A stretch of DNA of 64,000 nucleotides. Source: an uncultured Butyrivibrio sp. (GTDB taxonomy: Bacteria; Bacillota; Clostridia; Lachnospirales; Lachnospiraceae). Of the stretch, positions 1-64,000 are shown piece after piece (the first letter of the stretch is position 1; each line of letters begins with the position of its first letter). The notes beneath the pieces are model-generated. The model was not told the origin of the DNA. It worked only from the letters and a program-made list of their open reading frames with translations, and did no database searches. The stretch lies in assembly GCA_946536145.1 (NCBI GenBank), contig CAMNEA010000001.1, forward strand, positions 1 through 64,000, written 5' to 3'. A program made the position numbers and the translations under genes.

Positions 1-765
1 AAACAGCTTGGCAGGACGCCGCATAGATCTGTTTCAAGACAGTTTTAAACCAAATAGAGGCGAAAGCGTCGTCCTAGGATTACAAAACGGCATGGCAGGA
101 CGCCGCATAGATCTGTTTCAAGACAGTTTTAAACCAAATTGAGACGAAAGCGTCGTCCTAGGATTACAAAACGGCATGGCAGGACGCCGCATAGATCTGT
201 TTCAAGACAGTTTTAAACCAAATCGAGGCGAAAGCGTCGTCCTAGGATTACAAAACAGCATGGCAGGACGCCGCATAGATCTGTCTCAAGACAGTTATAA
301 ACCAAATTGAGACGAAAGCGTCGTCCTTGGATTACAAAACGGCATGGCAGGACGCCGCATAGATCTGTTTCAAGACAGTTTTAAACCAAATCGAGGCGAA
401 AGCGTCGTCCTAGGATTACAAAACGGCATGGCAGGACGACGGATAGATCTGTTTCAAGACAGTTTTAAACCAAATCGAGGCGAAAGCGTCGTCCTTTGAT
501 TACAAAACGGCTTGGCAGGACGCCGCATAGATCTGTTTCAAGACAGTTTTAAACCAAATCGAGGCGAAAGCGTCGTCCTTAGATTACAAAACGGCATGGC
601 AGGACGCCGCATAGATCTGTTTCAAGACAGTTATTAACCAAATTGAGACGAAAGCGTCGTCCTAGGATTACAAAACAGCTTGTCAGGACGCCGCATAGAT
701 CTGTTTCAAGACAGTTATTAACCAAATCGAGGCGAAGGCGTCGTCCTTGGATTACAAGACGGCTT
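1..765. repeat. 84-bp tandem repeat array, nine contiguous copies (unit starts at 10, 94, 178, 262, 346, 430, 514, 598, 682), truncated by the window start
   Basis: Consensus GGCAGGACGCCGCATAGATCTGTTTCAAGACAGTTTTAAACCAAATCGAGGCGAAAGCGTCGTCCTAGGATTACAAAACGGCAT recurs every 84 bp with few substitutions and no spacers. Confidence 0.97.
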
Positions 766-772
766 GTTTGCG

Positions 773-801
773 GCATTTTTGAATCCTTGATTCAAAAATG
801 C
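773..801. repeat. Perfect 13-bp inverted repeat at the end of the tandem array
   Basis: GCATTTTTGAATC-CTT-GATTCAAAAATGC. Confidence 0.9.
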
Positions 802-1210
802 ATACCATTCAAAATATTTCCGTCGATAACCTAATTGTGTAGGAGATAATCTCCCTTTTTTTCTTAAGCGACTTATTTAACGAGCCCTGTATGGTGCGAG
901 CGGCGGGAACCCATGGGGGCGGCGGGCCGGCGCGCCAGGGCGACAGACATTGACATACTGACTTGTCAGTCACCCACAATATATGGCGAAAGACCTTTTT
1001 TTTCGGCGCATGCAGCTTATAAGCTCTATAGTGCATACCCAAAGAATTTTTTCAAAAAGCAAAAAAGTGTTAATAAGCACTTGTGGCAGACTCATATGAA
1101 ACAAAATGGAAATTAAGTCATCCAAAAGGCAATCTGTCAGGCGACTCATGTTATAATAATGTCAACAATTATTAGAAAGTGGCAGCAAGGCACGGAAAAG
1201 AGGATAGGAT

Positions 1211-1915
1211 ATGAGAGCTCTGGCAATGATCACGGCAAGAGGAGGCAGCAAAAGAATACCGAGGAAGAATATTAAGAAATTCAACGGAAAGCCGATAATC
1301 GCATATTCTATTGAGGCGGCGAGAAAGTCGGGAGCATTTGAGGAAGTAATGGTCTCAACCGACGATGAGGAGATCGCGGCAATCGCCAAAGAGTATGGAG
1401 CGTCGGTGCCCTTTATGAGAAGTGCCAAGACTTCTAATGACTATGCTACTACCGTTGATGTTATAGAGGAAGTCATCAGAGAGTACCAGGTAATTGACAG
1501 GGAGTTTGACGTCGCTGCCTGTATATATCCGACGGCACCCTTTGTGACTGCCGACAGACTAAGGGAAGCGGTATGGAAGTTGGCAGCTTCGGATGCGGAC
1601 TCGATGATCCCGGTTGTAAGATTCTCATACCCGCCGCAGAGGGCGATGGAGATAAGAAATGGCAGCCTTGTATTTCGCCAGCCCGAATATCTCTCATCCA
1701 GATCCCAGGACCTGACGCCGCACTATCACGACGCCGGACAGTTCTATGTCTTTAAGGTAAAGAGTTTTCGGGATCTTCACGGGATAATGGTGGGAAAGAT
1801 CCTTCCAATGGAACTGTCAGAACTTGAGGTGCAGGACATCGACAATGAAGTGGACTGGAAGCTTGCCGAACTAAAGTATAAGCTGATTCACTCCGATATA
1901 TATAAAAGAAAGTAA
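1211..1915 (+). CDS. pseF: Pseudaminic acid cytidylyltransferase / acylneuraminate cytidylyltransferase family
   Basis: N-terminal MRALAMITARGGSKRIPRKNIKKFNGKPIIAYSIEAA, typical of NeuA/PseF CMP-sugar synthetases; near flagellar genes. Confidence 0.85.
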   Translation: MRALAMITARGGSKRIPRKNIKKFNGKPIIAYSIEAARKSGAFEEVMVSTDDEEIAAIAKEYGASVPFMRSAKTSNDYATTVDVIEEVIREYQVIDREFDVAACIYPTAPFVTADRLREAVWKLAASDADSMIPVVRFSYPPQRAMEIRNGSLVFRQPEYLSSRSQDLTPHYHDAGQFYVFKVKSFRDLHGIMVGKILPMELSELEVQDIDNEVDWKLAELKYKLIHSDIYKRK

Positions 1916-1918
1916 ATG

Positions 1919-2063
1919 GTTACTGTTCAGACAGAAATGCGCACTCTGCTGCGCATTTCGTGAGAAAATGATTCAGTGGTGAGCGCATTCCTTCGACGAA
2001 GTCGAACTTTAATGAATGCGCGAATACGTTACTGGAGCGAGCTGTATGCGAGTGAACAGTAAC
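1919..2063. repeat. 145-bp structured intergenic element with 11-bp terminal inverted repeats
   Basis: GTTACTGTTCA (1919-1929) / TGAACAGTAAC (2053-2063); nested stems GAAATGCGCA/TGCGCATTTC, GCGCATTC/GAATGCGC, TTCGAC/GTCGAA. Confidence 0.85.
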
Positions 2064-2177
2064 AGTAAATGAATTTATTTACCCTTTTAATATTTTGATA
2101 GTTGCGTTATAATGTCGAATGGAATTGTATGTTTGTATGTTTTTTTATACTCGCACTGAAAGGGGTAATTAGGGATT

Positions 2178-3170
2178 ATGCAGTATGCAGATATAGGAAT
2201 AGATTTGGGAACAGCATCTGTCCTCGTATATATAAAGGGCAAGGGAGTTGTTTTAAAAGAGCCATCAGTTGTGGCTTATGACAGAGACACTGAGGAGATA
2301 AAGGCGATCGGTGAAGACGCAAGGCTTATGCTTGGACGTACACCCGGCAATATAGTAGCCGTAAGGCCTCTTCGCCAGGGAGTTATCTCCAATTACAAGA
2401 TAACAGAGCAGATGATGAGATACTTCATCAAGAAGGCGATAGGGCGCAGGATCCACAGGAAGCCCTTTATTGCTGTATGTGTTCCCAGCGGCGCTACCGA
2501 GGTTGAGAAGAAGGCTGTTGAGGATGCTACAAGACTCTGCGGAGCAAGGGATGTCAAGACTATAGAAGAGCCCATAGCTGCTGCTATAGGTGCAGGAATC
2601 GATATCACCAAGCCCTGCGGCAACATGATAGTTGATATAGGTGGCGGTACATCGGATATTGCCGTTATTTCGCTTGGCGGAACTGTTGTGAGCACATCGG
2701 TTAAGGTCGCAGGTGACGATTTTGATGAGGCCATTGTCAGATATATGAGGAAGAAACACAATCTCCTTATAGGTGACAGAACTGCCGAAGATATCAAGAT
2801 CAAGATCGGATCAGCATATCCAAGGGCTGAGAACGACTATCTGGATGTAAGGGGAAGGAACCTTGTCACAGGTCTTCCCAAGACTGTAAGAGTTTCTTCC
2901 GAGGAGACCGAAGAGGCACTCAGAGAGCCTACGGCTCAGATCATAGAAGCTATTCACAGCGTTCTTGAGAACACACCTCCGGAGCTTGCTGCGGATATCG
3001 CCGACAGAGGAATAGTTCTGACGGGCGGCGGAGCACTTCTTCGCGGACTCGAGGAGCTTATTTATTCCAAGACCGGTATCAACACAATGACGGCGGAGGA
3101 TCCCATGACTGCCGTTGCTATAGGAACAGGCCGCTATGTAGAGTTCATAGCAGGCTACAGAGAAGACTGA
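2178..3170 (+). CDS. mbl: MreB-like actin homolog Mbl
   Basis: MreB/Mbl motifs (GIDLGTASVLVYIKGKGVVLKEPSVVA, DIGGGTSDIAVISLGG, LTGGGALLRGL); followed by flhO/flhP-like genes as in Bacillus. Confidence 0.88.
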   Translation: MQYADIGIDLGTASVLVYIKGKGVVLKEPSVVAYDRDTEEIKAIGEDARLMLGRTPGNIVAVRPLRQGVISNYKITEQMMRYFIKKAIGRRIHRKPFIAVCVPSGATEVEKKAVEDATRLCGARDVKTIEEPIAAAIGAGIDITKPCGNMIVDIGGGTSDIAVISLGGTVVSTSVKVAGDDFDEAIVRYMRKKHNLLIGDRTAEDIKIKIGSAYPRAENDYLDVRGRNLVTGLPKTVRVSSEETEEALREPTAQIIEAIHSVLENTPPELAADIADRGIVLTGGGALLRGLEELIYSKTGINTMTAEDPMTAVAIGTGRYVEFIAGYRED

Positions 3171-3228
3171 CAGACTCCGTACACGGAATGTACGGCAGTA
3201 GACACATGGAGGGTATTAAGGGGGTTGC

Positions 3229-4059
3229 ATGGTAAAAGGTCTTTACACTGCGTACACAGGAATGATCAATGAACAGCACAGAATGGATGTGCTGACCAAC
3301 AATCTTGCAAATGCCAATACCAATGGTTACAAAAAGGAAGGCGTAACATCACAGTCTTTCAAGGATCAGCTTGCGCTTAAAATTAAAGATTACACTGATG
3401 CCCCGTTCACTGCCCGTGGACTGGGCATTATTAATCCTGGCGTCAAGATCGGTGAGGGATATGTAGACTGGTCCGAGGGACCGATGAAGGAGACGAACAA
3501 TACTTTTGATCTCGCTATCGGGGGCTACGGATTCTTTGGCATAGAGTACACTAACAAGGCGGTAAATATTGAGAGAGATACCGCCGGGCAGCTGGATATT
3601 ATGTATACGAGGGATGGCAACTTTACTCTGACATCCGACGGAACTTTGGTGACACAGGACGGCGACTTTGTTCTGTCGCAGGATGGAGCCCATATTCAGA
3701 TCGACCCAAATCTTCCGGTTGAGATAAATACTCTTGGAGAGATAATTCAGGACGGCGAAGTTGTTGATACCATAGGAAGATTTGACTTTGAAAAGGTAAC
3801 CTATCCGGATGGAAGGATCTCCTATGATACGCTCGAGCACTATGGTGAGAACATGTATATTCCCACTGACGAAGCCGCCGAGATTGAGGCGACGGGGCAG
3901 ATCTATTCGGGATTTCTTGAGCAGTCCAACGTCTCGACTGTGGATGAGATGGTGCAGATGATTGCGACGCAGCGTCACTATGATACCAACCAGAGGATGA
4001 TCACTACAATAGACGAGACGCTTGACATATCAGTCAACCAGCTTGGACGTATGTCGTAA
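3229..4059 (+). CDS. flhO: Flagellar basal-body rod protein, FlgF/FlgG family (FlhO-like)
   Basis: MVKGLYTAYTGMINEQHRMDVLTNNLANANTNGYKKEG plus C-terminal VDEMVQMIATQRHYDTNQRMI. Confidence 0.85.
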   Translation: MVKGLYTAYTGMINEQHRMDVLTNNLANANTNGYKKEGVTSQSFKDQLALKIKDYTDAPFTARGLGIINPGVKIGEGYVDWSEGPMKETNNTFDLAIGGYGFFGIEYTNKAVNIERDTAGQLDIMYTRDGNFTLTSDGTLVTQDGDFVLSQDGAHIQIDPNLPVEINTLGEIIQDGEVVDTIGRFDFEKVTYPDGRISYDTLEHYGENMYIPTDEAAEIEATGQIYSGFLEQSNVSTVDEMVQMIATQRHYDTNQRMITTIDETLDISVNQLGRMS

Positions 4060-4076
4060 AGTTTATAAAAAATTTA

Positions 4077-4104
4077 TAAAGTCAATCGGCATCTGAGACG
4101 ATAT
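4077..4104 (+). promoter_or_regulatory. Candidate sigma-D/sigma-28 flagellar promoter upstream of flgG
   Basis: TAAA-(16 nt)-GACGATAT; one mismatch to GCCGATAT, 53 nt before the ATG at 4157. Confidence 0.45.
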
Positions 4105-4156
4105 ATATTCAAAGAATGAAAAAACAAAGTCACGGATGACACTGCGGAGGTGACTT

Positions 4157-4984
4157 ATGGTCAGAAGTTTATGGTCGGCAGCAACCGGAATGAATGCTCA
4201 GCAGACTAATGTTGACACCATTTCCAACAACCTTGCCAATGTAAATACCACGGGCTACAAAGCCCAGGGTGCCCAGTTCAAATCCCTTTTATACCAGCAG
4301 TTACAGACTGTAACGACAACTTCAAACGGAGATCCCAAGCCTACGACTTCACAGGTGGGACTTGGTACGCGCACTTCAACGATCAACCAGTTCTTTTCAC
4401 AGGGATCGTTTCAGGAGAGCGCCAATCCCGCATCGGTTGCGATAAGCGGAGACGGATTCTTCAAGATCCAGGCAAATGACGGAGAAACGCAGCTGTTTAC
4501 AAGAAACGGCAACTTCACCTGGGCTCTTAACGGTGAAGGCGGAGGGCTTATACTGACGACTGCTGAGGGCAACAAAGTACTTGACAGCAATGACGGAGAA
4601 ATAACAGTAGATGGAGACAGGGTTGCCAGCCGTATCACCATCGGAGGCGACGGCATGATCTACTATCCTACTGATGACGGCAACACCGAGCAGATAGGCG
4701 GACCTATCGGACTTTGGCAGTTCCCTAACAGAGAGGGACTTCAGAGAGTCGGAGGCGTTGCCTGGCAGCAGACTGCAGCGAGCGGTGAAGCTATGAATGA
4801 GGCTGAAGGCGCAGAGGGCCTTAGGCCAAGCGAGATCGTCCAGGGATATCTGGAAGGGTCCAATGTTAATGTCGCAACAGAGATGGTAAACCTCATCGTT
4901 GCGCAGAGGGCCTACGAGATGAACTCGACAGCGATCCACACCACCGATGAGATGATGCAGACCGCAAATCAGCTTAAGAGATAA
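4157..4984 (+). CDS. flgG: Flagellar distal rod protein FlgG (FlhP-like)
   Basis: MVRSLWSAATGMNAQQTNVDTISNNLANVNTTGYKAQ and C-terminal VNVATEMVNLIVAQRAYEMNSTAI. Confidence 0.9.
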   Translation: MVRSLWSAATGMNAQQTNVDTISNNLANVNTTGYKAQGAQFKSLLYQQLQTVTTTSNGDPKPTTSQVGLGTRTSTINQFFSQGSFQESANPASVAISGDGFFKIQANDGETQLFTRNGNFTWALNGEGGGLILTTAEGNKVLDSNDGEITVDGDRVASRITIGGDGMIYYPTDDGNTEQIGGPIGLWQFPNREGLQRVGGVAWQQTAASGEAMNEAEGAEGLRPSEIVQGYLEGSNVNVATEMVNLIVAQRAYEMNSTAIHTTDEMMQTANQLKR

Positions 4985-5000
4985 CGGGGGATCCTGATCC

Positions 5001-5414
5001 ATGATCGGATATGATCTTAACGGACTTAGTTCGAGCGCTTTAACTGAATATGCCATGCAGGAGAGCAAAAATGCAAGCACCGCTGCCCTTCAGAAAAAGC
5101 TTGAGAGCACCTCGGAGCACTCCTCGGATGACGAGCTGTGGGCTGCCTGCAAGGGCTTTGAGTCATATTTTCTTGAGCAGGTATTTAAGGAGATGCAAAA
5201 GTCCGTAGACGCATTAAAGCCGGAGAGTCAGGACCGTTCCACCTCAACTCTGGTTGATTATTTTAAGGATCAGACTCTTCAGGAGGTATGTGCTACAAGC
5301 GTAGATAAGCAGAGCAACGGCTTTGCGCAGATGCTCTATGAGAACCTTCGCCGCACGTACGACATACCAAAAGCCGGGGAGGATAAGGCAGAGCCGGAAG
5401 AATCTAATGTGTGA
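5001..5414 (+). CDS. Rod-binding protein (FlgJ N-terminal-like)
   Basis: ELWAACKGFESYFLEQVFKEMQKSV...LVDYFKDQTLQEV resembles the rod-binding domain; next to flgG. Confidence 0.75.
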   Translation: MIGYDLNGLSSSALTEYAMQESKNASTAALQKKLESTSEHSSDDELWAACKGFESYFLEQVFKEMQKSVDALKPESQDRSTSTLVDYFKDQTLQEVCATSVDKQSNGFAQMLYENLRRTYDIPKAGEDKAEPEESNV

Positions 5415-5437
5415 TGTTTATATTTACAGTAAATGTG

Positions 5438-5483
5438 AGCCGTCAAAATCTTAAGAAAATCTTAAAGTTTTGACGGCTTTTTT
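5438..5483 (+). terminator. Rho-independent terminator closing the flagellar block
   Basis: AGCCGTCAAAA ... TTTTGACGGCTTTTTT. Confidence 0.9.
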
Positions 5484-5502
5484 GTGTTACACTGATGTGG
5501 TT

Positions 5503-7761
5503 ATGGAAAAGATTAAAGGTTATGTAGATCACATTATATATAAGGGAAATGAGACCGGGTTTGCCGTGCTGAGCCTCGTCATCGGAGATGAGGAGACGGT
5601 TGTCACCGGTACCTTTCGGGACGTCGGTGTCGGCGACACCTTAGAAGTCAGCGGGGAATATGTCACCCATCCCGTGTACGGGCACCAGTTCAAGGCGTCG
5701 GAATATACAATAGTTATGCCGGAGGACACCGTATCCATGCAGAGGTATCTCGGCTCCGGGGCCATCAAGGGTGTGGGTGAAGCGCTTGCGGCGAGGATTG
5801 TCAGGAAGTTCGGCGACGAGACCTTTCGAGTAATAGAAGAAGAACCCGAGCGCCTTGTGGAGATAAAGGGCATAAGTGAGAGGATCGCCATGAGCATCTC
5901 CATGCAGATGGCCGAAAAAAGAGAGATGCGCGATGCGATGATCTTTCTTCAGAAGTATGGCATAGGTGACGCTCTTGCGGTCAAAATATACAATACCTAC
6001 GGCAGCAGGATATATTCTGTCATCAGGGAGAACCCCTACCAGCTTTCGGATGATATAAGCGGAGTCGGATTTCGGACTGCTGATGAGATCGCTGAGAGGG
6101 TCGGCATCGGAGTTGACTCGGATTTCAGGGTAAGGAGCGGCATTCTTTATACACTGCTTCAGGCAGCCGGTGACGGCAACACGTACCTGCCTATGGATAT
6201 ACTTGTGAGCAGGACGCTCGCTGTGCTCCAGACGAGACCTGATTACTATATAAGCGATGACTTGGTCAGAATTCAGATCGGCAATCTTGCCGTGGATAAA
6301 AAGCTTGTGGTCAAGGGCGACGGAGATGTTTACGCGGCGTCCTACTACTATGAGGAGCAGGGCTGTGCAGCCATGCTCGAAGACCTGTGCGTGACGGAAG
6401 AGATGTCTTCAAAAGAGAGGCAGGATCTTCGCGAGCAGATCCTTAAGAACCAGACAGAAGGTGGGATGCAGCTTGACAAAAGACAGCTCGACGCCGTGAC
6501 AGAGAGCGTGACTAACGGAGTAGTGATCATTACCGGTGGTCCTGGCACAGGTAAGACCACAACGATAAATGCCATCATCGGATACTACAGGCGCATGGGC
6601 ATGGATATAATGCTCGCGGCACCTACGGGAAGGGCCGCCAAGAGGATGACCGAGGCCACAGGCTATGAGGCGAAGACCATCCACAGGCTCCTTGAGGTGT
6701 CGGGACAGGTGGATGATGATGAAAAGGGCAGGACAAACGCAGCTCATTTTGAGAGGAACAGAGAAAATCCGCTTGAAGCGGATGCTGTGATAATAGACGA
6801 GATGTCAATGGTTGACATTCATCTGTTCTATGCGCTGCTTAAGGCTCTTTTGCCCGGAATGCACCTTGTGCTGGTGGGAGACAGCTCTCAGCTTCCAAGC
6901 GTCGGACCGGGGCAGGTACTGAGAGACCTGATAGACAGCGGCAGGTTTCCAACGATCTATCTGCAGAAGATATTCAGACAGGCCGAGAAGAGCGACATTG
7001 TCATGAATGCGCACAGGATCCATGACGGCATTAAGCCTGTGCTTGACAATAAAAGCAGGGATTTCTTTTTCCTTGAAAGGGACAACAGCGGCGTGATCTA
7101 CAAGCACATGATAGAGCTTATAAGGGATAAGCTTCCCTCCTACGTAAAGGCTAAGCCCTACGACATACAGGTGCTCACGCCCATGAAAAAGGGACCTCTT
7201 GGGGCGGCGGAGCTTAACGGAGTTCTGCAGAAATGGCTCAACCCGCCGGATCCTTCCAAAAAAGAGTATGCATACAAGGATCATGTTTTTCGCGAGCAGG
7301 ATAAAGTCATGCAGATAAAGAACAATTACCAGATAGCCTGGGAGGTGGTCGGCGATTACAATGTCCCGATAGATTCCGGAACCGGTGTTTTTAACGGAGA
7401 CATGGGCATCATAAAGCAGATAAATGAGTACTCCCAGGAGATGGTGGTGGAGTTTGACGAGAACAAAAGAGTGAGATATCCCTTTTCCGATCTTGACGAG
7501 ATCGAGCTTTCCTATGCCATAACAATTCACAAATCCCAGGGGAGTGAGTATCCGGCAGTTATTCTGCCGATCCTTGGAGGACCCAGGATGCTGCTCGGGA
7601 GAAACCTCCTCTATACAGCGGTCACGAGAGCCAGGAATACGGTCTGCATCCTCGGCAGCAGGGAGACGGTTTTTGAAATGGTGGACAATGACCAGCAGCT
7701 TCGGAGATATACGGGATTAAAGGACAGGATAAAAGAAATAAATGACATATCGGATAAGTGA
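5503..7761 (+). CDS. recD2: RecD2-type ATP-dependent DNA helicase
   Basis: HhH region GVGEALAARIVRKFG, Walker A GGPGTGKTT, LVGDSSQLPSVGPGQVL, YAITIHKSQGSEYPAV. Start placed at the internal ATG because the track start (5470) lies inside the terminator. Confidence 0.92.
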   Translation: MEKIKGYVDHIIYKGNETGFAVLSLVIGDEETVVTGTFRDVGVGDTLEVSGEYVTHPVYGHQFKASEYTIVMPEDTVSMQRYLGSGAIKGVGEALAARIVRKFGDETFRVIEEEPERLVEIKGISERIAMSISMQMAEKREMRDAMIFLQKYGIGDALAVKIYNTYGSRIYSVIRENPYQLSDDISGVGFRTADEIAERVGIGVDSDFRVRSGILYTLLQAAGDGNTYLPMDILVSRTLAVLQTRPDYYISDDLVRIQIGNLAVDKKLVVKGDGDVYAASYYYEEQGCAAMLEDLCVTEEMSSKERQDLREQILKNQTEGGMQLDKRQLDAVTESVTNGVVIITGGPGTGKTTTINAIIGYYRRMGMDIMLAAPTGRAAKRMTEATGYEAKTIHRLLEVSGQVDDDEKGRTNAAHFERNRENPLEADAVIIDEMSMVDIHLFYALLKALLPGMHLVLVGDSSQLPSVGPGQVLRDLIDSGRFPTIYLQKIFRQAEKSDIVMNAHRIHDGIKPVLDNKSRDFFFLERDNSGVIYKHMIELIRDKLPSYVKAKPYDIQVLTPMKKGPLGAAELNGVLQKWLNPPDPSKKEYAYKDHVFREQDKVMQIKNNYQIAWEVVGDYNVPIDSGTGVFNGDMGIIKQINEYSQEMVVEFDENKRVRYPFSDLDEIELSYAITIHKSQGSEYPAVILPILGGPRMLLGRNLLYTAVTRARNTVCILGSRETVFEMVDNDQQLRRYTGLKDRIKEINDISDK

Positions 7762-8488
7762 CGCGGTCCTCGATCTCTTTTACCCGGCAAGGTGTCCGGT
7801 GTGCGACGGTGTGATCGGGGCAGTGAAGATGAGCGCAGGAAGGATAAAGAGAAGGCCGCTCATTCACAGGCAGTGCAGGGACAAGATAAGATTCATACAG
7901 GGCGCTAGGTGCCTTAAGTGTTCCAAGCCACTAGCCATCGACCATGAATCGGAATACTGCAGCGACTGCATGAGCAGCAGGCACTTTTTTACAAGAGGGT
8001 TTTCTGTCTTTTCATACAGGAGCATTTCGGGATCGATATACAGGTTCAAGTACATGGGAAGGCGGGAGTACGTAAGGTTCTATGCGGCTGCGACTGAGCG
8101 CCTTCTTGGAGAAAAGCTAAGAAGCCTTGGCGTGGAAGCGATTGTCCCTGTGCCGATGTTTCGGGACAAGGAGATGATAAGAGGTTACAATCAGGCTGCT
8201 GTCTATGCGCAGGCAGTTTCGGCAAAGCTCGGGATCCCGGTATACCCGGATCTGATCAGAAGAGTCAGAAACACAGTCCCGATGAAGGAATTGGACGCGG
8301 CGGGGCGGCGCAATAATTTGAAAAAAGCTTTTAATGTAACACAAAATGATGTAAAATTTAAATGCATATTAGTAATTGATGACATCTACACAACAGGAAG
8401 TACTATTGATGAGATCGCCCATGAGTTACTGATGGCCGGTGTGAAGAAGGTGTATTTTCTTACGCTGTCCATTGGGCAAACTACTTAA
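7742..8488 (+). CDS. comF: ComF family amidophosphoribosyltransferase-like protein
   Basis: Zn-finger CPVC...CLKC...CSDC and PRPP-binding CILVIDDIYTTGSTIDE; overlaps the recD2 3' end. Confidence 0.88.
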   Translation: MTYRISDAVLDLFYPARCPVCDGVIGAVKMSAGRIKRRPLIHRQCRDKIRFIQGARCLKCSKPLAIDHESEYCSDCMSSRHFFTRGFSVFSYRSISGSIYRFKYMGRREYVRFYAAATERLLGEKLRSLGVEAIVPVPMFRDKEMIRGYNQAAVYAQAVSAKLGIPVYPDLIRRVRNTVPMKELDAAGRRNNLKKAFNVTQNDVKFKCILVIDDIYTTGSTIDEIAHELLMAGVKKVYFLTLSIGQTT

Positions 8489-8505
8489 ATATATGGAGGT
8501 CAATT

Positions 8506-8913
8506 ATGAATCTACGGAACTGTTCAAGGTGCGGCAAGATGTTTAACTATGTACAGGGGCCGCCTATCTGTGACGCCTGTAAAAAAGAGATTGAGGAGAG
8601 TTTCCAGAGAGTCAAGGATTATATTGATGGAAATCCCCGCGCCAGCCTGAAACAGATTTCTGAGGACAATGGTGTTACTGCTAAACAGATTCAACAGTGG
8701 ATACGTGAAGAGAGACTGATGTTCTCTAAGGATTCGCCGCTCAAGCTTGTGTGCGAAAAGTGCGGGGAACCTATTCTTACGGGAAGGTTCTGCACTAAAT
8801 GCAAGGAGACAATGGCCGATACTCTTAATGAGTCATTCGCAAGACCAAGGCCTGCGCTTCAGCGATCTGCCGGCAAGGGTCCTACGGCGGGAATGCGCTT
8901 CCTGGATACATAA
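8506..8913 (+). CDS. Flagellar operon protein, YvyF/TIGR03826-like
   Basis: NCSRCGKMFNYVQGPPICDACKKEIEE...; zinc-ribbon plus HTH, downstream of comF as in Bacillus. Confidence 0.78.
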   Translation: MNLRNCSRCGKMFNYVQGPPICDACKKEIEESFQRVKDYIDGNPRASLKQISEDNGVTAKQIQQWIREERLMFSKDSPLKLVCEKCGEPILTGRFCTKCKETMADTLNESFARPRPALQRSAGKGPTAGMRFLDT

Positions 8914-8921
8914 GGAGAAAA

Positions 8922-9317
8922 ATGTTAAATGAAGAAAAAGTCATTTTGATGACCAAAATGGCTGCGTTCATAGATCGTGAAGGCAAAAAAAATGATGCCA
9001 TAAATACATATTTCAGGAGCGATTATGTGGGATTTAACGTGATCAAATCCGTCATCAGCGCAACTATTGTATTTGGCATATTTGTCGCAACTTATATTCT
9101 TTGCAATATAGAATTTGTTTTATCCAATCTGTATAACACGGCAAATCTGCTTACTATAGGCAGGAGGTTACTTATATATTACCTCCTGCTTGTTGGCGTG
9201 TATTCTCTTGTATCATATGTCATTTATTCCTTAAGGTACACTAAGATGCGTAAGAGTATGAAGGCATATTATGGAGATCTGAAAAAACTGGCCAGAATCT
9301 ACGAAAAGGAACAATGA
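8922..9317 (+). CDS. Uncharacterised small membrane protein, two predicted TM segments
   Basis: Two hydrophobic stretches; good operonic spacing; no family recognised. Confidence 0.7.
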   Translation: MLNEEKVILMTKMAAFIDREGKKNDAINTYFRSDYVGFNVIKSVISATIVFGIFVATYILCNIEFVLSNLYNTANLLTIGRRLLIYYLLLVGVYSLVSYVIYSLRYTKMRKSMKAYYGDLKKLARIYEKEQ

Positions 9318-9318
9318 C

Positions 9319-10248
9319 ATGACTACACTTCTTGAATTAAAGCAATACATTAAAAGATTTTATATCAGATATGAAACCTATCTTACATACGTCTGGAAAT
9401 TTGTGCTGGCACTTGTGAGCATAATGCTGATAAACAGTAAGCTGGGGTATATGGATGCACTCACTAACGTTGCCATTGTCATGATGGCATCGCTTTTGTG
9501 CGCAATTCTGCCACCCAATTTTATTGTGCTGATATCTGCGCTGTTTGTGGTGGGACATCTGTACTCGATGGCTCTGGAATGCGCGCTTATAACAGTCATA
9601 ATCTTTTTGCTGATGTTCCTTTTGTATTTCAGGTTCTCACCCAAGGACACGCTGGCGGTTGTACTTACTCCGATCTTCTTCTTTTTGAGGATCCCCTATG
9701 TGATGCCTCTGGCAATGGGACTGCTTGGAACGCCGGCATCGGTTATTTCGGTATCCTTTGGACTTATCATTTCATATATGCTCACATATTTTTCTTCGAA
9801 TACCACAAGCTTTGGAGTGGAAGGTGTCGAGGAGGCTGCCAACAGCTTCCAGACCATAATAAGCGGCCTGATAGGTGACAAGTCGATGATCGTGATGATA
9901 GCGGCTTTTGCCATCACTCTTGTGATAGTCTATGTAATAAGACGTACTTCGGTTGACTATTCCTGGAAGATCGCGGTGGCAACAGGTGCGGTAGCACTTA
10001 TCGTGTTTACGCTGCTGGGAGATATCATGAGTGACACACATATCTCTATACCGGGGGTCATTGTAGGCACTATCATATCCGCTCTTTTGATGCTGGTTGT
10101 CGAGTTCTTTGCGTTTAATCTCGATTACAGCAGGACCGAGAAAGTACAGTTTGAAGATGATGAATATTATTACTATGTAAAGGCGGTACCCAAGGTTACC
10201 GTATCTACTCCCGAGAGGAGAGTAAAGAAGATAAACCGCGCGAGATAA
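9319..10248 (+). CDS. Uncharacterised polytopic membrane protein upstream of cdaA
   Basis: Multiple hydrophobic helices; starts 2 nt after the previous CDS. Confidence 0.75.
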   Translation: MTTLLELKQYIKRFYIRYETYLTYVWKFVLALVSIMLINSKLGYMDALTNVAIVMMASLLCAILPPNFIVLISALFVVGHLYSMALECALITVIIFLLMFLLYFRFSPKDTLAVVLTPIFFFLRIPYVMPLAMGLLGTPASVISVSFGLIISYMLTYFSSNTTSFGVEGVEEAANSFQTIISGLIGDKSMIVMIAAFAITLVIVYVIRRTSVDYSWKIAVATGAVALIVFTLLGDIMSDTHISIPGVIVGTIISALLMLVVEFFAFNLDYSRTEKVQFEDDEYYYYVKAVPKVTVSTPERRVKKINRAR

Positions 10249-10257
10249 AGGAATGAA

Positions 10258-11124
10258 ATGGAGCAAATAGATTTTATTTTTGACTTCAACAGAACAAGCC
10301 TTCATATGCCAACGATCAGATTCTCTGATGTGCTTGAGGTTCTGATCATAGCCTTTTTGGTATATCACATACTGGTATGGGCAAGGAACACCAGACTATG
10401 GTCCCTCCTTAAAGGGGTCATAGTTATTCTTGTGTTTATATTGGTGTGCGCGCTTTTAAATATGTCGACGATCTTGTGGATCGTTGAGAGAGTATTCAGC
10501 ATTGCTGTCATAGCAATGGTTGTAATCCTTCAGCCGGAACTCAGGAAGGCGCTTGAGGAACTGGGAAGGAAGAACTTTTTTGCCAACTTTTTATCTTTGG
10601 GTGACGTGAAGACTGAGGGCAGGTTTTCTGACAAGACCCTTTCAGAGATCACAAGGGCCTGTGTTGAGATGGCCAAGGTCAGAACGGGAGCCCTTATCGT
10701 TATTGAACAGAATCACCCCCTGACAGAGTATGAGAGAACAGGGATTGATGTTGACGGCATTGTGACCAGTCAGCTTCTGATCAATATTTTTGAGCACAAT
10801 ACCCCTCTTCATGATGGGGCAGTGATCATTCGCGGAGACAGGATCACTGCGGCTACCTGCTACCTTCCGCTCTCGGACAACATGGGGATCGGCAAGGAGC
10901 TTGGAACGAGACACAGGGCAGGTATCGGTGTTTCAGAGGCGACAGATTCATTTACCATAATTGTGTCAGAGGAGACAGGCAAGATAAGTGTGGCTTATGA
11001 GGGGGAACTCGAGAGATCTCTTGACAGTGACAGACTCAGGGAGAGGCTTCGGGTGATCCAGGGCAAGCATGAGGAGGAAGCGCCTATTAAGTACTTCGCC
11101 AGAAAGGCCAAGGTGAAAAAATGA
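10258..11124 (+). CDS. cdaA: Diadenylate cyclase CdaA (DisA_N domain)
   Basis: DGA motif in NTPLHDGAVIIRGDRI and LGTRHRAGIGVSEATD. Confidence 0.95.
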   Translation: MEQIDFIFDFNRTSLHMPTIRFSDVLEVLIIAFLVYHILVWARNTRLWSLLKGVIVILVFILVCALLNMSTILWIVERVFSIAVIAMVVILQPELRKALEELGRKNFFANFLSLGDVKTEGRFSDKTLSEITRACVEMAKVRTGALIVIEQNHPLTEYERTGIDVDGIVTSQLLINIFEHNTPLHDGAVIIRGDRITAATCYLPLSDNMGIGKELGTRHRAGIGVSEATDSFTIIVSEETGKISVAYEGELERSLDSDRLRERLRVIQGKHEEEAPIKYFARKAKVKK

Positions 11125-12401
11125 AAAAATTGACGGCCAACTGGGGACTCAAACTTGCTTCGCTGATATTTGCCATTGGAGTGTGGTTTCTTGTTACCAA
11201 CATCAATGACCCTATTACATCCGTAAGATATACCAACATTCCGGTAACTCTTAAGAATACGAACCTTATAACGGATAAGGGTCAGGTGTATACGATACTG
11301 GACAACAGTGACGTGATAAGCTCGGTTACGATATATGCGCCGAGATCAATTATCGACTCACTGAGCCAGAACAATGTGGTGGCTACCGCGGACATACAGG
11401 AATTATCAAGCCTTAATACCGCAAGCATCCATGTAGATACCAATAAATACAGCGACAAGATCGAAAAGATAGATACAAGCACGGATGTCGTGAAGCTGAG
11501 CGTCGAGAGGAAGGCGGCCAAATCGCTGGCACTTTCCGCAACAACGTCGGGAGCACTTGCTGACGGATATATGATCGGTGATGTGACAACCGAACAGAAT
11601 ATGGTGAGAATAAACGGCCCTGAGTCGGTGATAAGCAGTATCACATCTGCTACTGTCGATGTCGATGTCACGGGATTTACATCCAATATCGGGACAGACG
11701 CCGATATAGAACTGCTCGATGTCAATGGAAATGTGGTTGATTCTTCGCTTGTCACCATGAACATCAAGACGGTCAGGGTAAGCGTTGTAATATATGAGAC
11801 CAAATATGTGCCTATAACATACAACAAAGTCACGGGCGAGCCCGCAAGCGGATATATGTATACCGGCAGGATAGAGTCAGATCCGGATCAAGTTCTCATA
11901 GCCGGAAGGAGCAATGCTATTTCCTCGATCTCGGAGATCAGAGTCGATGATGCTAATATAGATATATCCGGAGTCACCGGCAATCTGGTATACACCTATG
12001 ACATCACGGACTATCTTCCAAGCGGGATCACCCTGGGGGATAAGGATTTTGGCGGCGCAGTTACTGTGACGGTTTATGTTTCTCCAATAGAGACGAGAAC
12101 TTTTGACGTTAGTGTATCCAATATAAGAGTCGAGGGTGAGGCAGAAGGGCTTAATATTTTTGTTGACGACACAGAGTATGAGACGGTTTCACTCACATTG
12201 CAGGGACTTAAGGAAAAGGTGGATGAAGTGACAGAATCATCCCTGACCGGTACAGTTAGTGTGGAGAATATGATCGCTGCTGCGCAGGATGGCACACTGA
12301 CACCGGGAACGTACAGCGCAGATGTCGAGTGGCAGCTGCCTGATGGCATTACCAGTAAGGGAGTTGTCAGCGTCTATGTCACTGTTGAAGAGGCTGATTG
12401 A
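11121..12401 (+). CDS. cdaR: YbbR-domain protein, CdaA regulator CdaR
   Basis: N-terminal TM helix and repeated YbbR-like domains; overlaps cdaA by 4 bp. Confidence 0.88.
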   Translation: MKKLTANWGLKLASLIFAIGVWFLVTNINDPITSVRYTNIPVTLKNTNLITDKGQVYTILDNSDVISSVTIYAPRSIIDSLSQNNVVATADIQELSSLNTASIHVDTNKYSDKIEKIDTSTDVVKLSVERKAAKSLALSATTSGALADGYMIGDVTTEQNMVRINGPESVISSITSATVDVDVTGFTSNIGTDADIELLDVNGNVVDSSLVTMNIKTVRVSVVIYETKYVPITYNKVTGEPASGYMYTGRIESDPDQVLIAGRSNAISSISEIRVDDANIDISGVTGNLVYTYDITDYLPSGITLGDKDFGGAVTVTVYVSPIETRTFDVSVSNIRVEGEAEGLNIFVDDTEYETVSLTLQGLKEKVDEVTESSLTGTVSVENMIAAAQDGTLTPGTYSADVEWQLPDGITSKGVVSVYVTVEEAD

Positions 12402-12462
12402 CAATTTTTGGTACCTACAATACTTTATGAGCTGCATATTCAGAGGAGGTTATGCTTAAGCT

Positions 12463-12726
12463 ATGATAACGAGAAAAGTAATCATAACAAATCCTACGGG
12501 CTTGCACCTTCGTCCTGCAGGAAATTTATGCAAAGTCGCAATGAATTATAAATCACATATCAATTTCAATTACGGCGAGAATACCGCAAATGCAAAAAGC
12601 GTTCTGAGTGTACTCGGAGCCTGCATAAAATGCGGCGACGAGCTGGAGTTTAAATGCGAGGGACCTGATGAGGAAGAGGCCATGGAGGCCATAATTTCGG
12701 CCATTGAAACGGGGCTTGGCGAGTAA
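12463..12726 (+). CDS. HPr family phosphocarrier protein
   Basis: TNPTGLHLRPAGNL active-site His and AKSVLSVLG serine-site region. Confidence 0.85.
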   Translation: MITRKVIITNPTGLHLRPAGNLCKVAMNYKSHINFNYGENTANAKSVLSVLGACIKCGDELEFKCEGPDEEEAMEAIISAIETGLGE

Positions 12727-12778
12727 ATTTATATATGTTAGAATCATTAGGTTAAAAATTGAGAGGAAGTTTAATTAA

Positions 12779-13969
12779 ATGAAGAGATATAGTGCTGTTT
12801 TAGCAGCTGGACTTGCTGCTATCATGTTGTTTGGATGCGGTAAGTCGTCTGATGAAGCTGTCACGGGACTTAGTATTGAAAGACTTGAGGACATCAAGGA
12901 GCCGATACCGGTAGAGACCAAAGAGGAGGAGCCGGAGCAGGAGCCTGAAGAGGAAGAAGCAGATGATGAGACACCCCCGCAGGAGGGAATGGTCAGGAGC
13001 TATTTTACCAATCAGTGGGTTGATGAGAAAATAAATACAGAAAGGCCTCTGGCCGTTATGTATCCTATAAATAAAGAGGCTCAGCCTCAGTATGGTCTGA
13101 GTAATGTGGCAGTCTTTTACGAGATCATGGAAGAGGGCAGTATGAGCCGCCAGATGGGTATAGTGGAAGACTGGGAAGGCCTTGAGCGCATAGGTAATAT
13201 CAGAAGTATCAGGGACTATTTTGTATACGCGGCACTTGAGTATGATCCCATTATCATTCACTTCGGTGGACCGGAGCTCTATGTTAAGGAGATACTTACC
13301 CGCTCTGACGTAGATAATCTTAACGGCGTCGGGGGCGTGATGGGTTCAGACTATGGCGCATTCTTCAGGATCCCTGAGGGAAGCAGGTCTGAGCACACAG
13401 CTTTTACCGACGGAGCGCATGTCGCCGCCGGTGCGGAAAAGGCCGGTTTTGCGCGTCAGCACAGGGATAAATTTGAGGGAGAGTCGCACTTTAAGTTTAC
13501 AAGTGCTTCCAAGCCCAATACTCTTGATGACTACTCTGATGCAGTTGATGCCACAGAGATAGATATGTCCGGATGTTTCCCGGTCACCAAGTCGGCTCTT
13601 AAGTATGATGAGTCCAAAGGCGAGTATCTTAAGACACTCTATGGTGTTGCCCAGAAGGACGCACTCACAGGAGAGCAGCTGTCATTTGCAAACGTGGTCA
13701 TACAGAGAGCTTATCATGAGACCCGTGATGACAACGGATATCTTGCATATCAGATGCATGACAAGACCAATGACGGATACTTCATCACCAAGGGAAAAAT
13801 GATCCATATTACATGGGAAAAGACCGGCGATTATTCTCCGACAACGTATTATGATGACAATGGAGAAGAGGTTGTATTTAATACAGGAAGAACAATGATC
13901 TTTGTGGTACAGCTTGAAGGCAAATCCTTCTCCAAATTCAAGGTAAATGGCGCTGAGTACGCAGATTGA
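12779..13969 (+). CDS. DUF3048 (YerB-like) lipoprotein
   Basis: Lipobox AAIMLFGC; PLAVMYPINKEAQPQYGLSNVAVFYEIMEEG...RIGNIRSIRDYF typical of DUF3048. Confidence 0.82.
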   Translation: MKRYSAVLAAGLAAIMLFGCGKSSDEAVTGLSIERLEDIKEPIPVETKEEEPEQEPEEEEADDETPPQEGMVRSYFTNQWVDEKINTERPLAVMYPINKEAQPQYGLSNVAVFYEIMEEGSMSRQMGIVEDWEGLERIGNIRSIRDYFVYAALEYDPIIIHFGGPELYVKEILTRSDVDNLNGVGGVMGSDYGAFFRIPEGSRSEHTAFTDGAHVAAGAEKAGFARQHRDKFEGESHFKFTSASKPNTLDDYSDAVDATEIDMSGCFPVTKSALKYDESKGEYLKTLYGVAQKDALTGEQLSFANVVIQRAYHETRDDNGYLAYQMHDKTNDGYFITKGKMIHITWEKTGDYSPTTYYDDNGEEVVFNTGRTMIFVVQLEGKSFSKFKVNGAEYAD

Positions 13970-13990
13970 TCTATTGTGCACATGATTTTG

Positions 13991-14014
13991 GCGGACGGCG
14001 GATTAGCCGTCCGC
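13991..14014. terminator. GC-rich hairpin after the DUF3048 gene
   Basis: GCGGACGGC-ggatta-GCCGTCCGC; lacks a strong U tract. Confidence 0.45.
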
Positions 14015-14070
14015 TAATGTGTTAGAAAAAGGGTGACTTAAAACATATTGTATATTTTGAGGGGGAAATA

Positions 14071-14943
14071 ATGGATAAAATAATAGTTACTGGATGCAAT
14101 GGCCAGCTCGGAAGAGCTATCAACAAGGAACTCGACAGAAACGTGTTTGAAATCGTAAACACTGATGTCTTTGAGGGCGATGGTATCACACCGCTTGATA
14201 TCACCAACGTAGATGCGGTTGTTGAGCTTGCAAGGAGAGTAAAGCCTTCCGCTATAATAAACTGTGCTGCCTACACAGCTGTTGACAAGCAGGAGAGCGA
14301 TGTTGACCTGTCCTATAAGATCAATGCGATCGGTCCCAGAAACCTAGCGATAGCTGCTACTGAAACCGGGGCACAGCTGGTTCATATATCAACAGACTAT
14401 GTCTTTGAGGGAAATGGCACGAGACCTTACACTGAATTTGATAAGACGGGTCCTGTCAGCGTTTACGGCAAGACCAAGCTTGCGGGAGAGGAGATGGTCA
14501 GACAGTTTGCACGGAATTTCTTTATCATCAGGACCGCATGGCTCTACGGTGATGGCAAGAATTTTGTAAAGACAATGCTCTCACTCACAGATAAATATGA
14601 CGAAGTCAGCGTTGTTAAGGACCAGCTGGGCACTCCTACAAGTACCAAGGAACTGGCTAAGGCAATCTGCTATCTTCTTGGGACAGAGAACTATGGGGTT
14701 TTCCACGGCACCTGCGAGGGAGACACCAACTGGGCTGATTTTACTGAAGAGATCTTCAGGATAGCGGGTAAGTCCACAAGGGTCAATCATGTGACAACCG
14801 CCGAGTACACTGCCAGGAATCCGCAGGCAGCTCCCAGACCGGCATACAGCATACTTGAGAATTATATGTTTAAACTTACGTCGGATTTCATGTTTGCAGA
14901 CTGGCACTATGCAATTGAGGAATACCTTAAGGAGATGCTCTGA
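14071..14943 (+). CDS. rfbD: dTDP-4-dehydrorhamnose reductase
   Basis: IVTGCNGQLGRAI..., STDYVFEGNGTRPYTEFDKTGPVSVYGKTKLAGE. Confidence 0.93.
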   Translation: MDKIIVTGCNGQLGRAINKELDRNVFEIVNTDVFEGDGITPLDITNVDAVVELARRVKPSAIINCAAYTAVDKQESDVDLSYKINAIGPRNLAIAATETGAQLVHISTDYVFEGNGTRPYTEFDKTGPVSVYGKTKLAGEEMVRQFARNFFIIRTAWLYGDGKNFVKTMLSLTDKYDEVSVVKDQLGTPTSTKELAKAICYLLGTENYGVFHGTCEGDTNWADFTEEIFRIAGKSTRVNHVTTAEYTARNPQAAPRPAYSILENYMFKLTSDFMFADWHYAIEEYLKEML

Positions 14944-15398
14944 TGGATTTTTTGAACGGGATATTGGAAAACAGAATTCTGCTCGCATCCTTTTGGGCAT
15001 GGCTTGTGGCACAGTTTCTTAAGACTGTCATATATGTGATCGTCAACAAGAACTTTAATCCGGAGAGGCTTCTTGGCGACGGAGGAATGCCAAGTTCACA
15101 TTCCGCAACGGTAATGGCGCTGGTTACCGCGACTGCTTTTAACTACGGATCGGATACATTCCAGTTTGCGATTGCCGCCATACTCGCACTCATTGTAATG
15201 CACGACGCAATGGGGGTCAGGAGGGAGACCGGCAAGCAGGCCAAGGTCATCAACAACATGATGGACTGGTTTGCGGAGTTTGGAAGTGACCTTCCTCCGG
15301 AAGAAAAACTCAAGGAGTTCGTGGGGCACACTCCCACGCAGGTTTTCTTTGGAGCACTTCTGGGAATAGTTGTAGGTTTTGTGATCTGCGTTATGTAA
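14943..15398 (+). CDS. Divergent PAP2 family protein (DUF212)
   Basis: ERLLGDGGMPSSHSATVMALVTA and HDAMGVRRETGKQAKVIN. Confidence 0.88.
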   Translation: MDFLNGILENRILLASFWAWLVAQFLKTVIYVIVNKNFNPERLLGDGGMPSSHSATVMALVTATAFNYGSDTFQFAIAAILALIVMHDAMGVRRETGKQAKVINNMMDWFAEFGSDLPPEEKLKEFVGHTPTQVFFGALLGIVVGFVICVM

Positions 15399-15435
15399 CA
15401 CTCATCTTGCTGACTGCTGGGGGATAGACATCTTT

Positions 15436-17241
15436 ATGCTGACTGTGGCACTCATTTGGCTTTATGTAATAGTCACGACTTACCTGACAGGATATGGTTT
15501 TCTCAAGTCCGTTGCAGGCTGGCCGGGCATGCATCAAAAGAAGGGGGGCAAGGGCTACAAACAATATGACTTCAGATTCAGAGAGAGTTTCATTGTCTGC
15601 GGAATTGCTCTTGTGACTGTCTATGCCCAGATCATAAGTCTTTTTGCAAAAGTAGGGCTTGTGGCGAATCTGGTGCTTATATGCATCTGCGTTGCCATAG
15701 CGGTTTATTACAGGTACGACCTTTATGATGACGCCGCCTATGTTCTGAGAGTGCTCAGGGCGCGTGGCAATATCTACATTTATCTGCTTGTTTTTCTGCT
15801 GATGGCCTACGGCGCATCACACGGGATCATGCACTACGATTCCGATCTGTACCACGCGCAGGCGATCCACTGGCTGGAGGAATATGGGATTGTTCGGGGA
15901 CTTGGGAACCTTCATGTGCGCCTTGCTTACAACAGCGCGGCATTTCCTCTGTCGGCGCTCTATAGCATGAGCTTCTTTGGAGGCAGGTCTTTTCATGTTA
16001 TGTCAGGCTTTTTCGCGCTTCTTCTTGCATGGCAGTGTGTTGATATCAAAAATGTCTGCAGGAGAGGGCATCTTGTTATCTCGGATTTTGCGAGACTGGT
16101 GGCAATATACTATCTGTTCACGGTATTTGATGAGATAGTTGCCCCCGCATCTGATTATTTTCTTTCCACACTTGTATTTTATATTATGATCCACTGGCTG
16201 GACCTCCATGTGAGACATGAGAAGTCGTATGTTCCTTTTATCATGCTATCGCTTCTTGGAATCTATGCCATTACGATAAAGCTTTCGGCCGCGCCGCTTG
16301 TTCTTCTTTGCATAGTGCCTATATACAGGCTCTTCAGGAACAAAAACAGGGAGAAAATGAAAGCTTTTGGCATTTCGGTATTATTGGCATTTATCATTGT
16401 TCTGCCGTTTCTTATAAGGAATGTGGTCATATCGGGCTGGCTCGTTTACCCCGCGACTTTTCTGGATATTTTTGGCTTCTCCTGGAAGATTCCCAAGGGA
16501 CTGGCCGCCTATGACGCTCTTGAGATCAAGACATTCGGAAGAGGTTTCAATGACGTGGCAGCATACGGCCATATGCCGTTTAAGGAGTGGGTTCCTCTGT
16601 GGTTTGAAGGTATTACGGGGATCAACAAGATCATGCTGATCCTGGATATTGTCTCGGTAGTGGTTTTTGTACTTTACACTTTCTACTTCATACTGGTTTA
16701 TGCAAAAGAGAGATCGAATGCGATAAAGAGCAGCGGCTCTGATAAGATATTCAAGATCAGTAACAGAAGTATCCTAAGGATCGCGGATTTTCTCGCAGTA
16801 GGAGCAACGCTCATAGGGTGCCTGATCTTCTGGTTTCTGAGTGCGCCGCTTGTGAGATACGGAGTTGTCTATATATGGCTTACTCCTGCAGTCATCCTTG
16901 GCAGGATGTGTATCCTTGGCATCAGAAGGCTTCCGGACAGGACAAAAGAGATGCTGCTAAAGGCAGTTGCAGTCTGCTTTGCAGCATGGCTCCTGTACAA
17001 GGGCGCAAATGTCGTTATTGAGGATATTCCGAGGTTTAACCCCTCATACCTTATAACCCAGCAGGACTACGGAACCTATGAGACTAAAGAGTTTAAGATG
17101 TCGGATGTGACCGTATACTACCCTGCAGACGGCGATCAGATAGGTTATTATCCATTTCCCGCAGCAACCCATGACCTGACGGGGGAAGTTGAGCTTATAG
17201 GAAAAGATATCAAAGAAGGATTCAAAAGTGTGGAGAACTGA
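15436..17241 (+). CDS. Large polytopic membrane protein, possible GT-C/LIC_10190-like
   Basis: About 12 hydrophobic segments; HYDSDLYHAQAIHWLEEYGIVRGLGNLHVRLAYNSA motif. Confidence 0.6.
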   Translation: MLTVALIWLYVIVTTYLTGYGFLKSVAGWPGMHQKKGGKGYKQYDFRFRESFIVCGIALVTVYAQIISLFAKVGLVANLVLICICVAIAVYYRYDLYDDAAYVLRVLRARGNIYIYLLVFLLMAYGASHGIMHYDSDLYHAQAIHWLEEYGIVRGLGNLHVRLAYNSAAFPLSALYSMSFFGGRSFHVMSGFFALLLAWQCVDIKNVCRRGHLVISDFARLVAIYYLFTVFDEIVAPASDYFLSTLVFYIMIHWLDLHVRHEKSYVPFIMLSLLGIYAITIKLSAAPLVLLCIVPIYRLFRNKNREKMKAFGISVLLAFIIVLPFLIRNVVISGWLVYPATFLDIFGFSWKIPKGLAAYDALEIKTFGRGFNDVAAYGHMPFKEWVPLWFEGITGINKIMLILDIVSVVVFVLYTFYFILVYAKERSNAIKSSGSDKIFKISNRSILRIADFLAVGATLIGCLIFWFLSAPLVRYGVVYIWLTPAVILGRMCILGIRRLPDRTKEMLLKAVAVCFAAWLLYKGANVVIEDIPRFNPSYLITQQDYGTYETKEFKMSDVTVYYPADGDQIGYYPFPAATHDLTGEVELIGKDIKEGFKSVEN

Positions 17242-17245
17242 TCAA

Positions 17246-17290
17246 AATAACCCCCGTAAGGCAGGAAGTCTTACGGGGGTTATTTTATTT
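17246..17290. terminator. Bidirectional terminator between convergent genes
   Basis: AATAACCCCCGTAAG-gcaggaagt-CTTACGGGGGTTATTTTATTT. Confidence 0.92.
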
Positions 17291-17440
17291 AATAGGAAAT
17301 TCCTCCGAATTTCCTATTAAACAAAAAACGCTCCGCTAAGGATGCGACTTGTGCGCAGATGAATTTTGCAAGCTAAAGCTTGCGCGCACAAGCGCGCAAA
17401 GAGTCGCTTGCGACTCTTTGTTCTGCGCGCTATGCGCGAT
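17288..17440. repeat. Cluster of overlapping perfect hairpins in a convergent intergenic region
   Basis: TTTAATAGGAAATTC/GAATTTCCTATTAAA (17288-17321); CTTGTGCGC/GCGCACAAG enclosing GCAAGCT/AGCTTGC (17348-17392); TTGCGCGC/GCGCGCAA (17380-17399); CAAAGAGTCGC/GCGACTCTTTG (17397-17420). Confidence 0.85.
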
Positions 17441-17462
17441 AATGCCTAAGGCGATATTCTTA

Positions 17463-18404
17463 TTATCTCTCGGCCCGAATCGGGTTGTTCAAAAAGTCTT
17501 CGTAGGCAAGCTTTATGCCGTCATCGAGTTCTGTGGTGTAGGTCCAGCCAAGTGCCTTTGCCTTGGATACATCGAGGAGCTTTCTGGGGGTTCCGTTTGG
17601 CTTTGAAGGATCCCATCTGATCTCGCCTGTATAACCGATGATCCTTGCAACCTTCTCGGTGAGCTGTCTGATAGTGAGCTCTTTTCCTGTTCCGGCATTG
17701 ACAGTCTCATTGCCGCTGTAGTTGTTCATAAGGAATACACACAGATTGGCAAGATCGTCAACATAAAGGAACTCTCTTAATGGACTTCCGTCGCCCCAGC
17801 AGGTAACGTATGGAAGATTTGCTTCCTTGGCCTCATGGAATCTTCGTATAAGTGCAGGAAGAACATGAGAGTGAGTGGGGTGGTAATTGTCGTTGGGGCC
17901 GTACAGGTTGGTCGGCATAACTGAAATGTAGTCGGTGCCGTACTGCCTGTTGAGGTACTCGCAGTACTTTAGACCTGATATCTTGGCAAGGGCATAGGCC
18001 TCATTGGTCTTCTCAAGCTCAGAGGTCAGAAGGCAGCTCTCTTTCATGGGCTGCGGAGCCATCCTTGGATAGATGCAGGAAGAGCCGAGAAACTCGAGCT
18101 TTTTGCAGCCGTTTTTCCAGGCGGCATTTATAACATTCATCTCAAGTATCATGTTGACATACATGAAGTCAGCAAGAGCCTGTGAATTGCCCATGATACC
18201 GCCAACCTTGGCAGCTGCGAGGAATACATACTCAGGCTTTTCCTCGGCAAAAAAGTTCTCTACCTGATCCTGCCTTGTAAGATCAAGTTCCCTGTGAGTT
18301 CTGACAACGAGGTTGTTATAGCCCTGTCTTTGAAGTTCTCTTACAATGGCGGAACCAACCATGCCTTTGTGTCCCGCTACATAGATCTTTGATTTCTTTT
18401 CCAT
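17463..18404 (-). CDS. fcl: GDP-L-fucose synthase
   Basis: KIYVAGHKGMVGSAIVRELQRQG, FLGSSCIYPRMAPQPMKE, MPTNLYGPNDNYHPTHSHVLPALIRRFHEA. Confidence 0.95.
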   Translation of the reverse strand: MEKKSKIYVAGHKGMVGSAIVRELQRQGYNNLVVRTHRELDLTRQDQVENFFAEEKPEYVFLAAAKVGGIMGNSQALADFMYVNMILEMNVINAAWKNGCKKLEFLGSSCIYPRMAPQPMKESCLLTSELEKTNEAYALAKISGLKYCEYLNRQYGTDYISVMPTNLYGPNDNYHPTHSHVLPALIRRFHEAKEANLPYVTCWGDGSPLREFLYVDDLANLCVFLMNNYSGNETVNAGTGKELTIRQLTEKVARIIGYTGEIRWDPSKPNGTPRKLLDVSKAKALGWTYTTELDDGIKLAYEDFLNNPIRAER

Positions 18405-18416
18405 AATATCATCCCC

Positions 18417-19508
18417 TTACTTATCAATACCTTTTTCAAGGAACTCTGCCAGGTTGAACTCAATGTGCTCATTGGATCTTTCTACCGCAACCTTGGCCAT
18501 GTCGTGTTCTACCATTATTTTAACAAGTTCTTCAAAAGAAGTCTTCTGCGGATTCCAGTTAAGCTCCTTCCTGGCCTTGGAAGGATCACCCCAGAGGTTT
18601 ACTACATCAGTAGGCCTGTAGAAATCAGGGGATACTTCGATAAGAACCTTGCCTGTGGCCTTGTCATATCCCTTCTCATCTGCGCCTTCGCCCCTGAACT
18701 CAAGCTCAATGCCGGCATAGTGGAACGCAAGCTGGGCAAATTCGCGGACAGAGTGCTGAACACCTGTAGCTATTACGAAATCCTCGGGCTTGTCATTCTG
18801 AAGGATGAGCCACATGCACTCAACATAATCCCTGGCATATCCCCAGTCGCGAAGACTTGAGAGATTGCCGAGATAGAGCTTATCCTGCTTGCCCTGGGCA
18901 ATTCTTGATGCGGCGAGGGTTATCTTTCTTGTGACGAAGGTCTCGCCTCTTCTCTCGGACTCGTGGTTGAACAGTATGCCTGAGCAGCAGAACATATTGT
19001 AAGCTTCGCGGTATTCCTTTACGATCCAGAAGCCGTAGAGCTTGGCAACAGCGTAGGGGCTGTATGGATGAAAAGGAGTTTTCTCGTTCTGTGGTACTTC
19101 TTCAACCTTGCCGTAGAGCTCTGAGGTTGAGGCCTGATAAATCCTGCAGGTGTCTGCAAGACCGCAGAGGCGCACAGCCTCAAGGACCCTTAGGACGCCT
19201 GTTGCGTCAACGTCAGCGGTAAACTCGGGAGAATCAAAAGACACCTGTACATGTGACTGGGCTGCCAGATTGTATATCTCATCGGGCCTTACCTTGGAAA
19301 CAACGCCAAGAATACTCATTGAGTCTCCAAGATCGCCGTAGTGAAGGTGGAAATTCGGCTTGCCCTCAAGGTGAGCGATCCTCTCTCTGAAGTCAACCGA
19401 TGAGCGCCTGATGATACCGTGAACGTCATAGCCCTTCTCAAGCAGAAACTCTGCAAGATATGAGCCGTCCTGTCCTGTAATTCCTGTGATTAAAGCTTTC
19501 TTTGCCAT
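18417..19508 (-). CDS. gmd: GDP-mannose 4,6-dehydratase
   Basis: [65 protein letters not shown]. Confidence 0.96.
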
Positions 19509-19607
19509 ATCATATAACCTTTCGTGTAAAAATTATCGATTTGTGTTACGTTTTTTCTATTATATTTTCATGTTATTGCGTTTTAAATTCACTTTCTTGC
19601 CTTTCAT

Positions 19608-19636
19608 TTGCATTATCTTGATGACACAATTATACT
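19608..19636 (+). promoter_or_regulatory. Candidate sigma-A promoter for the AraC-family gene
   Basis: TTGCAT-(17 nt)-TATACT. Confidence 0.55.
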
Positions 19637-19653
19637 TATTACAAGAGTTGCCT

Positions 19654-19848
19654 GACAAAAGGTTGTCTGCGCATGCCCGGGCTGTACATTTCGAACAAGT
19701 CAGCTGAGCGGGCATATCGTGCTCGTCGGTACTTAGGTGGCGTACTTTGACACCTTAGTACCGCTACGAAGCACGACTGAGTGAGAGCGTCCCCGAAGCT
19801 GACTTGTTCGAAATGTACAGCCCGGGCATGCGCAGACGACCTTTTGTC
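19654..19848. repeat. ~195-bp near-perfect palindrome with 52-bp arms
   Basis: Arms 19654-19705 and 19797-19848 complementary with one mismatch (GACAAAAGGTTGTCTGCGCATGCCCGGGCTGTACATTTCGAACAAGTCAGCT); inner stems TCGTGC/GCACGA and GGTACTTAGGTG/CACCTTAGTACC. Confidence 0.96.
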
Positions 19849-19871
19849 TGAGGAACGATACGGAGGAAGAA

Positions 19872-20732
19872 ATGGATCAGAGGCTTTTTCAGGGAGAATT
19901 TGTATCATCGGACAGACTTCTTTATACGCCGTCTGAATTTGCGAGGTCAAACCTTTTATATTTGCAGGAAATTGGAAGACTGAAGGCCAGGAAAACCCAC
20001 ACCAGCAAGAGGCAGAACCTTGACTCCTTCCTGTTCTTTTATGTAAAGAGCGGGAGCGGGATAATAAACTACGGCGGCAAGGATTATCCGGTTCGTGAGG
20101 GCGACTGCGTGTTTATAAACTGCCGCAATCCGTATTTCCACAGGACAAGTGAGAACCTGTGGACACTTGAGTGGATACACTTTAACGGAGTGAGTGTGCT
20201 GTCAGTGTATTTAAAGTATCTTGAGAGGGGAGGACAGCCTGTCTTTCATCCGGACAGCCTTGAGGAAGCATCTTCTATCTGGGACAGTCTCAATGAGGTT
20301 GCGCACTCCGATGACTACATAAGAGACATCAGGATCAATGAGTACCTGTCAAGACTTGAGACACTTCTTATGAGCTTTAGCTGGAATCCTGAAATACAGC
20401 CTGCCGGCAACAATTACAAAACCGTGTTTGCTCTCAAGGAATACATAGATGTCAACTACAGGGAAAAGATAAGTCTTGATAAGCTAGCGGAGAAGTTTCT
20501 GACTAACAAGTATACGCTCTCGAGGAGCTTCAAGGAGCAGTTCGGCACATCAATAATTAACTATCTTCTTATGACCAGAATAACCAGAGCCAAGCAGCTC
20601 CTTCGCTTTACCGATGACACGGTCGAGGAAGTCGGGAATCTGTGCGGAATATCACCACTTTACTACTTCTCAAGGATTTTTAAACAGATAGAGGGCATAA
20701 GCCCCATGGAGTACAGACAGATGTGGAAATAG
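19872..20732 (+). CDS. AraC family transcriptional regulator (cupin sensor plus HTH)
   Basis: N-terminal cupin-like GGKDYPVREGDCVFINCRNPYFHR; C-terminal ISLDKLAEKFLTNKYTLSRSFKEQFGTSIINYLLMTRITRAKQLL...SPLYYFSRIFKQIEGISPMEYR. Confidence 0.93.
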   Translation: MDQRLFQGEFVSSDRLLYTPSEFARSNLLYLQEIGRLKARKTHTSKRQNLDSFLFFYVKSGSGIINYGGKDYPVREGDCVFINCRNPYFHRTSENLWTLEWIHFNGVSVLSVYLKYLERGGQPVFHPDSLEEASSIWDSLNEVAHSDDYIRDIRINEYLSRLETLLMSFSWNPEIQPAGNNYKTVFALKEYIDVNYREKISLDKLAEKFLTNKYTLSRSFKEQFGTSIINYLLMTRITRAKQLLRFTDDTVEEVGNLCGISPLYYFSRIFKQIEGISPMEYRQMWK

Positions 20733-20754
20733 TTACTGTTCAGACAGAAATGCG
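20732..20754. repeat. Partial copy (23-bp identical match) of the 1919-2063 element
   Basis: GTTACTGTTCAGACAGAAATGCG identical to 1919-1941. Confidence 0.85.
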
Positions 20755-20760
20755 TCAACA

Positions 20761-20789
20761 TTGAAAGAGGCGGGCATTAATTGTAAAAT
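20761..20789 (+). promoter_or_regulatory. Candidate sigma-A promoter for the downstream glycan gene run
   Basis: TTGAAA-(17 nt)-TAAAAT. Confidence 0.6.
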
Positions 20790-20821
20790 AGTACTGTTTA
20801 AATACGCGCGTGGAGATATTT

Positions 20822-21760
20822 ATGAAACTGCTTAGTGTCATAGTTCCCTGTTATAACGAACAGGAAAACATTGCTGATTTTTATAAAGAACTCATGCTCA
20901 ATGGTCCTTTCTTCAAAGACAGGGACATTGAGTTTGAGATTATTTTTGTGAATGACGGATCAAACGACGGAACCGTCCCGGAGATTAAAAAGCTCGCAGG
21001 CAGTGATGAGCGGGTTCACCTGATAAGCTTTTCGAGAAACTTTGGCAAGGAAGCGGCAATCTATGCGGGACTTAAGAGATCAAAGGGAGATTATACGGTT
21101 ATCATGGACTGTGACCTTCAGGATCCGCCATCTCTTTTACCCAGGATGTACGAGTGCCTTGTGGACGAGGGCTATGACAGCGTTGCCACAAGACGTGTAA
21201 ACAGAAAGGGCGAGCCGCCGATCAGATCCTTTTTTGCAAGAATGTTTTACAGGCTGATCAACAAGATCTCCAATGCGGATATTGTGGACGGCGCAAGAGA
21301 CTACCGCATGATGACCCGCCAGTTTGTAGAGGCTGTGCTCTCTGTTGAAGAGTACAACAGATTCTCAAAGGGAATTTTCGGATGGGTAGGCTTCAGGAAC
21401 AAGTGGCTTGAGTTCGAGAACGTAGAGCGGAGAAAGGGCGAGACCAAGTGGTCTTTCTGGAAACTGTTTGTATATGCGATAGACGGCATAATAGCGTTTT
21501 CCACAGCGCCTTTGTCGATAGCTTCATTCCTCGGTGTGCTCTTTTGCGTGGCAGCGTTTGTTTTCATACTGGTCATAATAATCAGGAAACTGACGGTGGG
21601 CGATCCGCACGGACTTGTGGGATGGACATCAACTGCCTGTATCATTTTGTTTGTCAGCGGCGTTCAGCTCTTTTGCCTGGGCATAGTGGGACAGTACCTG
21701 TCGAAGGCTTATCTTGAGGTCAAGAGACGCCCATTGTATATTGTTAAAGAGGAGTTGTGA
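20822..21760 (+). CDS. GT2 glycosyltransferase, GtrB/DPM1-like with C-terminal TM helices
   Basis: LLSVIVPCYNEQENIADFYKEL, DCDLQDPPSLLPRM, C-terminal TM pair; RBS tggag before ATG 20822. Confidence 0.9.
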   Translation: MKLLSVIVPCYNEQENIADFYKELMLNGPFFKDRDIEFEIIFVNDGSNDGTVPEIKKLAGSDERVHLISFSRNFGKEAAIYAGLKRSKGDYTVIMDCDLQDPPSLLPRMYECLVDEGYDSVATRRVNRKGEPPIRSFFARMFYRLINKISNADIVDGARDYRMMTRQFVEAVLSVEEYNRFSKGIFGWVGFRNKWLEFENVERRKGETKWSFWKLFVYAIDGIIAFSTAPLSIASFLGVLFCVAAFVFILVIIIRKLTVGDPHGLVGWTSTACIILFVSGVQLFCLGIVGQYLSKAYLEVKRRPLYIVKEEL

Positions 21761-22506
21761 TGGTCAGCATCGTTGTTCCTGTCTACAATGCAGCAAACTA
21801 TATAGCAGATACCATTAAGATGGTGTGTGAGCAGACCTACAGGGACTGGGAACTTATACTTGTGGATGACGCCTCGACTGACAACAGCGTATCTGTAATA
21901 GAAGATATAATAAAGGGGCAGAAAAAGAGGATCCGCCTCATTCGAAAGAGAGTCAACGAGGGGGCAGCAGAGGCAAGGAACACAGGGATAGATGCCTCGG
22001 CGGGCAGGTTTATAGCTTTCCTTGACGCGGATGACGTATGGAAGAGAGACAAGCTAAAGAAGCAGGTCGCCTTCATGGAGGCAACCGGCGCGGCGTTTTC
22101 TTTCCATTCCTACGAATTTGGGGATGAGGCTGCCAATCCCACCGGGAGAATCGTGCATGCTCCCGCGGAACTGAACTTTAAAAAGGCGCTGTCAAGGACG
22201 GTCATCTTTACATCGACTGTGATGTTTGACACGCATATCATTGATATGGAGATCATCCATATGCCCGATGTTCCCAGTGAGGACACCGCCACATGGTGGA
22301 GGATACTAAGGAGCGGATACGTGGCAAAGGGGCTTGATGAGAACCTGGCAATATACAGAAGACCTGCCGGATCACTCTCATCCAACAAGCTTGCGGCAAT
22401 TGGACGGATATGGTTCCTCTACAGGAATATCGCCGACCTCTCGGTGCCGCAGTCGCTATTTTATTTTGGAGGATGGGCAATAAGAGCTACACTTCGAAGG
22501 CTCTGA
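21760..22506 (+). CDS. GT2 glycosyltransferase
   Basis: VSIVVPVYNAANYIADTIKMVCEQTYRDWELILVDDASTDNS, FLDADDVWKRDKL. Confidence 0.9.
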   Translation: MVSIVVPVYNAANYIADTIKMVCEQTYRDWELILVDDASTDNSVSVIEDIIKGQKKRIRLIRKRVNEGAAEARNTGIDASAGRFIAFLDADDVWKRDKLKKQVAFMEATGAAFSFHSYEFGDEAANPTGRIVHAPAELNFKKALSRTVIFTSTVMFDTHIIDMEIIHMPDVPSEDTATWWRILRSGYVAKGLDENLAIYRRPAGSLSSNKLAAIGRIWFLYRNIADLSVPQSLFYFGGWAIRATLRRL

Positions 22507-22521
22507 TTTGTCTGATTGTGT

Positions 22522-23928
22522 ATGAAACAAAGAGAATCAAAGAAGAGAATCCTGGTGCTTTTGTTGGCATTTGTCGGTCTGTGTATGCAGACTGCCATTT
22601 ATGCCTGGTTTTGGTTTCAGGTATACTACCCTGAGGTGTCAAAGCCAAGGGTCAGTGTCGACGGATATGCCCTTGGAAACGGACTAAAACTCTTCTTTCG
22701 TGGTCACCTTTTGATAATTGCGATCTATTTCATATTGCTTTTGTTCTTTTCAAACACCTACGGCGGACTTAAGATCGGGTATCTTCGACCGATGGATGTG
22801 TTCTTCTCCCAGATTTTTGCGCTGTTCATGGTGAATTTTATTTCCTACTTCCAGATATCGCTTCTCAACAACTGGCTGGTCCAGTTTGTACCGATGGCGG
22901 AGATATTTGTCCTGCAGCTGCTCATAGCATTTGCGTGGGCGTATATAACCAATACCATTTATATGGGGATATTCCCTCCAAGGGAGCTTCTTCTGGTCAG
23001 CGGGGTATACCCGGCAGATGATATAGAGCGCAAGTTCAACACCAGAAAAGATAAGTACCACATAGCCAAGAAGATGAATATCTCAGAGGGGATTGACGCT
23101 ATATACAAAGAGTGCCTTGGAAATTATGACGGCGTTATCATCTGGGACGTGCCAAGTCAGTTCAGGAACGGGCTTGTGAAATACTGTTATGGCAGAAACA
23201 TAAGGATATATGTCATGCCAAAGATCACGGACGTGCTTCTCAAGGGCTCATCGCAGCTCCACCTGTTTGACACTCCGGTACTTCTTTTAAGGGAGTATTC
23301 TATCAAGATCGAGCAGAGGGCGATAAAGAGATTTTTTGATATAGTGCTCTCACTGCTTCTCATAATAATTACTTCGCCGATAATGCTGATAACGGCAATA
23401 ATCGTAAAAGCCTACGACAAGGGGCCTGTGCTGTACAAGCAGGTGCGTTGCACCAAGGACAGGAAGAACTTTTACATCATGAAATTCCGAAGCATGAGCG
23501 TCGATGCAGAAAAGGACGGAGTTGCAAGACTTGCGTCCAAGAATGACTCGAGGATAACTCCGGTAGGAAAGTTCATAAGATCCTGCAGGATTGACGAACT
23601 TCCGCAGCTGTTTAACATCCTTAAGGGCGAGATGTCTTTCATCGGACCAAGACCGGAGAGACCCGAGATAATCGAGCAGTATCTCAAGGAGATGCCGGAA
23701 TTTGCCTTCAGAATGAAAGTTAAGGCCGGTCTTGCCGGATATGCTCAGGTATATGGCAAATACAACACAACGCCTTATGATAAACTGAAGCTGGATCTTA
23801 CCTATATAGAGAATTATTCCATCTGGCTGGATATTAAACTCATGCTGCTGACGGTGAAGATACTTTTTACGCCTGACAGCACTGAGGGGGTTGAGGAGGA
23901 TCAGACCACAGCCCAGAAGAAAGTGTAA
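22522..23928 (+). CDS. Polyprenyl glycosylphosphotransferase (WbaP/CpsE-like priming sugar transferase)
   Basis: N-terminal TM helices; C-terminal KRFFDIVLSLLLIIITSPIML...YIMKFRSMSVDAEKDGVARLASKNDSRITPVGKFIRSCRIDELPQLFNILKGEMSFIGPRPERPE. Confidence 0.93.
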   Translation: MKQRESKKRILVLLLAFVGLCMQTAIYAWFWFQVYYPEVSKPRVSVDGYALGNGLKLFFRGHLLIIAIYFILLLFFSNTYGGLKIGYLRPMDVFFSQIFALFMVNFISYFQISLLNNWLVQFVPMAEIFVLQLLIAFAWAYITNTIYMGIFPPRELLLVSGVYPADDIERKFNTRKDKYHIAKKMNISEGIDAIYKECLGNYDGVIIWDVPSQFRNGLVKYCYGRNIRIYVMPKITDVLLKGSSQLHLFDTPVLLLREYSIKIEQRAIKRFFDIVLSLLLIIITSPIMLITAIIVKAYDKGPVLYKQVRCTKDRKNFYIMKFRSMSVDAEKDGVARLASKNDSRITPVGKFIRSCRIDELPQLFNILKGEMSFIGPRPERPEIIEQYLKEMPEFAFRMKVKAGLAGYAQVYGKYNTTPYDKLKLDLTYIENYSIWLDIKLMLLTVKILFTPDSTEGVEEDQTTAQKKV

Positions 23929-23936
23929 GGTGAATA

Positions 23937-24752
23937 ATGGACAGAGATAGACTTCAGATTCTTGTGTCTGCCGTAAACAAAGACCCGGAAAAGCTCATCA
24001 GTGATATGCGGCTGTGTTCTGATGCTGTCATTGTTAATCAGCTGATAGGTGAGGGCGCCCCGGATACTGTCACGGAAGGGGACAGAGAGTATGAGTTTGA
24101 CGGATTTAAAGCACTTGTCTTAAACAGAAGGCAGAAGGGTGTCGGACTATCCAGAAATACAGCCATAGAGAACTCCGACCATGAAATCCTGCAGTTTGGA
24201 GATGACGACATCGTCTATGAGGACGGATATGCGGATCGCATAGTATCGGAGTTTGACGCTCATCCCGAAGCTGACGTACTTTGCTTTAACGTAAGGGCTC
24301 AGGAGGGGCGAACGACATACTGGAACGAGAATTTTGCCAGGGTGTCCTTCAGGAACTACGGAAGATATCCCGCTTACGCGATCTGCGCAAGAAGAGACAG
24401 GCTCATTGAAAGCGGGGTGCGATACTCGCTTCTCTTTGGAGGAGGAGCTCCGTACATGAACGGCGAAGACAGTTTGTTTTTGCACGACTGTTTAAAGGCC
24501 GGGCTGTCGATCTACAGGACGCCTGTCAGCCTTGGAAGGGAGAGACAGGGACAGTCCACCTGGTTTATGGGCTACACGGACAAGTTCTTTTTTGACAGGG
24601 GTGTTCTGTACCACTTCCTCTATGGGAGACTGGCAGGGATCCTTGGATTTAGATTTCTTTTTAACCACAGAAATGATTTTTGCAGGGAAAAAGGCCTGGG
24701 GCGATGCTACAGGCTTTTATGTGATGGAATTAAGCATGGGAGAAGCCTATGA
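23937..24752 (+). CDS. GT2-like glycosyltransferase
   Basis: KGVGLSRNTAIENSDHEILQFGDDDIVYEDGY. Confidence 0.7.
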   Translation: MDRDRLQILVSAVNKDPEKLISDMRLCSDAVIVNQLIGEGAPDTVTEGDREYEFDGFKALVLNRRQKGVGLSRNTAIENSDHEILQFGDDDIVYEDGYADRIVSEFDAHPEADVLCFNVRAQEGRTTYWNENFARVSFRNYGRYPAYAICARRDRLIESGVRYSLLFGGGAPYMNGEDSLFLHDCLKAGLSIYRTPVSLGRERQGQSTWFMGYTDKFFFDRGVLYHFLYGRLAGILGFRFLFNHRNDFCREKGLGRCYRLLCDGIKHGRSL

Positions 24753-25639
24753 AGAAGTCACCTTTTTTCACGATTATAGTTGTGTCATATAATGCCGGGG
24801 ACAAGCTTTTTAATACTCTTGAGAGCATCAGAAAGCAGACCTTTTCCGACTACCGCGTCCTTATCAAGGACGGGATGTCTACCGACGGCTCGATAGAAAA
24901 GCTTAAGGCTCAGTATGAGCCGGGTGCCCTAAAGGATGCAAGGGGAAAGAGATTTGCGCTGGCCGAGAGCTGTGACAACGGTATATACCACGCAATGAAC
25001 ATTGCGGTCGGCTATATAAGGGATGAGGATGAGACATCAGAGGAGCCGGGCTATGTATACTTTTTAAACTGCGGGGATCTCTTCAGCAGCGAGAACGTGC
25101 TTAAGGATGTGCATGATTTTATTGCGGACCGCAATTCCAGGAAGGGAACCACCATACCTGCTATCTACTACGGCGACATCTATGACTGCTCATCATCGAG
25201 CAAAGTCGCCTCGAACCCGGTCATTGATGATTTCGCGTGCTACAGGAATGTCCCAAGTCATCAGGCGTGCTTCTATGACGTAAGGCTGATGCTCAACAAT
25301 CCCTTTGATCTGAAATACAGGGTCAGGGCTGACTATGAGCAGTTCCTCAGATGCTTTTACATCGACAGGGCGGATACGGTTTTTATGCCTCTTACGGTTG
25401 CGGATTACGAGGGCGGAGGCTACTCGGATCAGAATAAAAAGATATCAGAGCAGGAGCGAAGGGAGATAATCGGTAAGTACCTCGACAGATCGAGGATCAG
25501 AAAATACGACCTTCTCCGCGTACTTACGCTCTCGGGACTAAGGACCCACCTTGCCTCCAGTAAGATTACGGCAGGAGCATATAACGCGATCAAGAACGCG
25601 GTGTATACCGCAAGGAACAGGAATAAGCACAAGGAGTAA
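24749..25639 (+). CDS. GT2 glycosyltransferase (WcaA-like)
   Basis: PFFTIIVVSYNAGDKLFNTLESIRKQTFSDYRVLIKDGMSTDGS; ATGA overlap. Confidence 0.85.
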   Translation: MKKSPFFTIIVVSYNAGDKLFNTLESIRKQTFSDYRVLIKDGMSTDGSIEKLKAQYEPGALKDARGKRFALAESCDNGIYHAMNIAVGYIRDEDETSEEPGYVYFLNCGDLFSSENVLKDVHDFIADRNSRKGTTIPAIYYGDIYDCSSSSKVASNPVIDDFACYRNVPSHQACFYDVRLMLNNPFDLKYRVRADYEQFLRCFYIDRADTVFMPLTVADYEGGGYSDQNKKISEQERREIIGKYLDRSRIRKYDLLRVLTLSGLRTHLASSKITAGAYNAIKNAVYTARNRNKHKE

Positions 25640-25645
25640 CGGAAG

Positions 25646-26929
25646 TTGAGAGTTCTATGGCTTTGCAATATCATGCTCCCGGCTTACGCCAGAGCGCATG
25701 GATATAATTATTCGGTGCGGGAAGGCTGGCTCACGGGATGCCTTGGCAGAATTATCCGGGATAAAAAAGATGATGAGAAGATCACGCTCGGCGTGTGCTT
25801 TCCTTCCGGGGATGAACAGACAGAGTCAGGTGAGGTCATCGACGGGATCACTTACTATGGCTTTAAGGAGGATCTGACGCATCCCGAGATATATGACAGC
25901 GCATTGGAGAGCAGATTCCGCACCATACTAAGTGACTTTGGGCCTGATATAGTCCATATATTTGGTACGGAATTTCCGCACTGCCTTGCGATGATAAAGG
26001 CATTTGGCAATCCCGACAGGGTTCTTTTGGGGATTCAGGGAGTATGTGCCCAAATTGCAAGTGAGTATATGGCGAATATTCCGGAGGAAGTACAAAAATC
26101 CGCTACCTTCAGGGACAGACTCAAAGAGGATTCTCTTTTGCAACAGCAGGAGAAGTTCAAAAAGAGGGCTGAGCACGAGAGGGAGGCTATAATGCTCACC
26201 GGCAATGTCAGCGGCAGAACTTCCTTTGACAGGCAGCAGGTTCTTGCGATAAATCCGAAGGTCCGCTACTTTGCGATAAATGAGACCATGAGACCATGCT
26301 TTTACATGGGCAAGTGGGGTGAAAAGAGATCCGTTCCCCACAGTATTTTTTTGTCGCAGGGCGACTATCCTCTAAAGGGCTTCCACTTTATGCTGCAGGC
26401 GATGCCGACGATCCTTGAAAAATATCCCGATGCGCATCTCTATGTTGCAGGGAATAACATCATAGGCAGAGGAGAGAGCAAATACCCGTATTTTTTAAGG
26501 GCCAGTGCCTATGGAAAATATATAAAGGGCCTTATATCCAAAGGGAAGCTTAAAAAGAAGGTTACCATGCTTGGGATGCTGGACGATGCGGGGATGAAAG
26601 AACAGCTCCTTAAGTGCTCGGTATTCGTGTGTCCGTCTGTGATCGAGAATTCACCTAACTCCCTGGCGGAAGCGATGCTTCTTGGAGTGCCTGTCGTGGC
26701 ATCGAGAACGGGAGGCATTCCGGATATGGTACAGCCGGGAAAGGACGGCGTGCTTTTTGAGACAGGCAATCCGTCAGAACTGGCAAAGAGCATTCTGCAG
26801 CTGTGGGACGAACCCGTTATCGCCGCAGTATATGGGGACAATGCCAGCGCGCACGCAAGGATAACCCACAACGCGGACGCCAATTACAGGCGGCTGATGG
26901 AAGTATACCGCGATATATGCGCCCTTTAG
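25646..26929 (+). CDS. GT4 glycosyltransferase
   Basis: FVCPSVIENSPNSLAEAMLLGVPVVASRTGGIPDMVQPGKDGVLFE; TTG start. Confidence 0.88.
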   Translation: MRVLWLCNIMLPAYARAHGYNYSVREGWLTGCLGRIIRDKKDDEKITLGVCFPSGDEQTESGEVIDGITYYGFKEDLTHPEIYDSALESRFRTILSDFGPDIVHIFGTEFPHCLAMIKAFGNPDRVLLGIQGVCAQIASEYMANIPEEVQKSATFRDRLKEDSLLQQQEKFKKRAEHEREAIMLTGNVSGRTSFDRQQVLAINPKVRYFAINETMRPCFYMGKWGEKRSVPHSIFLSQGDYPLKGFHFMLQAMPTILEKYPDAHLYVAGNNIIGRGESKYPYFLRASAYGKYIKGLISKGKLKKKVTMLGMLDDAGMKEQLLKCSVFVCPSVIENSPNSLAEAMLLGVPVVASRTGGIPDMVQPGKDGVLFETGNPSELAKSILQLWDEPVIAAVYGDNASAHARITHNADANYRRLMEVYRDICAL

Positions 26930-26951
26930 ACTGATCATGAGAGGATGAAGA

Positions 26952-28160
26952 GTGGTCATCACATTTGTATCCAATTACATAAACCATCATCAGCTCCCAT
27001 TCTGTGAGGCCATGAAAGGTATGGGCGGGGACATCGACTTTTATTTTGTTCAGACCATGCCAATGGAAGAAAAGAGAGTGAACATGGGCTGGGCTGTCGA
27101 TGAGAAGGCCTTTGACTATGTCGTACTCTACTACGAGGACAGAAAAAGGGCTGAGGAACTTATAATAAACAGTGACGTAGTGCTCTTTGGCTGGACAGAG
27201 AACCTTATATCCGATATCGAGAGAAAGAGACTCTCCTCGGGAAAGCTCTCTTTCAGAGTCAGCGAGAGGATATACCGAGAGGGACAGTGGAAGTTTATAA
27301 GCCCCAGAGGACTTATGAACAAGTACCGCGAGCATTTTGTCTACCGCAATAAGAGCGTATACCTTCTGTGCACGGGGGCCTATGTGGCATCTGACTTTAA
27401 CCTGATAAAGAGCTATCCGGGTAAGATGCTGAAGTGGGGGTACTTTCCGGATGCATCAAAGATCTCTTATGCTGAAGGGGAAAAATCACAGGGTGATGCT
27501 AAAGAAGACATCCTGAGGCTGTGCTGGGCAGGCAGACTTATCGAGCTAAAGCACCCCGAGTTTGCTGTTAAAGCCGCCGCGCACCTTAAGAAAAGCGGGA
27601 GAAGGTTCTGCCTTGATATAGCAGGTGATGGTCCTATGAGACCCGCTCTTGAGGCTATGGCAAAGAGAGAGGATCTTTCTGACTGTGTAAATATTCTCGG
27701 TGCTCTGGCGCCGGGCGAAGTTCTGCAGGTGATGGACAGGGCGGACATATTTCTTTTTACAAGCAACTACCTTGAGGGGTGGGGAGCAGTTGTGAACGAG
27801 GCGATGGAGAGGGGGTGCGCTTTGGTTGCGTCCCTCGAAGCGGGGGCGGTGCCGTTTCTTATTGAGGATAAAGTAAACGGACTCACCTACCGGGATGGAA
27901 GATATGATGATTTTGAGAAAAAAGTTGACTATCTGTTTGACCACACAGAAGAGATAAGTACTTTTGCCAATGCTGCAAGGGCGACAATAAAGCGGCTTTG
28001 GAATGCGGAAAATGCCGCCTGTGAACTAGTGGGATTCAGCAGGCAGGCTCTTTTGGGAAAAGAACCGGAGCCCGCAGAAGAAGGGCCGCTTAGCAGGGCG
28101 CAGATCATAAAGCCCCCCGGATTTTTTAGAACCCTTCAGGAAAAAAATCGATTGGAGTAA
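26952..28160 (+). CDS. GT4 glycosyltransferase
   Basis: LRLCWAGRLIELKHPEFAVKAAAHL, LEGWGAVVNEAMERGCALVASLEAGAVPFLI; GTG start. Confidence 0.88.
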   Translation: MVITFVSNYINHHQLPFCEAMKGMGGDIDFYFVQTMPMEEKRVNMGWAVDEKAFDYVVLYYEDRKRAEELIINSDVVLFGWTENLISDIERKRLSSGKLSFRVSERIYREGQWKFISPRGLMNKYREHFVYRNKSVYLLCTGAYVASDFNLIKSYPGKMLKWGYFPDASKISYAEGEKSQGDAKEDILRLCWAGRLIELKHPEFAVKAAAHLKKSGRRFCLDIAGDGPMRPALEAMAKREDLSDCVNILGALAPGEVLQVMDRADIFLFTSNYLEGWGAVVNEAMERGCALVASLEAGAVPFLIEDKVNGLTYRDGRYDDFEKKVDYLFDHTEEISTFANAARATIKRLWNAENAACELVGFSRQALLGKEPEPAEEGPLSRAQIIKPPGFFRTLQEKNRLE

Positions 28161-28164
28161 CCTG

Positions 28165-29382
28165 ATGAATGCTTTTTTAGAGACCGAAGTAACAGTATTT
28201 AAGATCAAAATGCGCATGATAGATCTGCTCTTTTTTGGCGCGATGCTATGCCTTGGGCTTGCGGCAAGGTATCCCCTTTTTAACTACGAGTCAGGGGATT
28301 ACTACTATTTTCTGTCCCACTGGATGGAGGAGTGTCACAATGCAGGAGGCTTTGGGTACATTTCCATCGTTCCGGGAGTGAGCGATAAGAGCACCATTGA
28401 CTACGGATGTATGTATCAGTATATTATTGTGCTGCTTCACTACTTAAGGGGATTAGCCCCGGACATGTACCTTATCAAGTGGGTATCAGTGATATTTGAC
28501 GTGGTATGTGCCATAACGGTATCAAGGATCACCTATGTTGTGACAAAAAATGACCTTACAAAGGCAATGATGGCATTTGGCATAGCGATGTTTCTTCCTA
28601 CGACTGTCCTGAACAGCGCTGCATGGGCTCAGTGTGAATCAATATATACGTCATTTGTCCTTCTTACTTTTCTTTACTTTCTGAAGGGAGATAACAGAAG
28701 GCTTTTCATATACTTTGCGCTTGCGTATTCATTTAAGCAGCAGACTGTGTTTATACTTCCTTTTATGGTCATAATGTGGCTCAAGGGCAGGATCAGGATC
28801 CGATATGCGCTGTGGGTGCCTGTTGTGCTGGGCCTGACAATGATACCGGCTCTGATCGCCGGAAGGTCACCGGCAGAGCTTCTTAGCATCTATTTCAAAC
28901 AAGCCGCGCAGTATACAAGGCTTACGATGAATTACCCCAGCATTTACGCGGTAGTAAGTCCGGATATGGTCACAGGGCTTCGCAGGATCATATTGGCAGG
29001 GACTCTCTCTACAATGGCTTTCTTAGGTATACTTTGCTACTACACTTTTAGCAGGAAATTTGAGATCACGATGGAGTACATGGTCACACTTGCCATATTT
29101 TCAATTGAAGCGGCACTTTTCATGCTTCCCGTGATGCACGAAAGATACGGCTATGTTGCGGAGATACTCTGTATTGTTTACGCTCTGACGCGATACAGGA
29201 GACTGGCTGTGGCATCGGCGCTGTGGTTTATACCTGTTATAACCTATTCGCGTTTTCTGTATGGCTCCACAGTGACAGCGCTTTGGCCGCTGAGCGTCTG
29301 CATGCTTATTGCGATCCTGTTTATCGGCTATGATCTCTACTGCCAGATGAAAATCCCGGAGGGTAAGATAAGTGGGAAATAA
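28165..29382 (+). CDS. Polytopic membrane protein, GT39/mannosyltransferase-like
   Basis: Multiple TM helices, LNSAAWAQCESIYTSFVLLTFLYFLKGDNRR, PVMHERYGYVAEIL, GT-C-like. Confidence 0.6.
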   Translation: MNAFLETEVTVFKIKMRMIDLLFFGAMLCLGLAARYPLFNYESGDYYYFLSHWMEECHNAGGFGYISIVPGVSDKSTIDYGCMYQYIIVLLHYLRGLAPDMYLIKWVSVIFDVVCAITVSRITYVVTKNDLTKAMMAFGIAMFLPTTVLNSAAWAQCESIYTSFVLLTFLYFLKGDNRRLFIYFALAYSFKQQTVFILPFMVIMWLKGRIRIRYALWVPVVLGLTMIPALIAGRSPAELLSIYFKQAAQYTRLTMNYPSIYAVVSPDMVTGLRRIILAGTLSTMAFLGILCYYTFSRKFEITMEYMVTLAIFSIEAALFMLPVMHERYGYVAEILCIVYALTRYRRLAVASALWFIPVITYSRFLYGSTVTALWPLSVCMLIAILFIGYDLYCQMKIPEGKISGK

Positions 29383-30376
29383 ACATACTGTTTCCGTGAT
29401 CGTACCGGCTTACAATATAGAAGATCTGATCGAAAAATGCGTGGACAGCCTTGCAGGGCAGGATTACCCTGCAGAGCTTTTTGAAATAATCCTTGTCGAT
29501 GACGGATCGACCGACTCTACGCCGGATAAGGTGGATGAGCTTTCGAGGAAATATCCAAATGTCAGGGCTATCCACAAGGAAAACGGCGGATCGTCGAGCG
29601 CTAGAAATGCCGGAATAGATATTGCCTGCGGTGAATATATCGGATTTGTAGACAGCGATGACTACGTGTCGGAAAACATGTACTCATCACTTGTTGAGGC
29701 TGCCGTCAGGACGGGAGCCGATATGGTACAGGTTTCCAGAGATGAGATATCAGAGTCGGGAGAAAGGCTCCCCGATGTTGTCGTGCCGCCCGGGGAGGAA
29801 ACTGTTATTTCTCCCGGGGAGCATATGCGCACCCTTCTCATGCATACAGGCGATGCTTCTTTTTGCACCAAGCTTACGCGGAGATCTCTTTTTACAAATA
29901 AGATGAGATTTCCGGAGGGCGAGCTCAACGAGGATTTTTATCTGATGATACATATGCTGCCTCTTGTCAACAGGCTTGTGATCCTTCCCGGGCAGTACTA
30001 CCATGTGTTTTACAGGACGGGCAGCAATTCGAGGAAGAAATCAGAGGACAGGGACTATTTTCCGCCTGTGTTTACGGATATAGTGCGAAATGCTGATGTG
30101 GCTCTTTCTCTTGTAAGGGAAAATTATCCGGAGCTTGTAGAGGTGGCGGAGAGATTCGGATACGTCCAGAGGCTTGATTATCTTTTGCACATACCGATCA
30201 GCCTTATGAATAAGGAAAACAGATTCTACGAAGGGGTTAGTCAAAGAATCCGCGCTGATATGCATAAGATCCTGACCAATAAATATCTGACAGCAAAACA
30301 GAAGGCATACCTTTTTGTACTGTCTTTAAACCCTAAAGCGATAAGGAAATTACATGCGCGTATACGAGGATTATAA
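29372..30376 (+). CDS. GT2 glycosyltransferase
   Basis: VSVIVPAYNIEDLIEKCVDSLAGQDYPAELFEIILVDDGSTDSTP, FVDSDDYV. Confidence 0.9.
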   Translation: MGNKHTVSVIVPAYNIEDLIEKCVDSLAGQDYPAELFEIILVDDGSTDSTPDKVDELSRKYPNVRAIHKENGGSSSARNAGIDIACGEYIGFVDSDDYVSENMYSSLVEAAVRTGADMVQVSRDEISESGERLPDVVVPPGEETVISPGEHMRTLLMHTGDASFCTKLTRRSLFTNKMRFPEGELNEDFYLMIHMLPLVNRLVILPGQYYHVFYRTGSNSRKKSEDRDYFPPVFTDIVRNADVALSLVRENYPELVEVAERFGYVQRLDYLLHIPISLMNKENRFYEGVSQRIRADMHKILTNKYLTAKQKAYLFVLSLNPKAIRKLHARIRGL

Positions 30377-31940
30377 GAAGATAAAGTTAATAGCCTTTTG
30401 TGTGATATTTGTGCTATCCCTTTTGGTGAGCATAAGCTATGGCTTTAAAAAGTCCGGGTTTCATGAGGATGAGTATTACACCTATTTTTCGAGCAACAGA
30501 ACCTACGGCCTGTTCCAGCCGGACAGAGAGTGGCAGGACAGACAGACGGTGCTTGATGAATTTGTGGTAAGAGAGGGGGAGCGCTTTAACTACTCCCTGG
30601 TCAGGCTGGTTCAGTCCTGGGACGTACATCCTCCGGTTTACTACTACATATTCCATACGGTGTGCTCGTTTGTCCCCGGGGTATTTACCAAGTGGTCCGG
30701 TATAGCTGCCAATCTTGCGGGCTTTGCGCTGGCGTACCTGTTCTTTTGTCTTCTTATGGAAGAGATGAATACGCCTGCCTGGGTTGAGATCATGACCCTT
30801 ATTTTCTGGGGACTGAATCCCCAGACCGTGTCCTGCAATATGCTTATCAGGATGTACTCATGGCTTGGGGCGGCTGTTCTGGCCTGTGCCTATTTGCATA
30901 TAAAGCTCATAAAGGATTTTGACAACAACGCCCTTGAACCTAAGACTTTTGTGTTAAAGAGTCTGCTGCCGGTGGTGATCGCATCCTTTATTGGATTCCT
31001 GATACAGTATTTCTTTATATTTTTCTTTTTCATAATAGGATTTGAGACTGCCGTATATATTGCCTTTTTCAAAAAGGACATAAAATGTGCGGGCATGTAT
31101 ACATCGGCCTGTGCGCTTTCGATGATCCTGGCGGTACTTTACTATCCCGCGAGCCTTCACCATATGCTTGGGGGATACCGCGGAGGAGATGCCGCGGGGA
31201 GCTTTTTTGACCCCGCAAATACCTGGATGAGGCTCTCGTTCTTTGTGGGACTTTTAAACGATTATGTATTTGCCGGGGGACTCATAGTGCTGGTGCTCGT
31301 CATATTCCTGGGAGTGATCCTTGGGATGAACATGGGGAGTAAAAAAAGGCAGGCAGGGACAGATGCAAGGGTTGTGATCCTTGCAGCAGCGGCAATATCG
31401 TATTTTCTTCTGACCTCCAAGACAGCGCTTCTTGTGGGAGAAGCCTCAAACCGATACGAGATGCCCATATATGCCCTTATAATCTACCTCATTTTTTATG
31501 ACCTGTACCACGTCGCAGCGCGATTTAAAGGAAAAGCTTTGACTTATGTACTGACAGTGGTTATTATAATGCTGCTTGCAAAAGGTCATTTTTATGACAG
31601 ACATATTCTGTTTCTCTATCCCGAGGATGTTGAGAAGATGGAATATGCAAAAGAAAACACAGACAGCGTCGCTGTTGTAATGTTCAACCCTGCAACGCCT
31701 CACAACGTATGGCGTCTTACGGATGAGCTTTTGATGTATGATAAGGTCTACTACATGGATGAGGAGAACCTTGACAGGATAACCGACGGGGAAGTGGCAG
31801 ATGCGGATAAGATAATCCTTTATGCCGCCGATGACGATCTCAAAGAGAAGGCCTTTGACAATCTGCTCTCATCTACGGGACTTGCGACCATGACAAAGAA
31901 GTTTTCCGAAGATATGTGGACTACCTATGAAATAAGGTGA
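30354..31940 (+). CDS. Polytopic membrane protein, GT-C-like
   Basis: KKSGFHEDEYYTYFSSN near the N-terminus, many TM helices. Confidence 0.6.
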   Translation: MRVYEDYKKIKLIAFCVIFVLSLLVSISYGFKKSGFHEDEYYTYFSSNRTYGLFQPDREWQDRQTVLDEFVVREGERFNYSLVRLVQSWDVHPPVYYYIFHTVCSFVPGVFTKWSGIAANLAGFALAYLFFCLLMEEMNTPAWVEIMTLIFWGLNPQTVSCNMLIRMYSWLGAAVLACAYLHIKLIKDFDNNALEPKTFVLKSLLPVVIASFIGFLIQYFFIFFFFIIGFETAVYIAFFKKDIKCAGMYTSACALSMILAVLYYPASLHHMLGGYRGGDAAGSFFDPANTWMRLSFFVGLLNDYVFAGGLIVLVLVIFLGVILGMNMGSKKRQAGTDARVVILAAAAISYFLLTSKTALLVGEASNRYEMPIYALIIYLIFYDLYHVAARFKGKALTYVLTVVIIMLLAKGHFYDRHILFLYPEDVEKMEYAKENTDSVAVVMFNPATPHNVWRLTDELLMYDKVYYMDEENLDRITDGEVADADKIILYAADDDLKEKAFDNLLSSTGLATMTKKFSEDMWTTYEIR

Positions 31941-31942
31941 TT

Positions 31943-31971
31943 TTGACCTTTGGGGTAGCCTGTTGTATCAT
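31943..31971 (+). promoter_or_regulatory. Candidate sigma-A promoter upstream of pseB
   Basis: TTGACC-(17 nt)-TATCAT. Confidence 0.6.
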
Positions 31972-31998
31972 ATATAAAAAAGTTTGGAGATTTATAAG

Positions 31999-33012
31999 AT
32001 GGAAAGATCAATGCTTGACAATAAGACAATTCTTGTGACCGGAGGAACAGGCTCTTTTGGCCACAGCTTTACCAGGTACGTGCTTGAGCACTACAATCCC
32101 AGAAAGCTTATAATCTACTCAAGGGATGAGTACAAACAGTTCACGATGTCCAATGAGAAGATATACAGGGACAACGCCGACAAGATGCGCTTTTTCATCG
32201 GTGATGTAAGGGACGGCGCAAGGCTTGAGAGGGCCTGCGAGAATGTTGACTACATTGTACATGCCGCTGCCCTTAAGCAGGTTCCCGCATGTGAATACAA
32301 TCCCGATGAAGCCATCAAGACCAATATCACAGGCGCGCAGAGCGTTATAAACGCTGCGCTCAATACGGGTGTAAAGAGGGTTGTTGCCCTCTCGACCGAC
32401 AAGGCAGTAAACCCTGTCAACCTCTATGGTGCGACCAAGATGGTTTCTGACAAGCTCTTTATCGCAGCTAATGCCTATGCAGGTGCCAAGGACATCAACT
32501 TCTCGATTGTGCGCTACGGCAATGTGGCAGGCAGCCGCGGATCCATAATCCCGTTCTTCAGAAATCTCATTGAGAAGGGGGAGAAAGAGCTTCCTATCAC
32601 TGATTACAGAATGACAAGATTCTGGATAAGCCTTCCTGAGGGCGTAGAGCTGGTACTCAAGGCTCTTGCTGAGTCCAACGGAGGTGAGACCTTCATCAGC
32701 AAGATACCGTCCTTTAATGTCAAGGATCTTGCAGAGGCAATGTGCCCCGGAATAAAGACCGTGGAAGTTGGAATACGCCCCGGCGAGAAGCTGGATGAGA
32801 TCATGGTAACAACTGAGGATGCACCTTTCACCTATGAATTTGACAAGCATTTCATCGTATATCCGCAGGTCATCTTCAATGAGCGCCAGGCTCCGGATCC
32901 GGCAGGAAGGAAGGTTCCGGACGGTTTCTACTACAGCTCAGGCAACAACACAGAGTGGATGAGCGTCGAAGAGATCAGAAGAAGGCTTTCTGAGGCTGAC
33001 GATATTCACTGA
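31999..33012 (+). CDS. pseB: UDP-N-acetylglucosamine 4,6-dehydratase (inverting), PseB-like
   Basis: ILVTGGTGSFGHSFTRYVLEHYNPRKLIIYSRDEYKQFTM, MRFFIGDVRDGARL, VVALSTDKAVNPVNLYGATKMVSDKLFIAAN, MTRFWISL. Confidence 0.9.
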   Translation: MERSMLDNKTILVTGGTGSFGHSFTRYVLEHYNPRKLIIYSRDEYKQFTMSNEKIYRDNADKMRFFIGDVRDGARLERACENVDYIVHAAALKQVPACEYNPDEAIKTNITGAQSVINAALNTGVKRVVALSTDKAVNPVNLYGATKMVSDKLFIAANAYAGAKDINFSIVRYGNVAGSRGSIIPFFRNLIEKGEKELPITDYRMTRFWISLPEGVELVLKALAESNGGETFISKIPSFNVKDLAEAMCPGIKTVEVGIRPGEKLDEIMVTTEDAPFTYEFDKHFIVYPQVIFNERQAPDPAGRKVPDGFYYSSGNNTEWMSVEEIRRRLSEADDIH

Positions 33013-33038
33013 GAATTGAAGCTTTTTTGAGCTATCAG

Positions 33039-33151
33039 GCAAAAGTAAGGCCCGGAGGCCGTTGACCGCAAAATACACAATTCTCCGTGGTTTAAAGATC
33101 GCAAAACATTGTGCATTTTCCGGTCAGCGACCTTCGGGTCTTACTTTTGGC
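33039..33151. repeat. Long imperfect hairpin (about 42-bp arms) in a glycan-gene intergenic region
   Basis: GCAAAAGTAAGGCCCGGAGGCCGTTGACCGCAAAATACACAA (33039-33080) against TTGTGCATTTTCCGGTCAGCGACCTTCGGGTCTTACTTTTGGC (33109-33151); about six mismatches, three G.U-compatible on the + strand, one 1-nt bulge. Confidence 0.9.
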
Positions 33152-33185
33152 GGGCTATGGATTTTTCTGATGACAAGGAGTTTTA

Positions 33186-34247
33186 ATGTTGAGGCTTAGC
33201 ATAATTGTGCCGGTTTATAATATGGCTGCTGACGGGAAGCTGGCTTTTTGTCTGGACAGTCTTGTGAATCAGACGATTGAGGGTTCCGAGTACGAGATAA
33301 TTGCCGTTGACGACTGCTCGACCGACGAGTCCTACGAGATCCTTAAGGACTATCAGAGCAGATATCCGGACAGGTTCATAGCACTTCGATCCGATGTCAA
33401 CCTTCACCAGGGAGGTGCCAAGAACATTGCACTTGCCATGTGCAGGGGAGAGTGGATCGGCTTTATTGATTCAGATGACTGGGTTGTTCCCGACTACTAT
33501 GAAAGGCTCCTTGAAAAAGCCGACGAGACAGGGGCAGATATGGTCGGCTGTGACTACTGCCTGACCGATGAGCACAGCTTTAAGGTTGGAAAGATCGTCC
33601 ACAACAACAGCTTTGACCAGACAGGGATCCTGGATACCGACAAGTACAAGAGCCTCATGATAGAGACGGGAAGCCTTGTGGTCAAGATATACAAAAGGAA
33701 GATAATACTCGGAGAATACGAACCCGGCTCGAAGGAGAAGGCTGATATCTTCCCGGAGAACATTTTTTATGAGGACAATGCAGTCAGCAATACCTGGATG
33801 ATCCGTGCAACGCACTTTGAATACATACAAAAGCCGCTATACTTTTATTACCAGCACGGAGCGTCAACTGTCCACAGCATATCAAGGAAGAACCTTGAGG
33901 ACAGGATGGCCGCGGGAAGGCTCCTTGTAAAGAGCGCTAAGGATAACGGGTATTTTGAAAAATACAAAAAAGAGATAGAGTTTCAGTTTGCGGTTCTGTT
34001 CTACATCAACACACTCTTTTCTGCCATGCCGAAGAAATACGCCTTTAAGGGGTGTTACAGCTTCACAAAGGCTCTCGGAAAAGAAATGAAGGAAGCTTTT
34101 CCCGATTTTCAGGAAAATCCTTATTACATGGAAAAGATACACCCCGAGGAGAAAAAACTCATCGGGTATCAGATGAAATCGCACCTGTTTTTTTATATTT
34201 ATTACAGGCTGCTGTGGTTTTACAGGGATACATTGCGCAGGAGATAA
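33186..34247 (+). CDS. GT2 glycosyltransferase
   Basis: LSIIVPVYNMAADGKLAFCLDSLVNQTIEGSEYEIIAVDDCSTDES, FIDSDDWV. Confidence 0.9.
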   Translation: MLRLSIIVPVYNMAADGKLAFCLDSLVNQTIEGSEYEIIAVDDCSTDESYEILKDYQSRYPDRFIALRSDVNLHQGGAKNIALAMCRGEWIGFIDSDDWVVPDYYERLLEKADETGADMVGCDYCLTDEHSFKVGKIVHNNSFDQTGILDTDKYKSLMIETGSLVVKIYKRKIILGEYEPGSKEKADIFPENIFYEDNAVSNTWMIRATHFEYIQKPLYFYYQHGASTVHSISRKNLEDRMAAGRLLVKSAKDNGYFEKYKKEIEFQFAVLFYINTLFSAMPKKYAFKGCYSFTKALGKEMKEAFPDFQENPYYMEKIHPEEKKLIGYQMKSHLFFYIYYRLLWFYRDTLRRR

Positions 34248-34254
34248 CATATAG

Positions 34255-36003
34255 ATGCGAAAGATTTACAGTAAACTAAGAGTGCTTCTTGATGCGAAGC
34301 AGAAGAGACAGATGGTGGGCATTGTCATAATGATGCTCATAGGCGGCGTGCTGGAATCTCTTGGAATTGCCATGATCGCTCCTGTGATGCAGGTTGTGAT
34401 AGATCCACAGAAGGTTGAGGAGAGCCGCATTCTTTCGGGAATATACAATTTCTTTCATCTGACAAGTACCACCCAGCTCGCGGCGCTGATCATGGTCAGT
34501 CTCGTTCTGGTCTTTGTCATCAAGAATGTATTTCTCTATTTTATGAACGTGGTTCAGCTTCGCTTTGTATATACCAATCAGTTCGCCACTTCCAGGCGCA
34601 TGATGATCAACTTTATGCAAAGACCCTACGAGTACTACCTGGGAGCCGACACGACTGTCATACAGAGGAACATCACCTCGGACGTGAACAATATTTATGC
34701 CCTGATCCTCAGCTGCCTGCAGCTTATAAGTGAGATGATAGTATTTGTGTGCCTTGTGGCGATACTGCTCAGCCAGGACGCAATGATGACCATTACGATA
34801 GCGGCTCTTTTAGTGATAGTGCTCCTTGTGATAAAGTTCTTTATCAAACCTGTCATGGTACAGGCCGGCAAGGACAATCAGGACTACTATTCAGGTCTCT
34901 ACAAATGGATATATGAGTCTGTGGTGGGGATAAAGGAGATCAAGGTTGCAGCCAAGGAGAACTACTTCATAAACGGATATGCCGACTGCGGCTCGGGCTA
35001 TGTGAATGCTGTACAGAAGTACAATCTCTACAATTCGACGCCCAGGCTCCTTATTGAGACAATAGCGATAGCCGGCATGATCGGGTACATGCTTGCAGTA
35101 ATGGCGTCTGGTACGAGCCTTACCCAGCTCCTTCCGCAGCTGACGGTTCTTGCCGCTGCAGCAGCAAGGCTTCTTCCGAGCGCCAACAGGATCAACAATT
35201 ACCTGACTTCGATCGCATACTTTGAACCTTTTCTTGACAATGTAAGTGAAAACCTGCAGGAAGAGATCCACGACTCAAAGATATCCTACAACAGTGAGGA
35301 CTACCGCATAAAGTCAGCGGTTGAAAAACTCCCTGTCAGGGAAGTTATAAGGATGGAGGACATAACCTTTAAATATCCGGGCACAGACAAGCTCATCCTT
35401 GACAAGGCGACGATGGAGATACCGGTGGGCAAATCAGTGGGCGTTGTCGGCGCATCGGGCGCAGGAAAGACTACGATCATAGATGTACTTTTGGGGCTCC
35501 TTCATCCCGAAGAGGGAAGGATCCTTGCTGACGGCGTTGATGTAAATACCAATTACAAGGGATGGCTTAAGAACATTGGCTACATTCCCCAGACTATATT
35601 CATGACCGATTCTACTATCAGGAAGAATGTTGCTTTTGGCGTTCCGGACAGCGAGATAGATGACGCCAAGGTGTGGCAGGCTCTTAAGGAGGCAGCTCTT
35701 GACGACTTTGTAAGAGAGCTCCCGGACGGGCTTGATACGCAGATCGGGGAGAGAGGCATGAGGCTTTCCGGCGGACAGCGCCAGAGGATAGGTATAGCAA
35801 GGGCTCTCTTTGAAGATCCTGAGGTCCTTGTGCTGGATGAGGCGACCTCTGCTCTGGACAACGATACAGAGGCGGCCATCATGGATTCAATAAACAGGCT
35901 GCACGGCAAGAAGACACTTGTTATCATTGCCCACAGGCTTCAGACTATAGAAAAATGTGACATGATTTACAACATAGGGGATGGCAAGGCCACCCTTAAG
36001 TGA
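34255..36003 (+). CDS. ABC transporter ATP-binding/permease (MsbA/PglK-like)
   Basis: VGVVGASGAGKTTIIDVLLGLL, MRLSGGQRQRIGIARALFEDPEVLVLDEATSALD; N-terminal TM domain. Confidence 0.93.
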   Translation: MRKIYSKLRVLLDAKQKRQMVGIVIMMLIGGVLESLGIAMIAPVMQVVIDPQKVEESRILSGIYNFFHLTSTTQLAALIMVSLVLVFVIKNVFLYFMNVVQLRFVYTNQFATSRRMMINFMQRPYEYYLGADTTVIQRNITSDVNNIYALILSCLQLISEMIVFVCLVAILLSQDAMMTITIAALLVIVLLVIKFFIKPVMVQAGKDNQDYYSGLYKWIYESVVGIKEIKVAAKENYFINGYADCGSGYVNAVQKYNLYNSTPRLLIETIAIAGMIGYMLAVMASGTSLTQLLPQLTVLAAAAARLLPSANRINNYLTSIAYFEPFLDNVSENLQEEIHDSKISYNSEDYRIKSAVEKLPVREVIRMEDITFKYPGTDKLILDKATMEIPVGKSVGVVGASGAGKTTIIDVLLGLLHPEEGRILADGVDVNTNYKGWLKNIGYIPQTIFMTDSTIRKNVAFGVPDSEIDDAKVWQALKEAALDDFVRELPDGLDTQIGERGMRLSGGQRQRIGIARALFEDPEVLVLDEATSALDNDTEAAIMDSINRLHGKKTLVIIAHRLQTIEKCDMIYNIGDGKATLK

Positions 36004-36021
36004 TAAGCTACCGGAGGATGT

Positions 36022-37158
36022 ATGGGAGTTACAGGTGTAAAATCAGCAAAAAAGAGAAATCCCGGCATTGAGCTTTTAAGGATTATTTCTATGCTCATGA
36101 TCCTTACTCTGCATTTTAACACTCATACGGGGACGCTGCTTGAGATTGGAGTGCCCGCTACCGGTGTCAATATATTTGCGACTCTCACGGAATCCTTCAG
36201 CATTACCGGAGTCAATGCCTATGTGCTTATAAGCGGATATTTCCTATCAACCGGCAAGGCAAAACCCAGCCGCCTTTTGCAGCTGATCTGTCAGGTATAC
36301 TTTTACACCATACTGATATCACTGGCGATGATGGCTGTCGGAACTTATGCTGTCGACATGGGGAGTAACGCGTACAAGCTTGTGGAGTACATCTTCCCGA
36401 TATCCTCGGAGCACTACTGGTTCATAACTGCTTATGTCATCATGTTTGTCTTTGCTCCCGTTATGAATGCAGCGGTGGATAAGCTGACGAGAAAACAGTT
36501 AAGAGCGGTTATCTTCGGGCTCCTTACGTGGTTTTGTTTTATCAAGAGCATTGTGCCGGTACTGTTTCCCACTGACCACTTCGGCTATGACTACGGATGG
36601 TTTCTGTGTCTCTACCTTATAGCAGCATATATAAGAAAGTATGATCTTGTGCTGTTCTATACAGCAGGAAAGAGTGCTATTGTCTATGCCGTGTCAGTTG
36701 CAGTGATATTTACGATGAGCGTATCCTTGCACTATTATAATCTGCATTTTGGCGGCTTTGCCCACTACTCGGAAGTACCCTTTAATCTGAATTTCTTTTT
36801 TACCCTCACAGGGTCGCTCGGGCTTTTCTCATTTTTCAGGTTCTTCAGAATGAGAGAGGGTGCTGCAGCGGATATTATAAGGACCTTAGGACCTATGACC
36901 TTCGGGGTTTATCTTCTTCATATGCACATTGAGCTCAGGGACAGATGGGTTGACTGGATAGCCAATGTGATAGGGGATATTCCGTACGACAGCGTTGCCG
37001 GCTTTGCGATCCATTATATCTTTACTATACTTATAATGTTCATGGCAGGTATCTTTGTCGACTTTATCTGCAAGACGGTATTTGAGTTTGTCGGGCGCAT
37101 CATGCACGATTCGCGGCTGTTTAAAATGATAAGACACTGGGATGAGACTCTATGCTAA
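36022..37158 (+). CDS. Acyltransferase family 3 membrane protein
   Basis: RNPGIELLRIISMLMILTLHFNTHTG and YLLHMHIELRD, multi-TM. Confidence 0.88.
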   Translation: MGVTGVKSAKKRNPGIELLRIISMLMILTLHFNTHTGTLLEIGVPATGVNIFATLTESFSITGVNAYVLISGYFLSTGKAKPSRLLQLICQVYFYTILISLAMMAVGTYAVDMGSNAYKLVEYIFPISSEHYWFITAYVIMFVFAPVMNAAVDKLTRKQLRAVIFGLLTWFCFIKSIVPVLFPTDHFGYDYGWFLCLYLIAAYIRKYDLVLFYTAGKSAIVYAVSVAVIFTMSVSLHYYNLHFGGFAHYSEVPFNLNFFFTLTGSLGLFSFFRFFRMREGAAADIIRTLGPMTFGVYLLHMHIELRDRWVDWIANVIGDIPYDSVAGFAIHYIFTILIMFMAGIFVDFICKTVFEFVGRIMHDSRLFKMIRHWDETLC

Positions 37159-38885
37159 GTAGTATCAGAAGTTATTTTTACAGATTCAAGAAAGTACAGG
37201 CACCTCTGGAAAAGTATATTTTTCCTCTGGTGCTTTTGGTGTATCCTCTGATAGGAGTCAACCAGGGACTTGATATCTCAGATACCACCTATGCGCTCAC
37301 CAATTATCAGTACCTTAAGGGCATAGATACAATGTGGGCCATCTCTACCTTTCTTGGGAATATTACGGGGAGCTTTCTTTTAAGGCTTCCGTTTGCGGGA
37401 ACAATGCTGGGAATGAGCATCTACTGCACTCTTTTGATAAGCCTTACTTCTCTTCTTGCATATTACCTGCTGCAGAGGTGGATGCCGGGCTGGATGATCT
37501 TTATAGGGCTTTTTATCGCTGAAAGTATGTGCTGGTGCCCCTCTGTCATACTTTACAATTACCTGACATATCTGTTTTTTACACTGGGCATCATCTTTCT
37601 CTTTATCGGAATGTTTGAGTGGGAGAGAGAGAGAGTCTTTTTGTTTATGGCAGGTGTGTGCTTCGGACTTAACGTTATGGTCCGTTTCCCCAATATAGTG
37701 GAAGCCGCCATGATAACGGTTCTCTGGTTCTATGAGGCTGTCACGGGGGACAGGGTCCTTGCGGCTGTTAAAAAGACCCTGATCTGTATCGGAGGGTATG
37801 CCGCCGGAGTCATTCTTCCGTATATCATTATACTGTTTATGTACGGCCCGGGCGCGTACATTAACATGATAGGAAGTCTTTTTGGTATGACAGGGGCGGC
37901 CTCCGATTATCAGGCGACAGGAATGCTCTCATCAATTGTGCAGGCCTATTTGACGTCGGCTTCCAACATGATGATAATGATACCCTGTATTGCGGCCGGG
38001 ATGGTGATGTTCATGCTGCTTCCCAAAAGATATGTCCTTATTAAGAAGCTTCTGTATATTGCGGGACTACTGGTTCTGGTGCGCTTTTACTTCGGAAGGG
38101 GCGTATTTACGAGGAACTACTATTACTACGACAGTATGTTCCAGGCGGCCATGATGTTTGTGATATTTGCCATAGCGGTACTTGCCATAGGCAGCAGCGG
38201 GATACTCAACGGAAGCCGCCAGGAGCAGACGCTGTCCTTCGGAGCGCTGATGGTGATACTTATAACACCGATAGGCAGCAACAACTATACTTTTCCTGTG
38301 ATAAACAATCTCTTTGTGGCCGCGCCTGTTATGCTGTGGATAACAAGAAGGCTGATGCAGAGAATGGGAGATTCTGATCTTAACTTTCCCTGGCAGGGCA
38401 TGGTGACTATGGTGACAATGGTCCTTATCGTACAGGGGACCCTGTTCCATGCGGGATTTGCATTTGGCGACGGTGATGACGGACAGGTCAGGGACAGCAA
38501 AAGCTGTATCTCCAAGGTGAGTTCCATGTATACCACAGCGGAAAATGCAAAAGAGCTGGATGAACTGTATGACTTTTTGAGTGCCAATGGTTTTTTGGAC
38601 CGCAAAGTGATATTATTTGGTGATATCCCGGGAATAGCCTATGTCTTTGATATGGAGCCCGCGATAGATACGGCATGGCCTGATCTTGACAGCTATTCTA
38701 AAGACAAGTTCCAAAAGCAGCTTGATATTTCCGCTGACGGGGATGAGAGGGAACTTGTTGTCACCTCGACCAGGCTGCCTGAGTATGCCAATACTTTAGA
38801 TAAGTATGATATTTTATTGGACTATATCGGGGTAAATGATTATAATAAAGTCTTCGAGAACGAAAGATATACAGTTTACAACTGA
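37152..38885 (+). CDS. Large polytopic membrane protein, function unknown
   Basis: Multi-TM, no specific family recognised. Confidence 0.6.
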   Translation: MLSSIRSYFYRFKKVQAPLEKYIFPLVLLVYPLIGVNQGLDISDTTYALTNYQYLKGIDTMWAISTFLGNITGSFLLRLPFAGTMLGMSIYCTLLISLTSLLAYYLLQRWMPGWMIFIGLFIAESMCWCPSVILYNYLTYLFFTLGIIFLFIGMFEWERERVFLFMAGVCFGLNVMVRFPNIVEAAMITVLWFYEAVTGDRVLAAVKKTLICIGGYAAGVILPYIIILFMYGPGAYINMIGSLFGMTGAASDYQATGMLSSIVQAYLTSASNMMIMIPCIAAGMVMFMLLPKRYVLIKKLLYIAGLLVLVRFYFGRGVFTRNYYYYDSMFQAAMMFVIFAIAVLAIGSSGILNGSRQEQTLSFGALMVILITPIGSNNYTFPVINNLFVAAPVMLWITRRLMQRMGDSDLNFPWQGMVTMVTMVLIVQGTLFHAGFAFGDGDDGQVRDSKSCISKVSSMYTTAENAKELDELYDFLSANGFLDRKVILFGDIPGIAYVFDMEPAIDTAWPDLDSYSKDKFQKQLDISADGDERELVVTSTRLPEYANTLDKYDILLDYIGVNDYNKVFENERYTVYN

Positions 38886-38890
38886 CAGAT

Positions 38891-39388
38891 GTGAAAGAGA
38901 GGATCAACAAAACAGTTATGCAAGAAACCCGGAAGAAGGATATTTTTGACAAGATCATGTCACTGCCCGTTTTGAATATTTTTGAACCGTTTTATACCAA
39001 ACACAAGGAAGGACTGATGTACCTGTTTTTTGGAGGACTTGCTTTTTTCCTGAGCATTTTCCTCTTCTGGTTCATGGACAGCGTGTTGCATATCAATGAG
39101 GTGGTCAACAACACCATAGACTGGGTGATATGTGTCGCTTTCCAGTTTTTTACCAACAGGACATGGGTATTTGACGGCAAGGTAGAGACAAAGGCTGATT
39201 TCATTAAGCAGGCCGGATCATTTACTGCAGGAAGACTCTTTACACTGGTGGTCGAGGATCTTCTGATATTTATTTTCATCACCCTCTTGGGACTTCCCAA
39301 GATGCCGGTGAAACTGGCGGCAACCTTTGTCGTGATCGCACTCAATTATGTTATAAGCAAGCTGATCGTCTTCAGAAAGAAGGACTGA
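38891..39388 (+). CDS. GtrA family membrane protein
   Basis: GLMYLFFGGLAFFLSIFLFWFMD...VVNNTIDWVICVAFQFFTNRTWVF. Confidence 0.88.
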   Translation: MKERINKTVMQETRKKDIFDKIMSLPVLNIFEPFYTKHKEGLMYLFFGGLAFFLSIFLFWFMDSVLHINEVVNNTIDWVICVAFQFFTNRTWVFDGKVETKADFIKQAGSFTAGRLFTLVVEDLLIFIFITLLGLPKMPVKLAATFVVIALNYVISKLIVFRKKD

Positions 39389-39420
39389 CTGTAGATGGGC
39401 ATATGCCTGGGAGGTAATAT

Positions 39421-40557
39421 ATGCGTATAAATTTTAATGTTCCGCCTTATACGGGAAAAGAATTCGAGTATATAAAGGAATGCGTTGAGAATCAGAAGAT
39501 CTGCGGCGATGGTCCGTACACAGCCAAGGACAATGAATGGATCGAAAAAAAGACGGGAGTGCATAAGGCTCTTTTGACAACATCCTGCACTCATGCCACG
39601 GAGATGTCCGCCATCCTGATGGACATAAAGGAGGGCGATGAAGTCATAATGCCTTCGTATACCTTTGTTTCAACCGCAAATGCGTTTGTCCTTCGAGGAG
39701 CGAAGGTTGTCTTTGTTGACATAAGACCTGATACCATGAATATTGATGAGAACCTTATAGAGAAGGCCATTACGCCCAGAACCCGCGCTATAGTTCCGGT
39801 GCACTATGCAGGTGTTGCCTGTGAGATGGATACTATCATGGACATAGCAAAGAGGCATGGTCTGTATGTGGTTGAGGATGCGGCCCAGGGCGTTATGTCG
39901 ACCTACAAGGGTAAGGCTCTTGGTTCTATTGGCGACTTTGGAAACTACAGCTTCCACGAGACCAAAAACTACAGCATGGGCGAGGGCGGAGCGCTTCTTC
40001 TTCGCGATGAGACCTTTGCCGATGACGCCGTGATCATAAGGGAGAAGGGCACGAACAGAACCCTTTACAAGCTTGGCAAGGTTGACAAATACAGCTGGAT
40101 AAGCCCCGGCTCATCCTATCTTCCAAGCGATATGAACGCAGCGTATCTGTACGCGCAGCTTCAGATGGCTGATGAGATCAACGAAGACAGAATGGATCAC
40201 TATAACCGCTACATGAGTGAGCTTAAACCCCTTGAGGAAAAAGGGCTTATCGAGCTTCCTTATGTGCCGAAGGAGTGCGTTCACAATGCGCACATGTTTT
40301 ACATAAAGTGTAAGGATTTTGAGGAGAGAAAGGGACTTATCGAATACCTGACGGGGCACGATATCCTTCCTGCTTCTCACTATGTGCCGCTTCATTCATC
40401 AAAGGCGGGACTGAAATACACGGAGTTTTTCGGGGAGGACAGATATACTACGAAAGAGAGTGAGAGACTCCTTCGCCTGCCCATGTATTACAGGCTTACC
40501 AATGATGACCTCGATGAGGTTGTAATGAGGATCAGGGAGTACTACAGGTTTACTTAA
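39421..40557 (+). CDS. wecE: dTDP-4-amino-4,6-dideoxygalactose transaminase (WecE/RffA)
   Basis: GDEVIMPSYTFVSTANAFVLRGAKVVFVDIRPDTMNIDENLIEKAI, VPVHYAGVACEMDTIM, VVEDAAQGVMSTYKG, FHETKNYSMGEGGA. Confidence 0.93.
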   Translation: MRINFNVPPYTGKEFEYIKECVENQKICGDGPYTAKDNEWIEKKTGVHKALLTTSCTHATEMSAILMDIKEGDEVIMPSYTFVSTANAFVLRGAKVVFVDIRPDTMNIDENLIEKAITPRTRAIVPVHYAGVACEMDTIMDIAKRHGLYVVEDAAQGVMSTYKGKALGSIGDFGNYSFHETKNYSMGEGGALLLRDETFADDAVIIREKGTNRTLYKLGKVDKYSWISPGSSYLPSDMNAAYLYAQLQMADEINEDRMDHYNRYMSELKPLEEKGLIELPYVPKECVHNAHMFYIKCKDFEERKGLIEYLTGHDILPASHYVPLHSSKAGLKYTEFFGEDRYTTKESERLLRLPMYYRLTNDDLDEVVMRIREYYRFT

Positions 40558-40573
40558 GAGTTGGAGACTTGTT

Positions 40574-42337
40574 ATGGAGAAAACGCCAAAGAGCTTTAAC
40601 ATAATAGCTTCCTTTCTGGCTGTGGCTTTGCTCATGGCAGGAGCAGCTCTTTTTGGCGACTACTATTTTGACCTCAATGACGATGTGCTGATGAAGGATA
40701 TTCTCTCCGGTGTTTACACAGGTGTACCGGAGGGCAATAACATACAGATGCTGTATCCTGTAAGCGCCCTTATTGCTCTTTTTTACAGAGTCTGTAACGG
40801 CCTTGACTGGTACGGCATCTTTTTGTGTTTTTTGCAGTATCTGTGCGTATTTATCGTGGCTTTTAAACTTATCGAGGGAAGGACAGGCAAACTGCAAAAG
40901 GTGTCGGTACTTACAGCGCTGTTTTTCTTTATGGCAGGATGCATCGGGTCACACTTTCTGTTTGTGCAGTATACCTTTACCTGCGGATTTTTGTCTGCGG
41001 CGGCAGTGGTTCTTATCTTTACTCATGATGCGGGAGACAGAAATCTTGTATATGCAGCTCTTCTGATCGCGGCTGCATATAACCTGCGCTCCGAGATGCT
41101 GCTCCTGACTCTTCCTGTAGTTGGCGTTGCCCTTTTGATAAAATGGGCGCTTACCGGGAAGGAGTTTATGGCGTATGTCAGGTTTTGCATAGCTCTTTTG
41201 TGTGTTATCATCATCTCGCAGACGGTGCACAGGATAGCGAATTCTCCGGAGGACTGGAGGGAGTTTAACCATCTCTTTGATGAGAGAACAGAGCTGTACG
41301 ACTTTCAGTACATCCCGGAGTATGACGGTAACAGGGAGTTTTATGAGAGCATCGGACTTTCCGAGAGTGAGCAGCAGCTTCTTGTAAACTACAACTTTGG
41401 CATAGATGATGAGATAAATGCAGATACTCTTTCGGCGGTTGCAGACTATGCCGCTCAGATACGAACCGATGAGACGCCGCTTACAGAGCAGCTTAAAAAT
41501 GCGTTATCTTTGTATCTGTACAGGCTAAGGCACATTTCGCTTCAAAAGAGCTATCAGTATCCGATGACGGATTTTCCCTGGAACATAGTGGCGATCATCC
41601 TGTACATCTGTGTAATCTGCTGCTACGCTTTTAATAAAGAGATCCGCAGGGACAAAAAGAAGATTCTGGTACCTGCAGCGCTTCTTATCACACTTTTTGC
41701 GTGCAGATCGGCTCTGTGGCTGTTTATCATAGTAAGAGGAAGGGATCCCATCAGGATAACGCATCCTCTGTATCTGATGGAGATAGTGACCCTGACCGGG
41801 ATGCTCCATCTGAGGGAAGACGGGGAAAAGAAGGCAAGGGCTGCGGCTATTTTGCTGTGCGGTCTGATTTCGGCGATATCAGTTCCCAACCAGATATCCG
41901 TCATAAGAGCCGAAATGCAGGCCAGAGACAAGATGCGTGATCACTACGAAGCTCTGTATGATTACTTTGCGGATAACCCGGACGGGTTTTACTTTATAGA
42001 TGTCTACACGTCGGTCTCCTTAGGAGAGGATATGTCGGAGGGAGAGACAACCTTCTCGGAGAAGATGTTTGAGAATGTGGACAACAGCTTTGGCAACCAC
42101 GACCTGATGGGTGGATGGGCATCTAAGAGCCCTCTATACTATAGCAAGATAAGAAGAGCCGGATTTGAGAACATGCAGGATGCACTGCTTGAAGAAAACG
42201 TATATATGGTTCAGAATGTGTCCGGTGATACTGAATGGATCAGGAACTATTACAGCGAAAAAGGCATAGACATAGCCATGGAAAGAGTGGATGTGATAAA
42301 AGACGCCTTCGCTGTCTATGAGATAACTAAGAGATAA
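40574..42337 (+). CDS. Large polytopic membrane protein, function unknown
   Basis: Multi-TM N-terminal part with soluble C-terminal region. Confidence 0.6.
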   Translation: MEKTPKSFNIIASFLAVALLMAGAALFGDYYFDLNDDVLMKDILSGVYTGVPEGNNIQMLYPVSALIALFYRVCNGLDWYGIFLCFLQYLCVFIVAFKLIEGRTGKLQKVSVLTALFFFMAGCIGSHFLFVQYTFTCGFLSAAAVVLIFTHDAGDRNLVYAALLIAAAYNLRSEMLLLTLPVVGVALLIKWALTGKEFMAYVRFCIALLCVIIISQTVHRIANSPEDWREFNHLFDERTELYDFQYIPEYDGNREFYESIGLSESEQQLLVNYNFGIDDEINADTLSAVADYAAQIRTDETPLTEQLKNALSLYLYRLRHISLQKSYQYPMTDFPWNIVAIILYICVICCYAFNKEIRRDKKKILVPAALLITLFACRSALWLFIIVRGRDPIRITHPLYLMEIVTLTGMLHLREDGEKKARAAAILLCGLISAISVPNQISVIRAEMQARDKMRDHYEALYDYFADNPDGFYFIDVYTSVSLGEDMSEGETTFSEKMFENVDNSFGNHDLMGGWASKSPLYYSKIRRAGFENMQDALLEENVYMVQNVSGDTEWIRNYYSEKGIDIAMERVDVIKDAFAVYEITKR

Positions 42338-42358
42338 TTAAGAAAAGAGACTTTGGAA

Positions 42359-42898
42359 ATGACTGATGAAAAAGAGATTCTGATAAAAGGCGATAAGGTA
42401 TCACTAAGGCTTATGACAGATGATGATACGGACCTCATTGTGAGCTGGAGAAACAACGAGCGTGTAAGAGGCAATTTTGTTTACCGCGAGAAGTTCTCAA
42501 GGAGTACGCATGTAAGATGGATAGAGGAGAAGGTAAAGACCGGTAAGGTTGTACAGTTCATCATCTGCGAAAATGATAGTGATTACCGCCCGGTTGGAAG
42601 CGTCTATTTCAGAGATATCGACAGGGAAAAGAGATGTGCCGAATACGGTATATTCATCGGAGAGGACGATGCCGTGGGTAAAGGCTACGGGAATGAGACG
42701 GTGATACTTGCCGTGAACTATGCAAAAGAGCACCTTGAACTGGATGAGGTGATCCTGAGGGCGTTTGTCTACAATACAGCGGCTATCAGCAGCTATGAAT
42801 ACGCGGGCTTTGTCAAGGTAAAGGATCTGCCGGCCGTAGAGTGCAGCGATGGGCAAAAAAATGATATGATACTTATGAAGAAAACGTTCTTACGATGA
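42359..42898 (+). CDS. GNAT-family N-acetyltransferase (RimJ/RimL or PseH-like)
   Basis: VSLRLMTDDDTDLIVSWRNNERVRGNFVY...EYGIFIGEDDAVGKGYGNETVILAVNYA. Confidence 0.85.
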   Translation: MTDEKEILIKGDKVSLRLMTDDDTDLIVSWRNNERVRGNFVYREKFSRSTHVRWIEEKVKTGKVVQFIICENDSDYRPVGSVYFRDIDREKRCAEYGIFIGEDDAVGKGYGNETVILAVNYAKEHLELDEVILRAFVYNTAAISSYEYAGFVKVKDLPAVECSDGQKNDMILMKKTFLR

Positions 42899-42913
42899 AA
42901 GGCCGTACAACCT

Positions 42914-43861
42914 ATGGACAGGAAACTTTTGAGCTTTGTCATTCCGTGCTACAGATCGGAGAAGACCCTTGAATCTGTCGTGACGGAGATAGAAAACAAC
43001 ATGGATAAAATGCCGTCACTGGACTTTGAGATCATTATGGTCAATGACGGATCTCCTGATGATACCTGGAACGCAATATGCCGTATAGTACAGGCGAGGG
43101 ACTCCTTTGAAGTTCTTGGGATTAACCTTGCCAAAAACTTTGGACAGCATGCGGCTCTTATGGCGGGGCTTAAGGCCTCGAAGGGAGACTACGTCATCTG
43201 TCTTGACGATGACGGACAGACCCCTGCGGATGAGGCGTGGAAACTGATAAGGGCGCTGGATGAGGGTGCGGATGTTGCGTATGCAAGGTATGGCCGCAAG
43301 CAGCACAACCTGTTTAGGAATTTCGGGACATTAATGAATGAGTGGATGGCGACGGTGATGCTTGGAAAGCCCAGAGAATTATACGTATCCAGCTATTTTG
43401 CCGCGCGCCGCTTTGTTGTAAACGAGATGCTGAGGTATGAGAGTTCATATCCCTATGTGATAGGCCTTGTTCTTCGCACAACGAGAAATATCGTAAATGT
43501 GGATGTCAATCACAGAAAGAGGGAAGTAGGAAAGAGCGGCTACAGCCTGGCAAAGCTCTTCGCGCTTTGGATCAACGGCTTCACGGCGTTCAGCATCAAA
43601 CCTCTTCGCATTGCGACCGTATCGGGTGCAACCCTTGCGCTGTTTGGGTTTGCCTACGGTATTTACACCGTGATCAAAAAGTTTGTAAATCCTCTCGTGC
43701 CCGTCGGCTTTTCTGCGCTCATGAGCGCAATAATGTTCATAGGTGGCATGATAATGCTCATGCTCGGAATGATAGGTGAGTACCTGGGAAGGCTCTATAT
43801 TTCCCAGAACAAAAATCCACAGTATGTGATTCGGGAGACGACCCGCGATGAAAAGAAATGA
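42914..43861 (+). CDS. GT2 glycosyltransferase, GtrB/ArnC-like
   Basis: LLSFVIPCYRSEKTLESVVTEIENNM, NFGQHAALMAGLKASKGDYVICLDDDGQTPADE, C-terminal TM pair. Confidence 0.92.
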   Translation: MDRKLLSFVIPCYRSEKTLESVVTEIENNMDKMPSLDFEIIMVNDGSPDDTWNAICRIVQARDSFEVLGINLAKNFGQHAALMAGLKASKGDYVICLDDDGQTPADEAWKLIRALDEGADVAYARYGRKQHNLFRNFGTLMNEWMATVMLGKPRELYVSSYFAARRFVVNEMLRYESSYPYVIGLVLRTTRNIVNVDVNHRKREVGKSGYSLAKLFALWINGFTAFSIKPLRIATVSGATLALFGFAYGIYTVIKKFVNPLVPVGFSALMSAIMFIGGMIMLMLGMIGEYLGRLYISQNKNPQYVIRETTRDEKK

Positions 43862-45470
43862 TGATGCAGCGGCCTGGCTTATGTCAGGCTTGTTTGGCAT
43901 TTTGACAAGTGCATTTTTTATATTCGGATATCAGCTCGAAACCATGGATCACATCGATCTTTCCAACAAAAATGTGATCACGCTTTTTTGTGTGATGTTT
44001 CTTGTGATAACTCTTGACGCAAAACATGTTTTCAGGGGATATGACTATGCAAGGCAAAGCGGCACAAAGCTCTTTGGATTTATACCGCTCCCGAAGCCTT
44101 CGGCGGATGAGCCTGTTACGCGAAGGGACTTTTTGATAAACCACTTATCACTCATAGCGATGGGGATCCCTGTCCTTTTAGCCGAGTTCCCCGGATTTTT
44201 TGTCTATGACGCTCAGGAGGAATTAAACGAAGTCCTGACAAGAACCTTTTCCACCCATCACCCGCTTTTGCATGTGCTTCTTCTGGGCGGGATTATAGCA
44301 CTTGTGCATAAGATATGCGGATCCTGGAACGCCGGGATCTTTGTGTATATACTTCTTCAGCTGATCATCATGACTGCGGTATTTGCCTACGCCATAACCT
44401 GTCTTCAAAAGAGGGGCACGGGCAGGAAGCTGCGGATACTGTTTCTTGTCTTTTACGGAATGTTTCCGACTATCGTGATGTACAGCCTTTGTTCCTGTAA
44501 GGACGGGCTGTTTTCGGCACTGCTGCTCCTTCTTACGGTTTTTCTTATTGAGCTGGTAAAAGACAGGGACGCATTTGTTTCTGACAAAAAGAAAGTCGCA
44601 TTATTTGTGGCATGCGCGGTTTTGATGCCGCTGTTTCGGCACAACGGATTCTATGCATATCTGGTTTTTGTGCCCTTTGCGCTTATCTATTTCAGAAAGA
44701 GCCTCTCAAGAGTCCTGGTCATAATGCTGATCCTTCCGGTTGTGCTGTATCTTGCAGTTTCGGCGGTGCTCGCAGGCGCTTTTTCTTCTGAGGGGACGCA
44801 CCATCAGGAGACTCTGACGGTGCCGATAATGCAGCTTGCAAGGGTTTATACTTATGAAGGGGACAGTATCGCACCCGGGGATAAAGAGATCATAGAGAGC
44901 TACATACCTGCAGACAATCTTGCGAAATATACGCCAAGACTCTCGGACCTTGTAAAGGTGGATTTTAATAATGAACTCTATGAGAAGGACAGCGCGGCAT
45001 TTTGGGGTGTATGGGGAAGGCTCTTTTTAAGCCATCCTATGACATACCTCAACGCATGGTTTCTTACGTCCTATGGCTATGTCTATCCGCCGGCGGCATT
45101 TAACGTATACAAGGGAAACAGCGTTTATACCTTCACCTATGATGAGAGTTCATATTTCGGATATGAGGTTGAACCTCCGGGAGTGAGGATTTCTCTTATC
45201 CCGGCGATAGACAGACTGTACAGATATCTGTCGATAGGACCTCTACATGCAGAGCACCCCGTGCTTTATCTCTTTTTCGCGCCGGGACTGTATGTGGTTA
45301 TTTACATGTTTGTGTTTGCGTACAGACTTTCCAAGAAGCGGTTTTCATCGGTCCTTCCTTTTCTGCCGATGATGCTCACCTTCTGTACTGTGCTGCTTGG
45401 TCCCACATATCTGATAAGATATGTGCTTTATCTGTGGCTCACCTTCCCGCTTCTTTGCGTGTTTGATTAA
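43848..45470 (+). CDS. Large polytopic membrane protein, possibly DUF6020-like
   Basis: Multi-TM; overlaps the upstream GT2. Confidence 0.55.
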   Translation: MKRNDDAAAWLMSGLFGILTSAFFIFGYQLETMDHIDLSNKNVITLFCVMFLVITLDAKHVFRGYDYARQSGTKLFGFIPLPKPSADEPVTRRDFLINHLSLIAMGIPVLLAEFPGFFVYDAQEELNEVLTRTFSTHHPLLHVLLLGGIIALVHKICGSWNAGIFVYILLQLIIMTAVFAYAITCLQKRGTGRKLRILFLVFYGMFPTIVMYSLCSCKDGLFSALLLLLTVFLIELVKDRDAFVSDKKKVALFVACAVLMPLFRHNGFYAYLVFVPFALIYFRKSLSRVLVIMLILPVVLYLAVSAVLAGAFSSEGTHHQETLTVPIMQLARVYTYEGDSIAPGDKEIIESYIPADNLAKYTPRLSDLVKVDFNNELYEKDSAAFWGVWGRLFLSHPMTYLNAWFLTSYGYVYPPAAFNVYKGNSVYTFTYDESSYFGYEVEPPGVRISLIPAIDRLYRYLSIGPLHAEHPVLYLFFAPGLYVVIYMFVFAYRLSKKRFSSVLPFLPMMLTFCTVLLGPTYLIRYVLYLWLTFPLLCVFD

Positions 45471-45546
45471 GAAATGCAGGTGTGCTATCATATTTTGACG
45501 GTTTTTAGGAGGAATAACTATTCCTGTTGCCATATAAGGGGACTTT

Positions 45547-48213
45547 ATGAGAAAAATAATCAGTAAAAGCACAGCCATAAGATATGTTGTGCTTATTTTT
45601 GCACTCATCGGTATACTGGCCATATGGCCCTGCAGGATTTTCACCGGTTTACTTGAGACGTCTGGAGGCGGAACCATCGTCGATGGACCGCAGCTGGTTA
45701 ATTTTGAGTACGGCAATTACATGCAGGAATTTATAGCTCAGTACGACAGACTCAGCTCGGTGGATGTTTTCGTTGAATACATGAGTGGAGGCAGATACAT
45801 TTCCTGTATTCTATATGATGAAAACGGCGCGATAATCTTTAAGACTTATGTAGATACCGCTGATCACCATATTCCCGGATATTTAAACATACCGATGGAG
45901 ATCAATCTGGAAGTCGGCAAAACCTATGCGCTCAAGGTCAAGGAGTGCCGATCCAAGTTCTTCATTGCTTTTGAGGATATACCACAGGACAGTGCCTATA
46001 TAGGTAATCTGACATCGGATTACCAGCTGGTCGAGGGCAGACATCTGGCGGCGCGCTATAACTGGCGGATTCCCGTATCAAGGAACAGATCGCTTCTTTT
46101 CATCGGGATCATAGGAGTTGCAGCCGTATTAATCTGTGCTTTGAGCGGGCTTTATTATAAGAGGAATCCGGACAGGAACAGTCTGATGACAGTCGGCGAC
46201 GTTGTCAAATACACAGCCAATCCGGTTGCGGCACTTTTCTTTGGTGCTCTCATGGTAATGGTATTCCCGCTAAAGATCTTTGATTCGAGGCCGCTTGACA
46301 TAGTCTTTTATGAGCTCGGTCTTGCCATGGCTGCTGCAATCGTATTTTATGCAATAAACCACAAGGCTGTTAAACACGAGATTGGAATAAGTTTCTGGCA
46401 GAGCCTCAAAAATGAGGACAGGCTCAGGTACATACTGATAATGTTTTCCATGGCAATGGTTATATGGTATGGTTCATCATACATGAATGACCTCTATGAC
46501 ATTTTCCACTATCTCTCGGAGAGACGAATGGCCATTTGGCTGATAGTGATGATGCTTCTGACATTTTCCTTCAAAGAGGTCTTTAACCTGTATAACCTCG
46601 TATGGATCATCGGATCCGTCAGCTATGGAGCGCGTTTCTATGCTCTTCACAGGATGGCGGAGACAGAGAAGGAATACGATCTTAACAATCTGGTGCTCAA
46701 GTATAATGTGATCATCGTTGTGCTTGGTGGGCTGCTTGTCATTAACCTGATCAGGGTTATTGTCAGTGCAGTCAGAAATCTGGTATCAGGAGGAGAGCAT
46801 GAGGGGAAAGAGCGGGTGCGTCCCACAGTTTTTGGCATTATGCTCTTTGTATTTCTCGTGATGATAGTTGTCCTTCGAAACACAAGGGTTTGGGGGATAT
46901 ATCTTGCCATCACCTTTATCGCGTTTTATATAAGACTTGCTGTCTGGGATAAAAAGAGAGATTATTACAAGATCCTCTCCGGCGGTCTTATGATGAATTT
47001 TGCAATATCACTACTTTACAGCTACCTGCACAGATACTTTACCGGCTACGTGAGCGGAAGGTTTGCGTTTATCTTCCACACGGTGACCGTCACTGCCGAA
47101 TACCTGACATTTATGGGGGCGGCAGTATGCGTTCTGCTTGTTGTAAAGATAGTATCCCTTCCCAAGGGAACAGGTCTTAAAGAGATCTTTGTGTCTGCCT
47201 GGAAAGAGATGACCCTGTTTGGGTTTATCATGTCATATGCCATCTTTACTGTATCGAGGACTGCGTATGTGGCTATCGCAGTGGTCGCTCTGCTGGTGGT
47301 GTGCGTGGTAATGTTCTGGCACAGGAGGGATTTTTTAAGGATCATAGGAGTGTTCGTGCTCTCGCTCATCCTGTGTTTCCCTGCAGCATTTACGCTTCAG
47401 AGAATACTGCCTACAATCTCCGCAGACCCGGTATTTTACCCTATCGATGACGCTGATGAGTTTGTAAGGGGCGGAGCTGACTGGGACAGCACCAACTTTA
47501 TGTGTGTCGAGAGGTTCGTCAATCTTTTTGAGAGCAAGATCCTTGGCATGGATGTCGGCATGTATGAATATCCGATTGACAGGAACAACTATGCCGATGA
47601 CGGCAGAGGGGAGCTTCTTTATGACGACTATGGAAGAGAGATTGACAATGACGAGGATAACGGCGGCGGAGATGTACAGGAAGGCACTGATGATCAGGGC
47701 AGGATATCTGACATAACTGATCCGGACAATGAGGAGCCTGACTATCTTGCATCTCTTGGAATCACAAGGGCTGAGCTTATTATGCTGGCTACGGAACTTG
47801 AGGGATATGTCGATCTTTCCAATCCGCTTGATGTCATATCGAACGGAAGGCTCAGCATATTCAGATCGTATATGCAGCAGCTTAATCTGTGGGGGCATGA
47901 GGAAATGGGAGCGATGCTCTCAAACGGAGAGATCGCGATCCATGCGCACAACACCTATATTCAGGTGGCTTACGACCACGGGATACCTGCAGGAATTCTT
48001 TTCCTTACAGTACTTATCATGGCACTTGTGTGTGGTATAGGTTATTATAGAAATAGCAGACAGACAGATCCGCTGTCTTTGATAACTCCTGCCATTGTGA
48101 TCGGATTTATGGTTGCGGGTGTGTCTGAGTGGGTTTTCCAGTACAGCAATCCCATGACAATTGCGCTCATGCTAGCCATAGCACCACTTACCTTTAAGGT
48201 CAGAGAAAAATGA
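45547..48213 (+). CDS. O-antigen ligase/polymerase-like membrane protein with an acidic insert
   Basis: NGRLSIFRSYMQQLNLWGHEEMG...AIHAHNTYIQVAYDHGIPAGILFL, Wzy_C/WaaL-like; many TM helices. Confidence 0.72.
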   Translation: MRKIISKSTAIRYVVLIFALIGILAIWPCRIFTGLLETSGGGTIVDGPQLVNFEYGNYMQEFIAQYDRLSSVDVFVEYMSGGRYISCILYDENGAIIFKTYVDTADHHIPGYLNIPMEINLEVGKTYALKVKECRSKFFIAFEDIPQDSAYIGNLTSDYQLVEGRHLAARYNWRIPVSRNRSLLFIGIIGVAAVLICALSGLYYKRNPDRNSLMTVGDVVKYTANPVAALFFGALMVMVFPLKIFDSRPLDIVFYELGLAMAAAIVFYAINHKAVKHEIGISFWQSLKNEDRLRYILIMFSMAMVIWYGSSYMNDLYDIFHYLSERRMAIWLIVMMLLTFSFKEVFNLYNLVWIIGSVSYGARFYALHRMAETEKEYDLNNLVLKYNVIIVVLGGLLVINLIRVIVSAVRNLVSGGEHEGKERVRPTVFGIMLFVFLVMIVVLRNTRVWGIYLAITFIAFYIRLAVWDKKRDYYKILSGGLMMNFAISLLYSYLHRYFTGYVSGRFAFIFHTVTVTAEYLTFMGAAVCVLLVVKIVSLPKGTGLKEIFVSAWKEMTLFGFIMSYAIFTVSRTAYVAIAVVALLVVCVVMFWHRRDFLRIIGVFVLSLILCFPAAFTLQRILPTISADPVFYPIDDADEFVRGGADWDSTNFMCVERFVNLFESKILGMDVGMYEYPIDRNNYADDGRGELLYDDYGREIDNDEDNGGGDVQEGTDDQGRISDITDPDNEEPDYLASLGITRAELIMLATELEGYVDLSNPLDVISNGRLSIFRSYMQQLNLWGHEEMGAMLSNGEIAIHAHNTYIQVAYDHGIPAGILFLTVLIMALVCGIGYYRNSRQTDPLSLITPAIVIGFMVAGVSEWVFQYSNPMTIALMLAIAPLTFKVREK

Positions 48214-50156
48214 GTAATAAAGAACCCTTTAATTATCAAAAACTATACAGAAGAATAGGGCTGATCCTGTACGATGTTATCTGCATCATTGGAGCGAGCT
48301 TCCTCGCTATTCTTATAAGATACGAGTTTAGCTTTGATTCGATCCCCGATCATTTCATGACTCCGGTGACGACTTTTCTGCCGATAAACATTGCGATCAC
48401 CATTGCGATCTTTTATCTGTTCAAGCTATATGACAGCCTGTGGGCGTATGCCGGAGAGAGGGAGATGCAGAACCTTGTCATGGCATGCACACTTTCCGGA
48501 GTGCTGAATGCCATCGGACTTCAGTTTTTTAAGTCTGATACCCAGCCGGTGCCGCAGAGCTACTACTTTTTGTATACATTTCTCCTTATCACGGGGATTT
48601 TTGTCAGCAGGTTCTCCTACAGGTTTTTCAGGAGCAAGAAGCATATAGCCGGAAACCGCAACAACAGTAAGGCCGTGATGATCATAGGAGCAGGTGAGGC
48701 TGCGAACATCATCATCAAGGACATCCAGATAAGCAACTATTCGACTATGTCCATAAAGTGCATCATTGATGATGACACCAACAAATGGGGCAAATACATC
48801 CAGGGCATCAGGGTTGTAGGCGGCAGGGAGAAGATTGTCGAGTGCGCCGATCTCTACGACATAGATGAGATCATCGTGGCAATTCCTTCGGTGTCGAGGG
48901 CTGAGCTCAAAAAGATCCTTGATATCTGCAAGAATACGAACTGCAAGCTAAGATCCCTTCCCGGAATGTACCAGCTGGTGAACGGAGAGGTCAACGTATC
49001 CCGTCTTCGTGATGTGGAGGTAGAGGATCTTCTGGGAAGAGACCCTGTTATGGTGGATATGGACTCCATAGCGGGCTATGTCAAGAATAAGGTTGTAATG
49101 GTCACGGGAGGCGGCGGATCCATCGGATCCGAGCTGTGCAGGCAGATTGCCGGACACTTCCCCAAGCAGCTGATCATACTCGACATATATGAGAACAACG
49201 CGTACGAGATACAGCAGGAATTAAAGAGCAAATATCCGGATATGGATCTGGTTGTTCTCATAGCTTCCGTAAGGAATACGCGAAGGATAAACCTGATCTT
49301 TGAGACATACAGGCCGGACATCGTTTATCATGCCGCTGCCCACAAGCACGTTCCTCTTATGGAGGACAGTCCGACAGAAGCCATCAAGAACAACGTCTTT
49401 GGAACCTGGAAGACAGCAATGGCAGCAGCAATGAACGGAACGCGCAAGTTTGTCATGATATCCACGGACAAGGCCGTCAACCCCACCAATATCATGGGAG
49501 CCAGCAAGAGGATCTGTGAGATGATCATCCAGACCTTCAACAAGCACTATGACACTGAGTTTGTGGCGGTAAGGTTCGGAAATGTGCTCGGATCCAACGG
49601 ATCTGTAATACCTCTTTTCAAAAAGCAGATCGCGGCGGGAGGTCCTGTAACCGTGACAGACCCTGAGATCATAAGATACTTTATGACCATATCAGAGGCT
49701 GTATCATTGGTACTTCAGGCAGGAGCCTTTGCGAAGGGCGGAGAGATCTTTGTCCTTGATATGGGAGAGCCGGTCAAGATCCTTGACCTTGCGGAGAACC
49801 TCATCAAACTCTCCGGATACAAGGTGGGAGAAGACATAAGGATCGAGTTTACGGGTCTTCGCCCCGGAGAGAAGCTCTATGAGGAGATGCTCATGGATGA
49901 GGAGGGACTTCAGGATACCGAGAACAAGATGATCCACATCGGCAAGCCTATCGATATGGACGAGATGAGATTCTTTAGCCAGCTCGAGAAGCTGAATGTG
50001 GCTGCAAAAGAGGAATCGCCGAATATCAGAGACCTTGTAAAAGAGATAGTTGAGACATATCATCCGGATGTTCACAGATATACCATGACAAGGGAGAGGA
50101 AAGAAGCACTCGCCAAGACCTCCGAGATGATCAATAAAGATGCTGCCGGTCAGTGA
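48210..50156 (+). CDS. pglF: Nucleotide-sugar 4,6-dehydratase, PglF/CapD/WbpM-like
   Basis: N-terminal TM helices; VMVTGGGGSIGSELCRQIAGHFPKQLIILDIYENNAYEIQQEL, MISTDKAVNPTNIMGASKRICEM, EFTGLRPGEKLYEEMLMDEEG. Confidence 0.9.
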   Translation: MSNKEPFNYQKLYRRIGLILYDVICIIGASFLAILIRYEFSFDSIPDHFMTPVTTFLPINIAITIAIFYLFKLYDSLWAYAGEREMQNLVMACTLSGVLNAIGLQFFKSDTQPVPQSYYFLYTFLLITGIFVSRFSYRFFRSKKHIAGNRNNSKAVMIIGAGEAANIIIKDIQISNYSTMSIKCIIDDDTNKWGKYIQGIRVVGGREKIVECADLYDIDEIIVAIPSVSRAELKKILDICKNTNCKLRSLPGMYQLVNGEVNVSRLRDVEVEDLLGRDPVMVDMDSIAGYVKNKVVMVTGGGGSIGSELCRQIAGHFPKQLIILDIYENNAYEIQQELKSKYPDMDLVVLIASVRNTRRINLIFETYRPDIVYHAAAHKHVPLMEDSPTEAIKNNVFGTWKTAMAAAMNGTRKFVMISTDKAVNPTNIMGASKRICEMIIQTFNKHYDTEFVAVRFGNVLGSNGSVIPLFKKQIAAGGPVTVTDPEIIRYFMTISEAVSLVLQAGAFAKGGEIFVLDMGEPVKILDLAENLIKLSGYKVGEDIRIEFTGLRPGEKLYEEMLMDEEGLQDTENKMIHIGKPIDMDEMRFFSQLEKLNVAAKEESPNIRDLVKEIVETYHPDVHRYTMTRERKEALAKTSEMINKDAAGQ

Positions 50157-50183
50157 GGCATTTTATGTAAGGAAGTGATAAAT

Positions 50184-51455
50184 ATGGAACTTAAGCCCTT
50201 TGAGAAAAAACTTTATCTTGCATCACCAACAATGCATGGCGATGAACTGAAATTCATGCAGGAGGCCTATGAGACCAACTGGATGTCAACAGTAGGCGCC
50301 AATATAAACGAATCTGAGAAAATGGTTGCGGAAAAGATCGGATGCAGAGACGCTGTTGCGCTCTCGTCAGGAACTGCCGCTCTTCATCTGGCTATCAGGC
50401 TCGCGGGTGAGCGTCTCTACGGTCAGCCAAAGGTTGCGCACGGGTGCCTTGAGGGCAAAAGAGTATTCTGCGCAGACATGACTTTTGATGCCACGGTGAA
50501 TCCCGTTGCCTATGAGGGCGGAGAGGCAGTTTTTATTGATACTGAAGAGGACACCTGGAATATGGATCCGGTGGCACTTGAGAAGGCCTTTGATATATAC
50601 CCGGATGTTAAGCTGGTTGTGATCGCGCACCTCTACGGGACACCCGGCAAGATGGATGAGATAAGGGATATCTGCGACAGACACGGCGCGCTTATTGTTG
50701 AGGATGCGGCCGAATCCTTCGGGGCTTCCTACAGGGGCAGGCAGACAGGTATTTTCGGAGACTACGGGATAATCTCTTTTAACGGCAACAAGATCATAAC
50801 AGGATCCGCCGGAGGGATGTTCCTTACAGACAACGTTGAGGATGCGCACAGGATTCGCAAGTGGTCAACCCAGTCAAGAGAGGATGCCTCCTGGTATCAG
50901 CATGAGGAGTTAGGATTCAACTACAGGATGAGCAATGTGGTGGCAGGCGTCGTGAGGGGACAGATGCCGTATCTTGAGGAGCACATAGCCCAGAAAAAAG
51001 CAATCTATATGCGCTACAAGGAAGGTTTTAAAGACCTGCCGGTTTCGATGAATCCTTATGATGAGGCAAATTCAGAGCCCAACTTCTGGCTGTCCTGCAT
51101 GATCATTGACAGGGATGCAATGTGCAGACAGGTGCGAGGTGAGAAGGACGCTCTCTACGAGGCTGAGCCCGGCAAGAGCTGCCCCACACAGATACTTGAG
51201 ACCATCGCCAAATACAATGCTGAGGGGCGCCCTATATGGAAGCCTATGCATATGCAGCCCATATACAGGATGAATCCGTTTATTACAAAGAGCGGAAACG
51301 GCAGGGCAAGGAGCAATGCCTACATAAAAGAGCAGGGCATTACAGACGTGGGAGCCGATATATTTGAGAGAGGTCTTTGCCTTCCAAGTGACAACAAGAT
51401 GACTCCTGATCAGCAGGATATGATCATTGAGATTATAAAGAGATGCTTCGCATAA
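50184..51455 (+). CDS. DegT/DnrJ/EryC1 family aminotransferase, PglE-like
   Basis: ALSSGTAALHLAIRLAGERLYG, IVEDAAESFGASYRGRQTGIFGDYGIISFNGNKIITGSAGGMFLTD. Confidence 0.9.
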   Translation: MELKPFEKKLYLASPTMHGDELKFMQEAYETNWMSTVGANINESEKMVAEKIGCRDAVALSSGTAALHLAIRLAGERLYGQPKVAHGCLEGKRVFCADMTFDATVNPVAYEGGEAVFIDTEEDTWNMDPVALEKAFDIYPDVKLVVIAHLYGTPGKMDEIRDICDRHGALIVEDAAESFGASYRGRQTGIFGDYGIISFNGNKIITGSAGGMFLTDNVEDAHRIRKWSTQSREDASWYQHEELGFNYRMSNVVAGVVRGQMPYLEEHIAQKKAIYMRYKEGFKDLPVSMNPYDEANSEPNFWLSCMIIDRDAMCRQVRGEKDALYEAEPGKSCPTQILETIAKYNAEGRPIWKPMHMQPIYRMNPFITKSGNGRARSNAYIKEQGITDVGADIFERGLCLPSDNKMTPDQQDMIIEIIKRCFA

Positions 51456-51456
51456 T

Positions 51457-52110
51457 ATGAAAAATACATTTTACGCCAAATATATAAAGAGAGTACTGGA
51501 TATCCTGATAGCGCTTGTGATAATCGTTCTCTTTTCCTGGCTGTATATTATCCTGGCCATACTGGTTCGGGTAAAGCTCGGAAGCCCCATTCTGTTCAGG
51601 CAGCCAAGACCCGGAAGGGGAGAGAAGATCTTTGATATGTACAAGTTCAGGACCATGACCGATGAACGGGACAGTGAGGGCAGGCTCCTTCCGGACAGCA
51701 AGAGACTGACCGGCTTTGGTAAGCTCCTGAGAAAGACCAGTCTCGACGAGCTTCCGGAGATCTTCTGCATACTAAAGGGAGATATGAGCTTTATAGGTCC
51801 GAGGCCACTGCTTGTTGAATATCTTCCCTATTACACTGAGAGGGAGAAACTTCGCCACACTGTAAGGCCGGGACTTACCGGACTTGCCCAGGCAAGTGGG
51901 CGCAACACCGTGGACTGGGACACGAGGTTCGAGCTCGATGCGACATATGTTGAGAACCTGAGCTTTCTCATGGATCTCAAGGTTATCGGCATGACCTTTA
52001 AGACAGTATTTGGCCACACCGAACAGGTCGCAGAAGATACCAACAAGGTAGAGGGCAACTTTGCGCAGATAAGACAGGAGAGGCTTGATAGGACAGGCAG
52101 ACTTAAATGA
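51457..52110 (+). CDS. Short priming sugar transferase, PglC-like
   Basis: YIKRVLDILIALVIIVLFSWLY, FRQPRPGRGEKIFDMYKFRTMTDERDSEGRLLPDSKRLTGFGKLLRKTSLDELPEIFCILKGDMSFIGPRPLLVEYLPYY. Confidence 0.93.
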   Translation: MKNTFYAKYIKRVLDILIALVIIVLFSWLYIILAILVRVKLGSPILFRQPRPGRGEKIFDMYKFRTMTDERDSEGRLLPDSKRLTGFGKLLRKTSLDELPEIFCILKGDMSFIGPRPLLVEYLPYYTEREKLRHTVRPGLTGLAQASGRNTVDWDTRFELDATYVENLSFLMDLKVIGMTFKTVFGHTEQVAEDTNKVEGNFAQIRQERLDRTGRLK

Positions 52111-52125
52111 AAAGGAGGGTAGTCA

Positions 52126-53109
52126 ATGTCAACTAATATTCTGATACTTAGTGCCGGAACAAGGAACAAGGTAGTTCAATATTTCAAAAGGGAAATGGCC
52201 GGAAAGGTAATTGCAACTGACTGTTCCGACCTTGGCCCCGCAGTATATGATGCCGACAAGGCTGAGATGGTATCACGAATCGACGCCCCCGGCTATATTG
52301 ATGAGATCATAAGGATCTGCAAAAAGGAAAAGGTAAGCGGTGTCTTTAGTCTTATTGACCCGGAGCTGTCGCTTCTTGCAAAAAACGCGGACAGGTTCAC
52401 ATCTATTGGCGTTACTCCGATCGTCTCATCTTATGAGCTGTGCGAGACGAGTCTTGACAAGTTCAGAATGTACGACATGCTCTGCAAGCTCGGAATTCCG
52501 ACTGCCAGATGCTATCCTTCAATTGACATATTTGAGGCCTCAAGACAGGCTGGGGAGACAGACTTTCCTGTATTTGTGAAGCCTCAGAAGGGAAGCGCCT
52601 CCATCAATATCAACGAAGTCAGATCCAGGGAGATGCTGACAGCTCTTTTCCATGACTTCGACGGACTTATGATACAGGACTACATGCATGGTCAGGAGTA
52701 CGGCGCTGACGTCTACATAGATATGATATCCGGAAAATGCGTCTCGATATTCCTCAAGAAAAAGATCAAGATGAGGGCGGGTGAGACTGACAAGTCCGTT
52801 TCCTGCAGGAACGACAACCTCTTTAAGCAGCTCGCAACCTTCGTTGAGACCGTGGGCTACAGAGGGATGATCGATATTGACCTGTTCTACAATGAGGATG
52901 AGGACACCTGGTATCTGTCCGAGGTCAATCCGAGATTTGGCGGCGGCTACCCGCACGCCTATGAGTGCGGAGTCAACTTCCCCAAATTTATAATAAACAA
53001 CCTCGAGGGCAGAGAGAACCCGGTGAGTATAGGAGACTACAGGGACGGAATCTATATGATGAAGTACAACGAGCTTAAGGTTATGCCTGAGGAGAGTCTT
53101 GCGGAATGA
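52126..53109 (+). CDS. ATP-grasp domain protein
   Basis: FPVFVKPQKGSASININEV, GLMIQDYMHGQEYGADVYID, WYLSEVNPRFGGGYPHAYECG. Confidence 0.9.
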   Translation: MSTNILILSAGTRNKVVQYFKREMAGKVIATDCSDLGPAVYDADKAEMVSRIDAPGYIDEIIRICKKEKVSGVFSLIDPELSLLAKNADRFTSIGVTPIVSSYELCETSLDKFRMYDMLCKLGIPTARCYPSIDIFEASRQAGETDFPVFVKPQKGSASININEVRSREMLTALFHDFDGLMIQDYMHGQEYGADVYIDMISGKCVSIFLKKKIKMRAGETDKSVSCRNDNLFKQLATFVETVGYRGMIDIDLFYNEDEDTWYLSEVNPRFGGGYPHAYECGVNFPKFIINNLEGRENPVSIGDYRDGIYMMKYNELKVMPEESLAE

Positions 53110-54209
53110 AAAAAGCACTGATACTTGCCAACTCATCCAGCGGCCTCTATGATTTTCGGAATGAACTTCTTACCGGCCTTATGGATGAGGGCTTTGAAGT
53201 GGTGATAAGCCTTCCTGATGACATGAAGGTAAGAGAGCTGAAAGAAGAGGGCTGCAGGGTAATACATACCGAGATCAACAGACGCGGAGTCAATCCTGTT
53301 CAGGATATGGCTCTGTTTGGCGCTTATAAGAAACTGCTTAAAAGCGTTAGGCCGGACATAGTCATCACCTACACGATCAAGCCCAACATCTATGGAGGAT
53401 TTGCCTGCAGGATGCTCAGAATCCCCTATATATCGACAATCACGGGACTGGGTTCAACTTTTGAGAGGGGCGGCGTGCTCCTTAAACTGATCGTATTCAT
53501 GTACAGAACATCGCTTAAGGCCTGCCGATGCCTCTTTTTCCAGAATGAAGAAAACAGGAAGATCTTTGAGCAGCATGGCATCAGGGGAATGAAGGCCGTC
53601 ACGGTGAGCGGCTCAGGCGTGAACCTTGAAAAGCACAGGTTTGAGCCTTACCCCGGGCATAGGGGAGACATCACAAGGTTCCTGTATATAGGGCGCCTTA
53701 TGAAGGAGAAGGGGACAGAGGAACTTCTCTACTGCGCGAAAAAGGCTCACGATAAATACGGCGACAGAGTCTCGTTTGCAGCCGTCGGATACTCTGAGGA
53801 GGACTTTGAGGAGCAGGTAAAAGAGGCCGAGAGCCAGGGCTATTTTAAGACAATTCCCTATCAGAAGGACATCCATCCCTATATAAAAGAGGCCGATGCG
53901 GTAGTTCATCCGTCCTACCATGAGGGAATGAGCAACGTGATCATGGAGGCGGCATCAACCGGGAGACCTGTGATCACCTGTGACATAAGCGGCTGCAGAG
54001 AAATAGTTCAAAAGGATGTGTCGGGATTTCTGTGCAGACCCAGGTCAAAGGAGTCGCTCTATGAGGCCATCGAGAGGTTTGTCGAGCTTCCAAAGGATGC
54101 CCGTGCGGGGATGGGAAAGGCTGCCAGAGCGTACGTTGAGCAGAAATTTGACAGGCGTAGTATAATACATACGTATATTAGTGAGATAAAAGCGATAGTT
54201 AAAGACTGA
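53106..54209 (+). CDS. GT4 glycosyltransferase, PglA-like
   Basis: DIVITYTIKPNIYGGFACRMLRIPYISTITGLGSTFERGG, HPSYHEGMSNVIMEAASTGRPVITCDISGCREIV. Confidence 0.9.
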   Translation: MKKALILANSSSGLYDFRNELLTGLMDEGFEVVISLPDDMKVRELKEEGCRVIHTEINRRGVNPVQDMALFGAYKKLLKSVRPDIVITYTIKPNIYGGFACRMLRIPYISTITGLGSTFERGGVLLKLIVFMYRTSLKACRCLFFQNEENRKIFEQHGIRGMKAVTVSGSGVNLEKHRFEPYPGHRGDITRFLYIGRLMKEKGTEELLYCAKKAHDKYGDRVSFAAVGYSEEDFEEQVKEAESQGYFKTIPYQKDIHPYIKEADAVVHPSYHEGMSNVIMEAASTGRPVITCDISGCREIVQKDVSGFLCRPRSKESLYEAIERFVELPKDARAGMGKAARAYVEQKFDRRSIIHTYISEIKAIVKD

Positions 54210-54245
54210 GGGATAAATCCCATTCATGATTTGGAGGAAATTTTA

Positions 54246-55562
54246 ATGGATCTTTATGAGAAGCTCCTTGCCGGAGAAGAAAAGCTTTCCCTTGTGGGAC
54301 TTGGTTATGTCGGAATGCCGATAGCGGTTGCCTATGCCAAAAAGATTAAGGTTGTGGGCTATGACTTCAATGCACAGAAGGTTGAACTTTACAAAAAGGG
54401 GATAGACCCCACAAGAGAAGTCGGCGACGACGCGATAAAAGAGACAACGGTTGAGTTCACCGCAGACCCTGAGAAACTGCGTGAGTGCAAGTTCCATGTT
54501 GTTGCTGTTCCGACACCGGTCAACGATGACCACACGCCGGATCTTACACCTGTTGAGGGAGCAAGCCACACACTCGGCAAGTACCTGACAAAGGGATCAA
54601 TAGTTGTGTACGAGTCCACTGTATATCCGGGAGTTACCGAGGATATCTGCGTGCCGATACTTGAGCAGGAATCGGGACTTAAGTGCGGCGTGGACTTCAA
54701 GATCGGATATTCTCCTGAGCGTATCAACCCCGGCGACAAGGTTCACAGGCTTGATACCATCACCAAGATAGTATCCGGAATGGATGAGGAGACCCTTGAC
54801 ACTGTTGCGAAGGTCTACTCGCTTGTTGCGCTTGCAGGCGTATATAAGGCTCAGTCCATCAAGGTTGCCGAGGCTGCCAAGGTAATCGAGAACAGCCAGA
54901 GAGATATCAACATAGCCTTTATGAACGAGCTTTCAATGATCTTCCATAGAATGGGAATTGATACAAAGAGCGTACTTGAAGCTGCGGGCACCAAATGGAA
55001 TTTCCTTCACTTCTTCCCGGGGCTTGTAGGCGGACACTGCATCGGTGTTGACCCCTACTACCTCACCTACAAGGCAGAGGAGCTCGGATACCACTCGCAG
55101 ATCATACTTTCCGGAAGGCGCATCAATGACGACATGGGCAAGTATATTGCAGAGGCCTGTGTAAAGAGACTCATTGCCAACGATATCCCGGTCAAGAACG
55201 CGAAGGTTGCGATCCTTGGCTTTACCTTCAAGGAGAACTGCCCTGATACGAGAAATACTAAAGTAATCGATATATACAAAGAGCTTGGAGAGTATGGCAT
55301 CACTCCCGTTGTCGTTGATCCCCAGGCTGACTCTGATGAAGCCAGAAGGCTCTACGGAATAGAGTTCGATGATATATCTGCAGTTAAGGACATGGATGCA
55401 GTCATCATGGCAGTATCCCACAATGACTTTAAGGACTACACTCCTTCTGACATCGGGAAGTTCTTTAACCCTGCGCGCAAGACCAAGGTATTCCTTGACA
55501 TCAAGGGCCTCTATGACATGAACGATTATCAGGAGCCGGAATTTGACTACTGGCGACTATAA
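54246..55562 (+). CDS. tviB: UDP-N-acetylhexosamine 6-dehydrogenase, TviB/WbpO-like
   Basis: LSLVGLGYVGMPIAVAYAKKIKVVGYDFN, VYESTVYPGVTEDICVPILEQESGLKCGVDFKIGYSPERINPGDK, VGGHCIGVDPYYLTYKAEELGYHSQIIL. Confidence 0.9.
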   Translation: MDLYEKLLAGEEKLSLVGLGYVGMPIAVAYAKKIKVVGYDFNAQKVELYKKGIDPTREVGDDAIKETTVEFTADPEKLRECKFHVVAVPTPVNDDHTPDLTPVEGASHTLGKYLTKGSIVVYESTVYPGVTEDICVPILEQESGLKCGVDFKIGYSPERINPGDKVHRLDTITKIVSGMDEETLDTVAKVYSLVALAGVYKAQSIKVAEAAKVIENSQRDINIAFMNELSMIFHRMGIDTKSVLEAAGTKWNFLHFFPGLVGGHCIGVDPYYLTYKAEELGYHSQIILSGRRINDDMGKYIAEACVKRLIANDIPVKNAKVAILGFTFKENCPDTRNTKVIDIYKELGEYGITPVVVDPQADSDEARRLYGIEFDDISAVKDMDAVIMAVSHNDFKDYTPSDIGKFFNPARKTKVFLDIKGLYDMNDYQEPEFDYWRL

Positions 55563-55591
55563 GGATTGCGAGAGCGTAAGCGGAGCAATCC
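55563..55591. repeat. Short intergenic hairpin between tviB- and tviC-like genes
   Basis: GGATTGC-gagagcgtaagcgga-GCAATCC. Confidence 0.7.
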
Positions 55592-55619
55592 GTATAGTTG
55601 TATTTTGAAAGGATTTATT

Positions 55620-56594
55620 ATGAGCTTTAAAGAATTAAAATTTCCGGAAGACTCTGTCTTCCTTGTCACCGGCGGAGCCGGCTTTATAGGATCCAACATA
55701 TGCGAGGCTCTTCTTGATATGGGATACACTGTGAGATGCCTGGACAATCTCTCAACAGGGCACATCGAGAACATTGAGCCTTTTATGGACAATCCGAAAT
55801 TTACCTTCCTGAAAGAGGATATAAGGGACTTTGACGCATGCCTTAAGGCTACCGAGAAAGTGACCTATGTTCTCAATGAAGCTGCCTGGGGAAGCGTTCC
55901 AAGGAGCATTGAGATGCCTCTTTTGTATGAGGAGATCAATATAAGAGGAACCCTCAACATGATGGAGGCTTCAAGGCAGAACGGCGTAAAGAAATTTATC
56001 TATGCCTCAAGTTCATCCGTCTACGGAGATTCCACCACTCTTCCCAAGAGAGAGGGACAGGAGGGCAATGTACTTTCGCCCTATGCTCTGACCAAGAAGA
56101 CTGACGAGGAGTACGGCAAGCTCTACAAGAGTCTGTACGGCCTCGACACCTATGGACTTAGATACTTCAATGTCTTTGGAAGAAGACAGGATCCCAATGG
56201 CGCCTATGCTGCTGTTATCCCCAAGTTCCTCAAGCAGCTCATGAACGGGGAGGTACCTACCATCAACGGAGACGGCAAACAGTCGAGAGACTTTACCTAT
56301 GTCGACAATGTTATCGAGGGGAATCTCAGGGCCTGCCTTGCGCCGTCAGAGGCGGCTGGTGAAGCCTACAACATAGGTGCAGGCGGAAGAGAATTTCTGA
56401 TCGATGTTTACCACCATCTGACAGACGCCCTCGGAATGGATGTGGAGCCGATATACGGACCTCCCAGAAAGGGCGATATCAGGGATTCAAATGCTGATAT
56501 CTCCAAGGCCAGAAAGAACCTTGGATACGATCCGTCCTATGACTTCAAGGCGGGAATAGAGCTTGCCATAGACTGGTACAAAAAGAACCTGTAA
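55620..56594 (+). CDS. tviC: UDP-N-acetylhexosamine(uronate) 4-epimerase, TviC/WbpP-like
   Basis: FLVTGGAGFIGSNICEALLDMGYTVRCLDNLSTGHIENI, NEAAWGSVPRSIEMP, SSSVYGDSTTLPK, NVFGRRQDPNGAYAAVIPKF; RBS gaaagga before ATG 55620. Confidence 0.9.
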   Translation: MSFKELKFPEDSVFLVTGGAGFIGSNICEALLDMGYTVRCLDNLSTGHIENIEPFMDNPKFTFLKEDIRDFDACLKATEKVTYVLNEAAWGSVPRSIEMPLLYEEINIRGTLNMMEASRQNGVKKFIYASSSSVYGDSTTLPKREGQEGNVLSPYALTKKTDEEYGKLYKSLYGLDTYGLRYFNVFGRRQDPNGAYAAVIPKFLKQLMNGEVPTINGDGKQSRDFTYVDNVIEGNLRACLAPSEAAGEAYNIGAGGREFLIDVYHHLTDALGMDVEPIYGPPRKGDIRDSNADISKARKNLGYDPSYDFKAGIELAIDWYKKNL

Positions 56595-56607
56595 GGAATC
56601 ATTTGAT

Positions 56608-57345
56608 ATGCGCATTGCGATAAGAATGGATGATATAACTGCGGATATGGATTGGAAGAAGTTCCACAAGGTCAAGGAACTTCTGGATGCCCATGGGATC
56701 AGGCCTCTTATCGGCGTTGTGCCGGAAAACCGCGACAGGAAGCTGCATATAGAAAAGCCAAGAGAGGACTTCTGGGAGTATGTGCAGGGTCTTCAAAGAA
56801 GCGGCTGGACAATAGCAATGCACGGGTATAATCATCTCTATACCACAAGGGACGGAGGTCTTTTCCCCATAGGATCCAAGTCCGAATTTGCGGGGCTTTC
56901 GCTGCAGAGGCAACTGGAGATGATAAAGAAGGGAAAAGAGATCCTGAATGGCCATGGGATAACCACTGATATATTCATGGCTCCGTCGCACTCCTTTGAC
57001 AAAAACACGCTTATGGCGCTTAGGCAAAACGGCTTTGGCATCATAACGGATGGCTTCGGAACCCATCCCTACAGGGAAAGGGGAATGATCTTTTATCCGA
57101 TATCGCTTCAAAGAAGCAGGAGCCTTGAGGATAAAAGAGACGGTCTTGTGACCTTTGTATACCACGCTTCGACCATGGACGACAAGGACTTTGAGAAGCT
57201 TAAAGACCTTCTTTCTACAGGCAAGGTGGTATCCTATGACGCGTACAGGGACATGGATATAGGCAAAAGATGGTTTGGGGAGCGCGCTTTGCAGTATCTG
57301 CTCGCGATAGGGAAGAGAACTTTGGTATCAATGCGAAAGAGATGA
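56608..57345 (+). CDS. DUF2334-like polysaccharide deacetylase
   Basis: RIAIRMDDITADMDWKKFHKVKELLDAHGIRPLIGVVPENRD, IAMHGYNHLY, FMAPSHSFDKNTLMAL. Confidence 0.82.
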   Translation: MRIAIRMDDITADMDWKKFHKVKELLDAHGIRPLIGVVPENRDRKLHIEKPREDFWEYVQGLQRSGWTIAMHGYNHLYTTRDGGLFPIGSKSEFAGLSLQRQLEMIKKGKEILNGHGITTDIFMAPSHSFDKNTLMALRQNGFGIITDGFGTHPYRERGMIFYPISLQRSRSLEDKRDGLVTFVYHASTMDDKDFEKLKDLLSTGKVVSYDAYRDMDIGKRWFGERALQYLLAIGKRTLVSMRKR

Positions 57346-57368
57346 CAGACAGATAAAGGGAAGACCGT

Positions 57369-58823
57369 ATGGAAGAAAGCTACGGACAGATCCGTGTTCT
57401 CCACGTGCTTGGAGTGCTGGGTCTTGGCGGCGCAGAGTGCCGCATTATGGATCTATACAGAAACATGGATAGGGACAGGATACAGTTTGATTTTCTTGTT
57501 CATTATCCTGCTGACAAAACAGGAAAGAAGAGTCCGACCTCTGATGAACTGATGGCAGTTCGGGAGCCGGACTATTTTGATAATAGTGTACTTAAACTTG
57601 GGGGAAGGATATTCTGCCTCCCGAGGTTTACCGGGACAAATCTTGCAGCCTACAGGGCAGCGATAAAGAAGTTTTTTGACGATCATAAAGATGAGTGGAA
57701 GGTAGTGCAGGGACATATGACCAGTACTGCTTCGATCTACCTGCCTATTGCGAAAAAGGCGGGTGTCCCGATCTGCATCGCCCATGCAAGAAGCGCCGGG
57801 GTTGACAACGGGCTGAAGGGATTTGCTACGAAGATGCTGCGCTCATCCCTCAAAAGACCCGGGGTGACAGACTTTAATTTTGCCTGCTCAAGAGAAGCCG
57901 GAATATCGGTTTTTGGCCAGAACCAGCTTGACGCGGGGAGAGTTAAGATCATACCCAATGCGATTGACCTTGGACGATTTGCGTATAATGAGAAGATCAG
58001 GGAAAAGATAAGGCAGGAGCTTGGCGTAAGCAACGCACTGGTGATCGGCCATGTCGGTAGCTTTCGCTATGCCAAGAACCACGAGTTTCTGATCGAGGTC
58101 TTTTCGCAGCTCGTCAGACTCGTTGACAACGACGATCTCAATCAGTACAGTATGCTCCACGGTATGCGGATAAGGCTTCTGATGCTTGGAAAGGGACCTC
58201 TTCTTGATGAGATGAAAAAACTTGCGGAAAAGCTGCATGTGCGCGACAGATGTATCTTTGCGGGCAACAAGTCAAATGCAAGCGACTACTATCAGGCAAT
58301 GGATTATTTCTGTTTCCCTTCAAGATATGAGGGGCTCCCGGGGAGTGTTATAGAGGCACAGGCCGCCGGACTTCAGTGCCTTGTCTCTGACAGTGTGACA
58401 TCTGAAGTGAATGTAACGGAGCTTGTATCAATGAGGAGCATAAAGTCCGAGCCAAGGGACTGGGCGAGGAAGATCCTCGATGACCTTATGCTTTGGGAGG
58501 ACCATCAGACGGACGCTCTCGAAGAAGAGATAAGGCTCAATCGCACACTGACCCAGATCGCAGGTGAGCGAAGAGAGAGCATGTTTGAAAATGAAGACAC
58601 TCCCGATTTTGATGTCCTTGACGACGGATGGGGATTTGAGAAGGTAAATGTGGCTGATACTGAAAGGAGCCTGCCCAGGCAGGGGCGCAAGGCCATAGAA
58701 TTCTCTATAGGAGACAGATCGCAGAGCTCAGGCTATATAATCGGCAAGCTAAAGAGCGCGGGCTTTGATGTGAAGTCTCAGGCCAGGATGATGACACTGT
58801 TTTATGAAAGCGGAAGATTTTAA
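57369..58823 (+). CDS. GT4 glycosyltransferase (EpsF-like) with extended C-terminus
   Basis: VLHVLGVLGLGGAECRIMDLYRNMDRDRIQFDFLVH, FCFPSRYEGLPGSVIEAQAAGLQCLVSD. Confidence 0.9.
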   Translation: MEESYGQIRVLHVLGVLGLGGAECRIMDLYRNMDRDRIQFDFLVHYPADKTGKKSPTSDELMAVREPDYFDNSVLKLGGRIFCLPRFTGTNLAAYRAAIKKFFDDHKDEWKVVQGHMTSTASIYLPIAKKAGVPICIAHARSAGVDNGLKGFATKMLRSSLKRPGVTDFNFACSREAGISVFGQNQLDAGRVKIIPNAIDLGRFAYNEKIREKIRQELGVSNALVIGHVGSFRYAKNHEFLIEVFSQLVRLVDNDDLNQYSMLHGMRIRLLMLGKGPLLDEMKKLAEKLHVRDRCIFAGNKSNASDYYQAMDYFCFPSRYEGLPGSVIEAQAAGLQCLVSDSVTSEVNVTELVSMRSIKSEPRDWARKILDDLMLWEDHQTDALEEEIRLNRTLTQIAGERRESMFENEDTPDFDVLDDGWGFEKVNVADTERSLPRQGRKAIEFSIGDRSQSSGYIIGKLKSAGFDVKSQARMMTLFYESGRF

Positions 58824-58837
58824 GAGACGGGTAATTG

Positions 58838-60037
58838 ATGAAAACGAGTAAAAAGAATCTCATGCTGATGGTGCCAATGCTGCACCAGGGCGGTTTTGAG
58901 AGGGTTTGTATAAAAACGGCAAGGCTGCTTAAGGACTATTACAATGTGTGCATACTTATCTTCAGTTCCAGAGATATCAATTTTGATATTACAGGGCTGG
59001 AGGTCATAGACATTGATGTTCCTGCCAGAAAGGGACTTGTCAATAAAGTAATAAATGTTTTTAAGAGAGTGAATAAGGTAAAGCGTATAAAGAAAGAGCG
59101 CGGTATCGACATTGCCTACAGCTTTGGGAGCAGTGCCAACTATGTCAACGTCCTCTCAAAGGGGAAGGAGAGCGTGCTCACGGGACTTAGGTGCCAGACA
59201 GACATGGACAACAAGAGGGAGGTAAAGCTCTTTTGCAGGCGTTCCGCCCAGGTTCTGTCCTGCTCCAAGGAGATTGTGAGGCAGCTACTTTCAGACTACA
59301 ACTACAACAGGAGCACCTTTATCTACAATCCTCTGGATGTTGAGGATGTCAAAAATAAGGCCGCTGAGACCATAGATGACTTTCCTTTTGCCGGTGATAA
59401 CATAAAGACCATCTCCTGCATGGCAAGGAATGACCACATCAAGGGTATCTGGCACCTTGTGAAGGCATTTTACCTTGTCCAGGTGCGACACCCCGAGTGC
59501 AGGCTCTTGGTAATGGGTGCAGGCAACTGGGACAGGTACAAAGAGATGGCCAAAAAACTCGGTATCAGGGACAAGGTGGCTTTTATGGGACTTAAGAAGA
59601 ACCCATTTCCCTATGTGGCAGCATCCGACATATATGTGTGCTCGTCCAACAGAGAGGGATTCCCCAACGCAGTGCTCGAGGCGATGGCCCTTAAAAAGCC
59701 GGTCATCTCAGCTGACTGCAAGACTGGACCCAGGGAGATACTCCTGTCTGAAGATGAGTATGAGGATCTGATAAAGAGAATACCGGACGGAAGCAGCATA
59801 ACTGAGCCTTTACGCGGCGAATACGGAACCCTCATCCCCGATATGGATGACAATGAGGATTTTGATCCCGAGAATATCATTGAGGAGGAACGTATGCTTT
59901 CCAAGGAGATCATACGGCTTCTTGACGATGAGGAGCTATTGAAGAGGTGTGAAAAAAAGTCCTGCGAGAGGGCGCTCTGTTTTACTCCCGAGAGGTACAG
60001 GGAGAGTATCCATGAGATTTTGAAGAGGTATGAATGA
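58838..60037 (+). CDS. GT4 glycosyltransferase
   Basis: ISCMARNDHIKGIWHLVKAFYLV, VCSSNREGFPNAVLEAMALKKPVISADCKTGPREIL. Confidence 0.9.
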   Translation: MKTSKKNLMLMVPMLHQGGFERVCIKTARLLKDYYNVCILIFSSRDINFDITGLEVIDIDVPARKGLVNKVINVFKRVNKVKRIKKERGIDIAYSFGSSANYVNVLSKGKESVLTGLRCQTDMDNKREVKLFCRRSAQVLSCSKEIVRQLLSDYNYNRSTFIYNPLDVEDVKNKAAETIDDFPFAGDNIKTISCMARNDHIKGIWHLVKAFYLVQVRHPECRLLVMGAGNWDRYKEMAKKLGIRDKVAFMGLKKNPFPYVAASDIYVCSSNREGFPNAVLEAMALKKPVISADCKTGPREILLSEDEYEDLIKRIPDGSSITEPLRGEYGTLIPDMDDNEDFDPENIIEEERMLSKEIIRLLDDEELLKRCEKKSCERALCFTPERYRESIHEILKRYE

Positions 60038-60972
60038 TGCACTATAAGGTAGTTGTATTTGGAGTAAAAGACACATCTGAAAATATCATAGAGTTTATAC
60101 AGGAAGAGATCTGCAGCGTCGATCTTGTCATTACGATCGCGGGCAAGGTTCTGCAGCACAACCAGGTATCCGGATACAAGGGCCTGTCGTCACTTACGGA
60201 AAGGTTTGGGATCACGGTCTTTGAGGCAGACAGCTATTTTTTAAGCGACGAAAAGACAAGGACATTTATTAAAGAGAACACCTTTGACATAGGAATTGTG
60301 ATGGGCTGGCAGAGGCTTATCCCCAAGGAGGTGCTTGACGCATTTAAGGTTGGCATCTTCGGCTTTCATGGCAACTGCGGATATCTCCCCTTTGGCAGGG
60401 GCAGGTCTCCTTTAAACTGGTCGATGATCCTCGGGGATACCAGGTTTAATTTAAATCTCTTTAAGTACGACGAACACGCCGACAGCCCCAACGTCTTTGC
60501 GACGCAGATGTTCCAGATAAATGAGCACGACGATATCAGAACTGCACAGTACAAGAACATGATATGCTCCAAGAATCTGATAGCACGGCTTCTTAAGACA
60601 TATCTGGAAAAGGGCGAGGTCGAAATACACACTGATTCAAAAGACTTCGATTCATGGTACAATAAACGTACAGCCGCAGATGGAAAGATTGATTTTCACG
60701 ACAGGACGAGGAATATCTACAACCTCATAAGAGGGGTTGCAGCTCCTTTCCCCGGGGCTTTCTGCTATGCGGACGAGGAAAAAGACGACAGAAAGGTCAG
60801 GATATGGCAGGCACATCCCTTCGATGAGATGATAGATTTCTCAGGCTATGCGCCCGGAGAGGTTGTCGATATATTTGACAATAAGCTGGTTGTAAGGACT
60901 GTGGACGGCTCCCTTCTCATAGACAGATTCGAGTCTGAAGCAGAAATTGTAAAGGGCACGGTACTAAAGTAA
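60034..60972 (+). CDS. Formyltransferase-family protein (PF00551-like)
   Basis: DIGIVMGWQRLIPKEVLDAFKVGIFGFHGNCGYLPFGRGRSPLNWSMILGD and C-terminal FMT_C-like RGVAAPFPGAFCY. Confidence 0.8.
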   Translation: MMHYKVVVFGVKDTSENIIEFIQEEICSVDLVITIAGKVLQHNQVSGYKGLSSLTERFGITVFEADSYFLSDEKTRTFIKENTFDIGIVMGWQRLIPKEVLDAFKVGIFGFHGNCGYLPFGRGRSPLNWSMILGDTRFNLNLFKYDEHADSPNVFATQMFQINEHDDIRTAQYKNMICSKNLIARLLKTYLEKGEVEIHTDSKDFDSWYNKRTAADGKIDFHDRTRNIYNLIRGVAAPFPGAFCYADEEKDDRKVRIWQAHPFDEMIDFSGYAPGEVVDIFDNKLVVRTVDGSLLIDRFESEAEIVKGTVLK

Positions 60973-60974
60973 GA

Positions 60975-62084
60975 ATGAAGAGTATTGCATTTCACTTAAA
61001 CTGTCTGGTCCAGGGCGGAGCCGAGAGAGTGGTATCCAATCTGGCGAATCAGTTTGCAAAAGAAGGCATAAAGGTATATGTCGCCACAGAGTGGTACGAC
61101 AAGGATGAGTTCGAGCTGGATGAGAGAGTTACCAGGGTTCATGTGGGACTCAGAGAGGGCGATGAGAAGAAAAGCCGGATCACCAAGTTCTTTTTAAGGG
61201 TAAAGTACCTTAAGGAGTTCGTTAAAAAGTATCACCCGGATGTGCTTGTGGCCTTTGCCCAGAGAGCCAACTACAGGGCACTCATGGCAGCGGGCTCAAG
61301 CGATGTGCCAACGATAGTCTGCTGCAGGACAGATCCTAAGGGACACTACGACCACTTATCCGACAAGATTCAGATCCACGCCCTGTTCCCAAAGGCTGCA
61401 GGCGCGGTTTTCCAGACTAAAGGACAGAGAGAGTTTTTTAAGCCCTATCTGCAGGACAATTCGACGATCATACTAAATCCGGTCAACCCCAAGTATTTTG
61501 GAGCAGTGCACCCGGATGTCAAGGAAAAGACAGTAGTTCATCATGCAAGGCTGGTGGATTTCAAAAATCAGCCGCTGCTTTGCGAGGCATTTGTGGAAGT
61601 CCACAAGAGGCACCCCGATTATAAGCTTAAGATATACGGGCCGGATTCTTTTGACGGGACAAAAGAGATCCTTGACCGCATAATAAATGAGAATCACGCA
61701 GAAGACTATATCCTTCTCATGGGAGGATCCGATGAACTTGAAAAGATAATCCCCAAAGGGGAGGTATACGCCTTCACTTCAGACTGGGAGGGGCTTCCAA
61801 ACTCGCTCCTTGAAGCCATGGCGATGGGAATGCCGATCGTCGCGACCGACTGCCCCTGCGGAGGCCCCGCAACCGTTATCAGGGACGGGGAGAATGGCCT
61901 TCTGATCCCGATAAAAGACAAAGAGGCTCTGACAAGGGCGCTGTGCAGACTCATTGAAGATAAGGAACTTGCCGCGCGCCTTGGAAGGGAAGCTGCCAGG
62001 ATAGAGGAGATAACCAACGCTCATGCCATTTTTGTGCAGTGGAGGGACTACCTCGACAAGGTAATAAATGATTTCAAAAAGTAA
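60975..62084 (+). CDS. GT4 glycosyltransferase
   Basis: NCLVQGGAERVVSNLANQFAKEGIKVYVAT, FTSDWEGLPNSLLEAMAMGMPIVATDCPCGGPATVI. Confidence 0.92.
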   Translation: MKSIAFHLNCLVQGGAERVVSNLANQFAKEGIKVYVATEWYDKDEFELDERVTRVHVGLREGDEKKSRITKFFLRVKYLKEFVKKYHPDVLVAFAQRANYRALMAAGSSDVPTIVCCRTDPKGHYDHLSDKIQIHALFPKAAGAVFQTKGQREFFKPYLQDNSTIILNPVNPKYFGAVHPDVKEKTVVHHARLVDFKNQPLLCEAFVEVHKRHPDYKLKIYGPDSFDGTKEILDRIINENHAEDYILLMGGSDELEKIIPKGEVYAFTSDWEGLPNSLLEAMAMGMPIVATDCPCGGPATVIRDGENGLLIPIKDKEALTRALCRLIEDKELAARLGREAARIEEITNAHAIFVQWRDYLDKVINDFKK

Positions 62085-62095
62085 GGAGCTAAGAG

Positions 62096-62857
62096 ATGTT
62101 TTCGTTTAATGATTACAGGGAGATAATCAGGATAATAAAGGAAACCGGAAGATACTGCACCTTTGATGAAGCCAAGGACAAGGACGAGTTCATCATCATG
62201 AGGCACGATGTGGAATACTCCGTTGACAGGGCCTATGCTCTTTCCAAGGTTGAGGAGAGCATGGATTTCAGATCGACATTTTTCTTCCAGTGGACCAACA
62301 ACTCCTACAACATACTCTCGAGAAAGAACAGGGATATCCTCACCGATATGCATGAGAGAGGTCAGAACATCGGTCTTCACTTTGCGCTTAACGGAATGAC
62401 TGACATGAGGACGATACGTGACAGGATAAAGCAGGAGATCAATATGCTCAGCGATATGCTGGGATTTGAGATAAATTCTTTTTCCATTCACAGACCTTCA
62501 CCGAGCGTTCTTGCTGAGGACATCAAACTAAACGGAATACTGAACGCTTATCAGGACGAATTCTTTACATTTGATCCCAAGGCGTCGCCGCAGTCACAGC
62601 TCGAAGTAAAATATATGTCGGATGCCAATCACATCTGGAGATACGGCTACCCCGACGAAGAAACCATAAATAAACACGACAAGATCCAGATCCTGACACA
62701 TCCGTTTGCCTGGACCAAAAAGGGATATGACAATCTGGACAACTACAAGACACTGGTAAATGAGAAGTACAAGGAGCTCATCGATTCGATAGACAATGAG
62801 TGCAAGGACTTTGGACCGATCAGGGATGAATTTGACATTAAGCCTATAGACATCTAA
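62096..62857 (+). CDS. Polysaccharide deacetylase-like protein
   Basis: EFIIMRHDVEYSVDRAYALSKVEESMDFRSTFFFQ, NIGLHFALNG. Confidence 0.72.
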   Translation: MFSFNDYREIIRIIKETGRYCTFDEAKDKDEFIIMRHDVEYSVDRAYALSKVEESMDFRSTFFFQWTNNSYNILSRKNRDILTDMHERGQNIGLHFALNGMTDMRTIRDRIKQEINMLSDMLGFEINSFSIHRPSPSVLAEDIKLNGILNAYQDEFFTFDPKASPQSQLEVKYMSDANHIWRYGYPDEETINKHDKIQILTHPFAWTKKGYDNLDNYKTLVNEKYKELIDSIDNECKDFGPIRDEFDIKPIDI

Positions 62858-62870
62858 GGAGAATGATAAA

Positions 62871-64000
62871 TTGTGCGGGATCTGCGGATACGTATCTAAA
62901 AAGAGAATAACACAGGAAGATCTGCGGATCATGAACGACACCATGTACCACAGGGGGCCGGATGATGCCGGAGTCGAGATATATGAGGGAGCTGATGGTT
63001 ATGCCATAGGCTTTGCCCATAGAAGACTTGCTATCCTCGATCTTTCCCCGATGGGGCATCAGCCGATGCACTCAGAGGACAAGAGGATATCTGTGGTGTT
63101 TAACGGAGAGATATACAATTTCCTCGAACTTAAGGAGGAACTGACCGGCTACGCCTTCAAATCCTCCTGCGATACCGAGGTTCTGATCGCGGCATACCTT
63201 AAGTGGGGCATTGACATGGTTGATCACATCCACGGAATGTTTGCGATAGCAATCTATGACAGGGAGAGCGGCGACGTGTACCTGATACGCGACAGGATAG
63301 GCAAAAAGCCTCTGTTCTACTGGATTGATGGCAGCAACATTGTCTTTGCGTCGGAGCTAAAGCCCATACTTAAATGTCCCGGTTTTAAGCCGGAGATAAG
63401 ACGGCAGATAATACCAAGGTTTTTGTATCAGCAGTACATCGCGGCGCCGGAGACTGTATTTACCGATGTTTACAAATTAGAAGCCGGAAGCGTTCTTAAG
63501 TTCAGCGGCGGTGAGATCAAAAAGTGGAAGTACTGGAATATCAAAGATGTGTACAGAAAGATGTCTTCTGATCCTGTAGGAAGCTACGAAGAGGCGAAAG
63601 AGGAACTCAAGATAAGACTGAAAAATGCAGTCGTTTCAAGGATGATAGCTGATGTGCCGCTTGGAACGTTCCTCTCCGGAGGGTATGATTCTTCGCTTGT
63701 TACTGCCATCGCGCAGGAGTTTTCGGATAAGCCCGTCAAGACTTTCTGCATAGGATTTGATATTCCAAGCTACAATGAGGCAGAATATGCGAAGGAGATA
63801 GCCTCCTACCTTGGAACCGACCACACGGAGCTCTACATCACGGAAAAAGAGATGTTTGACCTTGTGGCGAGCATTCCGCAGTACTACGATGAGCCCTTTG
63901 CTGACAACTCACAGATACCGTCAATGCTGGTGTCGAGGCTTGCCAAAAAGGATGTTACCGTTGCTCTTTCAGGTGACGGAGGAGACGAGTTCTTCTGCGG
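62871..64000 (+). CDS. asnB: Asparagine synthase (glutamine-hydrolysing)-like amidotransferase, truncated by window end; absent from the ORF track
   Basis: RBS aaggaga then TTG start: MCGICGYVSKKRITQEDLRIMNDTMYHRGPDDAGVEIYEG...FAHRRLAILDLSPMGHQPM...VVFNGEIYNF; Cys2 nucleophile; PLGTFLSGGYDSSLV. Confidence 0.92.
   Translation, partial: MCGICGYVSKKRITQEDLRIMNDTMYHRGPDDAGVEIYEGADGYAIGFAHRRLAILDLSPMGHQPMHSEDKRISVVFNGEIYNFLELKEELTGYAFKSSCDTEVLIAAYLKWGIDMVDHIHGMFAIAIYDRESGDVYLIRDRIGKKPLFYWIDGSNIVFASELKPILKCPGFKPEIRRQIIPRFLYQQYIAAPETVFTDVYKLEAGSVLKFSGGEIKKWKYWNIKDVYRKMSSDPVGSYEEAKEELKIRLKNAVVSRMIADVPLGTFLSGGYDSSLVTAIAQEFSDKPVKTFCIGFDIPSYNEAEYAKEIASYLGTDHTELYITEKEMFDLVASIPQYYDEPFADNSQIPSMLVSRLAKKDVTVALSGDGGDEFFC

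Follow-up and report, generated by a model that had tools for sequence, protein, structure and literature searches.

Mobile repeats with a conserved, RNA-like fold are found in bacterial chromosomes, among them bcr1 in the Bacillus cereus group and BOX in pneumococcus. Integron attC sites conserve the boxes in their arms and are variable at the tip, and neither attC nor IS200/IS605 yields target duplications of 7-11 bp; duplications of this length are likewise not expected in HUH/Y1 transposition. Structures that are maintained for an RNA function tolerate G-U pairs but not A-C mismatches. The Correia (NEMIS), ERIC, RUP, and YPAL elements are ~200 bp or less, non-coding and intergenic, with terminal inverted repeats, target duplications and transcripts that would form long stem-loops (PMC2229807). 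BOX elements are also noted in PMC10969869, and the GTAG and CGTC tags are used to define superfamilies of REPs (PMC3733652).

In this report, a long palindrome upstream of an AraC-family gene (araC) is compared with these systems. The palindrome is located in a stretch of DNA of 64,000 nucleotides (the window). An earlier note on this DNA had proposed that the palindrome could be an RNase III-controlled leader, a transposed hairpin element domesticated as a leader, or a recombinase target. We conclude that it is very probably one copy of a non-autonomous, MITE-like family of mobile DNA hairpins with a structured, conserved tip and complementary arms. The hairpin family was not found in the literature searched and is absent from Rfam.

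Structure of the hairpin in the window

The palindrome consists of two inverted arms of 52 nt each that are 98% complementary, with one mismatch, and that are separated by a spacer of 91 nt (Table 1). When the region is folded as RNA the predicted energy is -148.4 kcal/mol compared to -72.0 +/- 4.4 kcal/mol for shuffled sequences (z -17.5). The 52-bp arms with a single mismatch described in the earlier note are borne out by these values, and the palindrome of ~195 bp is found where it was placed, but the element as a whole is longer. The left end was set at 19645 (GAGTTGCC) by comparison with other copies and has one mismatch to the terminal motif GAGTYGCCCGRCAAAAG, and the fold extends the stem to about 19857-19859. 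The inner stems that had been described do pair inside the arms, but they are not nested stems alone: inside the palindrome, the stem meets a bulged apex hairpin, with a loop of 7 nt, and a small hairpin of the GNRA type in a three-way junction.

Table 1. Features of the hairpin element and the surrounding locus (positions in the window)
Feature	Position	Strand	Basis
Whole hairpin element, very probably mobile	19645..19859 (right border approximate)	+ (strand with GNRA loop)	Left-end motif, stem length, absence in 26 orthologous intergenic regions
Left arm, P1 5' strand	19654..19705	+	Arm pairing
Right arm, P1 3' strand	19797..19848	+	Arm pairing
Match to covariance model R1: conserved core and inner arms	19687..19823	+	118 bits, E 1.5e-33, with the window copy itself among the model-building sequences
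Apex hairpin P2: near-invariant CGTCGGTACTT / TAGTACCGCTACG, conserved CU bulge, 7-nt loop GUNYUUU	19725..19768	+	Invariant columns; loop and bulge counts, 89 copies
Mini-hairpin P3, GNRA tetraloop (GAGA in the window copy)	19780..19790 (borders approximate)	+	Alignment, loop counts
AraC-family regulator (AraC_binding + HTH_18)	19872..20732	+	Domain content
gmd, GDP-mannose 4,6-dehydratase, divergent neighbour	18417..19508	-	Annotation; synteny in relatives
araC promoter block including TTGCAT-N17-TATACT, conserved in sister species	19590..19640	+	Orthologous intergenic regions
Ribosome-binding site GGAGG	19862..19866	+	Sequence
Outward promoter-like site TTGTCA-N18-TATAAT facing gmd	19629..19658	-	Consensus match only, 11/12

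Distribution and mobility of the family

The genome of the window has three more full copies and one half copy of the element with the same core and different arms. Using DNA similarity alone, 17 of the 61 genomes in a first sample were matched, all from the same genus as the window. A first alignment of 27 cores, in which compensatory two-sided changes are present in 33 of the 40 predicted pairs, was used to build a covariance model. Of 79 genomes from the genus, 54 contain the element according to this model, with between 1 and 83 copies each, and the others have 0. In an order-wide sample of 295 genomes the element is present in 29, all from the same bacterial family; 9 of these belong to the genus of the window and 20 to 12 other genera, which gives 13 genera in total. 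The sole match outside the family in this sample is weak and partial (39 of the 135 model positions, E 3e-5). The element is thus essentially confined to one bacterial family in these searches. Collections of phages and plasmids contained no match to the element, and an origin from either was rejected. Similarly, Rfam 15 has no family that matches at the gathering score and a permissive scan of the window copy returned a chance match only, so a known Rfam family was rejected.

The tip is conserved among the copies while the arms vary from copy to copy yet remain complementary. In an alignment of 94 copies, two-sided changes are present in 38 of the 40 pairs, and the covariation score, calculated from this alignment after it was fitted to the covariance model, is 0.667 compared to 0.185 +/- 0.007 for shuffled alignments and at most 0.161 when the partners are slid. 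The bulge on the plus strand is CU in 71 of 89 copies. Full copies are about 150-215 bp in length, and shorter hairpins of 46-62 bp with the same ends look like internal deletion derivatives. Some copies are fused, as in an element of 321 bp that contains two cores (L218, 3189-3509) and at L085, and such fusions suggest that copies have recombined or inserted into each other. One genome of 100% completeness (G024) has 83 model matches, several of them identical, that adjoin further palindromic repeats; the ends of its copies are quite different (ATACTTTATTG; loci L092-L108).

Evidence for mobility comes from a second high-copy genome (G096) that has at least 42 copies and in which the contigs break at copies of the element. 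A small number of terminal-repeat types (GAGTYGCCCGACAAAAGC, GATGTTGAGGTCAAAAG, and GATGCCACCGACAAAAG) recurs in these copies, chimeras included. Perfect direct repeats of 7-11 bp flank 6 of the 15 copies for which both ends were recognised; when the flanks were exchanged in shuffles, direct repeats of 6 bp or more were present in a mean of 0.55 copies and a maximum of 4. The length of the target duplication varies between 7 and 11 bp, as seen in this one genome and in one nested case. In a nested pair arranged as ATTCTAA-90 bp-ATTCTAA-206 bp-ATTCTAA, the 7-bp repeat is present three times. Some genomes contain bursts of similar copies. At one locus (L141) there is a clean absence in a sister genome, with no target duplication there. 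Loss is also observed, with only the stem base kept in one species where its sister species has a full copy; L147 in a sister genome was rejected as an unoccupied site, as a deletion there has spared the base of the stem. The motif GMCAAAAG is present at both ends of 9 of 87 copies and control patterns never are; it marks some lineages only and was rejected as the terminal motif of all copies. Dispersed copies without coding capacity, terminal inverted repeats and an orthologous site that lacks the element, by which MITEs are recognised, are all found in this family. Four stretches between terminal repeats in one incomplete high-copy genome contain ordinary genes only and no transposase, and an autonomous partner in the stretches inspected was rejected.

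Insertion at the araC locus and placement of the copies

The gmd and araC genes form a conserved divergent pair in sister species. The promoter of araC lies where the earlier note had located it and the surrounding block (AATTCACTTTCTTGATTTTGATTTGCATTATCTTGACATGGAATTTATACTT) is conserved in the orthologous promoters; the GGAGG sequence and the ATG at 19872 are also as described. The element is missing from all 26 of the orthologous gmd-araC spacers in sister species, and the spacer is 363 bp in the window compared to 137-222 bp in 25 sister species and 316 bp in one. The araC ortholog with the 316-bp spacer (L114, genome G068) is preceded by a different imperfect hairpin, about 125 bp long, that is unrelated to the element. 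In the window, the element starts 8 nt past the -10 box and stops about 3 nt short of the ribosome-binding site. The promoter is conserved in the sister species, where the element is absent; its insertion in this genome therefore took place downstream of the -10 box and upstream of the ribosome-binding site. The comparison of orthologous spacers indicates that the window copy is a lineage-specific insertion into the araC leader. A target duplication is not readable at this copy because the -10 box and the ribosome-binding site are separated by sequence that cannot be aligned across species, and because the terminal repeat expected at the right end is not matched there. On the opposite strand, the TTGTCA of the putative promoter that faces gmd, a strong match to the consensus, is supplied by the left end of the element.

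It had also been proposed that the leader is nearly all hairpin, which agrees with our borders, as the predicted RNA start is almost at the left border of the element and the ribosome-binding site is ~3 nt past the right end. By landing at this position, the element would cause the araC leader mRNA to begin with a hairpin of ~215 nt. From its position, a leader or regulatory function for the window copy is possible. The conserved presence upstream of orthologous genes that is looked for in a cis-regulatory leader was not found at the 26 orthologs, and the hairpin is not a control device built for the AraC-family gene; any effect on araC expression is at most a by-product or a recent exaptation. 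For the idea of a transposed hairpin that was domesticated as a leader, the first part is upheld by the copies at unrelated genes, the target duplications at some of them and the 26 empty orthologs, and the second part is not.

By simple ORF calls, 86 of 87 copies are intergenic, and they are found in all four orientations of the neighbouring genes, in either orientation of the element and next to many unrelated genes, downstream as well as upstream. The earlier note had suggested a genome-wide search for further copies and would have regarded many copies in unrelated intergenic regions as the sign of a generic element, and this is what is observed. In 65 of 80 scored copies it is the right end, not the left, that lies closer to a start or stop codon; this count includes orthologous copies, and not all copies in it are independent. 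This polarity is not accounted for by pure chance insertion, and it may result from selection against separating promoters from genes or from a preference of the enzyme. The sense strand agrees with the downstream gene on the right-hand side in 33 of the 80 scored copies and is antisense to it in 47. Some copies are present at orthologous places across species with flanks that are only about 74% alike, hinting that some are kept by selection. An intrinsic terminator was rejected, as the hairpin is not followed by a terminator-like T run and T runs are not in excess.

Maintenance of the arms, alternatives and known systems

G-U pairs and A-C mismatches were counted in the copies, with RNase P RNA from the genus as the control. 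The modelled arm pairs contain 26 G-U and 28 A-C, and the full arms, aligned without RNA rules, contain 104 G-U and 153 A-C; in RNase P RNA there are 141 G-U and 5 A-C. Compensatory changes with tolerance of G-U on the RNA strand were thus not found in the arms when RNase P was used as the control. Because there is no excess of G-U in the arms, unlike RNase P, the complementarity of the arms is not kept by selection on the sense RNA, and it looks as if the pairing is kept at the DNA level. At one locus in two sister species (L143/L181) the core is identical and the arms have changed together on both sides; we infer that template switching in a DNA hairpin would produce this concerted change. 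The tip has a weak excess of G-U (20 vs 10 A-C) and keeps asymmetric features (the CU bulge and GNRA loop). Given the GNRA consensus and the weak excess, the tip could also work as RNA. The RNase P RNA of many species, including that of the window (470 nt), has an enlarged arm compared to about 350 nt elsewhere (L281-L286). An insertion of the element in RNase P RNA, considered from long matches, was rejected as the enlarged arm has no recognisable core.

As a mobile DNA hairpin, the element would be mobilised in trans by an enzyme that is produced elsewhere and that may recognise the terminal repeats, the tip of the folded single strand, or both. The tip would be held by selection for this recognition, and the arms would stay complementary as template switching in the DNA hairpin copies changes from one arm to the other. 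A more specific version, in which the folded tip and not the ends gives the element its identity, is tentative and on the whole rather doubtful. Here the single strand would be extruded and a dedicated enzyme would read its three-way-junction tip, or the corresponding RNA; template switching would rewrite the arms, and the ends could diverge freely between species with the element still moving.

That the hairpin is instead a dedicated RNA leader of araC, acting through an RNase III cut or as a stability or attenuation switch, is unlikely. Such a leader would explain why the hairpin fills almost the whole predicted 5' leader from the conserved promoter to the ribosome-binding site, and the strong RNA fold, the GNRA loop in the tip and the copies in which the sense strand agrees with the next gene are consistent with it. 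However, the element is absent from every ortholog, many copies are next to unrelated genes and antisense to the right-hand neighbour, the arms have no preference for G-U, and the T run of a terminator is lacking. The RNase III-controlled leader of the earlier note is not sustained, as the arms carry no sign of RNA selection, the copies occur in both orientations and at upstream and downstream sites, and the copy at araC is limited to one lineage.

It is similarly improbable that this is a REP-like element moved by a tyrosine transposase (RAYT), with a GTAG tag on the minus strand that forms the conserved bulge. The minus strand of the apex does read CGTAG-CGGTACTAAGG in most copies, and RAYT-like proteins of about 250-285 aa occur in the genus, but no bordering by the element is visible at the twelve Y1 genes inspected (L243-L254), and there are genomes with copies that have no Y1 match at E 1e-5, for example the complete genome G032. 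Additionally, the target duplications of 7-11 bp are unexpected for HUH/Y1 and favour a transposase of another chemistry. RAYT was rejected as the mobiliser, as its genes are present in the genus and those inspected are not bordered by the element. Most of the inspected RAYT-like Y1 genes are bordered by their own palindromic repeats of the GGGACGG type, a separate repeat family.

A bacterial SINE-like cycle, in which the sense RNA hairpin is reverse-transcribed and inserted, is very unlikely: the variable target duplications, the GNRA-type signature in the tip and the insertion polarity relative to genes would fit such a retro-element, but the arms do not tolerate G-U, and recent copies have a motif in common in their terminal inverted repeats, which points to a DNA transposase. 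It is likewise very unlikely that the element is a site at which a recombinase or an inversion system turns the interior around. The copies in opposite orientation beside the same gene in the window's genome (L008) and another species (L174) could be cited for this, as they may reflect inversion or independent insertion; the two copies differ in their arms and borders, which independent insertion explains equally well.

The mobile hairpin family is shared by at least 13 genera of one bacterial family and is a common non-coding feature of some genomes that is worth cataloguing, as assemblies break at it and its copies are found in leaders and after stop codons. Maintenance at the RNA level can be told apart from that at the DNA level with the pairing data, and the family therefore provides a natural test of how long palindromes keep their symmetry. 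The family could also be used to test whether a transposition enzyme reads a folded tip instead of the end sequence.

Likened by description, the element has the features listed for Correia (NEMIS), ERIC, RUP, and YPAL (PMC2229807) in common with them, the target duplications at some recent copies, and differs in that its ends are without TA. Unlike these elements, it has a structured tip that is conserved in 13 genera, and its outer arms evolve rapidly but retain their complementarity. It resembles bcr1 and BOX, also by description, as a mobile repeat with a conserved fold in a different host group. Like the GTAG- and CGTC-tagged REPs (PMC3733652), the apex stem is flanked by GTAG on the minus strand and CGTC on the plus strand. 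However, REPs are palindromes of 20-40 bp with a terminal tag and the element is about 200 bp, with the tags inside a hairpin of 150-215 bp, long inverted arms and, at some copies, target duplications, and it does not adjoin the RAYT-like genes inspected. As in integron attC sites and the end hairpins of IS200/IS605, a folded single strand with conserved extrahelical bases could be recognised; the element is the reverse of attC in that its tip is conserved and its arms vary. The unusual property of this MITE-like family is that the tip and the fold are conserved while the ends drift.
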